From Alphaproteobacteria bacterium (GTDB lineage Bacteria; Pseudomonadota; Alphaproteobacteria; Rhodospirillales; Casp-alpha2): DNA of 64,000 nt. The notes under the pieces are model-generated. The model did not search any database and was not told where the DNA came from. It was given only the letters and a program-made list of their open reading frames with translations. The stretch is taken from contig JAJRRU010000008.1 of the NCBI GenBank assembly GCA_024279135.1, positions 1 to 64,000 of the forward strand, written 5' to 3'. A program made the position numbers and the translations under genes. This document shows, one piece after another, positions 1-64,000 of the stretch (position 1 is the stretch's first letter; the number at the start of each line of letters is the position of its first letter).

Positions 1-450
1 CATAACCAGCAGGGCGGGTATGTCCTTGCGCTCCTGGTCCAGACCAAATGACTGTGCCCGGGATCGTAACTTTGAGACGACCTGTCTCAGGTCATCGTCA
101 TTCAGGTCTTCCTTGACCAGTATAATATCGCTGACCGCATCGATGAACCGCCGCACGTGGACCAGTTCACCCGGACCGATTTCATGGGAGGTTTCAAAGT
201 AATCCTCAAGACTGTGCATGATCGTGGTGATCGACGGGAAACCAAAAGCGCCACCCTGACCTTTCAGGCTGTGAACGTGACGCTTGATACGGAGAAGGTT
301 ATCAGGAATTTTATCTGCATTCAGATCGGCGTCCTGAAGCAAGTCATAGACTTGCTCAAGATGGTCATCGGCGTCTTCCAGAAACTCTACTCGCAGTTCC
401 GCAATAATCTGTTCGATATCGCCTTCAGAATGTCCGGTTTCTAACGCCAT
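1..450 (-). CDS. Hpt (histidine phosphotransfer) domain protein, 3' end cut by window edge
   Basis: The minus strand is open from an ATG at 450 to the window edge, giving 150 residues without a stop. Residues 12-95 look like a helical Hpt domain. The phosphoacceptor is His60 in VHSLKGQGGAFGF, which fits the HxxKG signature. Such domains relay phosphate between histidine kinases and response regulators in the cytoplasm. A purine-rich AGGAAG lies upstream of the start. The gene precedes nothing on the same strand within 90 bases except the cyclase, which ends at 547 and is transcribed toward it, so the two could be co-transcribed. What follows the Hpt domain cannot be seen; it could be a stand-alone Hpt protein or the start of a CheA-like or hybrid protein. 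Confidence 0.8.
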   Translation of the reverse strand, partial: MALETGHSEGDIEQIIAELRVEFLEDADDHLEQVYDLLQDADLNADKIPDNLLRIKRHVHSLKGQGGAFGFPSITTIMHSLEDYFETSHEIGPGELVHVRRFIDAVSDIILVKEDLNDDDLRQVVSKLRSRAQSFGLDQERKDIPALLVM

Positions 451-546
451 TTTCTTAAATTATCTTCCTGCTCAAATTTATTTATATGCTCGTAGGATAA
501 CAATCACAAGCGGCCTTGTCACGAAACAGAAATCCCCCTGCAAGCA

Positions 547-3069
547 CTATTTGCTGGTCATGATCCAGATACCATCCCAGTCTTTCGGCGGATCGGCTTT
601 AAGCTGGTCACATCGATCAATATAGATGTGCGACAATTTATCAGACGGGTTTGCCGAAAGTGCATCATTAAATTTCTTGACGGCATTATCCCATTCACCT
701 TTCCGGTAAGATTGTACCGCTTCGTTGAAATAGCCGACCGTATCCATCAGATTGGGGAACGTCTCGTCCGTATGATAATCGAGCACCTCGAACACCCCGA
801 CCGGTTCGGTTTTGCCTTTTACCACCACCTGGTCAACATCACGAAGCCGGTAGGTGCCGCGAAGTTTAGCCTTGGTATATTCACTGATCAGAATACGGGC
901 ATTATATTGTTTGCAGGCCGACTCCAGACGAGCCGCCAGATTAACCCCATCGCCGATCATGGTGTAGTCCATTCTCTTGGGCGAACCAATGTTACCCGAA
1001 ACCACCATGCCCGTATTGAGACCAACCCCATGATCGATGGCCATTTCCCCGTTCTTTTCGCGCTCGACATTCCATTCCCACAACTCCACGATCATGGCGA
1101 TAGCGGCCCGCACACTGCGGTCCTCATCATCATCGTGGGCAACCGGGATGCCAAAACCCGCCATGATAGCATCACCGATAAACTTATCGAGCATCCCGCC
1201 TTCACGGGTAATGCAGTCCACCATGATGGTAAAATAATCGTTGAGCATTTTTACCGTACCCTGGGCACCCAGGGTCTCGGTCAGGGTGGTGAAGCTGCGC
1301 ACGTCAGAAAACAACACGGTAATTTCGGACACCTTGCCACCCAGGAAATCATCGCTCTCGCCAGCATCCATTAACTGGTCGGCAATACCCGGGTCCATAT
1401 AACGCGACATGGTGCTTTTCATGCGTTTTTCCGAACTGATATCTTCCATGATAATCATAGAACCCAGTTGATTGCCCTCGCCGCTGATCAGGGGCAGGAA
1501 ATTTGCATTAACCGAAAGTTTTTCAGTAAGAACTTCTAATTCCACATCCATCAGTTCGGTGGATTCCTGTTCTTCCGCCATTTTATCGATATTATCCACT
1601 ATCCATCTATTGCCATCGACAAAAAACTCCTCCGCGCTCAGATTGACGATTTCATCACTCTCTATATTGAAAAGTCTTAAACCGGATTTGTTGCAGGTGA
1701 CAATCTTTCTTTCCTCATCCAGGGTGATGACCGTGTTGGACATACTTTCCAACATGCTTTCATTGTAGTTCTTCATGTTCTGGACATCATCAAACAACTT
1801 GGCATTTTCCAGGGCAATAGAGACCTGCGCGGTAAAGGCTTTCAGGCGTTGCTCGTCTTCTTCGGTAAACGGGCCACCGGACTTGTTAAGAGCCTGGGTC
1901 ACACCGATAACCTTGCCTGATTTATTGGCGACCGGGACACACAGAATTGAGCGGGTAAAGTACCCGGTTTTTTTATCAAACGCCGGATTAAAGCGCAAAT
2001 CAGCATAGGCATAGGGGATATTGACCGTCTCACCGGAAACAAACACCGCCCCGGCGATGCCCAGATGATTGGGCAGACGAATTTCGCCGATGGTGTCGCC
2101 CATAGCCACACGGGAGAACAATTCATTGGTTTTTTCGTCATTGATAAACAGTGTTGAGCGATCCGCCTGTAACATCTTGGTTGCTTCAGACATCACCCGT
2201 TGCAGCAGCGTGCCCAGTTCCAGTTCGGAGGTAATATCGGAGACCAGGTCCAGGAAATGCATTTCCTGCTCACGGGTCTGTTTCATCTTTTCCACATACT
2301 GGGTGCTTTGCAGGGCCAACGTTGCCTGGGTCGTCATGGCCTCGAGCAACTCAAGGTCTTCAGTGGTAAATTTGCCCTCAATTTTATTGAGAATCTGAAT
2401 GACGCCGATAATTTCGCCACGCACGGTGCGTACCGCGCCACAGATGATCGAGTTCGTATGAAAACCGGTTTGCTGGTCAATGGTGCTGTTGAAACGATCG
2501 TCGGCGTACGCATCATGAATTATCAGGCCTTCGCCGTTCTGGAATACATACCCGGCAATACCCGTATTATTCAGAATGCGGATCTCACGGCTATATTCAC
2601 CCTGGGCGATCCGCGAATATAGCTCCTCGCTCTGCACATCGTTCATGAACAACGTGCCGCGTTCGGCCCCCAACTGCTCGGTCGTCATATCAACCAGCGT
2701 GGCGAGAATATCATCAAGGGATTCCAGAGAGGCAACCCGGTGAGAAACACTGAGCAGGGTTTCCATTATGCGGAGGCGCTGATCCAGATCCGGTTTTTTG
2801 TTTTTCTGAGGCTTGGCGGACGACTTTCTTGATGATTTACTTGTTGGCTTGGCGGATGATTTGGTGGTTTTTTTGACCGCCGATTTAGCTACGGCTTTCG
2901 TACGGGTGGTATCGTCTGGTGCCTGGTCAACCGTATTGCCATCCCCAAAGGAAGATGCCGCTGCGATGACGGTCGCCGTCTTTTCAGGTTTTTGCGCCAC
3001 ATTCAGACGCCTTATACCTTTTCTTTTTCCGAGCGTTGCCACAAATACATCCCCATCGACTAGCTGCAT
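547..3069 (-). CDS. Class III adenylate/guanylate cyclase with tandem GAF and PAS domains
   Basis: The 840-residue protein opens with a Lys/Ser/Ala-rich segment (about residues 55-95). Then come GAF-1 (about 116-255), GAF-2 (about 286-425), a PAS domain (about 435-545), a class III cyclase homology domain (about 580-765) and a TPR-like C-terminal tail. GAF-2 carries a full NKFDE-type signature (NK, then FTEEDE), typical of cyclic-nucleotide-binding GAFs; GAF-1 has a weaker version. The cyclase domain shows metal-binding aspartates in LFSDVRSFT and KFIGDAIMAGFG. GAF-GAF-PAS-cyclase is the known architecture of cyanobacterial CyaB1/CyaB2, which are activated by their own product. There is no membrane segment, so it should act in the cytosol. 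Making cAMP is the likelier activity; nucleotide preference is inferred. Confidence 0.9.
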   Translation of the reverse strand: MQLVDGDVFVATLGKRKGIRRLNVAQKPEKTATVIAAASSFGDGNTVDQAPDDTTRTKAVAKSAVKKTTKSSAKPTSKSSRKSSAKPQKNKKPDLDQRLRIMETLLSVSHRVASLESLDDILATLVDMTTEQLGAERGTLFMNDVQSEELYSRIAQGEYSREIRILNNTGIAGYVFQNGEGLIIHDAYADDRFNSTIDQQTGFHTNSIICGAVRTVRGEIIGVIQILNKIEGKFTTEDLELLEAMTTQATLALQSTQYVEKMKQTREQEMHFLDLVSDITSELELGTLLQRVMSEATKMLQADRSTLFINDEKTNELFSRVAMGDTIGEIRLPNHLGIAGAVFVSGETVNIPYAYADLRFNPAFDKKTGYFTRSILCVPVANKSGKVIGVTQALNKSGGPFTEEDEQRLKAFTAQVSIALENAKLFDDVQNMKNYNESMLESMSNTVITLDEERKIVTCNKSGLRLFNIESDEIVNLSAEEFFVDGNRWIVDNIDKMAEEQESTELMDVELEVLTEKLSVNANFLPLISGEGNQLGSMIIMEDISSEKRMKSTMSRYMDPGIADQLMDAGESDDFLGGKVSEITVLFSDVRSFTTLTETLGAQGTVKMLNDYFTIMVDCITREGGMLDKFIGDAIMAGFGIPVAHDDDEDRSVRAAIAMIVELWEWNVEREKNGEMAIDHGVGLNTGMVVSGNIGSPKRMDYTMIGDGVNLAARLESACKQYNARILISEYTKAKLRGTYRLRDVDQVVVKGKTEPVGVFEVLDYHTDETFPNLMDTVGYFNEAVQSYRKGEWDNAVKKFNDALSANPSDKLSHIYIDRCDQLKADPPKDWDGIWIMTSK

Positions 3070-3147
3070 ACATTAACAGAAAATATTTAATTGAACACGG
3101 ACTTAGAATAAATCGGTAACGATTATACTCAGCCCTTCAAATATTTG

Positions 3148-3948
3148 TCAGGTTTTATCGGCTTGTTTTAATTCAAGGTCATCACGTAAAACCGCTATAG
3201 TTTCCTGTAACTGTTTGGTTTCATCACGATTAGTGCGGCGATAATCCTGTTGAATCTCATTATGTTTTGCAGCTTCAAAATCCAGCTCTTCACGCAAGGA
3301 AGCAGCCGTTTGCCGCAGTTGCCTGATTTCGTCCTGAGATTCAGAGCGCACCGCCTGAACAGCCTCGTTTTTTTCGAACACGATCTCTTCCATCTGTTCG
3401 CGCAGGGACGAGGTTGTTTGCCGCAACTGCCTGACTTCGTCCTGGGATTCAGAGCGTACCACCTGAATAGCTTCATTATTTTTAATCACGACTTCTTCCA
3501 GTTGATCGCGCAAGGCTGCGGCTGTCTGGGTCAGCTGCCTGACTTCATCACGGGCCTCGGCCTGAACTTTTTGAATGGAATCCATCTTATCGTTGGCGGC
3601 CAGTTCCAGCTCGTCGCGTATGGTGGACACAGTTTCCTTCAATTGCCGAATTTCCGAATTAGCCATAACAACGGCGCTCTGAATGGCGGCGGCATTTTTG
3701 GCTGAAAGCACATCCATATCATCGCGCACCGCAACAATGGTCTTGCGTAATTGTCTGATTTCGGAAGCGGACACGCTTTTTGCCTCCTGAACATTGGAAG
3801 ACATATCTATATTCGCCGAATCAAGCTGCTCGCGCAGGGACTCGATGGTGCCCTGCAAGTGCCGGATTTCGGTGTTCGCCACATGCAGTTCATCACCGGG
3901 CGTCACGATTACATTTTCCGGATGGGATTGTTTGTCCGTCTTATCCAT
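3148..3948 (-). CDS. Coiled-coil protein made of 36-residue tandem repeats
   Basis: The family is not recognised. After a 25-residue lead the rest is six complete 36-residue repeats starting at residues 26, 62, 98, 134, 170 and 206, plus a partial seventh from 242 to the end at 266. Each begins with a (D/S/T)E(I/V)RQL-type segment followed by LR(D/E)(Q/E)(L/M). Repeats four to six are nearly identical, including the underlying DNA, which indicates recent internal duplication. The composition is highly charged and helical, with no signal peptide or membrane segment. It lies between the cyclase and dinB and is transcribed toward the cyclase with a 78-base gap. A structural or scaffolding role is conceivable but unproven. 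Confidence 0.7.
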   Translation of the reverse strand: MDKTDKQSHPENVIVTPGDELHVANTEIRHLQGTIESLREQLDSANIDMSSNVQEAKSVSASEIRQLRKTIVAVRDDMDVLSAKNAAAIQSAVVMANSEIRQLKETVSTIRDELELAANDKMDSIQKVQAEARDEVRQLTQTAAALRDQLEEVVIKNNEAIQVVRSESQDEVRQLRQTTSSLREQMEEIVFEKNEAVQAVRSESQDEIRQLRQTAASLREELDFEAAKHNEIQQDYRRTNRDETKQLQETIAVLRDDLELKQADKT

Positions 3949-4116
3949 TGCTAAACCTGTTGCTCACCATTTTCTGCCATACGTAGACCAGATTTATATC
4001 ATACCAATACGTTTAATGGCGATAGATTAACAACTTTTTTTCATGTGGTGGCAGGGTGTGATATATCTTGGCATGAATATCGAGAAGTATATCGAGAAGA
4101 ATATCGGGCCTGTTTA

Positions 4117-5457
4117 ATGGATTTTTTATGTCAAGACTGCGCCACCTTGTGGACTGTTTCAGGTGAACAGAATGCAAGCTCTGATACAGCGATCAGCGCC
4201 GCGCCGGATACTGAGGCAGAGGCAATACGCTGCCTGCAATGTGGTTCCATGCGGGTCATATGCCACGCCGAATTATCCAGCCTGAACATTGCCCATATTG
4301 ATTGTGACGCCTTTTTTGCCGCCGTTGAAAAACGCGACAACCCCGATATCCGCGGCAAGCCGGTGATCGTCGGTGGCGGAGACAGGCGCGGTGTTGTGGC
4401 GGCGGCCTGTTATGTTGCCCGCATCAACGGTGTGCGTTCAGCCATGCCCATATTTCAGGCTCGAAAGTTGTGCCCCAATGCGGTGATCATCGCACCCAAC
4501 ATGGCGAAGTATGCCAAAGCGGGCAAACAGATCCGATCCCTCATGGAGACGCTGACCCCGCAGGTCGAACCGTTGTCTATCGACGAAGCATTTCTCGATC
4601 TTTCCGGGACGCAAAGCCTGCATGGTATGGCGGGTGCTCGATCCGTGGCCAAGCTGATTTTACGGATCGAACAGGAAGTCGGTGTGCATGCCTCGGTCGG
4701 CCTCAGTTATAATAAATTCCTGGCCAAGATTGCATCGGACCTGAAAAAACCCCGTGGTTTTGCCATCATTGGAAAAGCCGAAGCCGAAAGTTTTCTTGCC
4801 CAACAACCCATCGGCATGATCTGGGGAGTGGGCACAACCATGAGAAACAAATTACTTAAATCCGGTATTCACAAGATCGGTGATTTACAGCAATATTCAC
4901 AAACCGAGCTGGTTGCGCGGTATGGCTCTATTGGCGAGCGGCTGTATAATTTCTGTCGGGCCCGTGATAATCGTCGCGTTTCACCATCTGGCCCGGCCAA
5001 GTCCATTTCGGCAGAAACCACCTTTGACCATGATGTGAGCGAACAGGCGATCTTGAGCCGTGGGTTGTGGATACTCACGGAAAAGGTCTCCGCACGGCTG
5101 AAAAAATCGGGTGTGGGCGCAGGCGGCGTTACCCTGAAGCTCAAAACGTCTGCTTTCAAAACTATCACCCGATCACTCAAACTGGTCGATCCGAGTCAGA
5201 TGGCTGAAGAACTTTTTTCGTGTGTTGACGGGCTGTTGCACAAAGCCCTCGCGGAGTTGCCCAAAGCCACGGCTTTCCGGTTAATCGGCATGGCGGCCAC
5301 CAGACTGCTCGACGCCACACAGGCCGACCAGCCCAACCTGTCCGATCTGGCCAGTCCAGCGCGCATGAAACGACTAAAGGTCGAAACCGCCATGGATGAT
5401 CTGCGCAAACGGTTCGGCAAAGGGTCGATCAAAAAGGGCAGGGGATTGCGCCCCTGA
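4117..5457 (+). CDS. dinB: DNA polymerase IV (Y-family translesion polymerase)
   Basis: This Y-family polymerase inserts nucleotides opposite damaged template bases. Visible motifs are HIDCDAFFAAVEKRDNP (metal-binding Asp) and LSIDEAFLDLSG (catalytic Asp-Glu). The palm, fingers, thumb and little-finger regions fill the usual length. The start at 4117 is preferred because it begins just before CQDC (Cys5, Cys8), which pairs with CLQC (Cys39, Cys42) to give a zinc-ribbon-like N-terminal segment seen in alphaproteobacterial DinB proteins. An in-frame GTG at 4045 would add 24 residues with no family support. The C-terminus ends in a basic tail (GKGSIKKGRG). It stands alone on the plus strand; no SOS box was identified by eye. 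Confidence 0.92.
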   Translation: MDFLCQDCATLWTVSGEQNASSDTAISAAPDTEAEAIRCLQCGSMRVICHAELSSLNIAHIDCDAFFAAVEKRDNPDIRGKPVIVGGGDRRGVVAAACYVARINGVRSAMPIFQARKLCPNAVIIAPNMAKYAKAGKQIRSLMETLTPQVEPLSIDEAFLDLSGTQSLHGMAGARSVAKLILRIEQEVGVHASVGLSYNKFLAKIASDLKKPRGFAIIGKAEAESFLAQQPIGMIWGVGTTMRNKLLKSGIHKIGDLQQYSQTELVARYGSIGERLYNFCRARDNRRVSPSGPAKSISAETTFDHDVSEQAILSRGLWILTEKVSARLKKSGVGAGGVTLKLKTSAFKTITRSLKLVDPSQMAEELFSCVDGLLHKALAELPKATAFRLIGMAATRLLDATQADQPNLSDLASPARMKRLKVETAMDDLRKRFGKGSIKKGRGLRP

Positions 5458-5483
5458 AAGCACCGAAGACCGTCAATCTGGCA

Positions 5484-6107
5484 TTACCAGTTCAGGCAAT
5501 TATGCTGTTCCTTGCGGTAATTGGCCAGGGTATCGATGGCACTGTTTCGCTCGTTCAGGACTTTGTCAATTTTACCGATTATGGGATCCAGCGCCGTCTT
5601 TATGCGTGCCTGATATATTTTCATGGCCGTGTCGGTCTGTTCAGTAATAATTGAATCCTGAGCGTCGGCCAGTTTGCGCAGTTCGCTCTCTATCATGGGG
5701 CTGAACTGGGTCAGGGTATCTTGAAAAATTCCCACATGAAGACGTTCATGATCACGCACGGAATTATACTGACACGAACCACGCTTATATTTGCGGGCAA
5801 TGTATACATCGATATTTTTATAACCCACCATGGTTTTGATGGAGCTGAGTTCAGAGCAATGAAGCCCCGACGCCATCTGCCAGGTGCGCACGCTCAGGCC
5901 AAGGGAATAGACGAATTCAGCGACCGTAAGCCCGGCCGGTATCCACTGTAAATTGGGTTCTCTGACTTTTCTGAACAGCCCCGCCAGATAGGCAGAACTG
6001 TGCCCATCGAGATATTGTATCCGTCCGGGGCTGATGGTCATGTCCACCGTTATATACTGTGGTTCTGCTTCACATTGCCGGGACGCCCGCAAGTCCTGGC
6101 CAAGCAC
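5484..6107 (-). CDS. Putative secreted HExxH metallopeptidase-like protein (DUF922-like)
   Basis: From a GTG at 6107 the ORF encodes 207 residues. A HERLH sequence (His120, Glu121, His124) matches the zinc-metalloprotease HExxH pattern and resembles DUF922-type proteins; that family assignment is tentative. The reading frame stays open 24 codons upstream to an ATT at 6179. That extension (KAVRLFSFYVALVGSLSGWF) looks like a signal peptide, and AAAAGG lies about 8 bases before the ATT. The true start may therefore be the rare codon ATT, or the start was lost by mutation. The C-terminal third is helical and charged. It is convergent with dinB across a 26-base gap. Function is unknown beyond possible peptidase activity in the periplasm. 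Confidence 0.6.
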   Translation of the reverse strand: MLGQDLRASRQCEAEPQYITVDMTISPGRIQYLDGHSSAYLAGLFRKVREPNLQWIPAGLTVAEFVYSLGLSVRTWQMASGLHCSELSSIKTMVGYKNIDVYIARKYKRGSCQYNSVRDHERLHVGIFQDTLTQFSPMIESELRKLADAQDSIITEQTDTAMKIYQARIKTALDPIIGKIDKVLNERNSAIDTLANYRKEQHNCLNW

Positions 6108-6217
6108 CTGACCTGAAAACCAGCCGCTTAGAGAGCCAACCAGGGCGACGTAAAATGAAAATAATCTGACAGCTTTAATAGGACATACCTTTTATTGTGC
6201 CTGGCTGTACCTTAGCT

Positions 6218-6907
6218 TCAAGACAGCCTGAACTTACCATTGCTTGAAATGCCAATAATCAGGCATCCCCCACCCATATTAAACACCTGCCACTGGCGGA
6301 TCAGTTTATGTGTTCCTTTGGGGATGGGGATCAGGGCCTTTCGCCCCGGCATAGACTCGATCAGACCGCGACCCCGGGGATCAGGCATAATTCTAAATCG
6401 TTGAGACTCATCTGCCGAAAACTCCGCCGCGCCACACATGTACAGATGCCTGTTATGATGGGCCAGCTTTTCCATGCGTTTGACGACTTTGGCAAACAAA
6501 ACACACCGCTCATAGACCTCTGTTTCACTAGCCGAGCCAGGCAACCCGATTAACGTACGGACCAGGCGTTCTTCAGACATTTCACCACCATTATTTTGAT
6601 ACTGCCCGGTTATTCCCTGACACCGCTCCACTTCGCCAAGGGAAAACCCTTCCGTGCGGGATCTATTGAGGGCTTCATTCTGTAATGCGGTCTCCACATT
6701 CTCAATGCCGAAGGCAATCATCTCTCGGGCTGATAAATCTGAACCGGAAACACTCAAGACAGCAGTTATAACGTACCAACTCACCAGACCTATTACCGGA
6801 AATCCAACAATGAGAGCAAGGATGATATATAATCCGGTCTGTGATTTGGCTTTTTTCTTCTTTCGAACAGGTTTTTTATTACCGGTATTTGACTTTTTTG
6901 CTACCAT
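6218..6907 (-). CDS. Single-pass membrane protein of unknown function, paralogue of 43570-44259
   Basis: The family is not recognised. The 229-residue protein has a Lys-rich cytoplasmic N-terminus (residues 3-22), one membrane segment (about 26-48) and a soluble domain predicted outside the inner membrane. Four cysteines (96, 135, 158, 215) are conserved in a second protein of the same length encoded at 43570-44259. The shared signatures are RC-LFAK-V-RMEKLAHH-RH and HKL--QWQ-FN-G-GC--IG. Even spacing of the four cysteines suggests two disulfides in the periplasm. The gene lies between the HExxH protein and a histidine kinase on the same strand. Nothing in the sequence reveals catalysis. Confidence 0.7.
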   Translation of the reverse strand: MVAKKSNTGNKKPVRKKKKAKSQTGLYIILALIVGFPVIGLVSWYVITAVLSVSGSDLSAREMIAFGIENVETALQNEALNRSRTEGFSLGEVERCQGITGQYQNNGGEMSEERLVRTLIGLPGSASETEVYERCVLFAKVVKRMEKLAHHNRHLYMCGAAEFSADESQRFRIMPDPRGRGLIESMPGRKALIPIPKGTHKLIRQWQVFNMGGGCLIIGISSNGKFRLS

Positions 6908-6987
6908 TGCGACCTTTTAATGTTTGTATTACTGCAATGGTATATCATAGACCAGAAATATAACTTGCTGACAACAAAATAAGATGA

Positions 6988-7818
6988 TTATTTTTTCTTC
7001 TCAATTATCAAGGATTTGGGGAACTTTAATTTAATCCGTGTGCCGCGATTTTCCGTACTGGTGATCTCCAGCTTTCCACCCATCTGCTTAACGATGCGGT
7101 TGACCACCCCGAGGCCCTGTCCTGTGCCTGTATCTCCGTGTGGCGATGTGGTTGTCTTGCGCGTATTACGGACCAACTCGTTGATCTGTTTCGTAGTCAT
7201 GCCAACACCGGAATCCCTGACCACCATGATAAAGGTATCAATTTTGGAATCGAACTCAGCCTTGATCTGAACCTTGCCTCCCCGTGGCGTGAATTTGATA
7301 GCGTTGGACACCAGATTGGAAAGCACCCGATACATATCGAGCGGTTCAGCCCGGATTTTTGGAAAATTATCGTCAACTGTGGATTTAAGGCCGATGCCAC
7401 GTTCATTTGCCTGGGCGAAAAACAAGTCTTTTACTTCGCCAACCAGAGCACCGGCATCGACTTCTTTAGTGGTTTTACCAGCGCCTTTGCCAGTTTGTGG
7501 CCTGGTTGAATAATCGCCCAACAGGGATTCACATAACTCCAGCAACCGGTGGGCTGCAACATCGAGTGTCTTGATAAAGTCTTTATAGGTTTTGTTTTTA
7601 ATAGGCCCGGCGATCTCCTGCTTGAGAAGGTCGATATAACCCATCATGGCCCCGAGCGGGTTCTTGATATCGTGCACCACCTCAGAGATGGTCAGCTTAC
7701 ACTGAACATCCATCCTTTTCTGATGCTCGATAGCCTCTTCCAGAGCCGTCTGGGCGGCACCGAGGGCTTGAGTAGGTTTAATCTTTTTTGCCATCATAGC
7801 TTTCGAGGCATCCTCCAC
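6988..7818 (-). CDS. Cytoplasmic sensor histidine kinase
   Basis: This 276-residue kinase core has no membrane segment and only a short helical N-terminus (residues 1-40) in place of a sensor domain. The dimerisation/phosphoacceptor helix carries His49 in VVHDIKNPLGAMMGY. The ATPase domain shows the N box (NLVSNAIKFTPRGG), G1 (DSGVGM) and G2 (GTGQGLGV). It should autophosphorylate and hand phosphate to a response regulator or Hpt protein. No response regulator is adjacent. The partial Hpt protein at the window start is a possible but unproven partner. A second in-frame Met lies at residue 8. Confidence 0.9.
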   Translation of the reverse strand: MEDASKAMMAKKIKPTQALGAAQTALEEAIEHQKRMDVQCKLTISEVVHDIKNPLGAMMGYIDLLKQEIAGPIKNKTYKDFIKTLDVAAHRLLELCESLLGDYSTRPQTGKGAGKTTKEVDAGALVGEVKDLFFAQANERGIGLKSTVDDNFPKIRAEPLDMYRVLSNLVSNAIKFTPRGGKVQIKAEFDSKIDTFIMVVRDSGVGMTTKQINELVRNTRKTTTSPHGDTGTGQGLGVVNRIVKQMGGKLEITSTENRGTRIKLKFPKSLIIEKKK

Positions 7819-8079
7819 ATTCGATATTATCCAACCGCCTGCCTATAACACAAGCATGACGGATACAGCCGGGTATAAATAGTTGCAAAAAGAAAATTTC
7901 CTATATTCAAATTCCTGAATGTGAATTATGGCGCAAGTATTTGTTACTGTTTTTGCGAGCCTTGCATAAGTTAATCGCCTTATGGTCTAATGCTTATAAT
8001 GTTATGATTTTACATGTCAATAACGATAGTTACTAACGAAAGTTACTTTCCTAAATTTCGAGAATTCAGAGAGCACAGA

Positions 8080-8571
8080 ATGAATGTTTCAACCCTTATA
8101 GCAGGTACGGTACTGACGGTATTTTATCTCACCGGTTTCACCCCCGGATTTGCCTATGGTGCCGATCGCCACGCAGGATATTATTATCCGCCAGCCCAAC
8201 AGACCGAAGTATACAAAGCACGCGTGCCGATTCTTCCCGACGACAACAAGATACGCCGTATTGGTTTTGTGACGGCGATTACCCATGAGGATTTGCAATT
8301 GCCTTATCCTCCTGAAGTGGTGTTTTTCGCCAAAGGTGAACGCTCGGAGAAACTGATTATTGTCTCCTTGAAAGCGGGTCGCCTTGATACGATTTACCGG
8401 GTCCGGGCGTACCTGGCGTCCCTGACGGCCATAGCACGGACCTCCGATGCATTTGTCCAAACCCAGATGCTGGAAACACTGACTTTTTTTGACCTGGCCA
8501 AAATGCTGGGCTTCGAGCTCATCACCATATCCGACGGCGACACCTTTACCCATCAGGTCAGGCTTGAATAA
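8080..8571 (+). CDS. Secreted protein of unknown function
   Basis: The family is not recognised. From ATG 8080 the product is 163 residues with a clear signal peptide ending near GFAYGA, so it should be exported to the periplasm or envelope. The frame is open from 8014, but the extra 22 residues would bury the signal peptide, so 8080 is preferred. The mature part is mixed alpha/beta with no cysteines and no visible catalytic motif. It is convergent with the DOPA-dioxygenase-like gene, with stops only 10 bases apart, and is preceded by about 260 bases of AT-rich intergenic DNA that could hold its promoter. Confidence 0.65.
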   Translation: MNVSTLIAGTVLTVFYLTGFTPGFAYGADRHAGYYYPPAQQTEVYKARVPILPDDNKIRRIGFVTAITHEDLQLPYPPEVVFFAKGERSEKLIIVSLKAGRLDTIYRVRAYLASLTAIARTSDAFVQTQMLETLTFFDLAKMLGFELITISDGDTFTHQVRLE

Positions 8572-8580
8572 CACTGCGGC

Positions 8581-8928
8581 TTATTTGCGAAACATGTCCA
8601 GACCCAAAGGTAAGATTTCCCCCATCCACAGGGGAAAATCCTTGTGATCGGCCAGATCATCGTCGGTTACCGGATGCAGGAAAATGATCAGGCCGTCCCG
8701 GTTCACCATTAACCACGGAACAATAACGGCAAACATGTCCAGAGAAAAACTGATCTGACAACTCCACCGGGGGTGCGGCCCCACATGTTTTTCATGGAAC
8801 CGGCCGATGCCCAACCCTTCGAAGGTTTCAGAAATCAACTCACGCAGTGCTCTGGCCCTGTCACGGGATTCCGCATCAAAATAAATATGGGCATGATAAG
8901 AAGACGCAAGTCCGGTGGTTGTTGTCAT
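8581..8928 (-). CDS. DOPA 4,5-dioxygenase family protein
   Basis: The 115-residue product matches the small DOPA 4,5-dioxygenase family: YHAHIYFD near the N-terminus, RFHEKHVGPHPRWSCQISF in the middle and IIFLHPV near the end, with the conserved His residues in place. Plant and fungal members cleave the ring of DOPA. Bacterial members are numerous and their substrates are largely unknown, so only family membership is claimed. ATG 8928 is preferred over the in-frame ATG at 8982 because homologues start just before the HAHIYFD strand and an AGGGA lies at suitable spacing. It stands alone, next to the tRNA pair transcribed in the same direction. Confidence 0.8.
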   Translation of the reverse strand: MTTTTGLASSYHAHIYFDAESRDRARALRELISETFEGLGIGRFHEKHVGPHPRWSCQISFSLDMFAVIVPWLMVNRDGLIIFLHPVTDDDLADHKDFPLWMGEILPLGLDMFRK

Positions 8929-8992
8929 AGAGGGATCCCTGAATTCAAGGTTTAAGCTGAGATTTCGTTTCACCATAACCATACCTTGAAAA

Positions 8993-9027
8993 CAAAGGGG
9001 TTAGCCAGTAACTGGCTAACCCCTTTG
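8993..9027 (-). terminator. Strong hairpin terminator after the tRNA-Cys/tRNA-Asn pair
   Basis: A perfect 16-bp stem (CAAAGGGGTTAGCCAG with its complement) around a 3-base TAA loop is followed on the minus strand by TTTT. It sits 7 bases after the tRNA-Asn CCA end. Confidence 0.8.
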
Positions 9028-9034
9028 GAAATTC

Positions 9035-9110
9035 TGGCTCCGGAGGAGGGACTCGAACCCCCGACAAGTCGGTTAACAGCCGACTGCTCTACCAACTGAG
9101 CTACTCCGGA
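9035..9110 (-). tRNA. tRNA-Asn (anticodon GTT)
   Basis: A complete 76-base cloverleaf lies on the minus strand. The acceptor TCCGGAG pairs with CTCCGGA, the anticodon loop is CTGTTAA, the T-loop is TTCGAGT and the CCA is encoded. It follows tRNA-Cys by 6 bases in one short operon. Confidence 0.97.
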
Positions 9111-9116
9111 TCAATA

Positions 9117-9190
9117 TGGAGGCGCGGACCGGATTCGAACCGGTGTCCACGGCTTTGCAGGCCGCTGCGTAGCCACTCCGCCACCGCGCC
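9117..9190 (-). tRNA. tRNA-Cys (anticodon GCA)
   Basis: A complete 74-base cloverleaf lies on the minus strand. The acceptor GGCGCGG pairs with CCGCGCC, the anticodon loop is CTGCAAA, the T-loop is TTCGAAT and the CCA is encoded after a T discriminator. It is the first gene of the tRNA pair. Confidence 0.97.
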
Positions 9191-9486
9191 ACCGTCATTA
9201 ATAAACGCCATTGACGCTCATAATCGGGCTATTGTCCCGGTGACACCCGATCACGGCATGGTTTTCCGCACCGGGCACCGGAACTTAGTCAAGGAATGCC
9301 ACCGGGTCAAGTGATCGTTTCTGCATTCCGGCATTTTCCATCAATGTTTTATGCCAGTATGACGCAGGGTTAATACGTCCGCCCCATATAGCACCATAAA
9401 TCATCTGAAAGCGTTGTTTTCTTGGTCTGAGCAGACTATAAATACGGCAACAGATTTCCGCATTTAACACGTCAGGAACACACACG
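9191..9486. other. Intergenic region between divergent tRNA-Cys and pcm-like genes
   Basis: This 296-base stretch should hold the promoters for the tRNA pair (minus) and for the pcm-tolC block (plus). An AGGA ribosome-binding site lies 9 bases before the pcm-like start. A 66-codon minus-strand ORF (9285-9485) covers most of it. Its product contains RINPASYWHKTL but matches nothing recognised and overlaps the pcm leader, so it is not called as a gene. Confidence 0.4.
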
Positions 9487-10146
9487 ATGGATTACGCAGC
9501 AGCCCGGCGCCATATGGTAGACAGCCAGATTTTACCCAACCGCGTAACTGACACGCGAATCATCGATATCATGAGTACTTTACCCCGGGAATCATTTGTT
9601 CCCGAGTCCCGCAAAGGTATCGCCTATGTGGACGAGGCTCTGGACATTGGCAATGGCCGGTTTTTAATGGAACCCATGGTCACCGCACGGCTTCTGCAAT
9701 CCCTGTCACCCAGGGCTGATGATATCGCCCTGGTGATCGGTTGCTCGTCGGGCTACACTGCGGCCTGTCTCGCAAAAATTGTCAGCACGGTGGTTGTCAT
9801 TGAAAGCGACGCGGAACTGGCAGCCAAAGCATCAGACACATTCTCAGAATTGGGAATCGATAACGTGGCGATCATGGACGGCGATCTGGCCTGCGGTTAT
9901 CCAGGCCAGGCACCTTATGACCTGATATTATTCGACGGGGCCATCCCGACCATTCCCGAAGACATCAAAGCCCAGCTATCAGAAGGGGGACGCCTTGCCG
10001 CCATTACGGGTGGCGGAGCCCACGATGTTCCGGGCGACGCTATTCTCATTACCCGCTTTCACGGCGTATTGTCGGCCCGTAAAATTTTTGAACTGGGAAC
10101 GCCTTCGTTACCCGGCTTTGAAAAAGAGGCCGGTTTCACCTTTTAA
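9487..10146 (+). CDS. Divergent protein-L-isoaspartate O-methyltransferase family protein
   Basis: The 219-residue protein has the PCMT layout: an N-terminal helical part, then a Rossmann SAM-binding fold. The usual acidic, glycine-rich motif I is altered to LVIGCSSGYTAACLA, and motif II is VVVIESD. Classical enzymes methylate isoaspartyl residues in damaged proteins. The altered motif I and the fixed position before tolC in alphaproteobacteria mark this as a subfamily of uncertain substrate, so no pcm symbol is given. Start ATG 9487 has AGGA 9 bases upstream. It is followed after 120 bases by tolC on the same strand. Confidence 0.85.
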   Translation: MDYAAARRHMVDSQILPNRVTDTRIIDIMSTLPRESFVPESRKGIAYVDEALDIGNGRFLMEPMVTARLLQSLSPRADDIALVIGCSSGYTAACLAKIVSTVVVIESDAELAAKASDTFSELGIDNVAIMDGDLACGYPGQAPYDLILFDGAIPTIPEDIKAQLSEGGRLAAITGGGAHDVPGDAILITRFHGVLSARKIFELGTPSLPGFEKEAGFTF

Positions 10147-10266
10147 TCATGTTATCCTGTTATCCTGTTGCGCCGATAAACATTCGAAACTTAAGTCTAT
10201 TTTAATAGCATAAGCCGATATTATCGACATGGTGCCAGAAACCAACCGGATGGAAGCATTTTTGTT

Positions 10267-11673
10267 ATGAGCTTTTCCAGCATTGCCAAAAACAGCCCAC
10301 TCGCATGGTTACCCGGGATATGCACGGGCATAGTAGCCTTTGCCCTGATGACCCATTCCGCCCAGGCCGAAACTCTGGAAGAAGCCTTGATCGCCACGTA
10401 CCTGTCCAATCCGTCACTGAGTGCTTCGCGGGCCGGATTACGTGCCACGGACGAAGCCGTGTCCCAGGCCGTCTCGAACTGGCGGCCGACCATCGAATTT
10501 ACCGCCTCCACCGGCCTGGAAATCAACAGCTCATCCCTGCGTTCCGGCGGTGCCAAAAGCCAGACCCGACGACCGACGTCTCTGGGCCTGGATTTAACCC
10601 AGCCACTGTTTCGCGGTGGGCGCACCGCGGCCCAGACCAGCGAGGCAGAAAACACTGTCAAAGCAGAACGTGCCCGCCTGACCAGCCTTGAGCAGGACCT
10701 GCTGCTGGCCGCAGCAACGGCATACCTGGATGTGTACCGTGACGAAGCCGTGCTGAGCCTCAACAAAAACAACGAAGCCGTCCTGATCCGTCAGCTCGAA
10801 GCCACGCAGGACCGCTTCCAGGTTGGCGAGATTACCCGCACCGATGTTCATCAGGCCGAGGCCCGCCTGGCCAATTCGACGGCCGACCGCATACAAAGCG
10901 AGGCGACCCTTGCCACGGCACAGGCGATTTACCTGAACGTTACGGGCAATCAGCTGTCCAGCAATCTTACATTACCCGCCCTGCCAGCCGGCAAACCGGC
11001 CAGCCGTGAAATTGCCATCAAGGAAGCTGCCCTGAACAACCCCAATGTGATCGCCGCGCAATACGACGCCCTGGCGGGCATTGACAATATCGACGCCGTG
11101 TGGGGCGAACTTCTGCCCGAGGTGGAACTGACAGCTTCAGCGAATCGAAACTACAATAGCTCTGGTGTATCCACCCAGATCGACACTTATGACACTCTGC
11201 TAAACTTGACTGTACCGCTTTATCAGTCCGGTTCGGTGTATTCCCGATTACGTCAATCCAAACAACAGGCCGCTGATTTACGCCTGCGGGTAGACCGCGA
11301 ACGACGCAATGCAGCAGAGCAGGCGGCCCGTGCGTGGGAAACATTAGTGTCTGCCAGGGCGCGTGTAACCTCGTTCAAAACGGCCATCGTATCGGCCACC
11401 ATTGCCTTCGACGGGGTCGAACGCGAGGCCGCCGTCGGATCGCGAACTGTGCTGGATGTGCTTGATGCAGAACAAGAATTACTGGATGCGCGGGTCAGTT
11501 ATATCCGCGCTCAACGCGACGAAGCGGTCACCATGTATGAGCTTCTTTCCGCCATGGGGCACCTGACGGCACACCGCCTTCAGTTGCCCATCGAGCTTTA
11601 CGACCCGGAAGAACACTTTCGCGAAGTTCGCGATGTGTGGAGCGGCGGAACAAGCAAGGGTGGCATTGAATAA
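10267..11673 (+). CDS. tolC: TolC family outer-membrane channel protein
   Basis: At 468 residues this matches TolC-type outer-membrane factors. A signal peptide ends at about AQA/ETLEEAL. Two OEP repeats follow, with long amphipathic helices containing R-QLEATQDRFQVGEITRTDV and the second-repeat counterpart AAVGSRTVLDVLDAEQEL. The trimer forms a periplasm-spanning tunnel used by tripartite efflux pumps and type I secretion. No inner-membrane pump or adaptor is adjacent; the MFS transporter 1 kb downstream might use it, but that is inference. The position after the pcm-like gene and before popZ matches other alphaproteobacteria. Confidence 0.95.
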   Translation: MSFSSIAKNSPLAWLPGICTGIVAFALMTHSAQAETLEEALIATYLSNPSLSASRAGLRATDEAVSQAVSNWRPTIEFTASTGLEINSSSLRSGGAKSQTRRPTSLGLDLTQPLFRGGRTAAQTSEAENTVKAERARLTSLEQDLLLAAATAYLDVYRDEAVLSLNKNNEAVLIRQLEATQDRFQVGEITRTDVHQAEARLANSTADRIQSEATLATAQAIYLNVTGNQLSSNLTLPALPAGKPASREIAIKEAALNNPNVIAAQYDALAGIDNIDAVWGELLPEVELTASANRNYNSSGVSTQIDTYDTLLNLTVPLYQSGSVYSRLRQSKQQAADLRLRVDRERRNAAEQAARAWETLVSARARVTSFKTAIVSATIAFDGVEREAAVGSRTVLDVLDAEQELLDARVSYIRAQRDEAVTMYELLSAMGHLTAHRLQLPIELYDPEEHFREVRDVWSGGTSKGGIE

Positions 11674-11817
11674 ACATCATGTGCCAAAAACCCTGTGTCA
11701 TATATATTCATAAAGTTAGTGACCTTTATTAACATTTCAGCAACCATAACAATCATACTATAAGATTCACAATTGCTTTTACCAAAGTTAGCAAAATAGA
11801 AATCAGGCATTTGGCAA

Positions 11818-12591
11818 ATGAGTGAAAACGAAGACGAACAGACGGAAGACGGTGAAGAACCTTCGATGGAAGATATTCTTGCGTCCATTCGGCGAATTCT
11901 GGCCGAGGACGAAGAAGCCGAAGAAAACGAGAAACCGGCAGAGACAGATGAAGACGCAACCATGTCCGTCGCTGAAGATGTACCGATTGAAAAAGATGCA
12001 CCGGAAATGGATGTTGACTCATTGCTTGCCGAAATGGACGCAGAACCAGCCGCCGCACCTGTAATAGATGTGGATCTGAGCGAACCGGAACCTGAACCTG
12101 AACCAGAACCAGAACAGACCCCGGAAATAGATATATCCTTTGACGAAGAGCCAGAGCCAGAGCCGGCCCCCGAACCGCAACCCGAGCCAGCACCCGAGCC
12201 TGTCTTTGAAGCACCACCTCCGCCGCCACCCCCACCACCGGCAGCAGTAGCGGCTCCACCACCTCCTCCTCCGCCGCCGCCAACACAGGATATCTTTGAA
12301 TTGACGGCCGCCATGGTATCCTCGCCAACCGCAACCATGTCTCAGTCAACCATGCAACAGTCATCCGATATGCTTTCCGATCTGGCCAAGGCAATTCTTG
12401 ACCGGCGTGACTTGCGGGTTCAGGACCATGGCAGTGAGGCCAACGTAACCCTGGAAAGCCTGGTTCGTGAAATGCTCAAACCATTGCTCAATGAATGGCT
12501 GGATCGTAATCTTCCCTATATGATAGAACGACTGGTCAAGATTGAGATTGATAACATGGTAAACCGGGCACAGAGATTCGATAAACTCTGA
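11818..12591 (+). CDS. popZ: PopZ-like polar organising protein (DUF2497)
   Basis: The 257-residue protein has an N-terminal helix (SMEDILASIRRILAEDEE), a long acidic and proline-rich linker, and a C-terminal DUF2497 oligomerisation region with LVREMLKPLLNEWLDRNLP and VKIEIDNMVNRA. In Caulobacter, PopZ self-assembles at cell poles and anchors the chromosome centromere through ParB. The linker here is extreme: a run of alternating Glu-Pro near residues 85-100 and two nine-proline tracts (about 137-145 and 153-161). Placement between tolC and valS is typical. A strong terminator follows. Confidence 0.92.
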   Translation: MSENEDEQTEDGEEPSMEDILASIRRILAEDEEAEENEKPAETDEDATMSVAEDVPIEKDAPEMDVDSLLAEMDAEPAAAPVIDVDLSEPEPEPEPEPEQTPEIDISFDEEPEPEPAPEPQPEPAPEPVFEAPPPPPPPPPAAVAAPPPPPPPPPTQDIFELTAAMVSSPTATMSQSTMQQSSDMLSDLAKAILDRRDLRVQDHGSEANVTLESLVREMLKPLLNEWLDRNLPYMIERLVKIEIDNMVNRAQRFDKL

Positions 12592-12615
12592 TTTTTTATT
12601 TTAATTTAAAACGTT

Positions 12616-12655
12616 AAAAGCCCATGATAAATTATTGATGTCATGGGCTTTTTTT
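12616..12655 (+). terminator. Rho-independent terminator after popZ
   Basis: A 12-bp perfect stem (AAAAGCCCATGA with its complement) encloses a 13-base loop and is followed by a run of seven T. The T-run ends only 8 bases before the next gene's ATG. Confidence 0.9.
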
Positions 12656-12663
12656 AGCAAATC

Positions 12664-14115
12664 ATGTCGACTGAAATACAAGCAGACCATGAACAGCAAC
12701 TGAGCTGGGCAGAATTGTATCGCCAGGGCTTTGGCCCGATTTTATTCATTTTGTGCTTTGCGATCTGGCAACACGCCGCCAGCAGTATGCTGGCCGCGAC
12801 GACCTTGCCGCGCGCCGTTAGCGAAATAGGTGGTGCGCATTTGATGGGCTGGGCCTATTCGCTGTTTCAGCTTGGCTCCATACTGGCTGGCACCCTTGCG
12901 GCCTCGTTAGTCAGTAAATACGACATTCGCAACCCGTTGATGTTAGCAGGCCTGCTCTACGGTCTGGGCTGTCTGTTGTCAGCCCTCGCGCCCCAGATAG
13001 AAATTTTCCTGATGGGGCGTCTCATTCAGGGCATGGGGGGGGGCTGGATGTTGGGCCTGGTCTTTATTGCCATAAACCGGTTTTTCCCCGGCCCGGTCAT
13101 TCCCAAAATCATCGCTTTGATCTCCGTGGTCTGGAGTGCCTCGGCATTTAGCGGCCCGCTGGTCGGCGGGGCCTTTGCCAATCTGGGTTTGTGGCGTTAC
13201 GCCTACGGCTCTTTTACCATCCAGAGCCTGATTTTCATGATTGCAACTTATTACATTATCCCGCAAAAACCCCGTGATATAACCCGCGATAGCCTGGCGA
13301 CAATCGACCGGGTTTCCTTGTCCCGACTGGCTTTAATGGCTCTGGTCATCCTGATGATTTCCGTTGCCGGGGCCGATGTGCACCCGGTTTATTCCCCGCT
13401 CATGATCTTTGCCGGGCTCGGCTTGCTTTATCTGTGTTTTCAACTGGACCGGCTGGACCTGACGTCCCGCATGTTTCCGGCCAACACCCTTAAACCGGGC
13501 CATACAGTCGGGGCCGGGCTGTCCATGATCCTGGTGCTGGGCATGTCGACCATGTCATTTCTGGTCTATGGCCCGGCTTTGTTAGAAGCCATATTCGGGG
13601 TCAGCCCGCTGGGTGCGGGGTATATTGTCGCCCTTGAATCCGTGGCATGGGGCGGGGCCGCCATGGTATTTTCAAATTCCCGAAAGACCACGGAACCCAT
13701 ACTGTTTCGTTGTGGCTCAGCCCTCATCCTGATCGGCACCCTGGGCATGGCTTTATCCATGTCCGGCAACCTGCCGGGGGCTTCAACGCAAGGCCCATTA
13801 TGGCCAATCATCATCTCCGCCATCCTGCACGGCACGGGGTTCGGCATGATGTGGGGCTTTATCATGCGCCGCATTCTCGACAAAACCCCGCAAAGTGAGC
13901 GCGACAGGACATCCACCACCATTCCGGTTATCCATCAGATCGGCATGGCTATCGGGGCGGCTATCAGCAATGTTATTGCCAACGGTGCCGGATATTCGGC
14001 GTCCCTTACCATCACCCAGGCCCAGGGGGTTGCATTGTGGGTTTTCGCGGCTTTCATTCCGTTATTGCTGATCGGCAATTTACTGGCCTGGCGGTTTGCC
14101 CGAATAAAGGGGTGA
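12664..14115 (+). CDS. MFS transporter, DHA2-like drug:proton antiporter
   Basis: The 483-residue hydrophobic protein probably has 14 membrane segments. Features of the major facilitator superfamily include the conserved loop segment MGRLIQGMGGGWMLG and an antiporter-like SAFSGPLVGG. EmrB/QacA-type (DHA2) transporters expel hydrophobic compounds. It sits between popZ and valS, which are usually neighbours. Its ATG lies 8 bases downstream of the popZ terminator T-run and no Shine-Dalgarno sequence is visible, so translation initiation is unusual or the start is misplaced. Substrate is unknown. Confidence 0.88.
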   Translation: MSTEIQADHEQQLSWAELYRQGFGPILFILCFAIWQHAASSMLAATTLPRAVSEIGGAHLMGWAYSLFQLGSILAGTLAASLVSKYDIRNPLMLAGLLYGLGCLLSALAPQIEIFLMGRLIQGMGGGWMLGLVFIAINRFFPGPVIPKIIALISVVWSASAFSGPLVGGAFANLGLWRYAYGSFTIQSLIFMIATYYIIPQKPRDITRDSLATIDRVSLSRLALMALVILMISVAGADVHPVYSPLMIFAGLGLLYLCFQLDRLDLTSRMFPANTLKPGHTVGAGLSMILVLGMSTMSFLVYGPALLEAIFGVSPLGAGYIVALESVAWGGAAMVFSNSRKTTEPILFRCGSALILIGTLGMALSMSGNLPGASTQGPLWPIIISAILHGTGFGMMWGFIMRRILDKTPQSERDRTSTTIPVIHQIGMAIGAAISNVIANGAGYSASLTITQAQGVALWVFAAFIPLLLIGNLLAWRFARIKG

Positions 14116-14263
14116 AAATGGTAAATTCGGGATAAATCTTGCAAAACACCCGCAATACACGTGGAAAACCTAGACCTTGGTAGCTGGGAGCGTTACAAAG
14201 TTGCCTTCATGGTCACCATTACGATCAAAATCGGTTCACTTGCTGTATTGAAGGACGCGCCGC

Positions 14264-16918
14264 GTGCTAGACAAAACTTATCGGCCCAACGAAATCGAAC
14301 AGAAACATTACGAAGACTGGGAAAGCTCCGGCAAATTTGCCTGTGGCAAAAGTGATAATACCAAGCCCTATACCATTGTCATTCCGCCGCCGAATGTTAC
14401 CGGCAGCCTGCACATGGGCCATGCCCTGAACAACACCCTGCAGGACATCCTGATCCGTCAGCACCGCATGAAAGGCCGTGATGCCCTGTGGCAGCCCGGC
14501 ACCGATCATGCCGGCATCGCAACCCAGATGGTGGTCGAACGCCAGATGGCCGAGGAGGGCATTACCCGCCATGACCTGGGCCGCGAGAAATTCATCGAGC
14601 GAGTGTGGGACTGGAAAGCCCAGTCCGGTGGTGTCATCACCAAACAATTGCGCAGGCTGGGCGCCTCATGCGACTGGTCGCGTGAACGCTTCACCATGGA
14701 CGAAGGCCTGTCGAGGGCCGTGCGCAAGGTGTTTGTCGACCTGCACAAAAAGAACCTGATTTACCGGGATAAACGACTGGTCAACTGGGACCCCAAGCTG
14801 CACACCGCGATTTCCGATCTGGAGGTTGAGCAGCGCGAGGAAACCGGCAAGATGTGGTATTTCCGCTACCCCATCGAGGGCCAGGAAGGCAAATTCCTGG
14901 TTGTCGCCACCACCCGCCCGGAAACCATGCTGGGCGATACCGGCGTCGCGGTCCATCCCGATGACGATCGTTACCGCCATCTGGTGGGCAAAAACTGTGT
15001 CTTGCCCATAACCGGACGCATCATTCCGATTATCGCCGATGACTATGCCGATCAGGAGAAAGGCTCCGGCGCGGTGAAAATGACTCCGGCCCATGATTTT
15101 AACGACTTCGAGGTCGGCCGCCGTCACGATTTGAAAATCATCAATGTTCTCGATAAAGACGCCTGCATGAACGATAACGTGCCGGAAGTCTACCGAGGGC
15201 TGGACAGGTTTGTTGCGCGCCAGAAAGTCGTTAAGGAAATCGAACGACTGGGCTTGCTGGAAAAGGTCGAGGAAAATCCCATGACCATTCCCTATGGCGA
15301 CCGCTCCGGGGTGGTCATCGAACCGTGGCTCATGAACCAGTGGTTTGTGGACGCCAAGACCCTGGCCGGTCCGGCCATTACCGATATCGAACAGGGCCGC
15401 ACCAAAATCATTCCCAAACAGTGGGAAAATACCTATTACGAATGGATGCGAAATATCCAGCCGTGGTGCATTTCCCGACAAATCTGGTGGGGCCACCAGA
15501 TCCCGGCGTGGTTCGGTCCCGATGGCGATATTTTCGTTGAACTGACAGAAGAAGAAGCCTACGCCGCAGCCCGCAAGGCCACCGGTGATGAGAATATTGT
15601 GCTGGTTCGCGACGCGGACGTACTTGATACCTGGTTTTCCTCCGCCCTGTGGCCGTTTTCCACATTGGGCTGGCCGGATAAGACGCCGGAACTGGAGCGA
15701 TATTATCCCACTGATGTGTTGATTACCGGTTTCGATATCCTGTTTTTCTGGGTTGCGCGGATGATGATGATGGGCATCGAGTTCATGGGCGAGGTACCGT
15801 TTCACACGGTCTACATCCACGCCCTGGTGCGCGATGAACATGGTCAGAAAATGTCCAAATCAAAAGGCAACATCATCGATCCGCTGGAGCTGATTGACCA
15901 GTTCGGTGCCGATGCCCTGCGCTTTACCATGACCGCCCAGGCCGCTCAGGGCCGCGATGTAAAGCTGTCTCAAAGTCGGGTCGAAGGCTACCGGAATTTC
16001 TGTACAAAAATCTGGAATGCGGCCCGCTTCTGTCAGATGAACGACTGTGTTCCGGTGCCCGGTTATGATCCCAAAAGTGCCAAACTGACCATTAACCGCT
16101 GGATCATCGGCAAGCTGAAAAAGGCCGTCGATGATACCGACGCGGCAAGCGATGCCTACCGCTATAACGACATTGCCGATGTGTTGTATCACTTCACCTG
16201 GGGCACGTTCTGTGACTGGTATCTGGAACTGACCAAACCCATCTTGCAAGGCGACAACGAAGCAGCCAAAACCGAGACCCGCGCCACCACGGCCTGGGTG
16301 CTGGACCAGATGCTGCACCTGCTGCACCCGGTCATTCCCTATATCACCGAAGAACTATGGCAGAAGTTAGCTGAAAACCGCCCCTACAGCCTGATAGAGG
16401 GCATCTGGCCAGTACTGGGCGATGAACTGGTAGATGGAGATGCCGACGCCGAAATGGACTGGCTGATCGATCTGATCGGCCTGATCCGTGCGGTCCGTGT
16501 GGAAATGAACATCAACCCCGGCAAGATCATTCCCCTCAATCACCAGAATGCCAATGCAACCACCTTGCGTTATATTGATCAGCACCGCGACCTGCTGAGC
16601 CGACTGGCCCGTGTGGAATCCCTGGAACCGGTCGATGATATCGGCGAGGGCGGGGTACAGGTGGTTCTCAATGAGGCAACGTTTGTAATCTCGCTGAGCG
16701 ATGTGATCGACTTTGATGCCGAACAGGCCCGATTGGAAAAAGAACTGCTAAGGTTGGGTGATGAAATAACCCGGTTTGAGAAAAAACTTTCAAATCAGGG
16801 TTTTATCGCCAAAGCCCCGGCCCAGGTCGTGGCCACAGAGCGCGAACGGCTGGCCGATGCAACCACCGCACTTGATAACACCCAGCAGGCCCTGGCCCGG
16901 CTGAAGGCTTCACAATAA
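14264..16918 (+). CDS. valS: Valyl-tRNA synthetase
   Basis: This class I synthetase attaches valine to tRNA-Val. The 884-residue protein contains the HIGH-type motif in PPPNVTGSLHMGHAL, the editing domain, the KMSKS motif in GQKMSKSKGN, an anticodon-binding domain and a C-terminal coiled coil (about the last 70 residues). The start is GTG at 14264 with AAGGA 9 bases upstream; the product begins MLDKTYRP, as in related enzymes. The next gene, mscS, starts 12 bases after its stop, so the two are probably co-transcribed. Confidence 0.97.
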   Translation: MLDKTYRPNEIEQKHYEDWESSGKFACGKSDNTKPYTIVIPPPNVTGSLHMGHALNNTLQDILIRQHRMKGRDALWQPGTDHAGIATQMVVERQMAEEGITRHDLGREKFIERVWDWKAQSGGVITKQLRRLGASCDWSRERFTMDEGLSRAVRKVFVDLHKKNLIYRDKRLVNWDPKLHTAISDLEVEQREETGKMWYFRYPIEGQEGKFLVVATTRPETMLGDTGVAVHPDDDRYRHLVGKNCVLPITGRIIPIIADDYADQEKGSGAVKMTPAHDFNDFEVGRRHDLKIINVLDKDACMNDNVPEVYRGLDRFVARQKVVKEIERLGLLEKVEENPMTIPYGDRSGVVIEPWLMNQWFVDAKTLAGPAITDIEQGRTKIIPKQWENTYYEWMRNIQPWCISRQIWWGHQIPAWFGPDGDIFVELTEEEAYAAARKATGDENIVLVRDADVLDTWFSSALWPFSTLGWPDKTPELERYYPTDVLITGFDILFFWVARMMMMGIEFMGEVPFHTVYIHALVRDEHGQKMSKSKGNIIDPLELIDQFGADALRFTMTAQAAQGRDVKLSQSRVEGYRNFCTKIWNAARFCQMNDCVPVPGYDPKSAKLTINRWIIGKLKKAVDDTDAASDAYRYNDIADVLYHFTWGTFCDWYLELTKPILQGDNEAAKTETRATTAWVLDQMLHLLHPVIPYITEELWQKLAENRPYSLIEGIWPVLGDELVDGDADAEMDWLIDLIGLIRAVRVEMNINPGKIIPLNHQNANATTLRYIDQHRDLLSRLARVESLEPVDDIGEGGVQVVLNEATFVISLSDVIDFDAEQARLEKELLRLGDEITRFEKKLSNQGFIAKAPAQVVATERERLADATTALDNTQQALARLKASQ

Positions 16919-16929
16919 ACGAGGGTACG

Positions 16930-17757
16930 ATGGAACGGGACATTAACGCCTTTATCGACACCGCAATTCCCCTGATGACAGAATACGGCATGAGCATAAT
17001 CGGGGCCATCCTGACCCTGATCATCGGCTGGACGGTGGCCGGTTGGCTGAAACGGACCATAATCCGTTCTCTGACGCGCATTCCCCGCATGGACAAGACC
17101 CTTGTGCCGTTCCTGGCCAATATCCTGCACACTGCGGTGCTGGTCTTTGTTATCGTCGCCGTACTCAACCAGTTCGGTGTAGAAACTACCAGTATCATCG
17201 CGGTTTTGGGCGCGGCTGGCCTGGCCATCGGTCTGGCCCTGCAAGGTACGCTGTCGAATATTGCCGCCGGGGTCATGCTGATGTTGCTGCGCCCCTTCAA
17301 GGTCGGAGAATACATCGACGCCGGGGGAACCGAGGGAACCATTATCCAGATCGGCCTGTTCACCACGGAATTTCTCACCGCCGACGGGGTTTGCCTGCTG
17401 GCACCCAACAGCACCATCTGGAACCAGCCCATCATCAATTATTCGCGCAATCCGACCCGCCGCCTCAAGATCACCATTGGCATCTCCTATGATGACGATA
17501 TCGACGGTGCCAGTGATACCTTGATGACCCTCATGAAGAGCGATGAACGCATCCACAGCGACCCGGCGCCCGCTGTGGTGGTCAGTTCCCTGGGTGACAG
17601 TTCGGTCAACCTGCAAATGCGGTGCTGGACATCGTCCGATGATTTCTGGGGCCTGATGTTTGATCTCAACAAACAAAGCAAGATGGTCATCGAGGCCGGT
17701 GGATACACCATCCCGTATCCACAACGCGATGTTCATATGATCTCCACGAAAGACTAA
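16930..17757 (+). CDS. mscS: Small-conductance mechanosensitive channel MscS
   Basis: The 275-residue protein has E. coli MscS size and layout: three N-terminal membrane helices, with the pore-lining third helix rich in Gly and Ala (AVLGAAGLAIGLALQGTLSN), then the beta domain and a cytoplasmic vestibule. It opens on membrane stretch to release solutes during hypo-osmotic shock. A GAGGG ribosome-binding site precedes ATG 16930, and valS ends 12 bases upstream. Confidence 0.94.
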   Translation: MERDINAFIDTAIPLMTEYGMSIIGAILTLIIGWTVAGWLKRTIIRSLTRIPRMDKTLVPFLANILHTAVLVFVIVAVLNQFGVETTSIIAVLGAAGLAIGLALQGTLSNIAAGVMLMLLRPFKVGEYIDAGGTEGTIIQIGLFTTEFLTADGVCLLAPNSTIWNQPIINYSRNPTRRLKITIGISYDDDIDGASDTLMTLMKSDERIHSDPAPAVVVSSLGDSSVNLQMRCWTSSDDFWGLMFDLNKQSKMVIEAGGYTIPYPQRDVHMISTKD

Positions 17758-17798
17758 ATAGAAAGACTGCGTTAACCATATTTGTGCTTTAATAGAGT

Positions 17799-18380
17799 AT
17801 GAAAAAGTCACTGGACGGATTGATTATACCGGACCTGCCCGACAATGCGTCGCCGGAGGACCGTGCCACTTACGTGGTCTTGCGCCTGGAACAATTTATC
17901 CGTGATGGCCGCTCGCTGGCCGAAGGCATGTCGTTTCGCAAATGGCAGGCCATGGCACTGAGCGAGATTGCCGCCAACATCGCCGAGGCCCAAAACCAGA
18001 TGGTTCGCGACAACCCGGTCACAAACCGGCTGTTATTCACCGCTGCGGCATCCATGATTACCATCGGTTTCTGGGGCATGGCCGTGTCGGTGCACAAGGT
18101 GGGGTATCTGGCCGCGGCATTTGTCATTGGCTTTGCCGGACTGGTTTTGCTGGCTGTTGCGACCGAATGGCCGATCCGAAAGTTCTGGCGCGGGTTCCAG
18201 GCCAAAAAGCGCCATAAACGCCTGGCCAGTATCGAAGGCCTGAACCGCAAGATCAAAAAACTTGAAGTTCTGCTCATGCAGGAGGCCAAAGACATGGAAA
18301 AATCCCTGGAATCTGCCCGCAAAGCCAATCAGAAGCTGGCCAGTCAACAATCGGACCCGGCACCGGCGCAAGAGCCATAA
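17799..18380 (+). CDS. Membrane protein of unknown function with C-terminal coiled coil
   Basis: The family is not recognised. The 193-residue product has a helical N-terminal domain (about 20-70), two adjacent membrane helices (about 77-97 and 101-121) and a charged C-terminal coiled coil (about 140-180) ending in a Pro/Ala tail. Both ends are predicted cytoplasmic. It follows mscS by 41 bases on the same strand and may share its transcript. No catalytic motif is visible. Confidence 0.65.
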   Translation: MKKSLDGLIIPDLPDNASPEDRATYVVLRLEQFIRDGRSLAEGMSFRKWQAMALSEIAANIAEAQNQMVRDNPVTNRLLFTAAASMITIGFWGMAVSVHKVGYLAAAFVIGFAGLVLLAVATEWPIRKFWRGFQAKKRHKRLASIEGLNRKIKKLEVLLMQEAKDMEKSLESARKANQKLASQQSDPAPAQEP

Positions 18381-18444
18381 CCGCTTATTAAGGGCATTGC
18401 GGGCAATTAATTTACGATTATCAGATAAAACACCGTCTTAGTAT

Positions 18445-18473
18445 TTTACAGACCGAATTTTTGTCTATATAAG
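18445..18473 (+). promoter_or_regulatory. Predicted sigma-70-type promoter for tRNA-Lys
   Basis: TTTACA and TATAAG are separated by 17 bases and end 12 bases before the mature tRNA-Lys 5' end. Confidence 0.5.
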
Positions 18474-18485
18474 CCATTTCCCAGT

Positions 18486-18561
18486 GGGCACTTAGCTCAG
18501 TTGGTAGAGCATTCGACTTTTAATCGAACGGTCGTAGGTTCGAATCCTACAGTGCCCACCA
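18486..18561 (+). tRNA. tRNA-Lys (anticodon TTT)
   Basis: A complete 76-base cloverleaf: acceptor GGGCACT pairs with AGTGCCC, anticodon loop CTTTTAA, T-loop TTCGAAT, CCA encoded. A hairpin terminator follows. Confidence 0.98.
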
Positions 18562-18569
18562 TTTATACC

Positions 18570-18605
18570 AATGGCTTAGCGAGAAATCGCTAGGCCATTT
18601 TTTTT
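18570..18605 (+). terminator. Rho-independent terminator after tRNA-Lys
   Basis: A 12-bp stem (AATGGCTTAGCG with CGCTAGGCCATT, one G-T wobble) around a 6-base loop is followed by eight or more T. Confidence 0.88.
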
Positions 18606-18676
18606 GCGGACACTCATATGGCTCGCTTAAATCGAAAGCCATGGTATAAACACCGAGGCTTACGGGGGTAGAAAAA

Positions 18677-19420
18677 TTGGACCAAAAGTTACAATTAAGT
18701 TTTATTGATAAATTCAAATACAACCCGGTCACGGCGACTTTTTATCGCCGGTATTTCTGCAAACGTGCCTTGGCAACGGGTGAGCCGGAACTTCATGCCC
18801 TGAAAGAACTGGCACCGGCTGGACGACTGGCGCTGGATATTGGTTCCAACAAGGGTGTGTTCAGTTACCTGCTGGCCGCCCAGAACCTCGAGGTTCATGC
18901 TTTTGAGCCAATCCCGTTGTTTTATGAACGCCTGAAACGCACGTCACCGCATAACATACGGTGCCACAATATGGCCCTGAGCAATGAAGATGGCGAGGCG
19001 AGTTTTCGTATACCACTCAAAAACGGCCGAATTTTAAACCAGATTGCCACCCTGCGGGAACTTGATCCCGACCAGGAATGCATAACGATTACAGTGCAAA
19101 CCCGCCGTCTCGACAGCCTTGGATTGACCAATATCGGTTTTATCAAAATCGATGCCGAAGGGTTTGAGAAACAGATCCTTGAAGGCGGGCTGGAAATTAT
19201 CGCCCGGGACCGCCCGGTCATGCTCATCGAAATTGAAGAAAACCATACGGGTGAGGACCTGTGGGCATCGCTGAAGTTTGTTGAGCAACTGGGTTATAGC
19301 ACCCATGGCTATCATGATGACACGGTCATGCCGCTGGGTGATTTCTTTGATATTGAAGCCCACCACCGGACCCCCGACAAGGGGCGGTATTACAATAACT
19401 TCATTTTTTTGCCACTTTAG
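18677..19420 (+). CDS. FkbM family methyltransferase
   Basis: The 247-residue SAM-dependent methyltransferase has motif I LALDIGSNKGVFSYLL, an acidic strand-2 end in VHAFEPIP, and the FkbM hallmark FIKIDAEGFEKQILEGG. Family members O-methylate sugars or secondary metabolites; the substrate here is unknown. Translation begins at TTG 18677 with GGGGG about 7 bases before it; no ATG exists upstream in frame. It stands alone after tRNA-Lys and is convergent with the TerB-like gene. Confidence 0.88.
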   Translation: MDQKLQLSFIDKFKYNPVTATFYRRYFCKRALATGEPELHALKELAPAGRLALDIGSNKGVFSYLLAAQNLEVHAFEPIPLFYERLKRTSPHNIRCHNMALSNEDGEASFRIPLKNGRILNQIATLRELDPDQECITITVQTRRLDSLGLTNIGFIKIDAEGFEKQILEGGLEIIARDRPVMLIEIEENHTGEDLWASLKFVEQLGYSTHGYHDDTVMPLGDFFDIEAHHRTPDKGRYYNNFIFLPL

Positions 19421-19451
19421 AGTGTATTGTGCTTAGCTATACCCTCTAATC

Positions 19452-19940
19452 TCAACCCTGTTCGTCATCTGGCGATACAGCCTCCTGAAAAATCGGATTG
19501 TCCACATACAGACCGCATTTTTCCGGATTGATCCCCAGACGATTGCACAGGGTGACAATCTCGATCTGGTCTGTCAGGGAACTTTCCAAATTAGCCTCGC
19601 TGATGGCCACACAGACCCGGAACAGTAATTCCCGGCTGGACGTATCGGGTGCACCATCCTCAAGGGCTTGCCACGCTTTGGCATGACCTTGTTCCGGATT
19701 GGCGATAATGGCGTCCGTGAAGTCGTTAAAAAGATCCATTCCTTCGTGGGGGTCGAAGATCTTTAATTTTTCCAGGGTTTCAAGTATTTGATCAACCCGG
19801 ACCCGTTGCGCGAAGGAAACTTCTCCATCCGCGCTGGCTACCATGGCACAGGTTGCCATAACCGATTTCAGAAAAGCCCGGTTCTCCACACGTTCAAGGT
19901 GATCCTGATAATTATGAATAAGCGAGTCCAAGATACGCAT
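19452..19940 (-). CDS. TerB-like (tellurite resistance B family) protein
   Basis: The 162-residue all-helical protein resembles the TerB/DUF533-like fold: MATCAMVASADGEVSFAQR in the first half, with paired acidic residues, and RVCVAISEANLES in the second. TerB domains bind calcium or other metals near membranes. No other ter genes are nearby, so a tellurite role is not implied. Its start lies 5 bases after the stop of the ChaC-like gene on the same strand, giving a probable operon with ChaC and PilZ. Confidence 0.75.
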   Translation of the reverse strand: MRILDSLIHNYQDHLERVENRAFLKSVMATCAMVASADGEVSFAQRVRVDQILETLEKLKIFDPHEGMDLFNDFTDAIIANPEQGHAKAWQALEDGAPDTSSRELLFRVCVAISEANLESSLTDQIEIVTLCNRLGINPEKCGLYVDNPIFQEAVSPDDEQG

Positions 19941-19945
19941 GCGGT

Positions 19946-20566
19946 CTAAATTCCACCTCCCATATCGATCGTACCGGTAAGATATTCAACGTGACGCAGC
20001 AGGGTATGCAACTTTTCATCAGTATAACCTACATGTTCCAGATGATGAACAGTATTAATAAGATAGTCCCTGTTCAGTCCGGAAATACCCTCGGCATTCA
20101 TAATCAGCTTGGCGACCCGGTCCATCGCCATCTCACCGGCAAACAGGAGGTGAGCGGTATTGGCGACATAGGTATAGGCCGTAATATACTCGGCCTCACA
20201 ACCCGTATTACGCTCGAGGCAAATCTCGGTCAGTGTGGGTATATAAGCGCCATCACCACTTAATTCCCGCTCGTCAAGGTAGGCTACGGCCTGGGGTGCA
20301 TTATCGCGGCTGACCCGAAACGCCACCCCGTGGCATTGCCCGCCGCTATTGAGCCCCAACACCAACCCTGGTGTTTCGGACGTTCCTCTGTGATGGTGAG
20401 AATAAATACAGAAAGACCTGTGGTAGCCTTTTAACAAAGCCGAGCATTGTTCCAGGTGATCAAAACCCGGGCGCCACATCAACGAGCCATAACCGAAAAC
20501 CCACAATCCCCCGTCATCAATCGGGTGATCGCGAAAGATCGGGGGGAAGTCCTGCATACAGCTCAC
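19946..20566 (-). CDS. ChaC-like gamma-glutamylcyclotransferase
   Basis: The 206-residue protein opens its fold with WVFGYGSLMWRPGF, the substrate-binding YGSL loop of the gamma-glutamylcyclotransferase family, and has the catalytic-type Glu in YLDERE. ChaC enzymes cleave glutathione to 5-oxoproline and Cys-Gly in the cytosol. Its start codon shares base 20566 with the end of the PilZ gene upstream, so translational coupling is likely. Confidence 0.88.
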   Translation of the reverse strand: MSCMQDFPPIFRDHPIDDGGLWVFGYGSLMWRPGFDHLEQCSALLKGYHRSFCIYSHHHRGTSETPGLVLGLNSGGQCHGVAFRVSRDNAPQAVAYLDERELSGDGAYIPTLTEICLERNTGCEAEYITAYTYVANTAHLLFAGEMAMDRVAKLIMNAEGISGLNRDYLINTVHHLEHVGYTDEKLHTLLRHVEYLTGTIDMGGGI

Positions 20567-20907
20567 TAGCTTGCCGTCGCGCCTTCTTCTTCCATCGTGG
20601 TGAGGATCTTGTTCAGCAAAACATCCTGCTGATCGCCTTCATGATCGAATTTCACCCCGATAATTGTCGGGGTGGCACGCACAACTTCGCCCCGCAAAGG
20701 GTCGAATTCGTCGATATTGACTTCCACGGCCATACCGATCTCGAATATATGATCAGTGGGCATAAAGGGAACCTTCAGGTCAATCATTGCCCCGCTCGCA
20801 GAAATGTTCTTCAAAACGCCACAACAGGTATCGCCGGAATCAGGGGATTCGGCAAAGGCAATTCTCGCAATGGGAAAACGTTCAAAATGTCTATTATCGT
20901 CAGCCAT
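20566..20907 (-). CDS. PilZ domain protein (c-di-GMP receptor-like)
   Basis: The 113-residue single-domain protein carries the PilZ NxSxxG motif as NISASGA. The N-terminal arginine motif is loose (ERFPIAR, spaced one residue wider than RxxxR), so c-di-GMP binding is plausible but not certain. It overlaps the ChaC-like gene by one base and lies 80 bases from a second PilZ gene on the same strand. Confidence 0.82.
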   Translation of the reverse strand: MADDNRHFERFPIARIAFAESPDSGDTCCGVLKNISASGAMIDLKVPFMPTDHIFEIGMAVEVNIDEFDPLRGEVVRATPTIIGVKFDHEGDQQDVLLNKILTTMEEEGATAS

Positions 20908-20987
20908 AAATGCACCTGTGAATAATTGAACAATAATATCGAATACAACGTTGCACCAAACAAAACGTCAGGTCAACTGGAGCCCGA

Positions 20988-21290
20988 TCAATAAATCGCT
21001 ACAGCCAATAACAGATCGGCGATGGCGTCCATATCGGTTGAGAACTTCAACCCGAATGTGTTCCGGTTAACCCAGGCAACCCGTCCACTGACAATACCGA
21101 TCGCGCCAATTTCCAGGGATACATCCTGGCCTCTGACCAGGGGGATACGCGTCGTTACCCGCGCACCGCCCGGCGAAATATTCTCCACCGTGCATACACC
21201 GCTTCGTTCGGCAGTCCGGATTTTCGCCCGGATATCGATACCGACTTCTGTTCTCAAATGGCTGCGCGGGACACTTATTTGGTTCATCAT
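20988..21290 (-). CDS. Second PilZ domain protein
   Basis: The 100-residue protein contains NISPGGA, the PilZ NxSxxG motif, and an N-terminal SHLRTEVGIDIRAKI strand with widely spaced arginines. It is a separate, diverged PilZ protein, not a close copy of its neighbour. The pair with TerB and ChaC reads in one direction. No pilus or cellulose gene is nearby, so its output is unknown. Confidence 0.8.
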   Translation of the reverse strand: MMNQISVPRSHLRTEVGIDIRAKIRTAERSGVCTVENISPGGARVTTRIPLVRGQDVSLEIGAIGIVSGRVAWVNRNTFGLKFSTDMDAIADLLLAVAIY

Positions 21291-21455
21291 GGCATAACTC
21301 TAAAACAAATCAGGGCCACAGGGAACCTAACAAACACTTCGCTATGACAGAAAATCTAACCGGAGCCTAATTTAACTGGGCACGGGCATTGCAAACATCT
21401 ATGTTTACACCCCATATACAGTATTCATTTTGACCAGAACCACGAGACATAAATT

Positions 21456-23315
21456 ATGCCCGAATATCGCTCCCGAACGTCCACCCACGGCAAGAATATG
21501 GCCGGCGCACGCGGCCTGTGGCGTGCTACCGGCATGAAAGACGATGACTTCAGCAAGCCGATCATTGCCATTGCCAATTCTTTTACCCAGTTCGTTCCCG
21601 GTCATGTGCACCTGAAAGACCTGGGCCAGATGGTCGCCCGTGAAATCGAGGCCGCTGGCGGTGTAGCCAAGGAGTTTAACACCATTGCGGTGGATGACGG
21701 CATCGCCATGGGCCACGACGGCATGCTCTACAGCCTGCCCAGTCGCGAGCTGATCGCCGACAGCGTGGAATACATGGTCAACGCCCACTGTGCCGATGCC
21801 ATGGTGTGCATATCCAACTGTGACAAAATTACGCCGGGCATGTTGATGGCCGCACTGCGCCTGAATATCCCGGCGGTCTTTATTTCCGGTGGCCCTATGG
21901 AAGCCGGCAAGGTGGAAGTTGACGGGGTCGAACGCAAGTCAGACCTGATCGACGCCATGATCGAGGCCGCCAAGCCGGAGACCTCGGACGAAGACGCGCT
22001 CAAATTCGAACGCTCGGCCTGTCCGACCTGTGGATCGTGCTCGGGTATGTTTACGGCAAATTCCATGAATTGTCTGGCCGAGGCCATGGGGCTGGCCCTG
22101 CCGGGTAACGGCTCCATGCTGGCGACCCACGCCGGACGGCGTGAAATGTTTTTGCAGGCCGGTCGCACGGCGGTGGAGTTATGCAAGCTGTATTATGAAG
22201 ATAACGACACATCTGTCCTGCCACGCTCGCTGGGCTCGTTTAAAGGCTTTGAGAATGCCATGACCGTGGATATTGCCATGGGCGGGTCAACCAACACGGT
22301 ATTGCACCTGCTGGCTATGGCCCAGGAAGCCCAGGTCGATTTCACCATGACCGATATGGACCGCCTGTCACGCAAGGTTCCGCACCTGAGCAAGCTGTCA
22401 CCTTCGACCATGAAATACCACATGGAAGACTTTCACCGGGCCGGTGGCATCATGGGCATCATGGCCGAACTGGACCGCGCCGGTCTGATTAACCGTGACA
22501 ATCCAACCGTCCATGCCGCCACCATCGGTCAGGCCATAAAGACCTGGGATGTGACCACCACCAACGAACAGGCCATCAAAGACTTTTATCTTGCCGCACC
22601 GGGCGGTGTACCCACACAAGTCGCATTCAGCCAGTCGCGCACCTTTGACGATCTTGATCTGGACCGCGAGCAGGGCTGTATTCGCAGCACCGAGACCCCC
22701 TACAGCAAGGATGGTGGGCTGGCGGTTCTGTTTGGTAATATCGCGCTGGATGGATGCGTGGTGAAAACCGCCGGGGTCGATGCTGATAACCTGAGCTTCA
22801 GTGGCCCGGCCATCGTCATGGAAAGCCAGGACGAAGCCGTTTCCCGTATCCTCAACGGCGATGTAAAACCCGGCCAGGTGGTGATTATCCGTTATGAAGG
22901 CCCCAAAGGCGGGCCGGGCATGCAGGAAATGCTCTATCCAACCACGTACCTCAAATCCATGGGGCTGGGCAAAAAATGCGCCTTGCTGACCGATGGCCGG
23001 TTCTCCGGTGGCACATCGGGCCTTTCCATTGGCCATGTCAGCCCGGAAGCCGCCGAAGGCGGGGCCATCGGCCTTATACAGGATGGTGATATCATCGAGA
23101 TTGATATTCCCGCCCGTACCATCCGGGTCGATCTTGATGACGCAGAGTTGGAACGCCGTCGCAGCGCCATAGAAGACAAAGGCGCACAAGCCTGGAAACC
23201 GGTGGAGCTGCGCAAGCGGGCTGTCTCATCGGCGCTGCAAGCTTACGCCGCCATGACCACATCGGCCTCACGCGGTGCAGTGCGTGACGTTAGCCAGGTT
23301 CAGCGCAACAAATAA
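21456..23315 (+). CDS. ilvD: Dihydroxy-acid dehydratase
   Basis: IlvD dehydrates dihydroxy acids to the 2-keto precursors of valine, isoleucine and leucine, using an Fe-S cluster. At 619 residues it is the long E. coli type. Visible signatures are [18 protein letters not shown] and [18 protein letters not shown], whose cysteines bind the cluster, and the C-terminal [22 protein letters not shown]. It is monocistronic or co-transcribed with the lyase-like gene 23 bases downstream. No leader-peptide attenuator was recognised in the 165 bases upstream. Confidence 0.97.
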
Positions 23316-23338
23316 CGGACCCACTAAAAGGTTTCGCC

Positions 23339-24157
23339 ATGACAGACACGTTCCGAGCCTTACACGAACAACCGGGGGCCTTTGTCATCCCCAACCCGTG
23401 GGACGTTGGCACCGCACGGCTGCTGGCGTCCCTGGGGTTCACGGCACTGGCCACCACCAGTGCCGGGCTGGCTTTCTCGCTGGGTGTTCCCGAAGGGGTG
23501 TTGGGCCGCGATCAGGTACTGGCCCATTGTCGGGATTTGGTGGGTGCAACAGACTTGCCGGTCTCAGCCGATCTGGAAAAAGGCTTTGGAGACGATCCGC
23601 AGACCGTGGCTGAAACCATCACCCTGGCGGCCCAAACCGGGCTGGCGGGATGTTCTATCGAAGATTATTCAGGCGATCCAGATAACCCAATCTATGATGC
23701 GGGCCACGCGATCGAGCGAGTAGCCGCAGCGGTCGAAGCGGCCCGTCGTCTGCCGGAAGATTTTGTGCTTACTGCCCGCACCGAGAACTATCTGCATAAC
23801 CGCCCAGATCTGGATGATACCATCAAGCGCCTGCAAGCCTTTGAAGCAGCCGGGGCAGATGTGCTGTATGCGCCGGGGTTAACGAGCCTGGATGAAATCG
23901 AAACCTTGTGTGGTGCGGTGAGCCGACCGGTCAATGTGGTCATGGGTTTGCCGGGGGTCAGCTTTGGGTTCGCCGAACTTTCAGCAGTCGGGGTCAAGCG
24001 CATCAGTGTGGGATCGGCCTTTTCCCGTTTGGCGTTCGGTTCATTAATTTCAGCCTGCCGGGAAATTCAGGACCAGGGCAATTTCACGTTTGCCAGGCAC
24101 GCCGCCGGGTTCAAGGATCTGGAAGACATTTTCCGGCCCTATCAAAAAAAGCCCTGA
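23339..24157 (+). CDS. Isocitrate lyase/PEP mutase superfamily protein
   Basis: The 272-residue TIM-barrel enzyme shows PNPWDVGTARLLASLGF, a metal-site region PVSADLEKGFGD, CSIEDYSGDP, and ARTENYLHN late in the barrel. Family members cleave or rearrange C-C or C-P bonds of 2-oxo acids (oxaloacetate decarboxylase, methylisocitrate lyase, phosphonopyruvate hydrolase). The lyase Cys motif KKCGH is absent, so it is not a true isocitrate lyase. The start is ATG 23339 with AAGG 9 bases upstream. It follows ilvD closely and is convergent with the DUF1223 gene. Confidence 0.85.
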   Translation: MTDTFRALHEQPGAFVIPNPWDVGTARLLASLGFTALATTSAGLAFSLGVPEGVLGRDQVLAHCRDLVGATDLPVSADLEKGFGDDPQTVAETITLAAQTGLAGCSIEDYSGDPDNPIYDAGHAIERVAAAVEAARRLPEDFVLTARTENYLHNRPDLDDTIKRLQAFEAAGADVLYAPGLTSLDEIETLCGAVSRPVNVVMGLPGVSFGFAELSAVGVKRISVGSAFSRLAFGSLISACREIQDQGNFTFARHAAGFKDLEDIFRPYQKKP

Positions 24158-24162
24158 GCCTT

Positions 24163-24897
24163 TTACAAATCAAGGTTAGCCGCCCCCATAATCCGTCCGG
24201 TCTGTTCCGACTGAATGAAAACGGCACAGGCCTCGCCACCGTTTTCACGCAAGCCCTGCAAAGACACCGTGAAACCATGGGCATTGCCGTCCCAGTTACC
24301 AACCTTGCGGAAGTTCCTCACCACGTTGTAGTTATTGATGGTGTGGCCAGTATTTTCCCCGCGTTTTACCGATGTTGAATGTTTTTTGTCATAGACCGCC
24401 GCCCAGACCACGAAGGTTTGTCCGGCAAGACTGCCTTGCGCTGCGTCCCACGGCTGGATGGAAACCTCTATTTCAGAATTATCACGTTGTTTCAGCATGA
24501 TGGGGACCTGTGGCAACAATTTTGCCGAGGCGATAAAATCATCGATGACAGCGGGTTTCAGGCCGCTGGCCTCAAACGCACCATTGACCACCATCTGGGG
24601 GGTGTAGATATAACGCAGGTCCATATACCGCGCGTACGCCCGTTGGCGTTTGGTGTATTGCGCACTGGCGAAGGGGTCGGTCCAGCCGATATAATTCCAG
24701 TAATCAACGTGGAATGAAAGAGCCAGTACGTCATCGCGCTGGGCCAGTTCGCCCAGCAGGTTATCGGCCGGGGGGCACGACGAACAGCCTTGCGAGGTAT
24801 AAAGCTCGATGATGGTCAGCGGCTGTGACTGTCCTGCCACCGCGCTGGCAGGAAGGAGGCTAAAGCCTATAAACAGACCTAACAGGAAGTATTTCAT
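24163..24897 (-). CDS. DUF1223 secreted thioredoxin-like protein
   Basis: The 244-residue protein has a signal peptide (ending near AVAGQ) and a thioredoxin-like fold. The redox-type motif CSSCPP lies in IIELYTSQGCSSCPPADNLL, followed by FHVDYWNYIGWTDPFAS, diagnostic of DUF1223. It should act in the periplasm; a disulfide or thiol role is inferred from the CxxC. It is convergent with the isocitrate-lyase-like gene, stops 6 bases apart. Confidence 0.88.
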   Translation of the reverse strand: MKYFLLGLFIGFSLLPASAVAGQSQPLTIIELYTSQGCSSCPPADNLLGELAQRDDVLALSFHVDYWNYIGWTDPFASAQYTKRQRAYARYMDLRYIYTPQMVVNGAFEASGLKPAVIDDFIASAKLLPQVPIMLKQRDNSEIEVSIQPWDAAQGSLAGQTFVVWAAVYDKKHSTSVKRGENTGHTINNYNVVRNFRKVGNWDGNAHGFTVSLQGLRENGGEACAVFIQSEQTGRIMGAANLDL

Positions 24898-25000
24898 AAA
24901 AAGATTATAATGATTTTAAATTTCAATGGGCGTAAACTTACCGTGATAACCCAAGACCATACAAACAAGACTGCACAAACAAGAGATGACAGGGCTAATC

Positions 25001-25441
25001 ATGAAAAAAGCCAAAGCCGTCGGTATCAACCATGTGGCCCTCGAAGTAGGTAATATTGCAGAGGCGCTGGCCTTCTATGGCGAGTTTCTTGATTTTGACA
25101 TTGAAAGCCAGAACGAGACCGCGGCCTTCATCTATTTCGGCGATCAGTTCATCAACTTCTCGGCCGGTCGCAAACAAGGTTCCGATGACGCTCGGCATTT
25201 CGGTATTGCCGTGGATGACAAAGAACTGGCCCGCACCACGCTGGAAGCAATGGGGGTTAAATTCCTCGATGAAAAATTTCTGGACTTTATCGACCCCTGG
25301 GGCAATCGGGTGGAGATAACCACCTATACCAATATCCAGTTTTCCAAGACCGACCCAGTGTTGAAGGCCATGGGTCTGGAACATTTAAAAAAGACCGAAA
25401 ACGCCCTTGAGGAGTTACGCAAAAAGAATATGGCGCCGTAA
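25001..25441 (+). CDS. VOC (glyoxalase/bleomycin resistance) family protein
   Basis: The 146-residue protein starts its first beta-alpha-beta-beta-beta unit with GINHVALEVGNIAEALAFYGE and its second with ARHFGIAVDDKELARTTLEA, ending in FIDPWGNRVEI; this is the vicinal-oxygen-chelate layout. Substrate is unknown. ATG 25001 is preferred over ATG 24986 because an AGGG lies 7 bases upstream of it. It is convergent with xthA. Confidence 0.85.
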   Translation: MKKAKAVGINHVALEVGNIAEALAFYGEFLDFDIESQNETAAFIYFGDQFINFSAGRKQGSDDARHFGIAVDDKELARTTLEAMGVKFLDEKFLDFIDPWGNRVEITTYTNIQFSKTDPVLKAMGLEHLKKTENALEELRKKNMAP

Positions 25442-25456
25442 AATTCCACCAGGAAT

Positions 25457-26281
25457 TCAGCGCAGCCTGCACCATGCCGGGGTATGATCCGACGGTTTCT
25501 CCTTGCCGCGAGGCGATTTGTCGATCCCGGCCCCGTCTAACAAATCCGCCGCCCTGGGTGACAGCAATAAATGATCGATACGCAGGCCGTTATCCCGGCT
25601 CCACGCACCGCTGCGATAATCCCAATAGGTATAATGTGATCCCGGCCCCAGACTGGCGGCCAGGGCGTCGGTCAGCCCCATGTTCATTAACGTGCGAAAC
25701 CGGGACCGGCTTTCAGGACGGCACAAGGCGTCATCGGCGAAGGCCTGTGGATCGTGTACGTCCCGATCCGCCGGGCACAGGTTATAATCACCACCCAAAA
25801 CAATGGCCTCGTCAGTTTGGTTCAGCAAATTGCTAACATGAGCGTTCAGCCGGTCCATCCAGGATAATTTATAGCGATATTTCTGGCTATCCTTGTCGTC
25901 CTCATCGCGGGTCGGGTTACCGTTGGGCAGGTAAATGGATGCGACACGGAAGCCGCCGGTAAAGGCTTCGATATAGCGGGCCTGTTCATCGGCCTCATCG
26001 CCACTGGATTGGTCTGGATCGGGCAGGGCGGTATGGTCGACCTCAAGAGGAAATTTAGACAGGATCGCCACGCCGTTATAGGTCTTTTGACCCACTGTGG
26101 CCACGTTATAGCCCAGATCCTCGATTTCCTGAGCCGGGAAGGCATCCGACACACATTTCAGTTCCTGTAACAACACGATATCGGGATTGGCCTCGCCCAG
26201 CCATTCCAGCAAACGGGGCAAACGCGCCTTGACCGAATTCACATTCCAGGTCGCAATGGTGGTTAAAACTGGCGATGTCAT
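25457..26281 (-). CDS. xthA: Exodeoxyribonuclease III
   Basis: This EEP-fold nuclease cleaves abasic sites and trims 3' ends in base-excision repair. The 274-residue product shows ATWNVNSVKARLPRLLEWL, LLQELK (metal-binding Glu), LGGDYN and RIDHLLLS with a terminal SDHTP catalytic His. The ORF is open from 26377 but ATG 26281 (MTSPVLTTIATWNVN) fits the family; the upstream 32 residues overlap erpA's end region and lack homology. It is transcribed behind erpA with a 22-base gap. Confidence 0.95.
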   Translation of the reverse strand: MTSPVLTTIATWNVNSVKARLPRLLEWLGEANPDIVLLQELKCVSDAFPAQEIEDLGYNVATVGQKTYNGVAILSKFPLEVDHTALPDPDQSSGDEADEQARYIEAFTGGFRVASIYLPNGNPTRDEDDKDSQKYRYKLSWMDRLNAHVSNLLNQTDEAIVLGGDYNLCPADRDVHDPQAFADDALCRPESRSRFRTLMNMGLTDALAASLGPGSHYTYWDYRSGAWSRDNGLRIDHLLLSPRAADLLDGAGIDKSPRGKEKPSDHTPAWCRLR

Positions 26282-26303
26282 GGAGACGTTTATTTTCAGA
26301 TAT

Positions 26304-26651
26304 TCAAAGTGAAAAAGACGTGCCGCAACCGCACGTGGATGCGGCATTGGGATTGGTGATGGCAAAGAAAGAACCAATTAATTCTTCCTTGTAGTCCAAC
26401 ACCGCACCGCTCAGGAAGGGCAGGGAGGTCTCATCCACCAGCACATTCACACCGTCACATTCGAAAACCCGGTCGTCATCATTGCGAACATCGTCGAAAT
26501 CGAAACCGTATTGAAAACCGGAGCATCCGCCACCCGATACGGTGACGCGAAATAGCTGGCCGTGGTCGCCTTCCTGATCCACCAATACCTTGATGCGGCG
26601 CGCGGCCGAACTGGAAAGAGAAAATTCCTGATCTTGTGTCGTCTCTGTCAT
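26304..26651 (-). CDS. erpA: Iron-sulfur cluster insertion protein ErpA
   Basis: This A-type carrier delivers [4Fe-4S] clusters to apoproteins. The 115-residue protein has the three family cysteines: one in SGGGCSGFQYGF and two in the C-terminal CGCG. It lies upstream of xthA on the same strand, a common alphaproteobacterial pairing. The 217 bases to fbp hold both promoters, but no convincing box was picked out. Confidence 0.95.
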   Translation of the reverse strand: MTETTQDQEFSLSSSAARRIKVLVDQEGDHGQLFRVTVSGGGCSGFQYGFDFDDVRNDDDRVFECDGVNVLVDETSLPFLSGAVLDYKEELIGSFFAITNPNAASTCGCGTSFSL

Positions 26652-26868
26652 GGTCTAACCAATACCGAATGTGTGAATCTCATATGAGCTTAATATAGGT
26701 TACATATGACAATTTTCAAATGCAACAACCATAAAAAACAACAATAACACCCTGAACGACGTCTGCGTACCATTATAACGGGTTATATGCTGAAAAATCA
26801 AAGTAAAGACTGGTCTTTATATGCATTTTGGCTAAAAAGGCTGTACGGAAACCATCTGAGAGAGAACC

Positions 26869-27891
26869 ATGCATGACACCCTGACGTTAAGCCAATATCT
26901 TGAGACCGAAGTCGCCCGCATAAACGGCGGGCCACACCTGAGCGGCCTTATCGAAGACGTGGCAGCATCATGTGTCAAAATTGCAAAACTGATCAGTTAT
27001 GGCGGTCTGATGGGTAATCTTGGCACCATACGCGGTATCAATATTCAGGGCGAACAGCAAAAAGAGCTGGATATCCGCGCCAACGAGATTCTCATCAAAC
27101 AGTTGGAAGCCGGTCGCCACCTGATCGCCCTGGGTTCGGAAGAACTGGACGATCCCTATATCATTGGCGGGGACGAGCCACGGGGCAATTATTTATTGAT
27201 GTTTGATCCGTTGGATGGCTCCTCTAACATCGAGATTAATGGCCCGGTGGGAACGATCTTTTCCATCCTGCACGCACCCGATGGGGCAACCGGAGCAGAA
27301 GCCGAATTCCTGCAACCTGGTAACCAACAGATTTGCGCCGGCTATACTTTGTACGGCCCCAGCACGGAAATGGTGATCACCATGGGCGACGGGGTCCACG
27401 GCTTTACCCTGGATAACGATGTGAACGTCTTCAAACTGAGCAGTGAGGATATGCGGGTCCCCATGGACACCTCGGAATTCGGTATCAATGCCTCCAACCA
27501 GCGATTCTGGGAACCACCCGTTCAGAAATATATTGCCGAATGTCTGCAAGGCACGGAAGGCCCGCGCAAAAAGGATTTCAACATGCGCTGGATCGCCGCC
27601 ATGGTTTCGGATGTGCACCGTGTCATGAGCCGCAGCGGGGTATTTATGTACCCCATCGATGAAAAATGTCGCAAAATGGGCGGTCGGTTGCGGCTGATGT
27701 ATGAAGCCAACCCCATGTCCATGCTCATGGAACAGGCCGGCGGGTTAGCCACCACCGGTCGCGAACCGATTCTCGATATTCAGCCCGAAGGCCTGCACCA
27801 ACGTGTTCCGGTGATCATCGGCTCTCACCGCGAAGTGGAACATCTAATTTTATATCATAAAAATTATGATAATCAGGACTCTGGGGGTTGA
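26869..27891 (+). CDS. fbp: Class I fructose-1,6-bisphosphatase
   Basis: This gluconeogenic phosphatase converts fructose-1,6-bisphosphate to fructose-6-phosphate. The 340-residue enzyme contains the metal-binding LLMFDPLDGSSNIEINGPVG and the substrate-binding region GGRLRLMYEANPMSMLMEQAGG. ATG 26869 has GAGAGAG just upstream. It ends 41 bases before tRNA-Glu(TTC). A transaldolase-like gene at 41.5 kb acts in the same pathway area. Confidence 0.96.
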   Translation: MHDTLTLSQYLETEVARINGGPHLSGLIEDVAASCVKIAKLISYGGLMGNLGTIRGINIQGEQQKELDIRANEILIKQLEAGRHLIALGSEELDDPYIIGGDEPRGNYLLMFDPLDGSSNIEINGPVGTIFSILHAPDGATGAEAEFLQPGNQQICAGYTLYGPSTEMVITMGDGVHGFTLDNDVNVFKLSSEDMRVPMDTSEFGINASNQRFWEPPVQKYIAECLQGTEGPRKKDFNMRWIAAMVSDVHRVMSRSGVFMYPIDEKCRKMGGRLRLMYEANPMSMLMEQAGGLATTGREPILDIQPEGLHQRVPVIIGSHREVEHLILYHKNYDNQDSGG

Positions 27892-27932
27892 TTTCCACCG
27901 GGCAGGCGTCTATGAACGCGCTTCCAACAAGT

Positions 27933-28008
27933 GGCCCCATCGTCTAGTGGCCTAGGACGCTGGCCTTTCACGCCGGAAACACGGGTTCGAACCCCGTTGG
28001 GGTCACCA
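27933..28008 (+). tRNA. tRNA-Glu (anticodon TTC)
   Basis: A 76-base cloverleaf: acceptor GGCCCCA pairs with TGGGGTC, anticodon loop CTTTCAC, T-loop TTCGAAC, CCA encoded. It is nearly identical to the tRNA-Glu(CTC) at 40470; the two also share AAGT before and ACTTTTGTT after the gene. Confidence 0.98.
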
Positions 28009-28026
28009 CTTTTGTTGTAAAATTTC

Positions 28027-28089
28027 ACCAGATTTCACTTTTTTTGGTATTAGCCGGTATTTAGCCGGTACTAGCCTATGGGCATGTCG
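28027..28089 (+). repeat. Left long direct repeat of the RAYT region
   Basis: 63 bases matching 28968-29019 with one substitution (T/C in the T-run) and one extra 11-base tandem unit (TTAGCCGGTAT). It begins ACCAGATTTCACTTTT and ends CCTATGGGCATGTCG. Confidence 0.85.
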
Positions 28090-28114
28090 AATCAAAGGGG
28101 TCAAATCAAAGGAA

Positions 28115-28139
28115 ATCAAAGGGGTCAGAGTAAATTGAT
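28115..28139 (+). repeat. Left inverted repeat of RAYT element
   Basis: 25 bases forming an exact inverted match to 28912-28936, with core GGGGTCAGAGTAAATTGAT. Just outside lie further ATCAAAGG units. Confidence 0.9.
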
Positions 28140-28190
28140 TATGTGCTGCACGTCTGTTAATATGCCTTTCCCATTTTGAAAGTAGCTATT

Positions 28191-28904
28191 ATGGCAAGAC
28201 TACAGCGTTTACAACTCCCCGACATACCTCAGCATATTATCCAGCGCGGTAATAACCGTCAGGCTGTATTTTTTTGTGATGTGGATTATACCGTTTATCT
28301 GGATAAGCTCCAGGAATATGGGGTGAAATATTGTGTGGGCATACATGCTTTTGTGCTTATGACCAACCACGTCCACTTGCTGGTGACGCCCTCCACCAAA
28401 GACGGCGTGAGCCGGGTGATGCAATCTTTGGGGCGATGCTATGTACACTATATCAATCAGACTTATGGCCGTTCCGGTACCTTGTGGGAAGGGCGCTACA
28501 AGTCTTCTTTGGTGGATGAAGAAAGGTATTTTCTAGCAGTCAGCCGGTATATAGAACTCAATCCGGTTCGGGCACAGATGGTAAAACAGCCCGGTGATTA
28601 TCCATGGTCCAGTTATCGTTGCAATGCGCAGAATACAGACATCAAGCTGATATCAGCACACCCGTGCTATAAAACTCTGGGCAAAAACAAAACGGCGCGG
28701 AGAGAGGCATATCGAGCCTTGTTCAAGGAGCGGCTTTTGTCAGGTGTTGATCATGAGATCGAAGAGTGCGCAAACAAGGGGTGGGTAATGGGAAGTGATC
28801 GTTTTAAAACTGAAATCGAAAAAATGGCAGGAAGGCGCATTGCACCAAAACAGAGAGGTGGGGATAGAAAATCAAAAACCTGGCTGGAAAAAGAGAAGGC
28901 CTGA
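28191..28904 (+). CDS. REP-associated tyrosine transposase (Y1/IS200-like)
   Basis: The 237-residue protein begins MARLQRLQLPD. It carries the two-histidine metal motif in MTNHVHLLVTP and the catalytic tyrosine region YHYxN-like as CYVHYINQTYGRSGTLWEGR, then YIELNPVRAQMV, all diagnostic of the REP-associated branch of Y1 transposases. Such enzymes nick and join single-stranded DNA at hairpins. The ORF is open from 28176, but the MARL start fits the family. It is framed by perfect inverted repeats, and its stop is 7 bases from the right one. The C-terminal 80 residues are more variable. It looks intact. Confidence 0.93.
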   Translation: MARLQRLQLPDIPQHIIQRGNNRQAVFFCDVDYTVYLDKLQEYGVKYCVGIHAFVLMTNHVHLLVTPSTKDGVSRVMQSLGRCYVHYINQTYGRSGTLWEGRYKSSLVDEERYFLAVSRYIELNPVRAQMVKQPGDYPWSSYRCNAQNTDIKLISAHPCYKTLGKNKTARREAYRALFKERLLSGVDHEIEECANKGWVMGSDRFKTEIEKMAGRRIAPKQRGGDRKSKTWLEKEKA

Positions 28905-28911
28905 AAGTAAG

Positions 28912-28936
28912 ATCAATTTACTCTGACCCCTTTGAT
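28912..28936 (-). repeat. Right inverted repeat of RAYT element
   Basis: 25 bases, the exact reverse complement of 28115-28139. It is followed by three CCTTTGATA-like direct repeats (about 28931-28968). Confidence 0.9.
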
Positions 28937-28967
28937 ATATACCCTTTGATACCTTTGATACCTTGAT

Positions 28968-29019
28968 ACCAGATTTCACTTTTTTCGGTATTAGCCGGTA
29001 CTAGCCTATGGGCATGTCG
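28968..29019 (+). repeat. Right long direct repeat of the RAYT region
   Basis: 52 bases matching the left copy at 28027-28089 apart from the 11-base unit and one substitution. It covers the last codons and stop of the minus-strand ORF 29001-29243. Confidence 0.85.
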
Positions 29020-29243
29020 GTTTTCTTGGGGCCGCATGAGTACCAGGCTTTCTGGTTGTGGAGTTTGCCGAGGAGATCCGTGATTTCGGAAATACTTTGT
29101 TTGGCGCAATCCATTCCCTGCGCGTCGTCCTGTCGTTCTAATTCCTGATAACTTTCTGAACGAACGTGCAATTCTCTCGATAAGCATAATTCGATGACAT
29201 CTATATCAGACAGGTCTAATTCAAACTCTTTGTTGTATGTCAT
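29001..29243 (-). CDS. Small acidic protein of unknown function
   Basis: The family is not recognised. The 80-residue product from MTYNKEFELDLSD is acidic and helical, with a Cys in each half, and reads like a real small protein. An in-frame ATG 18 bases further upstream exists. Its final residues (DMPIG) and stop lie inside the right direct repeat of the RAYT region. The left repeat copy encodes the same DMPIG-stop, so the repeat may be a duplicated 3' end of this gene. It diverges from the formate dehydrogenase genes. Confidence 0.45.
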   Translation of the reverse strand: MTYNKEFELDLSDIDVIELCLSRELHVRSESYQELERQDDAQGMDCAKQSISEITDLLGKLHNQKAWYSCGPKKTDMPIG

Positions 29244-29521
29244 GCTATAAACCCCCTCCATCCTTGTTCACGAAAAATCAAATAGGATGCGCCACTAAAC
29301 GCTCAAATGCGTGCGCCCCCCCGTGTTAGATAACACCAAACGTATCAGAATAGTTCCTGAAATGCCAGACTTTGCCAGAGGAATTCAGGGAGCTTCCCGG
29401 CGACTACTACGGGGAGTTGTTTTTGGGGCATTTTAGTGCATTATACTCGAGGATTGACCCTGACAATATACAAGAGGGCAAGGGTTTTATTAGCATACCA
29501 ACGGGGCTGGGGAATAACAGA

Positions 29522-31393
29522 ATGAACTATGAATCCGCGAAGAACCGGTTGACCATCAACGGCAAGCCGGTTGAAGCATTTTCGGGCGAGACCATCCTTG
29601 ATGCGGCTCGCCGTGCGGGTATTGATATTCCTGCAATGTGCGCTGATCCCCGAATGAAACCTACCGGCGATTGTGAATTGTGCAGTGTCGCCCTCGAGGG
29701 CGAGACTGATCTTGTCAAGGCCTGCATGACCGAGGCCAAAGAGGGCATGGCAATCGAGACTGAAAATTCGGATTTAAAGACGCTCCGCAAAGACAGGCTT
29801 AATACCTACCTTGCCGATCACAACGCCTATTGCCAGCCGCCGTGCACCGATGCCTGCCCTGCCGGGATCGACATTGCCGGTTATATCGATCTCATCTTGC
29901 AAAAAGATTATGCCGGTTCAACGGCCCTGATAAAACAAATGTTGCCCTTGCCGGGCGTGCTCGGGCGGGTCTGTCCACGGCCTTGCGAAGCCCCGTGCAG
30001 GCGTGTTCAGATTGACGGTAAGCCGGTTGCGATCTGTGCCCTTAAACGCTTTGCAGCGGACAAGGCCGCGCAAGCGGGATTGCCAACCCAGCCTGAGCCG
30101 AAACCCGATAGTGGTAAACGCGTCGCCGTGGTTGGAGCCGGTCCGACGGGCCTGTCGGCGGCCTATTATCTAGCCCTTGCCGGACACAAGGTTACGTTGC
30201 TTGAATCAGAAAAGAAGGCCGGTGGCATGTTACGTTTCGGCATTCCGCCCTACCGCCTGCCCAATAGCGTGCTCGACCAGGAAATTGACGACATCCTGTC
30301 GCTCGGTGTTGAATTGAAGACGGGCCAATCGATGGGTCGCGATTACCAGCTCCATACACTAAAAGAAGATGGCTTTGACGCCGTATACCTGTCGATCGGT
30401 GCCATGGCTGCCAAACCGGCGAGAATCCCCGGTGATGACGCTGAGGGTGTCATGTCGGCCATCAAGTTTCTTGCCGACGTCAACTGGAACAAAACCGTCG
30501 AAATTGGCAATCGTGTCATCATCGTCGGCGGTGGTTTCACCGCCGCAGACGCGGTTCGCACGGCGCGCCGGGTCGGGGCGTCAGACGTTACCATGATGTA
30601 CCGCCGCACGCGTACCGAGATGACGGCTGCTGCGCACGAAATACATGAATGCGATGTCGAGGGTATCAAGCTGGAACTCTTGACCGCTCCGGTTTCTGTC
30701 GAGGTCGAAGACGGACGCGCCATTGGCATAACCTCACTGCGCATGGAACTCGGCGAACCTGATGAAAGTGGCCGCCGTCGCCCGGTTCCCATACCGGGTT
30801 CAGAGTATTTCACCCCGGCAGACACAATTCTTCTGGCAATCGGCCAGGATGTCGATGTCGCCGCCCTCAATGAGGGTGATCTCGGCCTCCACGAAAAATG
30901 GAACACCATCGATGTGGACCCATCAACAATGATGACCAACCTGCCGGGTGTTTTCTCTGGTGGTGATTGTGTTACCGGTGCCGCCACCGTCGTCGAAGGT
31001 GTCGGCGCAGGGCGTATGGGGGCCTTGGCTATCGATGCTTACCTGAACGGTGCTGACGAAGCTGAAATTTCTCAAGTGATTTATCGGAACAGGCCCAAGT
31101 TCTTCGATATTGGCGCGAAAGCCGCATCAGAGGCTGCGTTGAATGATATGCCGGTTCTTGAAGGCGACGGGCGTCTTACGGCGTTCGCAAGTTCTAAAAA
31201 CGCTGGCGACATAGACAATGATGAGGCCTTCAGGGAGGTTGAAACCGGCTTTTCAGAAGAAACCGCATTACGCGAAGCTGGCAGATGCCTTATGTGTCGT
31301 TGCCAGGCAGCTGGAGTGTGTACATTACAGAGCCTGTCCATTGAATACGGGGCTGGAACTACGACATACCTGGGAAAGGATGCATGGACATGA
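29522..31393 (+). CDS. GltD-like FAD/NAD(P) oxidoreductase with N-terminal [2Fe-2S] domain (formate dehydrogenase partner)
   Basis: The 623-residue protein joins two modules. Residues 8-75 form a plant-type [2Fe-2S] domain (Cys40, 51, 54, 68). The rest resembles the glutamate synthase small subunit: Cys104/108/112 and 151/155/159 for Fe-S clusters, then an FAD-binding VAVVGAGPTGLSAAYYLALAG, a second nucleotide fold VIIVGGGFTAADAVRTARR and SGGDCVTGAATVVEGVGAGR. A C-terminal CLMCRCQAAGVC could bind another cluster. It should pass electrons between formate oxidation and NAD(P). The ORF is open from 29372 but homology begins at ATG 29522. Its stop overlaps the formate dehydrogenase start by 4 bases (ATGA). 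Confidence 0.88.
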   Translation: MNYESAKNRLTINGKPVEAFSGETILDAARRAGIDIPAMCADPRMKPTGDCELCSVALEGETDLVKACMTEAKEGMAIETENSDLKTLRKDRLNTYLADHNAYCQPPCTDACPAGIDIAGYIDLILQKDYAGSTALIKQMLPLPGVLGRVCPRPCEAPCRRVQIDGKPVAICALKRFAADKAAQAGLPTQPEPKPDSGKRVAVVGAGPTGLSAAYYLALAGHKVTLLESEKKAGGMLRFGIPPYRLPNSVLDQEIDDILSLGVELKTGQSMGRDYQLHTLKEDGFDAVYLSIGAMAAKPARIPGDDAEGVMSAIKFLADVNWNKTVEIGNRVIIVGGGFTAADAVRTARRVGASDVTMMYRRTRTEMTAAAHEIHECDVEGIKLELLTAPVSVEVEDGRAIGITSLRMELGEPDESGRRRPVPIPGSEYFTPADTILLAIGQDVDVAALNEGDLGLHEKWNTIDVDPSTMMTNLPGVFSGGDCVTGAATVVEGVGAGRMGALAIDAYLNGADEAEISQVIYRNRPKFFDIGAKAASEAALNDMPVLEGDGRLTAFASSKNAGDIDNDEAFREVETGFSEETALREAGRCLMCRCQAAGVCTLQSLSIEYGAGTTTYLGKDAWT

Positions 31394-33750
31394 ATGTAAG
31401 TCTGAAAACCGATAAATCCGGGCCTGTCGATCCTGGTCTCGCATCACCGTTAGTGTCGTGGCCGTTTTTTCAACTCGAATTTGAGAAGTGCATCAAATGT
31501 CTGCAATGCGTGCGCATCTGTAACGAAGTTCAGTACCGTGAAGTCTATACGGTCGATAGCTCAGGCTATCCGGTCCTGGTCAGCGGTACCAACGACTTTC
31601 GCGACACACAATGCAATAACTGCGGCCAGTGTGTCGGTGTGTGCCCGACCGGTGCCTTGAAGGACCTGTCTGATACCGGCGTTTTGCCCAAGAACCTGCG
31701 TAACAAGACCATAACGACGTGCGCATATTGCGGCGTTGGCTGTTCTATTGAGCTGGAAACGGAAATGGGCAAGGTGGTTGCGGTTAATCCATCGACCACT
31801 TCGGATGCCAACATCGGCAACCTGTGCGTCAAGGGGCGTTTCGGTATGGATTTCATTCATCATCCCGAACGCCTGACGCAGCCCCTGATACGTCGTGGTG
31901 GCAAGGAAAGCTCGTTGCAACCCGTCAGTTGGGATGAGGCCATTGCCTTTACGGCAAAGCGGCTTAACGAGGTCAAGGCCGAGCATGGCGCACATGCTCT
32001 TGGCGGCTTCACCTCGGCGCGCGCCTCCAATGAGGAAAATTTCGTTTTCCAGAAGATGACCCGGTGCGCGTTTGGTACCAACAATATTGATCACTGCGCA
32101 CGGCTTTGTCATATGGCCTCTGCCGTTGCCTTAAAAAAAGCCGTCGGCTCAAGTGCTCCTTCGGCGTCCAGCCCCGACGTGCGTATGGCAACGGCTTTCA
32201 TCGTGTGCGGATCCAATACCAGCGTGACTCACCCGGTCATTTCAAGTCAGGTTTTCAAGGCCAGGTACGAAAGCGGAGCGAAGCTTATCGTGATTGATCC
32301 CCGCCGCATCGAGATGGTCGGCCACGCGGATGTCTGGCTGAGACCCAGAAACGGCACCAATGTTGCCGTGCTGAACGGTATCGCCCATATCATCTGGAAA
32401 GAAGGCCTAGCCAACGATGAATTCATCGAGGCACGAACGGAAAACTGGCAGGCCTACACCAAGAACCTTGAAAAATACACTCCCGAGTATGTTGAAGAAA
32501 TTACAGATGTGCCAAAAGAACGCCTGCATGAAGCGGCCATGATGTATGGCAAGGCGGAGCGTGGCATGCTGTTATGGGGCATGGGCATCACCCAGCACCT
32601 GAGCGGTGTCGATGGTGCCTTGGCCATGGCTAATCTTTCCTTGCTCTCGGGTCACGTCGGCAAACCTGGCACCGGCTTTATACCCTTGCGCGGTCAGTCC
32701 AATGTACAGGGTTGTTCCGATATGCAGGGTCAGCATAACAACCTGCCCGGTTACCACGACATCAAGGACCCCAAGGACCGCGCCAAGTTCGAGAAGGCCT
32801 GGGGCGTGCCCATGCCGGAAGACGAATTCCTGACGATGATTGAGATGGAGGAGGCCGCATCTGAAGGTACCATCAAAGCACTGTATATCATGGGCGAGAA
32901 CCCCATGGGCTCAAGCCCTGACACACAGGAAGTCGAGCACGGCCTGAGGAAGCTGGAATTCCTTGTCGTGCAGGATCTGTTCCTGTCCGAAACTGCGGCG
33001 CTGGCCGATGTTGTCTTTCCTGCTGCGAGCTTCGCCGAAAAAGACGGCACCTTTACCAACACCGAACGCCGTGTTCAATTAATCCGTAAGGCGGTCGAGC
33101 CACCCGGAGAAGCCCGTGCGGACTGGGAAATTATCTGTGACGTCGCAACGGCCATGGGATACCCCATGAGCTATCCGGGGGCCTCTGAAATCATGGACGA
33201 GATCGCCTCTCTGGTACCATCTTATGCCGGTATGCGGTTTGACCGGCTCGACGGCAGCGGCCTGCAGTGGCCGTGTTTTGATTACGATCATCCGGGCACC
33301 CGCTTCCTTTATGAAGATAGCTTCCCGACGGCCTCGGGCAGGGGACTGTTCCATGCCGTCAATCAGGAAGACGTGGGCGAGGAGGTTGCCGATGATGACT
33401 ATCCGTTGAACCTCAATACGGGCCGGTTGCTGGAGCACTATCACACGGGCACCATGTCGCGCCGTTCACGCGGACTGAATTATATACGGCCCGAGGGAGA
33501 GGTTGAAGTGCACCCCGAAGATGCGCGCCGCTACAATCTGGAGAACGGTTGCATGGGACGCATCGCCACCAGGCGCGGTTCGGTCGACGTCAAGGTCTTT
33601 GTCACCGACCGGACAGCCGAAGGCGCACTTTTCTATCCATTCCACTTCATGGAAGCACCGGCAAACCGGCTGACCAGTGCCAGGTTCGACAAGGCCTCAC
33701 AAACCCCGGCCTACAAACGAACCGCAGCAAGGATCGGGCGTATCCAATAA
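31390..33750 (+). CDS. Formate dehydrogenase catalytic subunit (molybdopterin, Cys type)
   Basis: The 786-residue protein starts with a two-cluster ferredoxin module (Cys34/37/40/44 and 75/78/81/85). Next is the molybdopterin oxidoreductase [4Fe-4S] site (Cys111/114/118/146) and the active-site region DHCARLCHM, where Cys240-His241 take the place of the Sec-His of FdhF. The C-terminal molybdopterin-dinucleotide domain is complete (LNTGRLLEHYHTGTMSRRS). It oxidises formate to CO2. The NuoG-like [2Fe-2S] domain often found at the N-terminus is missing here and sits instead on the upstream partner. ATG 31390, with AAAGGA 9 bases before it, is preferred over ATG 31384. No maturation gene (fdhD) is in the window. 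Confidence 0.93.
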   Translation: MNVSLKTDKSGPVDPGLASPLVSWPFFQLEFEKCIKCLQCVRICNEVQYREVYTVDSSGYPVLVSGTNDFRDTQCNNCGQCVGVCPTGALKDLSDTGVLPKNLRNKTITTCAYCGVGCSIELETEMGKVVAVNPSTTSDANIGNLCVKGRFGMDFIHHPERLTQPLIRRGGKESSLQPVSWDEAIAFTAKRLNEVKAEHGAHALGGFTSARASNEENFVFQKMTRCAFGTNNIDHCARLCHMASAVALKKAVGSSAPSASSPDVRMATAFIVCGSNTSVTHPVISSQVFKARYESGAKLIVIDPRRIEMVGHADVWLRPRNGTNVAVLNGIAHIIWKEGLANDEFIEARTENWQAYTKNLEKYTPEYVEEITDVPKERLHEAAMMYGKAERGMLLWGMGITQHLSGVDGALAMANLSLLSGHVGKPGTGFIPLRGQSNVQGCSDMQGQHNNLPGYHDIKDPKDRAKFEKAWGVPMPEDEFLTMIEMEEAASEGTIKALYIMGENPMGSSPDTQEVEHGLRKLEFLVVQDLFLSETAALADVVFPAASFAEKDGTFTNTERRVQLIRKAVEPPGEARADWEIICDVATAMGYPMSYPGASEIMDEIASLVPSYAGMRFDRLDGSGLQWPCFDYDHPGTRFLYEDSFPTASGRGLFHAVNQEDVGEEVADDDYPLNLNTGRLLEHYHTGTMSRRSRGLNYIRPEGEVEVHPEDARRYNLENGCMGRIATRRGSVDVKVFVTDRTAEGALFYPFHFMEAPANRLTSARFDKASQTPAYKRTAARIGRIQ

Positions 33751-33785
33751 AGCAATGACATGACTTCAGGGACAGCCATACCACT

Positions 33786-34424
33786 TCACCCGTGCGGGTT
33801 CTGACCCAACGCCATCATCCAGTGGTGTGCCTGGTGGTGGGAGCCTGAGGCTATCATGCCAAAAAACCCAAGTGCTTTGATCTTGGCCTTATCCTGCGAC
33901 GGAACGATCACGGTAACTATAGCACCACCATCAATTTCCCGTGCCGTATACTCCCAACCGTTAACCCCGTCCATGACCGCCGCGTGGGCCAAGGTCATAC
34001 GACGAATGGACGGCCCCACATCAGCGGCCCCGGTCACGGTAAACTGCATTCCGCCGTCAATCTCTTTGGCCACTGCCACCGCATCAATGGTGACCACATC
34101 CATATCCCGCAGATGCTCGCGCAGGCCTCTGATGTCGACAGTATTCCAATTTGTGTCCGGGTTGGATTCAAGCTGAGTCACGATTTCGGCTATGGCGGCG
34201 AATGCGCCCTGACCTGGCTCGGATACCGGCGCATTGGATGCTTCATCGGTCGCCATGGCGCTGTGGTCCATCTTGTTGTGGTCCATACTGCTGTGAACGG
34301 TGGCCGCCGATTGGATCATTGCGCTGTGATCCATGCTGCCCGAATGGCCTTGCGCCCATGCCAAGCCAGACACACCAACGGTGCAGGCCACTAGCCCGAC
34401 GATAATCAGTGTCTTTTTAGTCAT
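33786..34424 (-). CDS. Secreted Met/His-rich protein, probably copper-binding
   Basis: The 212-residue protein has a signal peptide ending near AWAQG. A metal-binding-type segment with repeated MDHSAM/MDHNKM units (about residues 31-58) follows, then a compact domain (about 75-185) and a His/Met-rich tail (SHHQAHHWMMALG). MDHxxM repeats are typical of periplasmic copper-resistance proteins such as PcoA/CopB. The family of the central domain is not recognised. AAGGAA precedes ATG 34424. It is convergent with the formate dehydrogenase gene and divergent from the SulP gene. Confidence 0.75.
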   Translation of the reverse strand: MTKKTLIIVGLVACTVGVSGLAWAQGHSGSMDHSAMIQSAATVHSSMDHNKMDHSAMATDEASNAPVSEPGQGAFAAIAEIVTQLESNPDTNWNTVDIRGLREHLRDMDVVTIDAVAVAKEIDGGMQFTVTGAADVGPSIRRMTLAHAAVMDGVNGWEYTAREIDGGAIVTVIVPSQDKAKIKALGFFGMIASGSHHQAHHWMMALGQNPHG

Positions 34425-34665
34425 AGGCGATTTCCTTCCCTTTTCGAATCTGACTGAATATACTCAATCTAAACACCATGTGTTATGATAACTATCATGT
34501 GCCCAACCCCATTTCTGTGTACCCCCTTGTTGTAGAGTTTCTGGCACCGGCGGACGCATGTTTAATAACTTGTGCAGATGGACATGATTACAGTCAGTCA
34601 GCCATATTTGGTTTGCATATTAAGAACCGTCCTATATTAAGGGGCCAGATTACTGATTTTCCAAA

Positions 34666-36291
34666 ATGAATGGACATCCCGTGACCAAGCCAACGCTTGC
34701 TGCTTTCGTTTCCCTGATCGCCAAATCTGACTGGAAGACGGCTAATCTGACGCCATTCTCGCCATTGCGCATCAAGGCAGACGTTCTTTCTGGCCTGACC
34801 GTGGCCCTGGCCCTGGTCCCCGAAGCGATTGCTTTCTCTTTCGTGGCCGGTGTTCATCCGCTGGTAGGTCTCTATGCCGCGTTTATCGTCGGCCTGATCA
34901 CGGCACTCATTGGTGGGCGTCCCGGCATGATATCCGGTGCGACCGGTGCCCTGGCGGTCGTCATTGTTTCGCTGGTCGCATTACACGGCATCGAGTATCT
35001 GTTTGCCACCGTTGTTTTGATGGGGGTGTTGCAAATACTGGCTGGTATTTTCCACCTGGGTAAGTTTATCCGTCTGGTGCCGCACCCGGTCATGCTGGGG
35101 TTCGTAAACGGGCTGGCCATCGTTATTTTCATGGCCCAGCTTTCTCAATTCCAGGTCGCCGGCATTGATGGCGTCAAGGTATGGATGACCGGCTGGCCGT
35201 TAGCGCTCATGCTGGGACTGGTTGCGTTGACCATGGCGATTATCTGGTTTATCCCGAAAATAACAACGATTATTCCCGCACCATTGGCGGGGATCGGTAT
35301 CGTTGCGGGGATCGTCATCTTTTTTGGCATCGACGTGCCGCGTGTTGGTGATCTGGCCTCTATCAAGGGCGGATTGCCGGTCTTTCATATAGCCATGGTG
35401 CCGTTTACCCTGGAAACCCTGTCCATCATCTTCCCATTCGCGTTGATCCTTGCCGCGATTGGGCTGATCGAAAGCCTGTTGACGCTGAACCTTGTGGGCG
35501 AGATTACCGGAAAGCGCGGCGGTGCATCCCAGGAATGTATCGCCCAGGGCATCGCCAATACCGTGACGGGCTTTTTTGGCGGCATGGGTGGTTGCGCCAT
35601 GATCGGGCAATCCATGATCAATGTGAAATCCGGTGGGCGAACCCGCCTGTCGGGTATATCGGCGGCATTGTTCCTGTTGGCCTTTATCCTCGTCGCGTCG
35701 TCATTGATCGAGCAAATCCCGCTGGCTGCTCTGGTTGGTGTTATGTTCATGGTGGTGATTGGCACGTTCGCCTGGCAAAGCCTGACAATCCTGCGCCGCA
35801 TTCCCCTGACCGACGCCCTGGTGATTGGTTTGGTCACCGTCGTCACCGTCATGAGCGATCTGGCCATTGCGGTGATCGTCGGTGTGATTGTCTCGGCGCT
35901 GGCCTATGCCTGGAATAATGCCGTTCGCATCCAGGCAACGACCAAAATCACCCCCGAAGGGACGAAAATCTATCATATGGAAGGCCCGTTATTCTTCGGT
36001 TCCACCGAAGGGTTCTCCGAGATTTTCAACCCTGGGAGCGATCCTGAGCTTGTAGTTATTGACTTTATGAACAGCCGTGTAGTTGATCAATCGGCCCTGC
36101 AAGCCATTGAGGTTCTGGCTTCTAAATACCAGAGTCTCGGTAAAGAACTGCAACTCAGGCACCTGTCGCACGACTGTCACCGGTTGCTCAATCGGGCGGG
36201 TCAGTTAATCATAGATTCCGGCGATGATCCTGATTACGGTCTGGCCGTCGATTACCCTGTCAAAACCGGCAGCATGGGCGGCAGTCACTAA
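34666..36291 (+). CDS. SulP family anion transporter with STAS domain
   Basis: The 541-residue protein has a hydrophobic SLC26/SulP core of 10-14 membrane segments (about residues 35-430), including [20 protein letters not shown] and the [20 protein letters not shown] region. A cytoplasmic STAS domain follows (about 435-525). Family members move sulfate, bicarbonate or dicarboxylates with Na+ or H+; the substrate cannot be read here. Proximity to formate dehydrogenase makes bicarbonate or formate worth considering, as inference only. The 240 bases upstream hold the divergent promoters with the Met/His-rich gene. Confidence 0.92.
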
Positions 36292-36456
36292 TGTGATCCC
36301 CTCTAAGGGGTTCTAGGCAATCGCCAGCTTTGACCTGGCTGCCCGCGTTGTAATTGGAATATCCTCAATTTACTGGCAAGGTTCGCTCCAATAGACACAT
36401 GAGAACAAGGGTGGTAGAATAGATCGGCATTGGTAACCACAAGAGCTGAGGTAACC

Positions 36457-36630
36457 ATGAAAGACCGTATTAACAACACGTCAGGCATGACTTCGCCCGT
36501 CAGCCGTTTCAAACAACGCCTGCGATTTGTGTCCTACGCTTGGCTTTTGGGCTGTGCTGCGGTTTTATATTCAGCACCACGAAGCGACGTTCTGTTTCAC
36601 GCATTATACCGCGATCCCCCGGTGAAATAA
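36457..36630 (+). CDS. Small single-pass membrane protein, hypothetical
   Basis: The family is not recognised. From ATG 36457 (GAGG 8 bases upstream) the product is 57 residues with a basic N-terminal part and one hydrophobic segment (SYAWLLGCAAVLY). It ends one base before the stop of the convergent kinase gene. A good ribosome-binding site and a plausible membrane helix support it; there is no homology evidence. Confidence 0.4.
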   Translation: MKDRINNTSGMTSPVSRFKQRLRFVSYAWLLGCAAVLYSAPRSDVLFHALYRDPPVK

Positions 36631-39354
36631 TCACCAGACTGACATGGTTCTTTCCGGTGGGAAGCTGATAGTTACGGTTGTTCCCTTACCCACCATACTG
36701 TCGATATCCATTGTACCATCGTGCATGGTCATCAGTGATTTTACCAAAGTCAGCCCAAGTCCCGTTCCACCATAGGACCGCGTGTCAGCGATGCCTGCCT
36801 GGCCAAAGGGCTCAATGACCTTTTTCAAGTCTTTGGCAGAAATACCGATACCGGAGTCCTGCACCTTAAGCTGGATGGAACCATCAGTATTGATAGACAC
36901 ATATGTTTTCACGTTGCCACCACACGGTGTGAATTTAATAGAGTTGGATAAAAGGTTGAGGATAATTTGCTTCAGTTTTAACCTGTCGGCGTGGAGCAGG
37001 AAGCTATCTCCATCCATTTCGACAGATATATTAATTTGTTTTTTGCCTGCATTGTCTGACAGCATCTCCAGACATTCATCAAACGTATTACTGACATCAA
37101 CCGGTTCTTCGACCAGACCTTCTTCGCCGGCCTCGATCTTCGACAGATCCAGAATATCGCCGATTAACCTGAGCAGATGTTTGCCGGAATTACGAATAAT
37201 TTCCACATACCCTTTGTTTTCTTCACTACCAAGTGGGCCAAAAATTTCAGCCTCCAGCATTTGAGAGAAGCCAATTATGGAGTTCAAGGGGGTTCGTAAT
37301 TCGTGGCTCATATTGGCGAGGAATTCAGATTTGGCCTTGTTAGCTGCTTCGGCATTCTCTTTGGCCCTGGTTATTTCGGTTATGTCGCGACCAACCGATT
37401 GTATTTCTATCAGATTTCCTTCCGGGTCAAAATGGGCATGATTTTGCCATTCAAAATTTTTGAGCACACCATTACGATCTTTATATCTGCTGATGTTACG
37501 TACTGAAGAATTTTCAGGAGAAAGATTGGAAAAAATTTTCTTCATTCTTTCGTGTTCTTCCAGGGGGGCATTCTCATAGATTGATCTACCTACAAGCTGG
37601 TCCGGTACCTTGCCGAGAAATTTTGCGTATGCATCGTTGCAAAAATTTAATATGCCATTGATGGAAAACCGGCATATTAATTCCGTTTGCGTTTGTACCA
37701 GTAAATTAAGGTTACCCTCGCTCAATCGCAGGGCATTCTCGGTTTGTTTTTGTTTAGTGACGTCCCGGCCTGTACCGATATATCCGAGAAAACGGCCATC
37801 CTTACTGAAAACCGGACTCCCATTTATGGATATGGTCATAAGCTTGCCGTGTGATAGCTTTATATTATAGGAGAAATCACGAAATTCCCGGCGAGCGTCC
37901 AGATCCTCGAAGTGGTGCTGCCAATACTCGCCTTCCGTTCCGTCATAACTAACTTCACGACGGGTTTTTCCAAGATACAATTCCGGGTCAAACCCTCTGA
38001 CTTCCTTGGTTCGGTGAGAGAAATAGGTAAACCGCAAATCGGCATCCATTTCCCACAACCAATCCGAAGATATAGCAGCAAAACCCCTAAATTTCGCCTC
38101 GCTTTTATGCAGTGCCTGCTCCGCCTTGATACGCTCCGTCGTGTCGGTGACCGTACCAACATAGCCAAGAATTTCCCCATCCTGTCCGAGATGGGCTGCG
38201 GCCTGACCGATCACCCAGGTGATCGTTCCATCAGGGGTTAAAAAACGATATTCTAATAGAAATTCACGATTTTCTATTACGATAGTTTGCCATTCGTCAA
38301 TAACATGGGCGCGGTCATCAGGGTGAACCCCCTCTATCCAACCCACACCTTTTGCCTGTTCCTGGGTCATGCCAGCTATCTGGCACCATTTACCGTTGGC
38401 AAAAACGCATTTTCCATCAGGGTCCGTATAATATACACCAACCGGCGATATTTCCGTCAAGGTTTGGTACTTTGCCTCGCTCACGCGCAAAGATTGCTGA
38501 CGAATCATAATAGCCCTGATCAGGAAGACACTGACTATTGAGATCAACAAACCGACCATGAGAATCATCTCATCGACCAACGTAGCGTGGTTTTTCATAT
38601 AGATTTTATTGGGCATCACCGAGACATCCCATGTCCGATTGCCGACCTGGATCTGTTTATGAATTTGATTTAAATGGGGCGCCGTCATATTTCCAGAATC
38701 ATAAACCAGGTCTTCTCCATCATTGACGACCAGATGGTACTCATCATCGAAGCTGTTGCCGATAGCGCTGCTAATAATCGGCGCGGTGCGAAAAACAATA
38801 TTCAAGTATCCATCGATGGAGGCGTTTTTCACCAATGGAATGTAGGCGACAAATCCAATGCCCCCCTGAGCCAGCTTGATGGGCGGGCTGACCTGGCTTT
38901 GTCCTGTGCGCTCGGCTTGCGCTAAAATTGCACTGGGAACAGCCAGGTTTCTGACGTTCAGGCCTATGGCCGCTTCATTGCCTTCGTGAGGTGTGACCCA
39001 ACGAATGATCCCCTCAGGGGTCATCCAGTTTATAGCCTGAAAGTCACTGAATACTTTGTGGGTGGAATTTGCTTCCCGGTAGAAATTTTCCTCGGTTTGG
39101 ATATTTCCATCAATCCATTCGACTTTGAGATGTTCGGCAATAGCCAATCTGGATGCAACGAGTTCTTCCAGCCGGGTGGCGAATTGAATTGCATTATTGT
39201 TTACATCAGCTCGCCAGAGTATCGACTGCTCATTTTTGACTTGTTGCCATGCCAGTACGGTAAAAACAACCATTATCGCTGCTACCAATATTGGGGTAAC
39301 CATGGAGTGGCGAAAGAATTTGCTAATCAAACTTGATTTAATAGGGTTGCTCAT
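36631..39354 (-). CDS. Membrane hybrid-less sensor histidine kinase with CHASE and three PAS domains
   Basis: The 907-residue kinase has a first membrane helix (about 20-38), a periplasmic CHASE-type sensor (about 50-255) and a second helix (about 262-282). Three PAS domains follow (about 292-410, 420-535 and 545-660), then a HisKA domain with phosphoacceptor His684 in NMSHELRTPLNSIIGF and an ATPase domain (NLLSNSIKFTP, DSGIGIS, GGTGLGL). CHASE domains bind small extracellular ligands. There is no receiver domain and no response regulator nearby, so the output partner is unknown. Confidence 0.93.
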   Translation of the reverse strand: MSNPIKSSLISKFFRHSMVTPILVAAIMVVFTVLAWQQVKNEQSILWRADVNNNAIQFATRLEELVASRLAIAEHLKVEWIDGNIQTEENFYREANSTHKVFSDFQAINWMTPEGIIRWVTPHEGNEAAIGLNVRNLAVPSAILAQAERTGQSQVSPPIKLAQGGIGFVAYIPLVKNASIDGYLNIVFRTAPIISSAIGNSFDDEYHLVVNDGEDLVYDSGNMTAPHLNQIHKQIQVGNRTWDVSVMPNKIYMKNHATLVDEMILMVGLLISIVSVFLIRAIMIRQQSLRVSEAKYQTLTEISPVGVYYTDPDGKCVFANGKWCQIAGMTQEQAKGVGWIEGVHPDDRAHVIDEWQTIVIENREFLLEYRFLTPDGTITWVIGQAAAHLGQDGEILGYVGTVTDTTERIKAEQALHKSEAKFRGFAAISSDWLWEMDADLRFTYFSHRTKEVRGFDPELYLGKTRREVSYDGTEGEYWQHHFEDLDARREFRDFSYNIKLSHGKLMTISINGSPVFSKDGRFLGYIGTGRDVTKQKQTENALRLSEGNLNLLVQTQTELICRFSINGILNFCNDAYAKFLGKVPDQLVGRSIYENAPLEEHERMKKIFSNLSPENSSVRNISRYKDRNGVLKNFEWQNHAHFDPEGNLIEIQSVGRDITEITRAKENAEAANKAKSEFLANMSHELRTPLNSIIGFSQMLEAEIFGPLGSEENKGYVEIIRNSGKHLLRLIGDILDLSKIEAGEEGLVEEPVDVSNTFDECLEMLSDNAGKKQINISVEMDGDSFLLHADRLKLKQIILNLLSNSIKFTPCGGNVKTYVSINTDGSIQLKVQDSGIGISAKDLKKVIEPFGQAGIADTRSYGGTGLGLTLVKSLMTMHDGTMDIDSMVGKGTTVTISFPPERTMSVW

Positions 39355-39540
39355 GAGGGATTACTCTGTAGGGCAAAACAGATTTGGTCAAGAGGTACTA
39401 GGCATCATTAATGATCTGACTGCATCGCCATTGCAGGAAATAGCCGCAAGTCGCGGATCATATCTGGATTTACTGTTCTGGAAACTATAAAATCCTACCC
39501 TATATTTCTATGCAAATATAACGATAGAGAGTATGGCCGG

Positions 39541-40341
39541 ATGAACGAAGTCATAAGACTGAGCGCCTTCTTTGGTGTCATCGCCCTCATGGTATCATGG
39601 GAGTTCCTCGCTCCCAGACGCCGCAGCACCTATTCGCGCTGGCACCGCTGGCCCCATAACATCGCTATTGTATTCCTCAACACGATCATCATGCGGCTGG
39701 TTTTCCCTACGGCTGCTATCGGCATTGCACTGGCCGCCGAACGGGCAGGGTGGGGGTTGTTTAATCAGGGCTTCCTAGTAGCTCTTAATCCGTGGCTGGT
39801 CGTCATTCTGTGCGTAGTCCTGCTGGATTTAACGGTTTATCTGCAACATGTTCTGGTTCATGCCGTACCATTTCTGTGGCGCTTCCATAGAATGCATCAC
39901 ACGGACCTTGATTATGATGTCACGACGGGGGCACGGTTCCACCCCCTGGAAATTCTTTTTTCCATGATCATTAAAATGGTGGTGGTCAGTGCGTTGGGTG
40001 CTCCGGTCATGGCGGTCCTAATCTTCGAAGTCATCCTCAATGCGACGGCCATGTTCAACCATGCCAATGTCAGACTGCCTCATGGCCTGGATCGCATATT
40101 GAGGTTATTTGTTGTTACGCCTGATATGCACCGGGTTCATCATTCAATCATCGGTTTGGAAACCAATTCCAATTACGGCTTCAGTCTGCCCTGGTGGGAC
40201 CGCATGTTCGGAACTTACCGGGCCCAGCCAAAACATGGCCACCAGGATATGGTAATTGGTATCGACCAGTTCAGGCAGGCTGGCGAATTACGCCTGGATA
40301 AAATGTTAACCCAGCCATTCCGCCAGGATGGCGGGCCGTGA
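39541..40341 (+). CDS. Sterol desaturase/fatty acid hydroxylase family protein
   Basis: The 266-residue membrane protein carries the di-iron histidine boxes of the family: HVLVH, HRMHH and a third set FNHANV with HRVHH near the C-terminus. Four or more hydrophobic segments surround them. Family members use O2 to hydroxylate or desaturate lipids; bacterial ones act on carotenoids, hopanoids or fatty acids, and the substrate here is unknown. It is the last gene before tRNA-Glu(CTC). Confidence 0.9.
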   Translation: MNEVIRLSAFFGVIALMVSWEFLAPRRRSTYSRWHRWPHNIAIVFLNTIIMRLVFPTAAIGIALAAERAGWGLFNQGFLVALNPWLVVILCVVLLDLTVYLQHVLVHAVPFLWRFHRMHHTDLDYDVTTGARFHPLEILFSMIIKMVVVSALGAPVMAVLIFEVILNATAMFNHANVRLPHGLDRILRLFVVTPDMHRVHHSIIGLETNSNYGFSLPWWDRMFGTYRAQPKHGHQDMVIGIDQFRQAGELRLDKMLTQPFRQDGGP

Positions 40342-40364
40342 TGCCTTGTTTTAATTCTTCTCAT

Positions 40365-40396
40365 TTTCTATGCGCGAGACTTTCTATGTGCGAGAC
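40365..40396 (+). repeat. Two-copy 16-base tandem repeat
   Basis: TTTCTATGCGCGAGAC is followed directly by TTTCTATGTGCGAGAC (one mismatch), between the desaturase-like gene and tRNA-Glu(CTC). Confidence 0.6.
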
Positions 40397-40469
40397 TGGG
40401 GTAAGGATTTAAGTATTGAAATCTTAGGCTCAGAGTTATATTGAAGATAAAGCTAAACCATCAGAAAGT

Positions 40470-40545
40470 GGCCCCATCGTCTAGTGGCCTAGGACGCTGG
40501 CCTCTCACGCCGGAAACGCGGGTTCGAAACCCGCTGGGGTCACCA
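40470..40545 (+). tRNA. tRNA-Glu (anticodon CTC)
   Basis: A 76-base cloverleaf with acceptor GGCCCCA/TGGGGTC, anticodon loop CTCTCAC and encoded CCA. It differs from tRNA-Glu(TTC) at 27933 mainly in the anticodon and a compensated T-stem pair. Confidence 0.98.
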
Positions 40546-40658
40546 CTTTTGTTTTGGATATATCTCCTTGAAATATCAGGCATTTAGCAGACTACATTCT
40601 GTGCTGCAAATTTGGCTGGTGTTGAACTCAAGCAGTCATTCCATAAGATACGAAACGA

Positions 40659-41324
40659 TCAGACCCCGCCATCACCGATGATAATAAACGGCGCCCAAAA
40701 GATCGGATGGGCGTAACTGAATAGCTCTTGGCCTTTGGTGTTTTTAAAGACCCCTGAATCAATCAGATCAATTCGTGTCTGTTGCAGCGCTTCAGCCCGG
40801 CCCAAAGCGTTATTGCTGGCCTGCTTTTCAAACAGAATGGCCATCAGTTCAGTCGTTGCAGCGGAGTGCACAGGCCAGCTTGAAGCAAGCAAAGCGCGTG
40901 TTCCGGCATAGAAGAATGCTCGGCCCAATCCAGAGAGGGCTTCCGCGCCCTGTCCATCGGCTGCTGCCGTATTACACGCCGAAATTATCACCCAGTTCGC
41001 ATTGAGCCGGAGGCCCAAAATTTCACTCATGGTCAGCAGGCCATCATCGTCGTCATCGTCTTCGGCGGTGATCTCGGGGGTCGAGAAAGCGAGAGCCGGT
41101 TGGTCCAGGCCATTCAGATCGCCCGATATCAGGCCGTGAGTTGCAAATGACAGGACTTTGTAACCTGACAGGTCCATAGTCTTGACCCGATGCTCACTGG
41201 CTGCTCGACCCAGGAATATATCCTTGTTCAGATCAGCACCAATGCTATTTGCCACGGGAACTAACTTTAAAATCAAGGCTTGAGTTGATTTGTAAAATGG
41301 CTTGGCAAAACGTATCAAGCTCAT
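40659..41324 (-). pseudogene. Truncated CHAT (caspase-like protease) domain remnant
   Basis: The 221-residue ORF is the C-terminal part of a CHAT domain. The catalytic His63 lies in VLSFATHGL and Cys117 in VIISACNTA, followed by ALSGLGRAFFYAGTRALLASSW and the terminal FWAPFIIIGDGG. CHAT proteins usually carry N-terminal TPRs and a complete 300-residue protease fold. Here the start falls inside the CHAT fold and no TPR repeats were recognised upstream. An acidic insert (EDDDDDDG) follows the His motif. It looks like the relic of a TPR-CHAT gene, although the catalytic pair is intact and expression as a short protein cannot be excluded. It lies just past tRNA-Glu(CTC). Confidence 0.65.
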
Positions 41325-41515
41325 CCTGATATTACGCTTCTTTGGTGGCTAAGCGTCCCTCATGACCAATGGATATATTGCCCGCACCCGCCATTTGAAT
41401 TATTTGAGAATATGAGTAAATAATAAGAGACGGCATTTAAGGCTCGATTTGTCGTCTGCTAGCCGATAGAACTATGGCATGAACCGAAACACGCAGGAAA
41501 ACCATAAGGAAAATC

Positions 41516-42169
41516 ATGAAATTTTTTGTTGATACAGCCGATCTCAGCGAAATCCGTAAATTTGCCGAAACCGGCCTGGTTGACGGTGTTACCACAAATC
41601 CGTCGCTCATTATGCAAGCTGGAAACGACTTTTTAGATACCGTTCGCGAAATCTGCACCATGATCGAAGGTCCGGTCAGTGCCGAAGTTACCGCAACTGA
41701 TTTTGAAACCATGCTCGTCGAAGGCCGCAAGTTGGCTAAAATAGCCGAAAATGTTGTCATCAAGGTTCCCTTGACCGTGGACGGCATCCGGACCTGCAAG
41801 GCCCTGTCCGATGAGGGGACCATGGTCAACGTGACATTATGTTTTTCTCCGGCCCAGGCGATCCTTGCCGGCAAGGCCGGGGCTTCCTTTATCTCACCCT
41901 TTGTGGGGCGTCTCGATGATATCGGCCAAGACGGCATGGGGCTGATTGCCGAAATCGTTTCGATCTATGACAATTATGACTTCCCGACCGAGGTGTTGGT
42001 CGCCTCTGTCCGTTCTACCCAGCATGTGGTTGACGCCGCCAAGATCGGCGCTGAAGTGGTGACGGCACCGCCCAAAGTACTATGGCAATTATTCAAACAT
42101 CCGCTAACGGATATTGGCCTGGAAAGTTTCCTCAACGACTGGAAGAAAACGGGACAGTCAATTTTGTAA
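41516..42169 (+). CDS. fsa: Fructose-6-phosphate aldolase / short transaldolase
   Basis: The 217-residue TIM barrel matches the FSA/TalC family. It has [10 protein letters not shown] near the N-terminus, the Schiff-base Lys in VVIKVPLT, and [12 protein letters not shown]. Members either split fructose-6-phosphate to dihydroxyacetone and glyceraldehyde-3-phosphate or act as transaldolases; sequence reading alone does not decide. AAGGAAAA precedes ATG 41516. A small unknown gene follows by 58 bases. Confidence 0.93.
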
Positions 42170-42227
42170 CGTTGGCCAATTAAATTTATACTGCGACTTT
42201 GCAGCCAATACTGACAGGACTTGAGCT

Positions 42228-42491
42228 ATGGCAGACATCTCCACAGACGAGGATCAGCTCAGTATCTATCTGGCTAACGAGATCGTATCATTGGCCAATT
42301 CAAAATTAAGTGCCGGTCTCAGCCTTCATGCCATTGCAGCGGCCCTGCGCCATGCGGCTGCAAATTTCAGTGCCTACGCAAACGCCAAAGAAGACGAACC
42401 CACAAAATCAGCAGAAATATTGATCAAGGAATTTGCAGATTTACTGAATGAATATCAGGAACTGCACAACGAAGATGCCAATGGGTCATAA
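42228..42491 (+). CDS. Small acidic helical protein, hypothetical
   Basis: The family is not recognised. The 87-residue product is helical and acidic, with an alanine-rich middle (LHAIAAALRHAAANFSAYAN) and no membrane segment or cysteine. Same strand and 58-base spacing to the transaldolase-like gene suggest one transcript. The codon pattern resembles its neighbours, so it is probably a real gene. Confidence 0.65.
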   Translation: MADISTDEDQLSIYLANEIVSLANSKLSAGLSLHAIAAALRHAAANFSAYANAKEDEPTKSAEILIKEFADLLNEYQELHNEDANGS

Positions 42492-42594
42492 ATAAACTTA
42501 TTATGTAATATTATTGTCTTATGCATTTTTGCTGGGTATTCTATAGCGTGTCAGCGACAGATCGTATAAACATTTAAAAATGTCTGGTTAACAA

Positions 42595-43527
42595 ATGTCT
42601 GAAGAAAATTCCAATTACAGATTGGTTACTCGTGGAGATTTAGACGGGGTCGTTTGCGGGTCTTTACTCAGTGAAAAACAAAAGGTCAATGATGTAACTT
42701 TTGTCCATCCCCGCGATCTTCAACAGGGCTCATTTTCAATCACGTCAAATGATATTCTGGCAAATTTACCCTATTCGGATCTGGCACACAAATGTTTCAC
42801 CCATCACGATAACACAGGCGATCTCAGCGGCGAACACACCAATCTGGTGGTTGATGCAGCCCTGCTATCAACGGCCCGGGTGATCTATAATTATTATGGT
42901 GGGGCAGAGGCTTTTCCGGAAATCTCCAGCGATATGCTGCTGGCTGCCGACAAGGCCGGATCGGCAGATTACGATGTGGAAGATATCCTCATACCAACGG
43001 ACTGGACGCTGCTGAATTTTGTCCTCGATCCGCGCACGGGTCTTGAAGAATTTAAAACATTCACTGTTCCGCGTGACGCGTTCATGGCGGACTTGATCGC
43101 CTTTTGCAAACGCAGCCCGATCCGTGAGATACTGACCCACCCCGATGTTGAAGAACGGGTGACGACCTTCGTTTACCACACAGAATTTGCTGAATTGCAG
43201 TTATCAAGGTGTGCGACGGTACACGACAAGACCGTGGTTATTGATTTTCGCAACGAAGAAAAACGCTATCCGGGAAATCGCTTCCTTATTTATGGCCTGT
43301 TTCCCGAATGCAGCCTGTCCATGCAGCTTTCAACAACCAACAAGGTCGACACGACGGAAATTTCCATCGGCAAATCAATTATCGAACGTGCGTCTTCGAT
43401 CCATGTAGGCAACCTGATGAATAATTACGGCGGAGGCGGCCATTCGGCAGCCGGTGCCTGTCGGGTGGAAAATGCCAGGGTGAATGCGGTGGTCGAAGAA
43501 TTACTGGCCCTTATCAGCAACGCCTGA
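42595..43527 (+). CDS. DHH superfamily phosphoesterase
   Basis: The 310-residue protein has the DHH-family metal motifs in diverged form: TRGDLDGV near residue 12, HHDNTG near 70 and VVDAAL, then a DHHA1-type C-terminal domain with NNYGGGGHSAAGA around residue 276. Related proteins are exopolyphosphatases, oligoribonucleases or cyclic-dinucleotide phosphodiesterases; which applies is not clear. No clear Shine-Dalgarno sequence is visible before ATG 42595. It is convergent with the 229-residue paralogue gene. Confidence 0.8.
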   Translation: MSEENSNYRLVTRGDLDGVVCGSLLSEKQKVNDVTFVHPRDLQQGSFSITSNDILANLPYSDLAHKCFTHHDNTGDLSGEHTNLVVDAALLSTARVIYNYYGGAEAFPEISSDMLLAADKAGSADYDVEDILIPTDWTLLNFVLDPRTGLEEFKTFTVPRDAFMADLIAFCKRSPIREILTHPDVEERVTTFVYHTEFAELQLSRCATVHDKTVVIDFRNEEKRYPGNRFLIYGLFPECSLSMQLSTTNKVDTTEISIGKSIIERASSIHVGNLMNNYGGGGHSAAGACRVENARVNAVVEELLALISNA

Positions 43528-43569
43528 ATGTGATAACCCGGGCAGTCCTCGGCTCACACCTTTTTATAT

Positions 43570-44259
43570 TTATTGCAGTTGTACTGAACCGGACATGGAA
43601 AATATTCCATCTTTGGACAGGCCGATTACGACACATCCATCACCCACATTAAAAATCTGCCACTGGTGCACCAGCTTGTGGCTTCCGCGTGGTATTTTAA
43701 TCAACTTTTTCCTGCCCTGAAAGGACTCCACAACACCACGTTTCTTTTTATCGGGATACAATAGAAAGTTCCCGCTTGTATCGGGCGAAAAAAACATGCC
43801 TTCGCAAACAAAAACATGCCTGTCGTGATGGGCCAGTTTTTCCATGCGGGCAACAATTTTAGCAAAAAGAATACAGCGTGTGCGAATTTGTTTGTTTGTC
43901 GCTATTTTGGGCAATCCGAGCAGTTGCCTGATTGTAAATTCCGTATAGACCACGCCTTGGGGAATCAGGTACTGCTCTTCGATTTGTGTACAGCTATCGA
44001 CTTTAGCCATGCTGAAACCTTCAAGAACGGCCTGTTCGGAAATTTTGTCTCGCATAGCCTCGCGGGCTTTTTCAACCCGCGACGAGATCAATTCCGAGGC
44101 AGACATGTCCGAGCCCGTAACGGCGAGCGATACGGTCATCACATACCACGCGATCAGACCGACAGCCGGCAAACCGAAAAAAACTGAAATATAAATGTAA
44201 AAACTGCGAGGCAAACCCTTATTTTTAGGCTTTTTACCTTTCTGTTTAGCCGTAGCCAT
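43570..44259 (-). CDS. Single-pass membrane protein of unknown function, paralogue of 6218-6907
   Basis: Also 229 residues, with a basic N-terminus, one membrane segment (about 20-42) and a soluble domain with four cysteines at 90, 129, 152 and 209, aligning with those of the paralogue. It shares RC-LFAK-V-RMEKLAHH-RH and HKL--QWQ-FN-G-GC--IG. The two copies are diverged (roughly half identical by eye), so the duplication is old. It is followed upstream by about 265 bases of AT-rich DNA in which nothing else was recognised. Function is unknown. Confidence 0.72.
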   Translation of the reverse strand: MATAKQKGKKPKNKGLPRSFYIYISVFFGLPAVGLIAWYVMTVSLAVTGSDMSASELISSRVEKAREAMRDKISEQAVLEGFSMAKVDSCTQIEEQYLIPQGVVYTEFTIRQLLGLPKIATNKQIRTRCILFAKIVARMEKLAHHDRHVFVCEGMFFSPDTSGNFLLYPDKKKRGVVESFQGRKKLIKIPRGSHKLVHQWQIFNVGDGCVVIGLSKDGIFSMSGSVQLQ

Positions 44260-44526
44260 ATCAAAACCCCAAAGCCATTATATCAACAAGACATATTCTT
44301 GTATTTGAAATGTATATTTAACATAATATAGGAAGTAATTATGGAGTATTAATTAATTTTTACCTAAAACGATTATAAAATTTATTATATATTACAAGTA
44401 TATTTGGCTGAATTATAATACTTCAAGATTTAGTCATGCCCTATAACTCCTGCACAGTACACTATCAGGAATACTATCGTCAGGAATTTATTTCAATATA
44501 TTAACAAGATATGGAATATATTTAAT

Positions 44527-46944
44527 CTATTGCTTGAGCTTTGTCATTTCAGGGTCGTAGATTGCCCGGGAATGGCGGACCGCTTCGAAGCGCTCGCCAA
44601 ACACCTCGATCTCGAAGCCTTGCTGATCGGCCAATCTGGCAGGCACGTATCCCATGACAATGGACTTTCCAACAGTGTGACCATATCCGCCACTGGTGGT
44701 TACGTTTACCACGTTGCCATCATGTAAAATACATTCACCGCCGTGAACCCAGGCTTCGCCATCCAGGGAAAACACACAAAATTTTTGTTCCGCACCGTGC
44801 TCGCGCACTTTTTCCAAGGCCGCACGACCGATAAAATCACCCTTGGTTTTAAAGCCGATCCGACCACCAAGCCCGGCTTCAACAGGGTTATAGTCAGGCG
44901 TGATATCACTGGACCAGGCCAGATAACCCTTTTCCAGCCGCAACGAGGCAACGGCGCGGTAACCGGCGTTGCTCATGGCAAATTCCTCGCCAGCCTGTTT
45001 CAGGGCCTCGTAAACATGCAGGGTATATTCGCTCGGTATATGCAGCTCCCAACCCAGCTCGCCCACGTAGGAAATACGCACCGCACGGACCGGCGCACAA
45101 CCGATAAAAATGTCACGACACGTGGCAAACGGGAAGACCGCATGGCTGAGATCGCTGGCAGTGACTTTTTCCAGAACTTTACGGGAATTAGGCCCGCACA
45201 GGTTAATGACCGTGCGCGACGAGGTAATATCGCTGAATACGGCCCGGTCAGTATCAAACATATTGCGTGAAATCCAGTCTCCATCGTGGGTCGCAAAGGC
45301 ACTGCCCGTGACGATATAAAAAGTATCATCGGCGGTTCGACAGATCGTAATGTCAGTCTCGATCCCGCCTCGTTCATTACACATCTGGGTATAGACCACA
45401 CTGCCCACCGGTTTATCCATATTGGCGATGCACAAGCGCTGCATGACGGCCAGCGCGTCTGGTCCTTTCATTTCAAACTTGGAAAATGAGGACATATCAA
45501 TTAGCGCCACGTTCTCGCGGATATCGCGACATTCCAGGGCCACCGTATCGTGCCAGCTCGGTTTGGTGAACGAGGCATGTTCGACGGCTTCATCGCCATT
45601 GCGGGCGAACCAGTTGGGCCGTTCCCATCCGGCCTTGGAGCCCATGATCGCCCCTTGTGATTTCAAAACATCGTAAAGCGGGCTGCGGCGAATTCCCCGT
45701 ACCGTCTGGTTTTCCTCGTTGGGCATATGCAGAGAGTAATACTTGCGATACATTTCAATACAGCGCGGATACAAAAACGACTTGGCATTATGATGAGGCC
45801 CAAACCGCCGCACATCCAGCCCGAACAGGTCCACACTGGGATGACCTTCGGTGATCCATTCGGCCATCATGGCACCGGCCCCACCACCGGCTGCAATGCC
45901 GTAGGAAAATCCGTTGCACAGGTAAAAATTATCCATTTCAGGTGCCAGCCCCATAAAGAAGTCACCATCGGCGGACCATGGGATGGGACCATTGACCAGT
46001 TCGCGTACACCGGTTTGCCCAACCACGGGCATACGCATGGTGGCGTATTCGGCCAGTTGCTCAAAACGATCAAAATTACTGGGCAGTAATTCCGGGCCAA
46101 AATCGACCGGAATACCGGCCTCGGCCCAGGACACCGTGTCGGGCTCCCAACCGCCAATGGCCAAACCGCGAACCTCCGGTTTGATATAAATCAGATGATC
46201 GGGATCGCGCATGGTCGGCATGTTTGATGGCATATCGGGGATTTTGTCGGTCAGCAAATATTGATGTTCCAGCGCGATGACCGGTGCGCGCACCCCGGCC
46301 ATGGCGGCGACCTCGTGGCCCCACATGCCCGCCGCATTGATCACCTTGTCGCACAATATATCACCCTGATCGGTGTGCAGGCCAACCACCCGGCGACCCT
46401 CTATTTTCATGCCCGTAACCCGCACACCCTGACGGATCACCGCCCCTTTATCACGCGCGCCCCTGGCCAGGGCCTGGGTGACGGAAGACGGGTCAACGTA
46501 GCCATCGCCGGGGATAAAAGCAGCACCCAACACATGATCGGTGGACATGATGGGGAAAAGGTCCTGGGCCTGTTTGGCAGAAATAATCTCAAAATCCAGA
46601 TCGAAACTTTTTGCCAGGGTGGCGCTTCGGCGAATTTCCAGCATACGTTCCGGTGAGCACGCCAGACGCAGGCTGCCGACTTTCTTCCAGTCGGTCGGTT
46701 GCCCGGTTTCGGCTTCCAGCGTGTCGTACAGCTCAACACTTTTTTGCATCAGACGTGTCTTGTTGCGGGTCGAGCGCAATTGCCCGACCAATCCGGCGGC
46801 GTGCCAGGTAGCACCCTGGGTCAACTGTTCGCGTTCCAGCAACATGACGTCAGAATGACCCATCCGGGTCAGATGATAGGCCAGCGAACAGCCGATAACG
46901 CCGCCGCCAATAATGACTATTTCCGCATGTTGAGTGTCACTCAT
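44527..46944 (-). CDS. FAD-dependent dehydrogenase fused to GcvT domain (dimethylglycine/sarcosine dehydrogenase-like)
   Basis: The 805-residue protein has an N-terminal D-amino-acid-oxidase-type fold: IVIIGGGVIGCSLAYHL for the FAD dinucleotide, and GATWHAAG, whose His48 is the position covalently linked to FAD in dimethylglycine dehydrogenases. The second half is a tetrahydrofolate-binding GcvT domain (about 430-800), which collects the released one-carbon unit as methylene-THF. The likely substrate is an N-methyl amine such as dimethylglycine or sarcosine; exact choice is unproven. A GGGGG lies before ATG 46944. It is 45 bases downstream of the MttB-family gene on the same strand. Confidence 0.92.
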   Translation of the reverse strand: MSDTQHAEIVIIGGGVIGCSLAYHLTRMGHSDVMLLEREQLTQGATWHAAGLVGQLRSTRNKTRLMQKSVELYDTLEAETGQPTDWKKVGSLRLACSPERMLEIRRSATLAKSFDLDFEIISAKQAQDLFPIMSTDHVLGAAFIPGDGYVDPSSVTQALARGARDKGAVIRQGVRVTGMKIEGRRVVGLHTDQGDILCDKVINAAGMWGHEVAAMAGVRAPVIALEHQYLLTDKIPDMPSNMPTMRDPDHLIYIKPEVRGLAIGGWEPDTVSWAEAGIPVDFGPELLPSNFDRFEQLAEYATMRMPVVGQTGVRELVNGPIPWSADGDFFMGLAPEMDNFYLCNGFSYGIAAGGGAGAMMAEWITEGHPSVDLFGLDVRRFGPHHNAKSFLYPRCIEMYRKYYSLHMPNEENQTVRGIRRSPLYDVLKSQGAIMGSKAGWERPNWFARNGDEAVEHASFTKPSWHDTVALECRDIRENVALIDMSSFSKFEMKGPDALAVMQRLCIANMDKPVGSVVYTQMCNERGGIETDITICRTADDTFYIVTGSAFATHDGDWISRNMFDTDRAVFSDITSSRTVINLCGPNSRKVLEKVTASDLSHAVFPFATCRDIFIGCAPVRAVRISYVGELGWELHIPSEYTLHVYEALKQAGEEFAMSNAGYRAVASLRLEKGYLAWSSDITPDYNPVEAGLGGRIGFKTKGDFIGRAALEKVREHGAEQKFCVFSLDGEAWVHGGECILHDGNVVNVTTSGGYGHTVGKSIVMGYVPARLADQQGFEIEVFGERFEAVRHSRAIYDPEMTKLKQ

Positions 46945-46989
46945 GTAGCTTAATCCCCCGTAAATTAACGTGTATTTTCAATATTTGAT

Positions 46990-48504
46990 CTAATTGTTTC
47001 TTGCTCTGCTGCGCCGAGACTGGCGTCTGGTCCGGGCTTGTTGCGGCGCACTCATGCCCTCGGGCGTCAGGCTGTCACCCGGTACGATGCCGGGAAAAGC
47101 CGCTTTGATATGACCATCGATCTCGCCGCTGATAGCATTTGCGTTAGGTTGGCAAAGCACGGCACGAACCTTTTCAAAAGCCCGGGTATGGATATCAGTA
47201 GAGCCTTTATCGACCCAGGTTTCCCGAATATTACGATCGGCAATATCAGGCAGGAAACAGGTCTTGGTCATACGCTCAAGGGTTTGCTGATCACCGATAA
47301 ACATGCCCGCCGGTCCGGTCCGCCTGATCTCAGACATGGCCAGGTTTTCTTCCGAAAACTCCAGACCACGAACCACCCGCTTCAACATCAAAGCAATTTC
47401 ATTGTCGATCACAACCTGGCCGAAATCAAAGGTCATCAGGGCATCCAGCAGGCCGCCCATGACAATATAATCCACCCCGCTGAGCGCACCGAGCAGGGGG
47501 CTCATACCTTTTTCGAACCCAGCCTGGGCATCGCTTATTTTTGAATTGGTCAAACCCAGATAACCACCAGCCGGAATATTATAATGTCGTGCCATCTGGC
47601 AAATGGCGCTGTTCATCATGCCGGCCTCGATACCACCGGCGGCAAACGAGCCGTCGCGCATGTCGGTAAAAACCGGCAGGAAGTTATAGATCATCTGCCG
47701 CCCGGGCTTGGAAATCTGGGTCAGCACGCAAGTAGCCAGCCATTCCGCATTGATCAGGGCCAGCGTGCCGACCAGCGTCAACGGCGTTCCCGCACCGCCC
47801 ACCGGGGCTACGGTGCCATAGGCCGGGATATCATTCTCGGCAAAATACATCAGCATTTCCGTGCTGTCGTAATCCATGGTCAGCGGCGTGACGATGGAAC
47901 AATAACCGAAGGTGATAAACGGGCGGGCCAAAAATGCCTCTTTCGATCCGGCCATGAGTTCGCCTATTTTAAGCACCTGCTGCGCTTCGCGCACATCGAT
48001 AACCGACGTGCGACAGGGCTTGAGACAGTTTTTAAGGGCCGGATAAAACCGCGACAGACTGAAATGATCGTTCGGCGCGTCATCGGCCAGAACCGAGATC
48101 GAAAACACATCAAAGCCGTCCAGTTCATTGACCAGGTGGGCAATATTGGCAATATCACCCGATGTTGCCCGGCGTTCCAGACCGCTGACCGGGTCCATGA
48201 TATCGGGTGCGGAGCTGGCGGTCACAATAACCGGCATTTCGCGTGGGAATGTCACATCATAGGCCGCATCCCGACCGTGCAGGGTAAACTCGGGCGGCAC
48301 CATAGCCAGACATTTATTCACCAGATCAGCGGAGAATGTCACAATCTCGGTCTCATGATCAACCACACAGCCATGCTCGGCAAACCGATTGCGGGCTTTT
48401 TCATTGCGAACCAACAAGCCGGTATCGCGTAAAATTTCCAGAGAAGCCTCATGAATACGGCTGACCTGATCGTCGCTCAGGTACTGTATTTTCTGCAAAA
48501 TCAT
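46990..48504 (-). CDS. Trimethylamine methyltransferase (MttB) family protein, non-pyrrolysine type
   Basis: The 504-residue protein matches the MttB/MtgB TIM-barrel family along its length (SRIHEASLEILRDTGLLV, ALKNCLKPCRTSVIDV, GGAGTPLTLVGTLALINAEWLA). It reads through without an internal TAG, so it lacks pyrrolysine. Non-Pyl relatives demethylate quaternary amines such as glycine betaine, passing the methyl group to a corrinoid protein. No corrinoid protein gene is in the window. The C-terminus ends in an Arg-rich tail absent from the core family. Pairing with a dimethylglycine-dehydrogenase-like gene suggests a glycine betaine or related methylamine route. Confidence 0.9.
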   Translation of the reverse strand: MILQKIQYLSDDQVSRIHEASLEILRDTGLLVRNEKARNRFAEHGCVVDHETEIVTFSADLVNKCLAMVPPEFTLHGRDAAYDVTFPREMPVIVTASSAPDIMDPVSGLERRATSGDIANIAHLVNELDGFDVFSISVLADDAPNDHFSLSRFYPALKNCLKPCRTSVIDVREAQQVLKIGELMAGSKEAFLARPFITFGYCSIVTPLTMDYDSTEMLMYFAENDIPAYGTVAPVGGAGTPLTLVGTLALINAEWLATCVLTQISKPGRQMIYNFLPVFTDMRDGSFAAGGIEAGMMNSAICQMARHYNIPAGGYLGLTNSKISDAQAGFEKGMSPLLGALSGVDYIVMGGLLDALMTFDFGQVVIDNEIALMLKRVVRGLEFSEENLAMSEIRRTGPAGMFIGDQQTLERMTKTCFLPDIADRNIRETWVDKGSTDIHTRAFEKVRAVLCQPNANAISGEIDGHIKAAFPGIVPGDSLTPEGMSAPQQARTRRQSRRSRARNN

Positions 48505-48606
48505 TTTCAGGGGTGCTCTTTTTACACATTTCAGAAACAGTGACGGGCAAACTCACCGTAGTGTCATTTTGATCTTGTGTGCAAACGGGACTTGGTTATA
48601 TCATGA

Positions 48607-48621
48607 ATAAGATTTACTTAT
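48607..48621. promoter_or_regulatory. Putative LysR-type operator
   Basis: ATAAG-ATTTA-CTTAT is a perfect 5+5+5 palindrome containing T-N11-A. It lies 24 bases before the LysR gene start, in the divergent gap to the MttB gene. It is a candidate autoregulatory site. Confidence 0.5.
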
Positions 48622-48645
48622 GCGAAACCAATGTGAAGACGTATT

Positions 48646-49539
48646 ATGTCCAAGCGATATCCGTCCCTGAATGCCCTGCGGGTGTTCGAAGTAGCAGCCC
48701 GGCTCATGAGCTTCACCGAGGCTGCCCATGAGCTGAACATGTCCCAGGCGGCAATCAGCCAGCGCATCAAGGGGCTGGAAGACTATTTGTCCAAGCCGCT
48801 GTTTTACCGCAACAACCGCTCGTTGGAACTGACCGATGTGGCCAAGGCCTACCTGCCGTCGGTTCGCAAGGCGCTGAACCTGCTCGACCGGGCCACCGAT
48901 CAACTGTTTGAATGGAGTCCCAGCAAACATGTGCTGAGCATCCGGGTGGCTTCCAGTTTTGCTACCATGTGGCTGGTTCCGCGCCTGGCAAGCTTTCAAC
49001 AGGCCTGTCCCGAAATCGATATCCGGCTGATCATGAACAGCGATGTGACCTATGACGCGCTGGATCATTCCTTCGATGCGGAAATCCGCTTTGGCGAGGG
49101 CAGTTGGCCGGGGCTGAACGAGCAGCACCTCATGGACATCGATATTTTCCCGGTGTGTTCGCCAAACTTCCTGTCCCGCCTGCGCAAACCCGAGGACTTG
49201 CAGAACCAGCCGTTGATCCACGTTATGGGGTATGACGAAGACTGGGCCATGTGGCTGAGCAGATATGGCGTCACGGATGTTGACCACACCCGGGGCCTGC
49301 AAGTCGATGCGACCATTACCGCCATTCAGGCGGCCCAGGAAGGGGCAGGGGTTGCGTTGGGCCGAACACCCATGATCAAGGGCTTGCTGCAAAGCCGCCG
49401 TCTGGTCGTGCCATTTCGCCATATTCCCGGACTGTCCACCGGAAAATCCTATTATCTGGTCAGCCACGAGAACAAAAACGAGCGGCCTGAAATACAAAAA
49501 TTTCGGGCCTGGTTGTCCGCAGAGTCAGAAAACCCATAA
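48646..49539 (+). CDS. LysR family transcriptional regulator (GcvA-like)
   Basis: The 297-residue protein has an N-terminal winged helix-turn-helix (LRVFEVAARLMSFTEAAHELNMSQAAISQRIKGLE region, residues 9-43) with the GcvA-type opening RYPSLNALRVFEV. An effector-binding periplasmic-protein-like domain follows (about 95-292). GcvA in E. coli controls glycine cleavage genes. Divergent placement next to the MttB and GcvT-fused genes argues that it controls them in response to a methylated amine or glycine. A long antisense ORF (48601-49497) overlaps it and is not a gene. Confidence 0.93.
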   Translation: MSKRYPSLNALRVFEVAARLMSFTEAAHELNMSQAAISQRIKGLEDYLSKPLFYRNNRSLELTDVAKAYLPSVRKALNLLDRATDQLFEWSPSKHVLSIRVASSFATMWLVPRLASFQQACPEIDIRLIMNSDVTYDALDHSFDAEIRFGEGSWPGLNEQHLMDIDIFPVCSPNFLSRLRKPEDLQNQPLIHVMGYDEDWAMWLSRYGVTDVDHTRGLQVDATITAIQAAQEGAGVALGRTPMIKGLLQSRRLVVPFRHIPGLSTGKSYYLVSHENKNERPEIQKFRAWLSAESENP

Positions 49540-49605
49540 AACACCAAAATGTACGGTATTATAGTACCGCACACGTAAATATTGATTCTATATGACTTTT
49601 TCCGG

Positions 49606-49634
49606 TTGACTCTTAAACAAAGTGTGGCATATTC
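49606..49634 (+). promoter_or_regulatory. Predicted sigma-70-type promoter for rplM-rpsI
   Basis: TTGACT and ATATTC are separated by 17 bases and lie about 105 bases before rplM. The leader between them contains a GTGGTGCATGG/CCATGATCC hairpin-like region. Confidence 0.5.
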
Positions 49635-49738
49635 CGCGCCTCTACGGGTGGTGCATGGATTTTCTCCATGATCCTTAAATGACCCATAAATCCTGTCTGT
49701 CACGATTATAGTACGGACACATTACGGAATTTAAACCG

Positions 49739-50203
49739 ATGAAAACTTATTCAGCACGGCCTGCCGATGTCGAAAGGAAATGGTTTGTAATCGATGCCGA
49801 AGACCTGGTGCTTGGTCGCCTGGCCAGCATCGTTTCCTTGCGTCTTCGCGGCAAGCACAAGACCATGTACACGCCACATATCGATTGTGGTGACAACATC
49901 ATTATTATCAACGCCGAAAAGGTCAAACTGACGGGCCGCAAGCTCGAAAACAAGACCTTTTACTGGCACACCGGCTACCCCGGTGGCATCAAGGAACGCA
50001 AGACCGGCCAGATCCTGGAAGGCCGTTTCCCCGAACGTGTCATCGAAAAAGCCGTCGAGCGCATGATCAGTCGCAACCCGTTGGGTCGCCAGCAGATGCG
50101 CAAGCTTCATGTATACGCCGGAACCGAACACCCGCACACCGCCCAGAACCCTGAAGTCCTGGACATTGCCGCGATGAACCCAAAAAATAAAAGGAGCGCA
50201 TAA
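49739..50203 (+). CDS. rplM: 50S ribosomal protein L13
   Basis: The 154-residue protein fits L13: [20 protein letters not shown] at the start, VLGRLAS, the central HTGYPGG and the terminal [19 protein letters not shown]13 binds 23S rRNA early in large-subunit assembly. rpsI follows after 3 bases with its AAGGAG inside the rplM end, so the two are co-transcribed and translationally close. Confidence 0.98.
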
Positions 50204-50206
50204 GTC

Positions 50207-50728
50207 ATGGCCGAAGAAACCCAGACGCTCAACTCCCTCGAAGACCTCGGTGCCGCAACCGGCGCCGTTGAAATTTCGGCAGACGACGCCGCGGCAACCG
50301 CTGAAGATGTTACGGTTCCCGTGGAGCCCAAAATTGACGCGCAAGGCCGTTCCTATGCCACCGGCAAGCGTAAAAACGCCATTGCCCGTGTCTGGATCAA
50401 ACCGGGGTCCGGCAAGGTCACCGTCAATGGTCGCGAACAGCTAAGCTATTTCGCCCGTCCCGTTTTGCGCATGTTGATCGACCAGCCGTTTCAGGTAACT
50501 GACCGCGCCGAACAGTACGACGTATGGTGCACGGTTACCGGTGGTGGTCTTTCGGGCCAGGCCGGCGCGGTTCGCCACGGCATCTCGAAGGCACTGACCT
50601 ATTATGAGCCGGGCCTGCGCCCTGCGCTGAAAAAAGCCGGCTTCCTGACCCGTGACTCGCGCGTCGTTGAACGCAAGAAATACGGCAGAGCCAAAGCCCG
50701 CCGGAGCTTCCAGTTCTCCAAACGCTAA
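50207..50728 (+). CDS. rpsI: 30S ribosomal protein S9
   Basis: The 173-residue protein has the S9 core from about residue 46 ([18 protein letters not shown]) to the C-terminal FSKR tail that contacts P-site tRNA. The acidic N-terminal extension of about 45 residues is common in alphaproteobacteria. Its last 24 coding bases, stop included, are repeated exactly at 52014-52037, so an insertion event appears to have happened at this 3' end without changing the protein. Confidence 0.98.
50705..50728 (+). repeat. att-like repeat, copy within rpsI 3' end
   Basis: 24 bases, from the AGCTTC codons to the rpsI stop TAA, identical to 52014-52037 in the same orientation. Confidence 0.9.
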
Positions 50729-50753
50729 TTGGAAACTGCGATATCAAATACGA

Positions 50754-50783
50754 AAAGGGCTGCTTTCGAGCAGCTCTTTTTTT
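50754..50783 (+). terminator. Rho-independent terminator directly after rpsI
   Basis: An 11-bp stem (AAAGGGCTGCT with AGCAGCTCTTT, one wobble) with a TTCG tetraloop is followed by seven T. Confidence 0.92.
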
Positions 50784-50805
50784 GTGCAGTTTCGGATGAA
50801 TCTCG

Positions 50806-50855
50806 GGTGACGGTTTACCTTACTTGTATTATTTAGAGTAAAGTAAACTGTCACC
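50806..50855. repeat. Long inverted repeat in the rpsI-end insertion
   Basis: 19-base arms (GGTGACGGTTTACCTTACT and AGTAAAGTAAACTGTCACC) pair with two wobble-compatible mismatches around a 12-base AT-rich loop. There is no T-run after it. A tandem ACCGTAATTGC lies just downstream (about 50853-50874). It may be a recombinase or regulator binding site. Confidence 0.75.
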
Positions 50856-50934
50856 GTAATTGCACCGTAATTGCTAAAATTAATAGATTGACCCATCATA
50901 CTCTGTGACTAAACATCTAGGACAGGATGGAAAA

Positions 50935-51720
50935 TTATGGGCTTATGGGCTTATGGGTAACTCTTAGATCGTGTATTTCATACATCTCATCGTAGAGACC
51001 CGCTTGAACCAGCACCTTAAACGACCTCTTGAAATCGCTGATGATTTTGGCCTTGTCCGGATGGTTCTTCGAAATCATCGGAGAGCTTAAATTCTCTTGA
51101 ACAGGTGGAAGAAGAACTCGTAGCTTTTCACCAAGAGGTGGCATCATTTTATTTGCCAACTCGATTAGTTGTAGTGGATCACTAATAACGGCATCAAATC
51201 GATCGCCCTTTAACATCGTCAGCAATCTTTTTTCAACCGCTACTTCAATAACTTTGAAACGATGTTTGTTCTTTTTAAAGTTCTCTAAGCCACCTGAGTC
51301 GCGCATGAAACCTATTCGTTTTCCCTCCAAATAATCCATATCGCCAGAGGTCAGTTGTGAAGATTCTAAGGTAACAAAATTGATACTGTCGACTGTTACA
51401 TTCTCCATATATTCAAAGTATGGGTCGAATCCTTCACCTTCCCAAGCCCCTGCAACAAGATCGTATTTTAGACGTTTTGTTTGTTCAATGCATCTAGGCC
51501 ACGGTACAATGTAAACTTCTACGTTGTATCCCGCATGAATGAAGACACGAGTCGTTATATCTGGAACTAGCCCCTTACTGGGCAAATTCTCGCCGCCATA
51601 CTTACCCCATTCCAGATAGCAAATTTTAAGTTTGGGTTTTTCTTCAATTGCATTCGCTTCATCGGAAGACCAGACGAGCAATGCCATAAAGGCAAGGGCG
51701 ATGGTGTATTTCATAAGCAT
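50935..51720 (-). CDS. Orphan solute-binding protein (family 3-like)
   Basis: From ATG 51720 the 261-residue product has a signal peptide (MKYTIALAFMALLVW, cleaved near ANA). The fold resembles extracellular solute-binding proteins of family 3: LKICYLEWGKYGG, GLVPDITTRVF, then YDLVAGAWEGEGFDPYFEYM. No permease or ATPase is adjacent, so it may be an orphan binding protein or sensor. The frame is open from 51819, but the upstream residues would bury the signal peptide. It is AT-richer than the surrounding ribosomal and biosynthetic genes, consistent with transfer, and is the only gene inside the rpsI-flanked insertion. Confidence 0.75.
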   Translation of the reverse strand: MLMKYTIALAFMALLVWSSDEANAIEEKPKLKICYLEWGKYGGENLPSKGLVPDITTRVFIHAGYNVEVYIVPWPRCIEQTKRLKYDLVAGAWEGEGFDPYFEYMENVTVDSINFVTLESSQLTSGDMDYLEGKRIGFMRDSGGLENFKKNKHRFKVIEVAVEKRLLTMLKGDRFDAVISDPLQLIELANKMMPPLGEKLRVLLPPVQENLSSPMISKNHPDKAKIISDFKRSFKVLVQAGLYDEMYEIHDLRVTHKPISP

Positions 51721-52013
51721 ACTATAAATATTCTTTAGGCTGTTGGATAGAAATAAATGGGCTTGTTGTTTGTAAAGAAGCTGTGTCCGAATTTCTGGGC
51801 AACTGGAGGAAATGCACAAGAATGAATCAAAAGCTTACCACCATCTTTGGTGAGTTATGAAATAGGACAATGCTGGCCCCCACAACAAAACATATCAAGG
51901 ACTTAGCGGATTGCGTATGATAGGTAGAGACTAGTCATTAATATCTATCGTCGTAAATTAGTCATAAACAAATTAATATTATTATAGTATCTTGATATTA
52001 CACAATAAAAAAT
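51721..52013. other. AT-rich non-coding end of the rpsI-flanked insertion
   Basis: Upstream region of the binding-protein gene. No ORF with support was found. It contains AT-rich runs near 51950-52012 up to the second att-like repeat. Confidence 0.4.
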
Positions 52014-52037
52014 AGCTTCCAGTTCTCCAAACGCTAA
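52014..52037 (+). repeat. att-like repeat, second copy of rpsI 3' end
   Basis: 24 bases identical to 50705-50728. The matching stop TAA is present although no S9 reading frame leads into it. Confidence 0.9.
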
Positions 52038-52067
52038 GAACGAAGCTACAGAAAATTCAAAATTTTC

Positions 52068-52095
52068 AAGGGTCTGCATTTTTGCAGGCCCTTTT
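52068..52095 (+). terminator. Rho-independent terminator after the second rpsI-end copy
   Basis: An 11-bp stem (AAGGGTCTGCA with TGCAGGCCCTT, one wobble) around TTTT is followed by a short T-run. It is probably the original rpsI terminator, displaced by the insertion. Confidence 0.85.
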
Positions 52096-52149
52096 GTGTC
52101 ACAACTAAGTCACAAGTCCTTGCCAAGGTTTGTTTCGGTTTCGGTGACA

Positions 52150-52322
52150 GGTGGATTGACCTTTCGTGAATCACATTTGATTATGGAGATGGTCACGACA
52201 AAAATCTCGCGACATCCCTTGATCTTGTCGAATTAAATCCGATGATGGGCGATGCCGGGCGGACATCACGTCTATTAATTGACCTGTCGGCCAGCATTTT
52301 AGGCCGCAGCGTACTGGGCTAA
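52150..52322 (+). pseudogene. C-terminal arginase remnant with frameshift
   Basis: Reading 52150 onward gives GGLTFRESHLIMEMV, and switching frame near 52190 gives HDKNLATSLDLVELNP, then GRTSRLLIDLSASILG and a stop at 52320. Joined, these match the last 55-60 residues of arginases (the GGLTxREA and SLDxVExNP signatures). The first three quarters of the gene are absent and the frame is off by a net two bases, so it is dead. The next gene is ornithine cyclodeaminase, which takes the arginase product, so the pair was probably a rocF-ocd arginine degradation operon. The insertion at the rpsI end lies 110 bases upstream. Confidence 0.8.
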
Positions 52323-52344
52323 AACCCTGTAGAATCTGGAGAAT

Positions 52345-53427
52345 ATGATGACCAACCCGATCCCTTCGAAACTCGCCATGGTACCTTTCGTCAGCGTTGA
52401 TAACATGATGAAAATTGTCAACAGCATCGGAATTGAAAAATTGCTAGGTGAATTGGCAATTTATATAGAGGACGATTTCAAACGATGGGAGATTTTTGAT
52501 AAGACCCCACGTGTTGCCGCACATTCCGCAGAAGGGGTCATCGAATTAATGCCCACTTCAGACGGTGAGGTATATGGCTTTAAGTACGTAAACGGTCACC
52601 CGAAAAATCAACAGGAAGGGTTTCAGACTGTTACTGCCTTTGGCGTCCTGGCAAAAGTGTCAAACGGTTACCCGGTGTTATTTTCTGAAATGACGATCCT
52701 GACGGCTTTGCGCACAGCGACCACGTCTGCTCTGGTCGCCAGATATCTCGCCCCGAAAAATTCAAAAACCATGGCGATGATAGGCAATGGTGCGCAGTGC
52801 GAATTTCAGGCGCTCGCTTTCAAAGCCATTTGTGGTATCGATACCGTTAACCTGTACGACATCGATCAAAAAGCAACGGCTAAAGCTGTCAAAAACTTGT
52901 CAGATCAGGGCATCAAGGCAATTGCCTGTTCATCTTCAGAAGAAGCCATGTCAGGCGCCCAGATTATTACGACGTGTACGGCAGATAAACAATATGCCAC
53001 GATTTTGACGGACAACATGGTTGGTTCTGGCGTTCATATTAATGCCATAGGCGGCGATTGCCCTGGCAAGACTGAACTTCATCGCGACATTCTTTTGCGT
53101 TCAGAAATTTTCGTAGAATACCCGCCGCAAACCCGCATTGAAGGTGAAATTCAACAGCTAGACGATGATTACCAGGTTACAGAAATATGGCAGGTTATGA
53201 CCGGCATTGCTGAAGGTCGTCAAAGCGAAAGTCAAATTACCTTGTTTGATAGCGTTGGCTTTGCCATCGAGGACTTCTCTGCCTTGCGATATATTCTTGA
53301 TCAGCTCTCGAGGACTGGAAATTATATTGACCTGGATCTTATTGCGGATCCGGATGATACGCGCGACTTGTTCGGGATGATCCAGCGGGCACAAGATCCA
53401 AGCTCAGGTGTGTCTTCGGCGAGTTAA
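52345..53427 (+). CDS. ocd: Ornithine cyclodeaminase / mu-crystallin family protein
   Basis: The 360-residue protein matches the ornithine cyclodeaminase family: the N-terminal LGELAIYIEDDFKRW, substrate-binding Lys in YGFKYVNGHPKN, the NAD-binding MAMIGNGAQCEFQALAF and the catalytic-type Asp in HINAIGGDCPGKTEL. These enzymes convert ornithine to proline and ammonia using NAD+. The length and NGHPKN suit true ornithine cyclodeaminase. A GGAG ribosome-binding site precedes ATG 52345. The arginase remnant ends 22 bases upstream, so the enzyme may now rely on ornithine from elsewhere. Confidence 0.92.
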   Translation: MMTNPIPSKLAMVPFVSVDNMMKIVNSIGIEKLLGELAIYIEDDFKRWEIFDKTPRVAAHSAEGVIELMPTSDGEVYGFKYVNGHPKNQQEGFQTVTAFGVLAKVSNGYPVLFSEMTILTALRTATTSALVARYLAPKNSKTMAMIGNGAQCEFQALAFKAICGIDTVNLYDIDQKATAKAVKNLSDQGIKAIACSSSEEAMSGAQIITTCTADKQYATILTDNMVGSGVHINAIGGDCPGKTELHRDILLRSEIFVEYPPQTRIEGEIQQLDDDYQVTEIWQVMTGIAEGRQSESQITLFDSVGFAIEDFSALRYILDQLSRTGNYIDLDLIADPDDTRDLFGMIQRAQDPSSGVSSAS

Positions 53428-53638
53428 TAGCAAAAAAGTAGCAAGCCCTTGAAATGAAAGAAATTGCCCGTTAGCATCTGCTATACAGCGTAACACGCGT
53501 GTAGCAGAAACAGCGGTTTTTAATTTGGAGTCCATTACAGTTGAGGTGAGTGCGGGAAAAAAATCTTAAAATCGAATATCTTGAATTTTTCTTGATCACG
53601 TTTGAAATTAAATTCTCGCCAATAATTAACAAGAATTA

Positions 53639-54202
53639 TTGAGTGCTCGAACGGGTATACTTAATAAATTATATTGGAAATTGGTTATGCCGCTGATAAG
53701 TGATGATTACAAAGATTTAAACAGGCTTTTGCATGAATCAAACCCTAACTATGGAACATCTGGATCCAAAAGTGCTAAATTCGTTGTTGAATTAGCAAAC
53801 ACTACGGGATTACGGGATATATTGGATTATGGGTGTGGAAAAGGAACCTTGGGTCAAGTTCTAAACATTGATATCAAGGAATTTGATCCCTGTATTGAAG
53901 GAAAAGATGCGCCCCCACAACCTGCTGATATTGTTGTGTGTACAGATGTACTCGAACATATTGAGCCGAATTGTCTGGAGGATGTTCTAAACGATCTCCA
54001 GCGATTAACAAAGCACACTTTATTGCTTGTCATATCGACCAGACCAGCAATGAAAAAACTGGCTGATGGGCGTAATGCTCACTTGATTATAGAACCAATA
54101 GACTACTGGCTTCCTAAACTAATGTTGCGGTGGGAATTGGATGAATTCAAATCACTCGGTAATTGTTTTAAAATTGTTCTTAACGTTAAAAAATCTGATT
54201 AA
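53639..54202 (+). CDS. SAM-dependent methyltransferase, AT-rich
   Basis: The 187-residue protein has motif I DILDYGCGKGTLGQVL and a post-motif VVCTDVLEHIEP, typical of class I small-molecule methyltransferases. The usual acidic residue after strand 2 is in EFDPCIEG. The substrate is unknown. The best upstream start is TTG 53639; an ATG at 53687 would cut 16 residues. The gene and its 210-base upstream gap are AT-rich compared with neighbours, suggesting transfer. A bidirectional-looking terminator follows. Confidence 0.78.
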   Translation: MSARTGILNKLYWKLVMPLISDDYKDLNRLLHESNPNYGTSGSKSAKFVVELANTTGLRDILDYGCGKGTLGQVLNIDIKEFDPCIEGKDAPPQPADIVVCTDVLEHIEPNCLEDVLNDLQRLTKHTLLLVISTRPAMKKLADGRNAHLIIEPIDYWLPKLMLRWELDEFKSLGNCFKIVLNVKKSD

Positions 54203-54220
54203 ACTATATTTACGAATACG

Positions 54221-54261
54221 AAAAAGGACTACTCCGCGCAATACCGGGGTGGTCATTTTTT
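54221..54261 (+). terminator. Terminator after the methyltransferase gene
   Basis: A 10-bp stem (GACTACTCCG with CGGGGTGGTC, two wobbles) lies between A5 on the left and T6 on the right. Confidence 0.8.
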
Positions 54262-54308
54262 GTCTGTGACATTACGATGCGGGCAAATAACTTGAAAGGG
54301 CCCGGAAC

Positions 54309-54920
54309 ATGAGCGTCGATTTTCTGGTTTTGTCGCTTATTGTGATTGTTGCTCCCGGTACCGGGGTAATCTATACGCTGGGCTGTGGCCTGGCCGGTGG
54401 GGCGCGTTGCAGCATGATTGCCGCTTTCGGCTGCACCATCGGCATCGTTCCCCACCTTGGCGCCACGGTTTTTGGCCTAACCGCCTTGTTGCACGCCAGC
54501 GCCGTGGCCTTCCAGACCGTCAAATTCGCGGGCGTTGCCTATTTGATATACCTGGCCTGGGGCGCACTGCGTGAAAAGACTAGCCACACGGTGGGGCAGG
54601 GCGAACACACGCGTTCCTGGTCGGACGTCATGATCAAAGGCTTCCTGATCAATATTCTCAATCCCAAACTTTCGGTGTTTTTCCTCGCCTTCCTGCCCCA
54701 GTTTATCAACCAGAACGGCACCAGCCCGACGTTTCAAATGTTGACCATGGGAGCCGTATTCATGGCTATGACGCTGATCGTGTTCATCGCTTACGGTATG
54801 TTTGCAGCATCTGTGCGCACCCACGTTATCGCAAGACCTCGGGTGTTAATCTGGTTCCACCGGGCCATCGCCGGCGCTTTTTTCAGCCTCGGCCTCAAAC
54901 TGGCATTTACAGAACGCTGA
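54309..54920 (+). CDS. LysE/RhtB family amino-acid exporter
   Basis: The 203-residue protein has about six membrane segments and the family opening LVLSLIVIVAPGTGVIYTLGCGLAGG plus NPKLSVFFLAFLPQF in the middle. LysE/RhtB transporters export amino acids such as lysine, threonine or homoserine lactones; the substrate is unknown. It is convergent with the YchJ-like gene. Confidence 0.92.
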   Translation: MSVDFLVLSLIVIVAPGTGVIYTLGCGLAGGARCSMIAAFGCTIGIVPHLGATVFGLTALLHASAVAFQTVKFAGVAYLIYLAWGALREKTSHTVGQGEHTRSWSDVMIKGFLINILNPKLSVFFLAFLPQFINQNGTSPTFQMLTMGAVFMAMTLIVFIAYGMFAASVRTHVIARPRVLIWFHRAIAGAFFSLGLKLAFTER

Positions 54921-54967
54921 TCTCTCACGAGCTTTTGTTCAACAGGCGGGATAGACAACCAAACGCG

Positions 54968-55465
54968 TCAGGCTACTGCCCCACAACACTTTTTATACTT
55001 CCTGCCTGAGCCACAGACACAAGGGTCATTGCGACCGACCTTGGCCGAGCTTCGCTGGGGCTGTTTTGGGTTCATCTCGCAGTCTGCAAATACCCATAAG
55101 CCGTCCTGGCGTTTGAATTCGGCCAGTTCATGGTGGGCGATAATATCTTTTTGTACCTTGTAGCGGGCGACGAACTCGACACTGCCGGTCTCATCATCAA
55201 GCCCGCCATCCTCAATCTGACGTATTTCCAGGCCCATCCATTTTGTCTCGCCATGGGACGCGTTGAATTCTTCCAGATCGAAATCCTTACGCTGGTCAAC
55301 AGCCAATGTATCATAGAGATATTGTCCCAGCCCCAGGGAAAAGGCGCTATAGCGCGAGCGCATCAATGCGATGGCGGTGGGCGCCGGTGTGCCGCCGTGA
55401 TAAATACCGCAACAAGATGGCAGATCCTTACCGGAACCACAGGGGCATTGAATAGCGTCAGACAT
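54968..55465 (-). CDS. YchJ family protein with two SEC-C zinc motifs
   Basis: The 165-residue protein carries an N-terminal metal site [13 protein letters not shown] and a C-terminal SEC-C motif [15 protein letters not shown] around a central NTF2-like domain ([19 protein letters not shown]). This is the YchJ/UPF0225 layout; the role is unknown. ATG 55465 ([12 protein letters not shown]) is preferred over the in-frame start at 55486. It diverges from argC. Confidence 0.88.
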
Positions 55466-55617
55466 AATGGGGTTACCTCGAACCAATAAAATGATTTTTC
55501 ATGATCAGGTTCTACCGTCCGGGCTGCCGACAAACAAGGCTATACAACAAACCGGCCTATTTAATTACAAGACGCCCCCATATTATTGCGCTATATACAC
55601 CAGTTCAGGAGAATACC

Positions 55618-56625
55618 ATGACAGCAAAAGTCTTCATCGACGGGCAAGCCGGCACCACAGGGTTACAGATCATCTCCCGTCTGAGCAATCGTGATGACGT
55701 GACCCTATTGAAATTAAACGATCACGAGCGCAAAGACACCGAACGGCGCCGCGAGATGCTGAATTCGGCTGACCTGGTGATATTGTGTCTGCCCGATGAG
55801 GCCGCACGTCAGGCCGTCGCCCTGATCGACAATCCCGCCACCCGGGTTATCGACGCCAGCACCGCACATCGCACCAACCCTGACTGGGTCTATGGAATGC
55901 CGGAATATGAACCCGGCCACGCCAAACGTGTGGCCGCGGCCATGCGGGTTACCAACCCCGGTTGTTATGCCAACGCCTCCATTGCCATTATACACCCCTT
56001 GATCAAGGCCGGCATCCTGCCCGCCGACTGGCCGCTGACCATCAATGCGGTTTCAGGATATTCCGGTGGTGGCAAGGCGATGATTGCTTCGTTTGAAGAC
56101 TCCCAGTCGGCCGATTATACCAGCGAGACGTTCCGCGCCTACGGGTTGACCATGGAGCACAAACACATTCCGGAAATCCAGCGCCGCAGCGGCCTCACAA
56201 CACGCCCGATCCTGATACCCAGTGTGGCGCGTTATCGGCAGGGCATGTTGGTACAGGTACCGTTGCAACTGGATTTCATAACGGGCAAACCCACCATGGG
56301 CGATCTTCACGACGCCTTGGCGAGCCATTATGCAGGGGCCAATTTTATCACCCTCGCAAGCCTGGATGAAACCACGGATATGGGCCAGGTCAACCCCGAG
56401 GCCTTGAACGGAACCGACGAGATGCGCCTGTATGTGTTTGGCAGTCAGACCCATGGACAGGCCGTGATCATGGCGTTGCTGGATAACCTGGGCAAGGGGG
56501 CGTCCGGACAGGCGGTGCAGAATATGAATCTGATGCTGGGTTTTGATGAAACCACAGGCCTGACAACGACCGATGCACCGGGTTTGATCGATCACTTTGA
56601 TGAAGCTGTTTCGACCGGCACATGA
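55618..56625 (+). CDS. argC: N-acetyl-gamma-glutamyl-phosphate reductase (type 2)
   Basis: ArgC reduces N-acetyl-glutamyl phosphate to the semialdehyde in arginine biosynthesis. The 335-residue short-type enzyme begins MTAKVFIDGQAGTTGLQI (NADP-binding) and has the catalytic Cys in VTNPGCYANASI plus HKHIPEI. CAGGAG lies 7 bases before ATG 55618. The frame is open from 55501, but the extra 39 residues are unrelated. Together with ocd and the arginase relic this end of the window is concerned with arginine and ornithine. Confidence 0.95.
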   Translation: MTAKVFIDGQAGTTGLQIISRLSNRDDVTLLKLNDHERKDTERRREMLNSADLVILCLPDEAARQAVALIDNPATRVIDASTAHRTNPDWVYGMPEYEPGHAKRVAAAMRVTNPGCYANASIAIIHPLIKAGILPADWPLTINAVSGYSGGGKAMIASFEDSQSADYTSETFRAYGLTMEHKHIPEIQRRSGLTTRPILIPSVARYRQGMLVQVPLQLDFITGKPTMGDLHDALASHYAGANFITLASLDETTDMGQVNPEALNGTDEMRLYVFGSQTHGQAVIMALLDNLGKGASGQAVQNMNLMLGFDETTGLTTTDAPGLIDHFDEAVSTGT

Positions 56626-56767
56626 AGGGTACATGAATTCGGCAATTTTCATGGCTTCCAAGATCGGCTGGTTCCTGATAGAAGCAGATCAGGTGGCCCC
56701 GATTCTCACATAATTAGGTCTGGACCCGCTGAGCGTGATCTATGAAAACCAAACCGAAAGACCAACA

Positions 56768-58015
56768 ATGCCCCCCCTTAAATGGCAAAATATCCTGTAC
56801 CGAAAACTGGCTGTCCTAGCTTGTACCATGTTTTTTGTCACAGCCCTTTCCCAGGCAACGCAAGCCAAAATCATTGCACCGCCGCCGCCTTTTGCGGCGT
56901 GGCTTGCCGAATTACAGCAAGAAGCCCTGTCCAGCGGCATCAAGGCGAACATCGTGCGAGATGCCCTGAAAGATATCAAACCCATCAAGCGGGTACTTGA
57001 ACTCGACCGCCGCCAGCCTGAATTCAGCCTGACGTTCTGGCGTTACCTGTCAAACACCATCAACGACAAGCGCATCAAACGGGGCAGGCAACTGCTGGTG
57101 GAACATGGCCCGCTGTTGAAAAAAGTGGCACAGAAATACGGTGTACAGCCCCGCTTTCTGGTTGCTTTCTGGGGGCTGGAGACAAATTTCGGACAATACT
57201 TTGGTAAAATTCCGGTTGTCGGCTCGCTGGTCACCCTGGCCCATGACCGGCGCCGGGCAAAATTTTTCCGTGCCCAGCTTCTGGCCGCTCTCGGACTTAT
57301 GAGCGATGGCGACGTATCCATTGATGTGGGCGGATCGTGGGCCGGTGCCATGGGGAATTTTCAGTTTATCCCTACCACGTACCGCGATTTTGCCGTCGAT
57401 GGTGACGGTGATGGCAAACGCGACCTGTGGGGCAATATGAACGATGCCTTTTCCTCGGCCTCCAACTACCTGTCCAAATCAGGCTGGAACGGAAATCGCA
57501 CCTGGGGGCGGGAAGTCCGCCTGCCGAAAGGTTTCGATCTCAACCTGATCGGTCTTGAAAAAAGCCGCAAGCCCCTGAAACAATGGCAGGCCCTGGGTGT
57601 GCGCCGGGCCGATGGTCGGGACTTGCCTGCCGTGGCTATCGAAGGGGCGTTGTTGCTACCGGCCGGACACACCGGCCCAGCCTTCATGGTTTACGCAAAC
57701 TTTGATGCAATAATGACATGGAATCGCTCAGTTTTTTATGCCATAGCCATCGGTCATCTGGCGGACAGGTTAAACGGGCAGGGCGGCCTTTTAACCCCGC
57801 CACCAGCAAAAGAAATCCCCCTGTCGCGCGAAAACGTCATCGAGATCCAGAACACCCTGATCCAGCGCGGTTTCGAAACCGGTGGCGTGGATGGCATGAT
57901 CGGCCCCATGACCCGCGCCTCAATTCGAGCCTGGCAGGCATCGGTCGGACTGCCCGCCGATGGCCATCCATCCATGGATTTGTTGATATCATTACGCAAC
58001 AAGCCCAACAACTAA
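56768..58015 (+). CDS. Lytic murein transglycosylase, MltB type with peptidoglycan-binding domain
   Basis: The 415-residue protein has a signal peptide (ending near ATQA). An SLT-type catalytic domain follows: FLVAFWGLETNFGQYFGK with the catalytic Glu, then GAMGNFQFIPTTYRDFAVD. A C-terminal peptidoglycan-binding domain contains EIQNTLIQRGFETGGVDGMIGP. It cleaves the glycan strand to 1,6-anhydro-MurNAc in the periplasm. ATG 56768 is preferred over GTG 56735 because it starts the signal peptide cleanly. rlpA follows in the same direction. Confidence 0.92.
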   Translation: MPPLKWQNILYRKLAVLACTMFFVTALSQATQAKIIAPPPPFAAWLAELQQEALSSGIKANIVRDALKDIKPIKRVLELDRRQPEFSLTFWRYLSNTINDKRIKRGRQLLVEHGPLLKKVAQKYGVQPRFLVAFWGLETNFGQYFGKIPVVGSLVTLAHDRRRAKFFRAQLLAALGLMSDGDVSIDVGGSWAGAMGNFQFIPTTYRDFAVDGDGDGKRDLWGNMNDAFSSASNYLSKSGWNGNRTWGREVRLPKGFDLNLIGLEKSRKPLKQWQALGVRRADGRDLPAVAIEGALLLPAGHTGPAFMVYANFDAIMTWNRSVFYAIAIGHLADRLNGQGGLLTPPPAKEIPLSRENVIEIQNTLIQRGFETGGVDGMIGPMTRASIRAWQASVGLPADGHPSMDLLISLRNKPNN

Positions 58016-58128
58016 AATTGATTGATCAATATGGCTATCTGACATGCACAATCATTGCTGTTTAGGGACGGAACGATTATAAGAAGTTCAATATATTGAT
58101 TTTATCAGCGACGGGCGACACAATATCT

Positions 58129-59133
58129 ATGAAAACACCCAAAAATCCACATTTCCTGCGGTTCCTGTCCCTGATGTGTCTGACGGTATTTCTGGCGGCC
58201 TGCGCGGAAACCCAGCTTATCGTCCACACAGCCAAGCGTGTTTCCAAGCAGAGCAAAACCGTATCGCAGCAGCCGCCCATCAAGAGCGAAGGCATATACA
58301 AAGTCGGCAAACCCTACCAGATCAAGAATGTCTGGTATTATCCCGCGCTGGACTATCAATACGATGAAACCGGTATTGCGTCATGGTATGGCCAAAAGTT
58401 CCATGGCAGGAAAACCGCCAATGGCGAAGTCTACAACATGAACGACCTGACCGCAGCCCACAAAACCTTGCCGCTGCCAAGCTGGGTCGAGGTTACCAAT
58501 CTGGAAAACGGTCGCATGATCAGGCTGCGCCTCAACGACCGCGGTCCCTATGCCAAAAGCCGGATTATCGACATTTCGCGACGTGGCGCACAACTGCTGG
58601 GCTTCCAGACCAATGGCACAGCCAAGGTCAGGGTTAAGATACTGGCCCGCGAAAGCCGTCAACTGGCGGCCAAAATGAAGGGCGAAACAACCATCGAAGA
58701 GGTCGGATCGCCTATCACCATAGACAAACTGCCAACCGTTTCTGTCAATTCAGAACCCCTGGCCCCGCCACCGGGTGCCAAATCTTCGCCCACACCGCCA
58801 CCAGCCAATACGGAAATCCAGGTGGTAACAACCCAACCGGAACAATCCATCCCGGCCGCTACACAAGACTGGAGCGCCAAGGTGGTAACGGTTCCTTTTA
58901 CGAAAACCAGCCTGTATGTCCATGCCGGTTCGTTTACCCGGTATGAAAACGCGCTGCGGACACAGGCCATTCTATCTCAGATTGGCGATACGAAAATTAC
59001 CCAGGCTCTGGTTAACGACACAGATTTCTTCCGTGTCAGAATAGGCCCGCTGAACGATGTGCAAAGAGCCGACAGCGTTCTGGAAAGAGCTATTTTATCG
59101 GGCTTTCCTGACGCCCGCATTATTGTAGACTAG
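58129..59133 (+). CDS. rlpA: Septal ring lytic transglycosylase RlpA with SPOR domain
   Basis: The 334-residue lipoprotein has the lipobox LAAC (Cys25). A double-psi beta barrel follows (GIASWYGQKFHGRKTANGE, then RLNDRGPYAKSRIIDIS with the catalytic Asp). A Pro-rich linker leads to a C-terminal SPOR domain (LYVHAGSFTRYENALR) that binds denuded septal glycan. ATG 58129 (MKTPKNPH) is preferred over the upstream TTG because it begins the lipoprotein signal. dacC follows by 21 bases. Confidence 0.95.
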   Translation: MKTPKNPHFLRFLSLMCLTVFLAACAETQLIVHTAKRVSKQSKTVSQQPPIKSEGIYKVGKPYQIKNVWYYPALDYQYDETGIASWYGQKFHGRKTANGEVYNMNDLTAAHKTLPLPSWVEVTNLENGRMIRLRLNDRGPYAKSRIIDISRRGAQLLGFQTNGTAKVRVKILARESRQLAAKMKGETTIEEVGSPITIDKLPTVSVNSEPLAPPPGAKSSPTPPPANTEIQVVTTQPEQSIPAATQDWSAKVVTVPFTKTSLYVHAGSFTRYENALRTQAILSQIGDTKITQALVNDTDFFRVRIGPLNDVQRADSVLERAILSGFPDARIIVD

Positions 59134-59154
59134 AATTAAAGTCTTGGAGATAAC

Positions 59155-60369
59155 ATGACAGCCGATCAAGCCCCCATAAAACCAGCCTGTGACCTAGCCA
59201 AACATATCAAACGTAGCAATGTTGTTATGCGGGCACTGTGGTTCTGCCTCGTCCTGATTATTTTTATGCTTCCCGGAATTGCGGCAGCCCTGGAAACCAA
59301 GGCCCGCGAGGCCGTTATCATTGACGCCACAACAGGCAAGTTGCTGTTTTCCAAGAACGGTGATACCCGAATGCCCCCCGCATCCATGAGCAAACTGATG
59401 ACCATTTACATGGTGATGTCACGGATCAAAGAGGGTAGTCTGTCGTTGGAAGATACCTTCCGGGTCAGCGAAAACGCCTGGCGAAAGGGCGGCGCAAAAA
59501 GCGGCAGTTCCACCATGTTCCTGGAACCCAACAAGCGGGTTTCCGTGGAAGAGTTACTGCGCGGCATCATTGTCCAGTCGGGCAACGATGCCTGTATCGT
59601 CATAGCAGAAGGGCTCGCCGGCAGTGAAGAGGCCTTCGCCGCCACCATGACAGAAACGGCCAAAAAAATTGGCCTGACTGGTAGCAATTTTGTCAATTCA
59701 ACTGGCTGGCCCCATCCCGATCAGTACATGACGGCCAATGATCTGGCGCGTCTGGCCCTGCTCACCATTACCGAATTCCCGGAGTTCTATCACTATTACA
59801 GCGAAACCGAATACACCTATAATGGCATCCGCCAGCGCAACCGCAATCCGTTGCTTTACAAGGACATCGGCGTGGATGGCCTTAAGACCGGCCATACCCT
59901 AGAGGCCGGTTACGGCCTGACGGCAAGCGCATTGATCAAGGACAGACGCATCATTGTGGTTGTCAACGGACTGGCCAGCAAAAAAGAGCGGTCCTCGGAA
60001 TCTGAACGGCTGATGGACTGGGCGTTTCGTGAGTTTAATAATTATGCCCTGGTCAAAAAAGGCGACCTGATCTCGCAAGCCGAGGTCTGGCTGGGCACAG
60101 CGGGCAATGTTCCCCTGATAAGCTCGCAGGATTTGACCATTACCCTGGCGCGCAAGGCACGCAAAAAAATGAAAGTGACCGTGCATTATGAAGGCCCTAT
60201 CGCGGCCCCCATAAAAGCCGGAACCCCGATCGCACAACTGGTCATTACCGCACCCGATGAAGAGCCGATTTCCATACCACTGCTGGCCGGAGCCGATGTG
60301 GGTACCCTTGGGTTAATTGGCCGTCTGGGGGCGGCTGTGGATTTTCTGGTGTGGGGTGAATCCGGTTGA
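59155..60369 (+). CDS. dacC: D-alanyl-D-alanine carboxypeptidase (PBP5/6 type)
   Basis: This 404-residue enzyme trims the terminal D-Ala from peptidoglycan stem peptides. The penicillin-binding motifs are SxxK (Ser77-Lys80 in ASMSKLM), SGN (142-144) and KTG (244-246). A long basic N-terminal region precedes the signal anchor (about 25-45), and the C-terminal beta domain of PBP5 follows. GGAG precedes ATG 59155. Its stop overlaps the TTG start of tmk by four bases. Confidence 0.94.
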   Translation: MTADQAPIKPACDLAKHIKRSNVVMRALWFCLVLIIFMLPGIAAALETKAREAVIIDATTGKLLFSKNGDTRMPPASMSKLMTIYMVMSRIKEGSLSLEDTFRVSENAWRKGGAKSGSSTMFLEPNKRVSVEELLRGIIVQSGNDACIVIAEGLAGSEEAFAATMTETAKKIGLTGSNFVNSTGWPHPDQYMTANDLARLALLTITEFPEFYHYYSETEYTYNGIRQRNRNPLLYKDIGVDGLKTGHTLEAGYGLTASALIKDRRIIVVVNGLASKKERSSESERLMDWAFREFNNYALVKKGDLISQAEVWLGTAGNVPLISSQDLTITLARKARKKMKVTVHYEGPIAAPIKAGTPIAQLVITAPDEEPISIPLLAGADVGTLGLIGRLGAAVDFLVWGESG

Positions 60370-61010
60370 GCTACAACAATGGAACATTCATCACATTCGA
60401 AGGCGGGGAGGGTAGTGGCAAGTCTACCCAGTTGAAAAAAATAGCCCACTGGCTGGACGGGCAGGGTATCGACTATATCACCACCCGAGAGCCTGGCGGT
60501 GCGCCATCAGCCGAAATTATCCGTAAATTACTGGTCGAGGGCGACACCGACCGGTGGCAGCCGATCACCGAAATTCTGTTACACTACAGTGCCCGGGCTG
60601 AACACATCGCCCACACCATCGGGCCTTCCCTTGAAGCCGGAAGGTGGGTGCTGTGCGACCGGTTCGCCGACTCGACCCTCGCCTATCAGGGTTACGGTCA
60701 CGATTTTGATACCCAGACCATCGCGCAAATTCATCAGGCGACGGTTGGCAAGTTAATACCGGACCTGACACTTGTACTCGATATTCCCGTCCACACTGGC
60801 CTCGAACGTGCAGGCAACCGTAATCAGGGTGAGGATCGCTATGAACGCATGGGCGTTGATTTCCACGACCGTGTGCGTGCCGGGTTTCTCGAACTTGCCG
60901 CGAAAAACAGCAACCGCTGTCAGGTCATCAACGCCGAACAAACCATGGATAAAGTCTTCTCTGATATCCGTACCATCATTGAGGACAAGCTCGGATCTCG
61001 ACTGTCATGA
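60366..61010 (+). CDS. tmk: Thymidylate kinase
   Basis: Tmk phosphorylates dTMP to dTDP. The 214-residue protein has the P-loop FEGGEGSGKSTQ, the DRY-type CDRFADSTLAYQG and a TREPGG substrate motif. Translation starts at TTG 60366 inside the dacC end (TTGA overlap), suggesting coupled translation. Its stop overlaps holB's ATG by four bases. Confidence 0.96.
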   Translation: MSYNNGTFITFEGGEGSGKSTQLKKIAHWLDGQGIDYITTREPGGAPSAEIIRKLLVEGDTDRWQPITEILLHYSARAEHIAHTIGPSLEAGRWVLCDRFADSTLAYQGYGHDFDTQTIAQIHQATVGKLIPDLTLVLDIPVHTGLERAGNRNQGEDRYERMGVDFHDRVRAGFLELAAKNSNRCQVINAEQTMDKVFSDIRTIIEDKLGSRLS

Positions 61011-62161
61011 GCCGCCATGATCGAGATGATCAACGTGTCCTCGAGGCTCGGGGAAACGACTTTCTGATCGGTCATGAAGCGATTGAAAGCGAGCTTAAAG
61101 CAGCCTTTCACGGCGGCAAACTCGCCCACGGATGGTTATTTACCGGGCCACGGGGTATCGGCAAAGCCACACTGGCTTTCCGGTTTGCTCGTTACATCTT
61201 AAAACACAGCCAGGCCAGCGACGCGGAAAGCGAGATTATTACCGCCGGTGATGGCCTGTTCGGCGACATGGCGCAAACATCATCCCCAAACGAGGATGCG
61301 GCGGTGGGTGAGGGGCTTTATGTGGCCGCTGATGACCGGGTATTCAAACGCATTGCCGCCAACGGCCACGCCGATCTGATGAGCATCGAACGGCCCTGGA
61401 AGGATGACAAACAAATCCAGCGCAAAACCACCATCGCGGTTGCAGACGTATACAAAATCGCCCCGTTCATGCATCTGACATCGGCCGAAGGGGGATGGCG
61501 GGTGGCCATTATCGATGCGGTTGATGAAATGAACACGGCCTCGGCCAACGCGCTGCTTAGAATTCTTGAAGAGCCGCCGCCACGTTCACTGCTGTTGCTG
61601 GTGGCCCATAATCCGGGGCGTTTGCTGGCGACCATCCGCTCGCGCTGTCGTAAATTACCGGTCAATGCCCTGCAAGACAGTGATATTTCAACCCTGCTGG
61701 ATCGGTATGCACCGGATGTATCGGCGGACCAGAAAACCGTGCTGTGCGACCTTGCCCAGGGAAGTATTGGCCGCGCCCTCGATCTGGCAGGCAGCGGCGG
61801 CCTGGAGGTCTATGAAGAACTGCACCAGCTCATGAATGAGCTGCCCCGGCTCGACGTGGTCAAATTACACAAATTAGGTGACAAACTGGTCCGTAAGGAT
61901 AACGAGGCGGTTTTTCGCATAGCCTGTGATTTATTACAGTTTACCCTGTCGCGTGTCATTAAACGCTCGGCCGCTGAAAATACCACCCAGCATGTCCCTG
62001 ATCTGATTACCCGACTGGCCGGTCTAGCAACGCTTGATCGCTGGCTCGCAGTATGGGACAACACCAACGAGTTGATCACCCGGTGCGAAACGGCAAACCT
62101 TGATCGCAAACAGGTGACCCTGAATATCTTCCAGGCGCTGGCCAAAGCCGTTACGCCTTAA
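61007..62161 (+). CDS. holB: DNA polymerase III delta-prime subunit
   Basis: The 384-residue clamp-loader subunit has a P-loop-like GPRGIGKATLAFRFARYI, a Walker B-like IIDAVDEMNTASANALLRI and the SRC motif TIRSRCRKLP. The zinc module of other clamp loaders is not evident. It loads the beta sliding clamp together with gamma/tau and delta. ATGA overlap with tmk; metG follows 8 bases after its stop. Confidence 0.94.
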   Translation: MSRHDRDDQRVLEARGNDFLIGHEAIESELKAAFHGGKLAHGWLFTGPRGIGKATLAFRFARYILKHSQASDAESEIITAGDGLFGDMAQTSSPNEDAAVGEGLYVAADDRVFKRIAANGHADLMSIERPWKDDKQIQRKTTIAVADVYKIAPFMHLTSAEGGWRVAIIDAVDEMNTASANALLRILEEPPPRSLLLLVAHNPGRLLATIRSRCRKLPVNALQDSDISTLLDRYAPDVSADQKTVLCDLAQGSIGRALDLAGSGGLEVYEELHQLMNELPRLDVVKLHKLGDKLVRKDNEAVFRIACDLLQFTLSRVIKRSAAENTTQHVPDLITRLAGLATLDRWLAVWDNTNELITRCETANLDRKQVTLNIFQALAKAVTP

Positions 62162-62169
62162 TTAATCAA

Positions 62170-63756
62170 ATGGATAAAGCCTCGATGAGCACACCAAAGC
62201 GGTATTACATAACAACACCGATCTATTATGTGAACGATGCGCCGCATATCGGCCATGCCTATACCACACTGGCCTGTGATGTCATGGCACGGTTTAAGCG
62301 GCTGGACGGGTATGATGTGCATTTCCTGACCGGCACCGATGAGCATGGCCAGAAAGTAGAAAAATCAGCCGCCGCAGCCAATAGCGAACCCCAGGCTTTT
62401 ACCGACAAGGTGTCACAGAATTTTCGCGACCTTGCCGGCTTTATGAATTATTCCAACGACGATTTCATCCGGACCACCGAGGCGCGCCACAAAAAATCCT
62501 GTCAGGCCATATGGCAGCGGCTAGTCGACAACGATGAGATTTATCTAGGCTCCTACGCCGGTTGGTACGCCGTCCGTGACGAGGCCTATTACGCCGAGGA
62601 AGAACTGATCACAAATGCTGATGGCAAGAAGATCGCCCCCTCGGGCGCCGAAGTGGAATGGGTCGAAGAGCCGAGCTATTTCTTCCGACTGTCCAACTGG
62701 GGCGACAGGCTGCTGGAATATTATGACAATAAACCGGACGTTGTCTTGCCCAAGACCCGCCTGAACGAGGTGACCAGCTTCATCAAGGGCGGTTTGCGCG
62801 ATCTGTCAGTCTCGCGGACCAGTTTCAACTGGGGTATCCCGGTCCCCGGCGATGATGATCATATTATGTACGTCTGGCTCGACGCCCTGACCAACTATAT
62901 TACCGCAGCCGGGTTTCCCGATACCGATTGCGAAAAATATCAAAATTTCTGGCCGGCTGACCTGCACATGGTGGGCAAGGATATCCTGCGCTTTCACGCG
63001 GTTTACTGGCCTGCGTTCCTCATGGCCGCCGGACTGGAGCCACCGCGGCGGATATTTGCCCATGGCTGGTGGACCAACGAGGGTGAGAAGATTTCCAAAT
63101 CCCTGGGCAATGTGATCGACCCCATTGAGCTGGTCGAACACTATGGTCTGGATCAGGTCCGTTATTTCCTCATGCGTGAGGTTCCGTTTGGAAATGATGG
63201 GGATTTTTCGCACAGCTCCATCGTCAACCGAATGAATTCCGATCTGGCAAACGATCTGGGCAATCTGGTCCAGCGCGTGCTGTCCATGGTTCACAAAAAC
63301 TGTGAAGGCCGGGTGCCTGTGCTCGATACAGAGGGTTTTATCAGCCCTGACCAGAAATTACTGGATCAGGCAATAGCCATGCTGGATACGGTACGCCGGC
63401 AACTTGACGGGCAGTCCTTCCACGAAGCACTGGAAACCGTCTGGCTGGTGGTTCGCGCGGCCAATGCTTATGTGGACCATCAGGCTCCGTGGAAGCTGCG
63501 CAAGGAAGACCCGCAACGCATGGCGTATGTGCTGTACAGCCTGTGCGAGACCATCCGGTATCTGGGGTTGATCTTGCAGCCCTTCATGCCGGACTCCTGT
63601 CATAAAATACTGGACCAGCTTAACATCAACCATAACCAGCGCGATTTTGAGGCTTTTAGTGACGAATACGCCCTCAAAGGCGGCACGGTATTACCAAAAC
63701 CCGAAGGCATCTTCCCACGTTTCATAGAACTCGAATCTGCAGATAAAGCCTCGTAA
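62170..63756 (+). CDS. metG: Methionyl-tRNA synthetase
   Basis: The 528-residue class I synthetase has PHIGHAYTTLACD (HIGH motif), GTDEHGQKVEKSA and GEKISKSLGNVIDP (KMSKS variant), and the all-helical anticodon domain. It lacks the C-terminal tRNA-binding extension, as in other alphaproteobacteria. An in-frame ATG at 62185 (MSTPKRYY) is an alternative start. In many alphaproteobacteria tatD follows metG; here an unrelated esterase-like frame follows. Confidence 0.96.
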   Translation: MDKASMSTPKRYYITTPIYYVNDAPHIGHAYTTLACDVMARFKRLDGYDVHFLTGTDEHGQKVEKSAAAANSEPQAFTDKVSQNFRDLAGFMNYSNDDFIRTTEARHKKSCQAIWQRLVDNDEIYLGSYAGWYAVRDEAYYAEEELITNADGKKIAPSGAEVEWVEEPSYFFRLSNWGDRLLEYYDNKPDVVLPKTRLNEVTSFIKGGLRDLSVSRTSFNWGIPVPGDDDHIMYVWLDALTNYITAAGFPDTDCEKYQNFWPADLHMVGKDILRFHAVYWPAFLMAAGLEPPRRIFAHGWWTNEGEKISKSLGNVIDPIELVEHYGLDQVRYFLMREVPFGNDGDFSHSSIVNRMNSDLANDLGNLVQRVLSMVHKNCEGRVPVLDTEGFISPDQKLLDQAIAMLDTVRRQLDGQSFHEALETVWLVVRAANAYVDHQAPWKLRKEDPQRMAYVLYSLCETIRYLGLILQPFMPDSCHKILDQLNINHNQRDFEAFSDEYALKGGTVLPKPEGIFPRFIELESADKAS

Positions 63757-63763
63757 AGCCGGT

Positions 63764-64000
63764 ATGGATAAACACCAGAAACCACCCTTGAGCCGTGCGC
63801 CGGATTTTACGGAATTCTGGTAGGAAACCCAGGGTGATCTGGCGCGTGTTCCCAGGGATATAACCCGAAAACAAGTCAGCCAGACCAGCCATGCGGGTCT
63901 GGTTCTGGAAGATATCACCTTCGGCTCGCTGGGCGGTGGACGTATTCACGGCTATCTGTTGCATGACGGTGACGGTAACGGTGATGGCGGCGGCGGAGCA
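63764..64000 (+). pseudogene. Acetylxylan esterase/cephalosporin-C deacetylase-like frame with in-frame TAG, cut by window edge
   Basis: From ATG 63764 the frame encodes SRAPDFTEFW, then TAG (63821), then ETQGDLARVPRDI and on through FGSLGGGRIHGYLLH to the window edge. APDFTEFW-ET and GGRIHGYL match the N-terminus of the AXE1-type esterase family, so the codon after Trp19 is a nonsense mutation (CAG to TAG would fit). No good internal restart is visible. The end contains a Gly/Asp-rich repeat (DGDGNGDGGG). The rest of the gene is outside the window. Confidence 0.65.

Follow-up and report, generated by a model that had tools for sequence, protein, structure and literature searches.

Duplication of the rpsI 3' end in an alphaproteobacterial genome: an integrase-less and possibly tandem insertion at a recurrent integration site

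The window analysed here is a stretch of 64,000 nucleotides from an alphaproteobacterial genome, in which rpsI, the gene for ribosomal protein S9, is followed by a second copy of its own 3' end. The last 24 nt of the gene (50705-50728) recur at 52014-52037 with zero mismatches, no S9 frame leads into the second copy, and a terminator hairpin stands behind each of the two (-22.7 and -21.7 kcal/mol, z -4.4 and -4.6). On these three points the preliminary description of the locus was accurate. The features are listed from left to right, E1 and E2 denoting the two elements of the arrangement proposed below.

50207-50728, plus strand: rpsI (S9), the target gene, with NCBIfam S9 matches; its last 24 nt are core copy 1
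50729-50789, plus strand: native-like rpsI terminator directly behind the stop codon
50806-50875, no strand assigned: REP-like hairpin (fold z -7.0) with an 11-bp tandem pair (50855-50874)
50935-51714, minus strand: SBP-like gene, putative cargo of E1; 259 aa from its ATG, with an N-terminus that looks signal-like by eye
51950-51969, plus strand: P-like arm, a degenerate pair of 11-bp units that ends 47 nt to the left of the core
52014-52037, plus strand: core copy 2, an attP-like or tandem junction
52038-52122, plus strand: P' arm, the integrase-side end of an element, with linker, terminator and 11-bp tandem pair (52098-52117)
52345-53427, plus strand: ornithine cyclodeaminase gene (NF005762, 565.3 bits; GC 46.7%), probable cargo of E2
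53639-54202, plus strand: methyltransferase gene (Methyltransf_23; 37.8% GC), probable cargo of E2
54203-54282, plus strand: second, weakly native-like rpsI-type terminator, presumably the displaced native downstream end; no core precedes it, and GC steps up here

The preliminary description attributed the repeat to site-specific integration at the 3' end of rpsI, and named as evidence to the contrary a 24-mer that is common elsewhere in the genome. Degenerate-pattern scans found exactly two copies of the rpsI tail in the 3.65-Mb assembly. The position of the core is that of rpsI-specific islands with a tyrosine integrase; the integrase gene expected of such an island is absent. Between 50729 and 54300, neither an rpsI-type integrase nor a relic of one was detected, with matches at chance level only, so that the insert does lack an integrase as far as this family is concerned. 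The window's genome gave no match to the integrase of relative G045 at E<=1e-8, nor to that of relative G061 at E<=1e-20. An Rfam search returned 0 matches.

Relatives do carry such integrases at this site. G045 encodes a tyrosine integrase behind rpsI, truncated and below the Pfam cut-off, which is 31% identical to the integrase of G061, itself above the cut-off. With the G045 protein as query (E<=1e-8), five of the 48 genomes of the family matched; the integrases of G045 and G061 lie directly behind rpsI, and the other four places in the family (two in G001, the others in G042 and G041) do not. Across the 317 genomes of the order, the G061 integrase retrieved 27 matches in 17 genomes (E<=1e-20). 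The fetched flanks of six of these loci, including the three best (the best being the query itself), held an S9 tail, recognised by pattern in G061, G309, G217 and G045 and by translation in G123 and G147; those of the other 21 held none. The two loci found by translation (L091 and L108, family f26) have the related integrase near an S9 tail ending in STQFSKR, which the nucleotide patterns miss. A scan of public named genomes, with an alignment of the G061, G309, G217 and G045 integrases as query, yielded 16 integrase loci, four of which are the same records as those four genomes. An S9 tail lay directly upstream in 14 of the 16 (12 by pattern, two by translation); the exceptions were L152 and L150, the latter with similar arm-like sequence but lacking the S9 tail. 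Among the named hosts are Acidocella aminolytica DSM 11237 and Acidocella facilis ATCC 35904. The site is a recurring target of tyrosine integrases within the order and outside it, which supports the site-specific integration proposed in the preliminary description. The 24-mer is the core of the att site of rpsI-specific tyrosine-integrase elements.

These elements share a layout against which the window can be read. Behind rpsI, the core is typically followed by an AT-rich linker and a terminator, then by a tandem pair with a period of 11 (among others GTCACAA-like and TTCACCA-like) and the integrase gene. At the far end, a pair scoring 8 or 9 of 9 ends 45-52 nt left of the second core in seven of nine second-core sites (G324 has a 7/9 pair at 49 nt, G214 none), and a different, native terminator follows that core; in G222, an argC-like gene comes at once behind this terminator. 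An 11-bp pair scoring 8 or 9 of 9 stands behind the terminator in G045, G061, G058, G059, G023, G217, G309, G222, G028, G214 and at the window's right copy, a score that random stretches also reach, 190 of 3000 in the window at large and 394 of 3000 inside its low-GC block. The repeat test left G022 unflagged though its sequence aligns to the right arm, flagged G011 at period 12 and flagged the window's left flank on account of the REP pair.

Compared with this layout, the window has its polarity reversed, with the native-like terminator on the left, behind rpsI, and the integrase-side P' arm on the right, behind copy 2. Profile searches were run over 109 kb of the window's genome, which was itself left out of the profiles. 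The P' profile matched 52041-52122 at E 1.1e-14, the next site following at E 0.048. Native profiles matched best at 50732-50789, at E 1.1e-11 with a set of 10 genomes and 2.7e-7 with a set of 32 rows. The 10 are family genomes without arms or integrase, hand-picked with their resemblance to the left flank known, which makes this score partly circular; the 32 rows are those of the family outside the list of armed genomes and take in G006 and G047. Pairwise alignment (60 shuffles each) placed the left flank nearest to G002, G016 and G021 (z 17.2, 15.7 and 14.4) and the right flank nearest to G045 and G022 (z 19.1 and 18.6), as against at most 6.0 for three unrelated terminators of the window. 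The P' arm is 74% identical to that of G045, where this right-type (52068-type) sequence stands between rpsI and the truncated integrase gene. One result counts against the two-element arrangement proposed below: G006 resembles the left and the right flank alike (z 10.5 and 12.8). The TACGAAAA prefix of the native terminator was considered as a genome-generic terminator motif and rejected, with 3 exact matches genome-wide vs 6 for its reversed control.

This polarity does not support the earlier proposal that copy 2 is an attR with native sequence behind it. Since the right-type sequence is an element's integrase-side arm, copy 2 does not look like a simple attR before displaced native sequence, and 50729-52013 would at most be one portion of a longer block that extends to about 54.2 kb. 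The prediction that an empty site would read rpsI and then directly the 52068 terminator fared no better, as the native-type relatives G002, G016, G021 and G003 carry the left-type terminator behind rpsI. G022 alone resembles the prediction, with rpsI followed by right-type sequence and no integrase. No empty site was seen in the same genus, where G001 gave no match to the rpsI tail.

To the left of copy 2, 13 of 20 positions of the P-like pair agree with the P' pair, a level reached by 0.56% of shuffled sequences and by 1.7% of sites drawn at random from the block, and its distance of 47 nt from the core is canonical. With a P-like arm, a core and a P' arm, copy 2 therefore looks like an attP or a tandem junction rather than a plain attR, resembling the P-core-P' arrangement of an excised circle or of the space between tandem elements. 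An internal junction of this kind, as tandem accretion leaves, is thus present, its P' arm strong and its P arm weak but correctly spaced. Of the N + 1 cores that N elements would leave, the window has two, not three. As regards the flanking att sites that CIMEs retain, cores lie at 50705 and 52014, the left flank is native-like, copy 2 has a P-like and a P' arm, and a third core was not found. An inverted repeat (51884-51904 and 52114-52134, 81%) straddles copy 2, one of its arms overlapping the end of the P' repeats.

Base composition also extends beyond copy 2. The segment between the copies had been described as a 1.3-kb AT-rich insert; its low GC is real (39.3% at 50790-52013 vs 51.7% for the window), but the low-GC block does not end where this insert does and runs on beyond copy 2 for another 2.2 kb, to about 54.2 kb. 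Among all stretches of 3.47 kb in the window, 50764-54233 has the lowest GC (41.7%). The larger genes of this block are the SBP-like, ornithine cyclodeaminase and methyltransferase genes and, as in CIMEs, integrase and conjugation or mobilization genes are lacking. A paralogue of the methyltransferase, 40% identical, lies elsewhere on the contig (L002:187-738) and adjoins a Y1_Tnp gene; compared with this paralogue, the end of the methyltransferase gene looks natural.

At the right boundary, 54203-54282 is the second-best site of the native profile (E 6.9e-4 with the 10 genomes, 0.15 with the 32 rows), and its score is not circular. With the 10-genome profile the site after it reaches E 1.3, a minus-strand echo of the first aside. 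This terminator could simply serve the methyltransferase gene. No third core precedes it, the best ungapped plus-strand match in 52038-57000 having 10 mismatches of 24. From 54309 on, at 53-56% GC, Pfam matches indicate genes of LysE type, YchJ/SEC-C and a semialdehyde dehydrogenase, presumably argC. A YchJ/SEC-C gene lies downstream of rpsI in three of 15 family loci and argC in eight of 15. No lysE match was found behind rpsI in any of the 15, which counts against two elements ending at this point; for this reason the native status of lysE is not established.

Within the left part of the block, the preliminary description had recognised an orphan solute-binding-protein gene. It is indeed the single sizeable gene between the core copies, but the match to SBP_bac_3 is below the curated cut-off (E 0.0044). 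A search of PDB sequences returned one chance match. In the order, 12 of the 317 genomes match the protein at E<=1e-10, its own included, with identities of 37-50% in five other genomes and 20-27% in six more, and none of the 11 loci other than the window's own has att cores beside the homologue. The hairpin at 50806-50875 is strong and carries the ACCGTAATTGC tandem unit; it is read as a REP-type sequence inside E1 because the motif recurs at four other fetched places in the genome, one of them just behind an IS200-like Y1_Tnp gene according to Pfam (C17, about 157.9 kb). Its 11-bp pair (50855-50874; 9/9) lies 126 nt behind the rpsI stop codon and agrees with the P pair in 10 of 20 positions, and the left flank offers no match to the P' pair above 10 of 20 either. 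As this is the sole 11-bp pair there, the left terminator was not accepted as an ordinary P' arm. The pair could be a misjudged arm; taken as the arm of E1, it would strengthen the left half of the single-element reading of the preliminary description. Further right, 31 bp at 51877-51907 are 94% like C13:15818-15848, which by eye adjoins a sequence resembling a tRNA 3' end, where ARAGORN finds no tRNA.

Integrase-less insertions at rpsI also occur elsewhere in the order. A 21-base tail search of the 317 genomes matched 205, seven of them with more than one copy. Since genomes with another S9 ending (many in family f26) escape the patterns, counts of duplicated tails are lower bounds. Beside the window, true cases are G222, G028 and G214, three genomes of two other families. 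The cores of G222 (f28) are 1.71 kb apart and enclose a TumE toxin, an HVO_A0114-type regulator and an unmatched ORF; toxin and regulator lie at L115:4696-5360, and the regulator is probably the antitoxin. In G028 (f5) the cores are 1.41 kb apart, with one ORF of 307 aa that has no Pfam match. In G214 (f28), on L116, which holds rpsI and 553 bp downstream, they are 0.55 kb apart, and core and whole terminator are repeated over 85 nt; the end of an element can therefore carry a native-looking terminator. In G222 as in G028, the last codon and the stop codon are not the same in the two cores, from which it follows that the host gene receives its end from the element, and both genomes have P and P' arms well kept. 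No relic of an rpsI-type integrase was found in these three elements, nor in E1 or E2. Three further candidates were discarded: G057 and G221, each with an additional rpsI gene that has an S9 frame, and G183, in which one rpsI is repeated at the ends of two contigs. A guess that C296 of G057 carries an integrase was not borne out.

As the most economical history we favour, at somewhat better than even chances, a decayed tandem of two integrase-less elements accreted at rpsI, the third core having been lost. Each integration would exchange the last bases of rpsI, its stop codon and its terminator for copies carried by the element, and this replacement would therefore keep the gene intact. The block from 50729 to about 54202 would be the decayed remains of both: E1 at 50729-52013, E2 from 52038 to about 54202, and the displaced native end at 54203. 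Copy 2 would then be the E1/E2 junction, with P arm, core and P' arm, and decay would have removed the P' repeats of E1 as well as the P arm and core at the right end of E2. We infer the tandem history, the right boundary and the present immobility of the block; being without an integrase, E1 and E2 should be mobile only with one supplied by another element. By analogy, the block may be called CIME-like, in the sense of those at rpsI in Firmicutes. A plain tandem does not predict the native-looking left end of E1, where P'-like repeats behind rpsI are absent.

That left end could be accounted for if rpsI and its native terminator formed an intact attB, never occupied or emptied again, with an attP-bearing element arriving downstream by another route, or with the left junction overwritten by DNA from an empty site. 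Both the strongly native-like left terminator and the attP-like pair of arms at copy 2 agree with this. We nonetheless consider it unlikely, as it calls for a further joining event, itself unseen, just downstream of the preferred site, and the native-like terminator at 54203 is better explained as a displaced end. Quite unlikely, to our minds, is a reading in which the short units at rpsI (0.55-1.7 kb) are not products of decay alone but satellite cassettes, moved in trans by rpsI-specific integrases and stacking like gene cassettes, the window representing one stack.

The reading of the preliminary description itself, one integrase-less element at 50729-52013 with attL in rpsI, attR at 52014 and native sequence from 52038, draws on the duplicate, on the same layout in G222, G028 and G214, on the element end of G214 with its native-identical terminator and on the right-type sequence of G022. 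It appears distinctly improbable, as the two profile matches make the right flank an integrase-side arm and the left flank a native terminator, the reverse of the canonical order, and low GC persists beyond copy 2. A tail duplication unrelated to an integrase, by slippage or illegitimate repair, has nothing in its favour beyond the missing integrase and is scarcely credible, for an integrase family targets precisely the rpsI tail and agrees with the duplication in site, arms and position, and the P' arm match already speaks against it.

The end of rpsI is thus a recurrent integration site in Alphaproteobacteria, and also in two assemblies labelled Betaproteobacteria and Sterolibacterium. The arm signature marks elements even after loss of the integrase; short integrase-less insertions can therefore be found and their boundaries read.

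In the literature searched, we recognised no rpsI elements in Alphaproteobacteria, those recognisable being all from Firmicutes, and the window seems to add a bacterial group for which no report was found. Where two proteobacterial papers mention rpsI, it serves as a tree marker only (PMC3189940, PMC2764856). In streptococci, rpsI is listed among ICE sites (PMC4701971). Accretion of elements has been described in Firmicutes (PMC5704250, PMC5357655), in the second of these papers with tandems at rpsI, rpmG or rplL. At rpsI of Streptococcus salivarius, CIMEs measuring 1.2-13 kb are reported together with microCIMEs and 16 composite islands (PMC7563491). These CIMEs and accreted CIME-IME/ICE tandems resemble the window in occupying the same gene end, in lacking an integrase, in carrying cargo and in their tandem order. 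The window differs in phylum and in its unrelated cargo; no functional partner element was seen beside the block, the left junction is native-like, and no third core was found.

The rpsI islands described in Macrococcus comprise an integrase, a composite neighbour and a variant without the right repeat (PMC5341023). McRImecD of Macrococcus caseolyticus, with its tyrosine integrase behind rpsI, is similar to the window in having the att core at the rpsI end, a composite neighbour and one variant minus the right repeat. Unlike the window, with its 24 bp and no integrase, this Firmicutes island has repeats of 160-163 bp and a 61-bp core. The island of A. aminolytica DSM 11237 (L148, L159, L160) is different in size, with 28.6 kb between same-strand cores, and in its integrase at the rpsI end, whereas it shares with the window the same core, a P' terminator with an 11-bp pair and a P arm, which in the island ends 45 nt from the second core.
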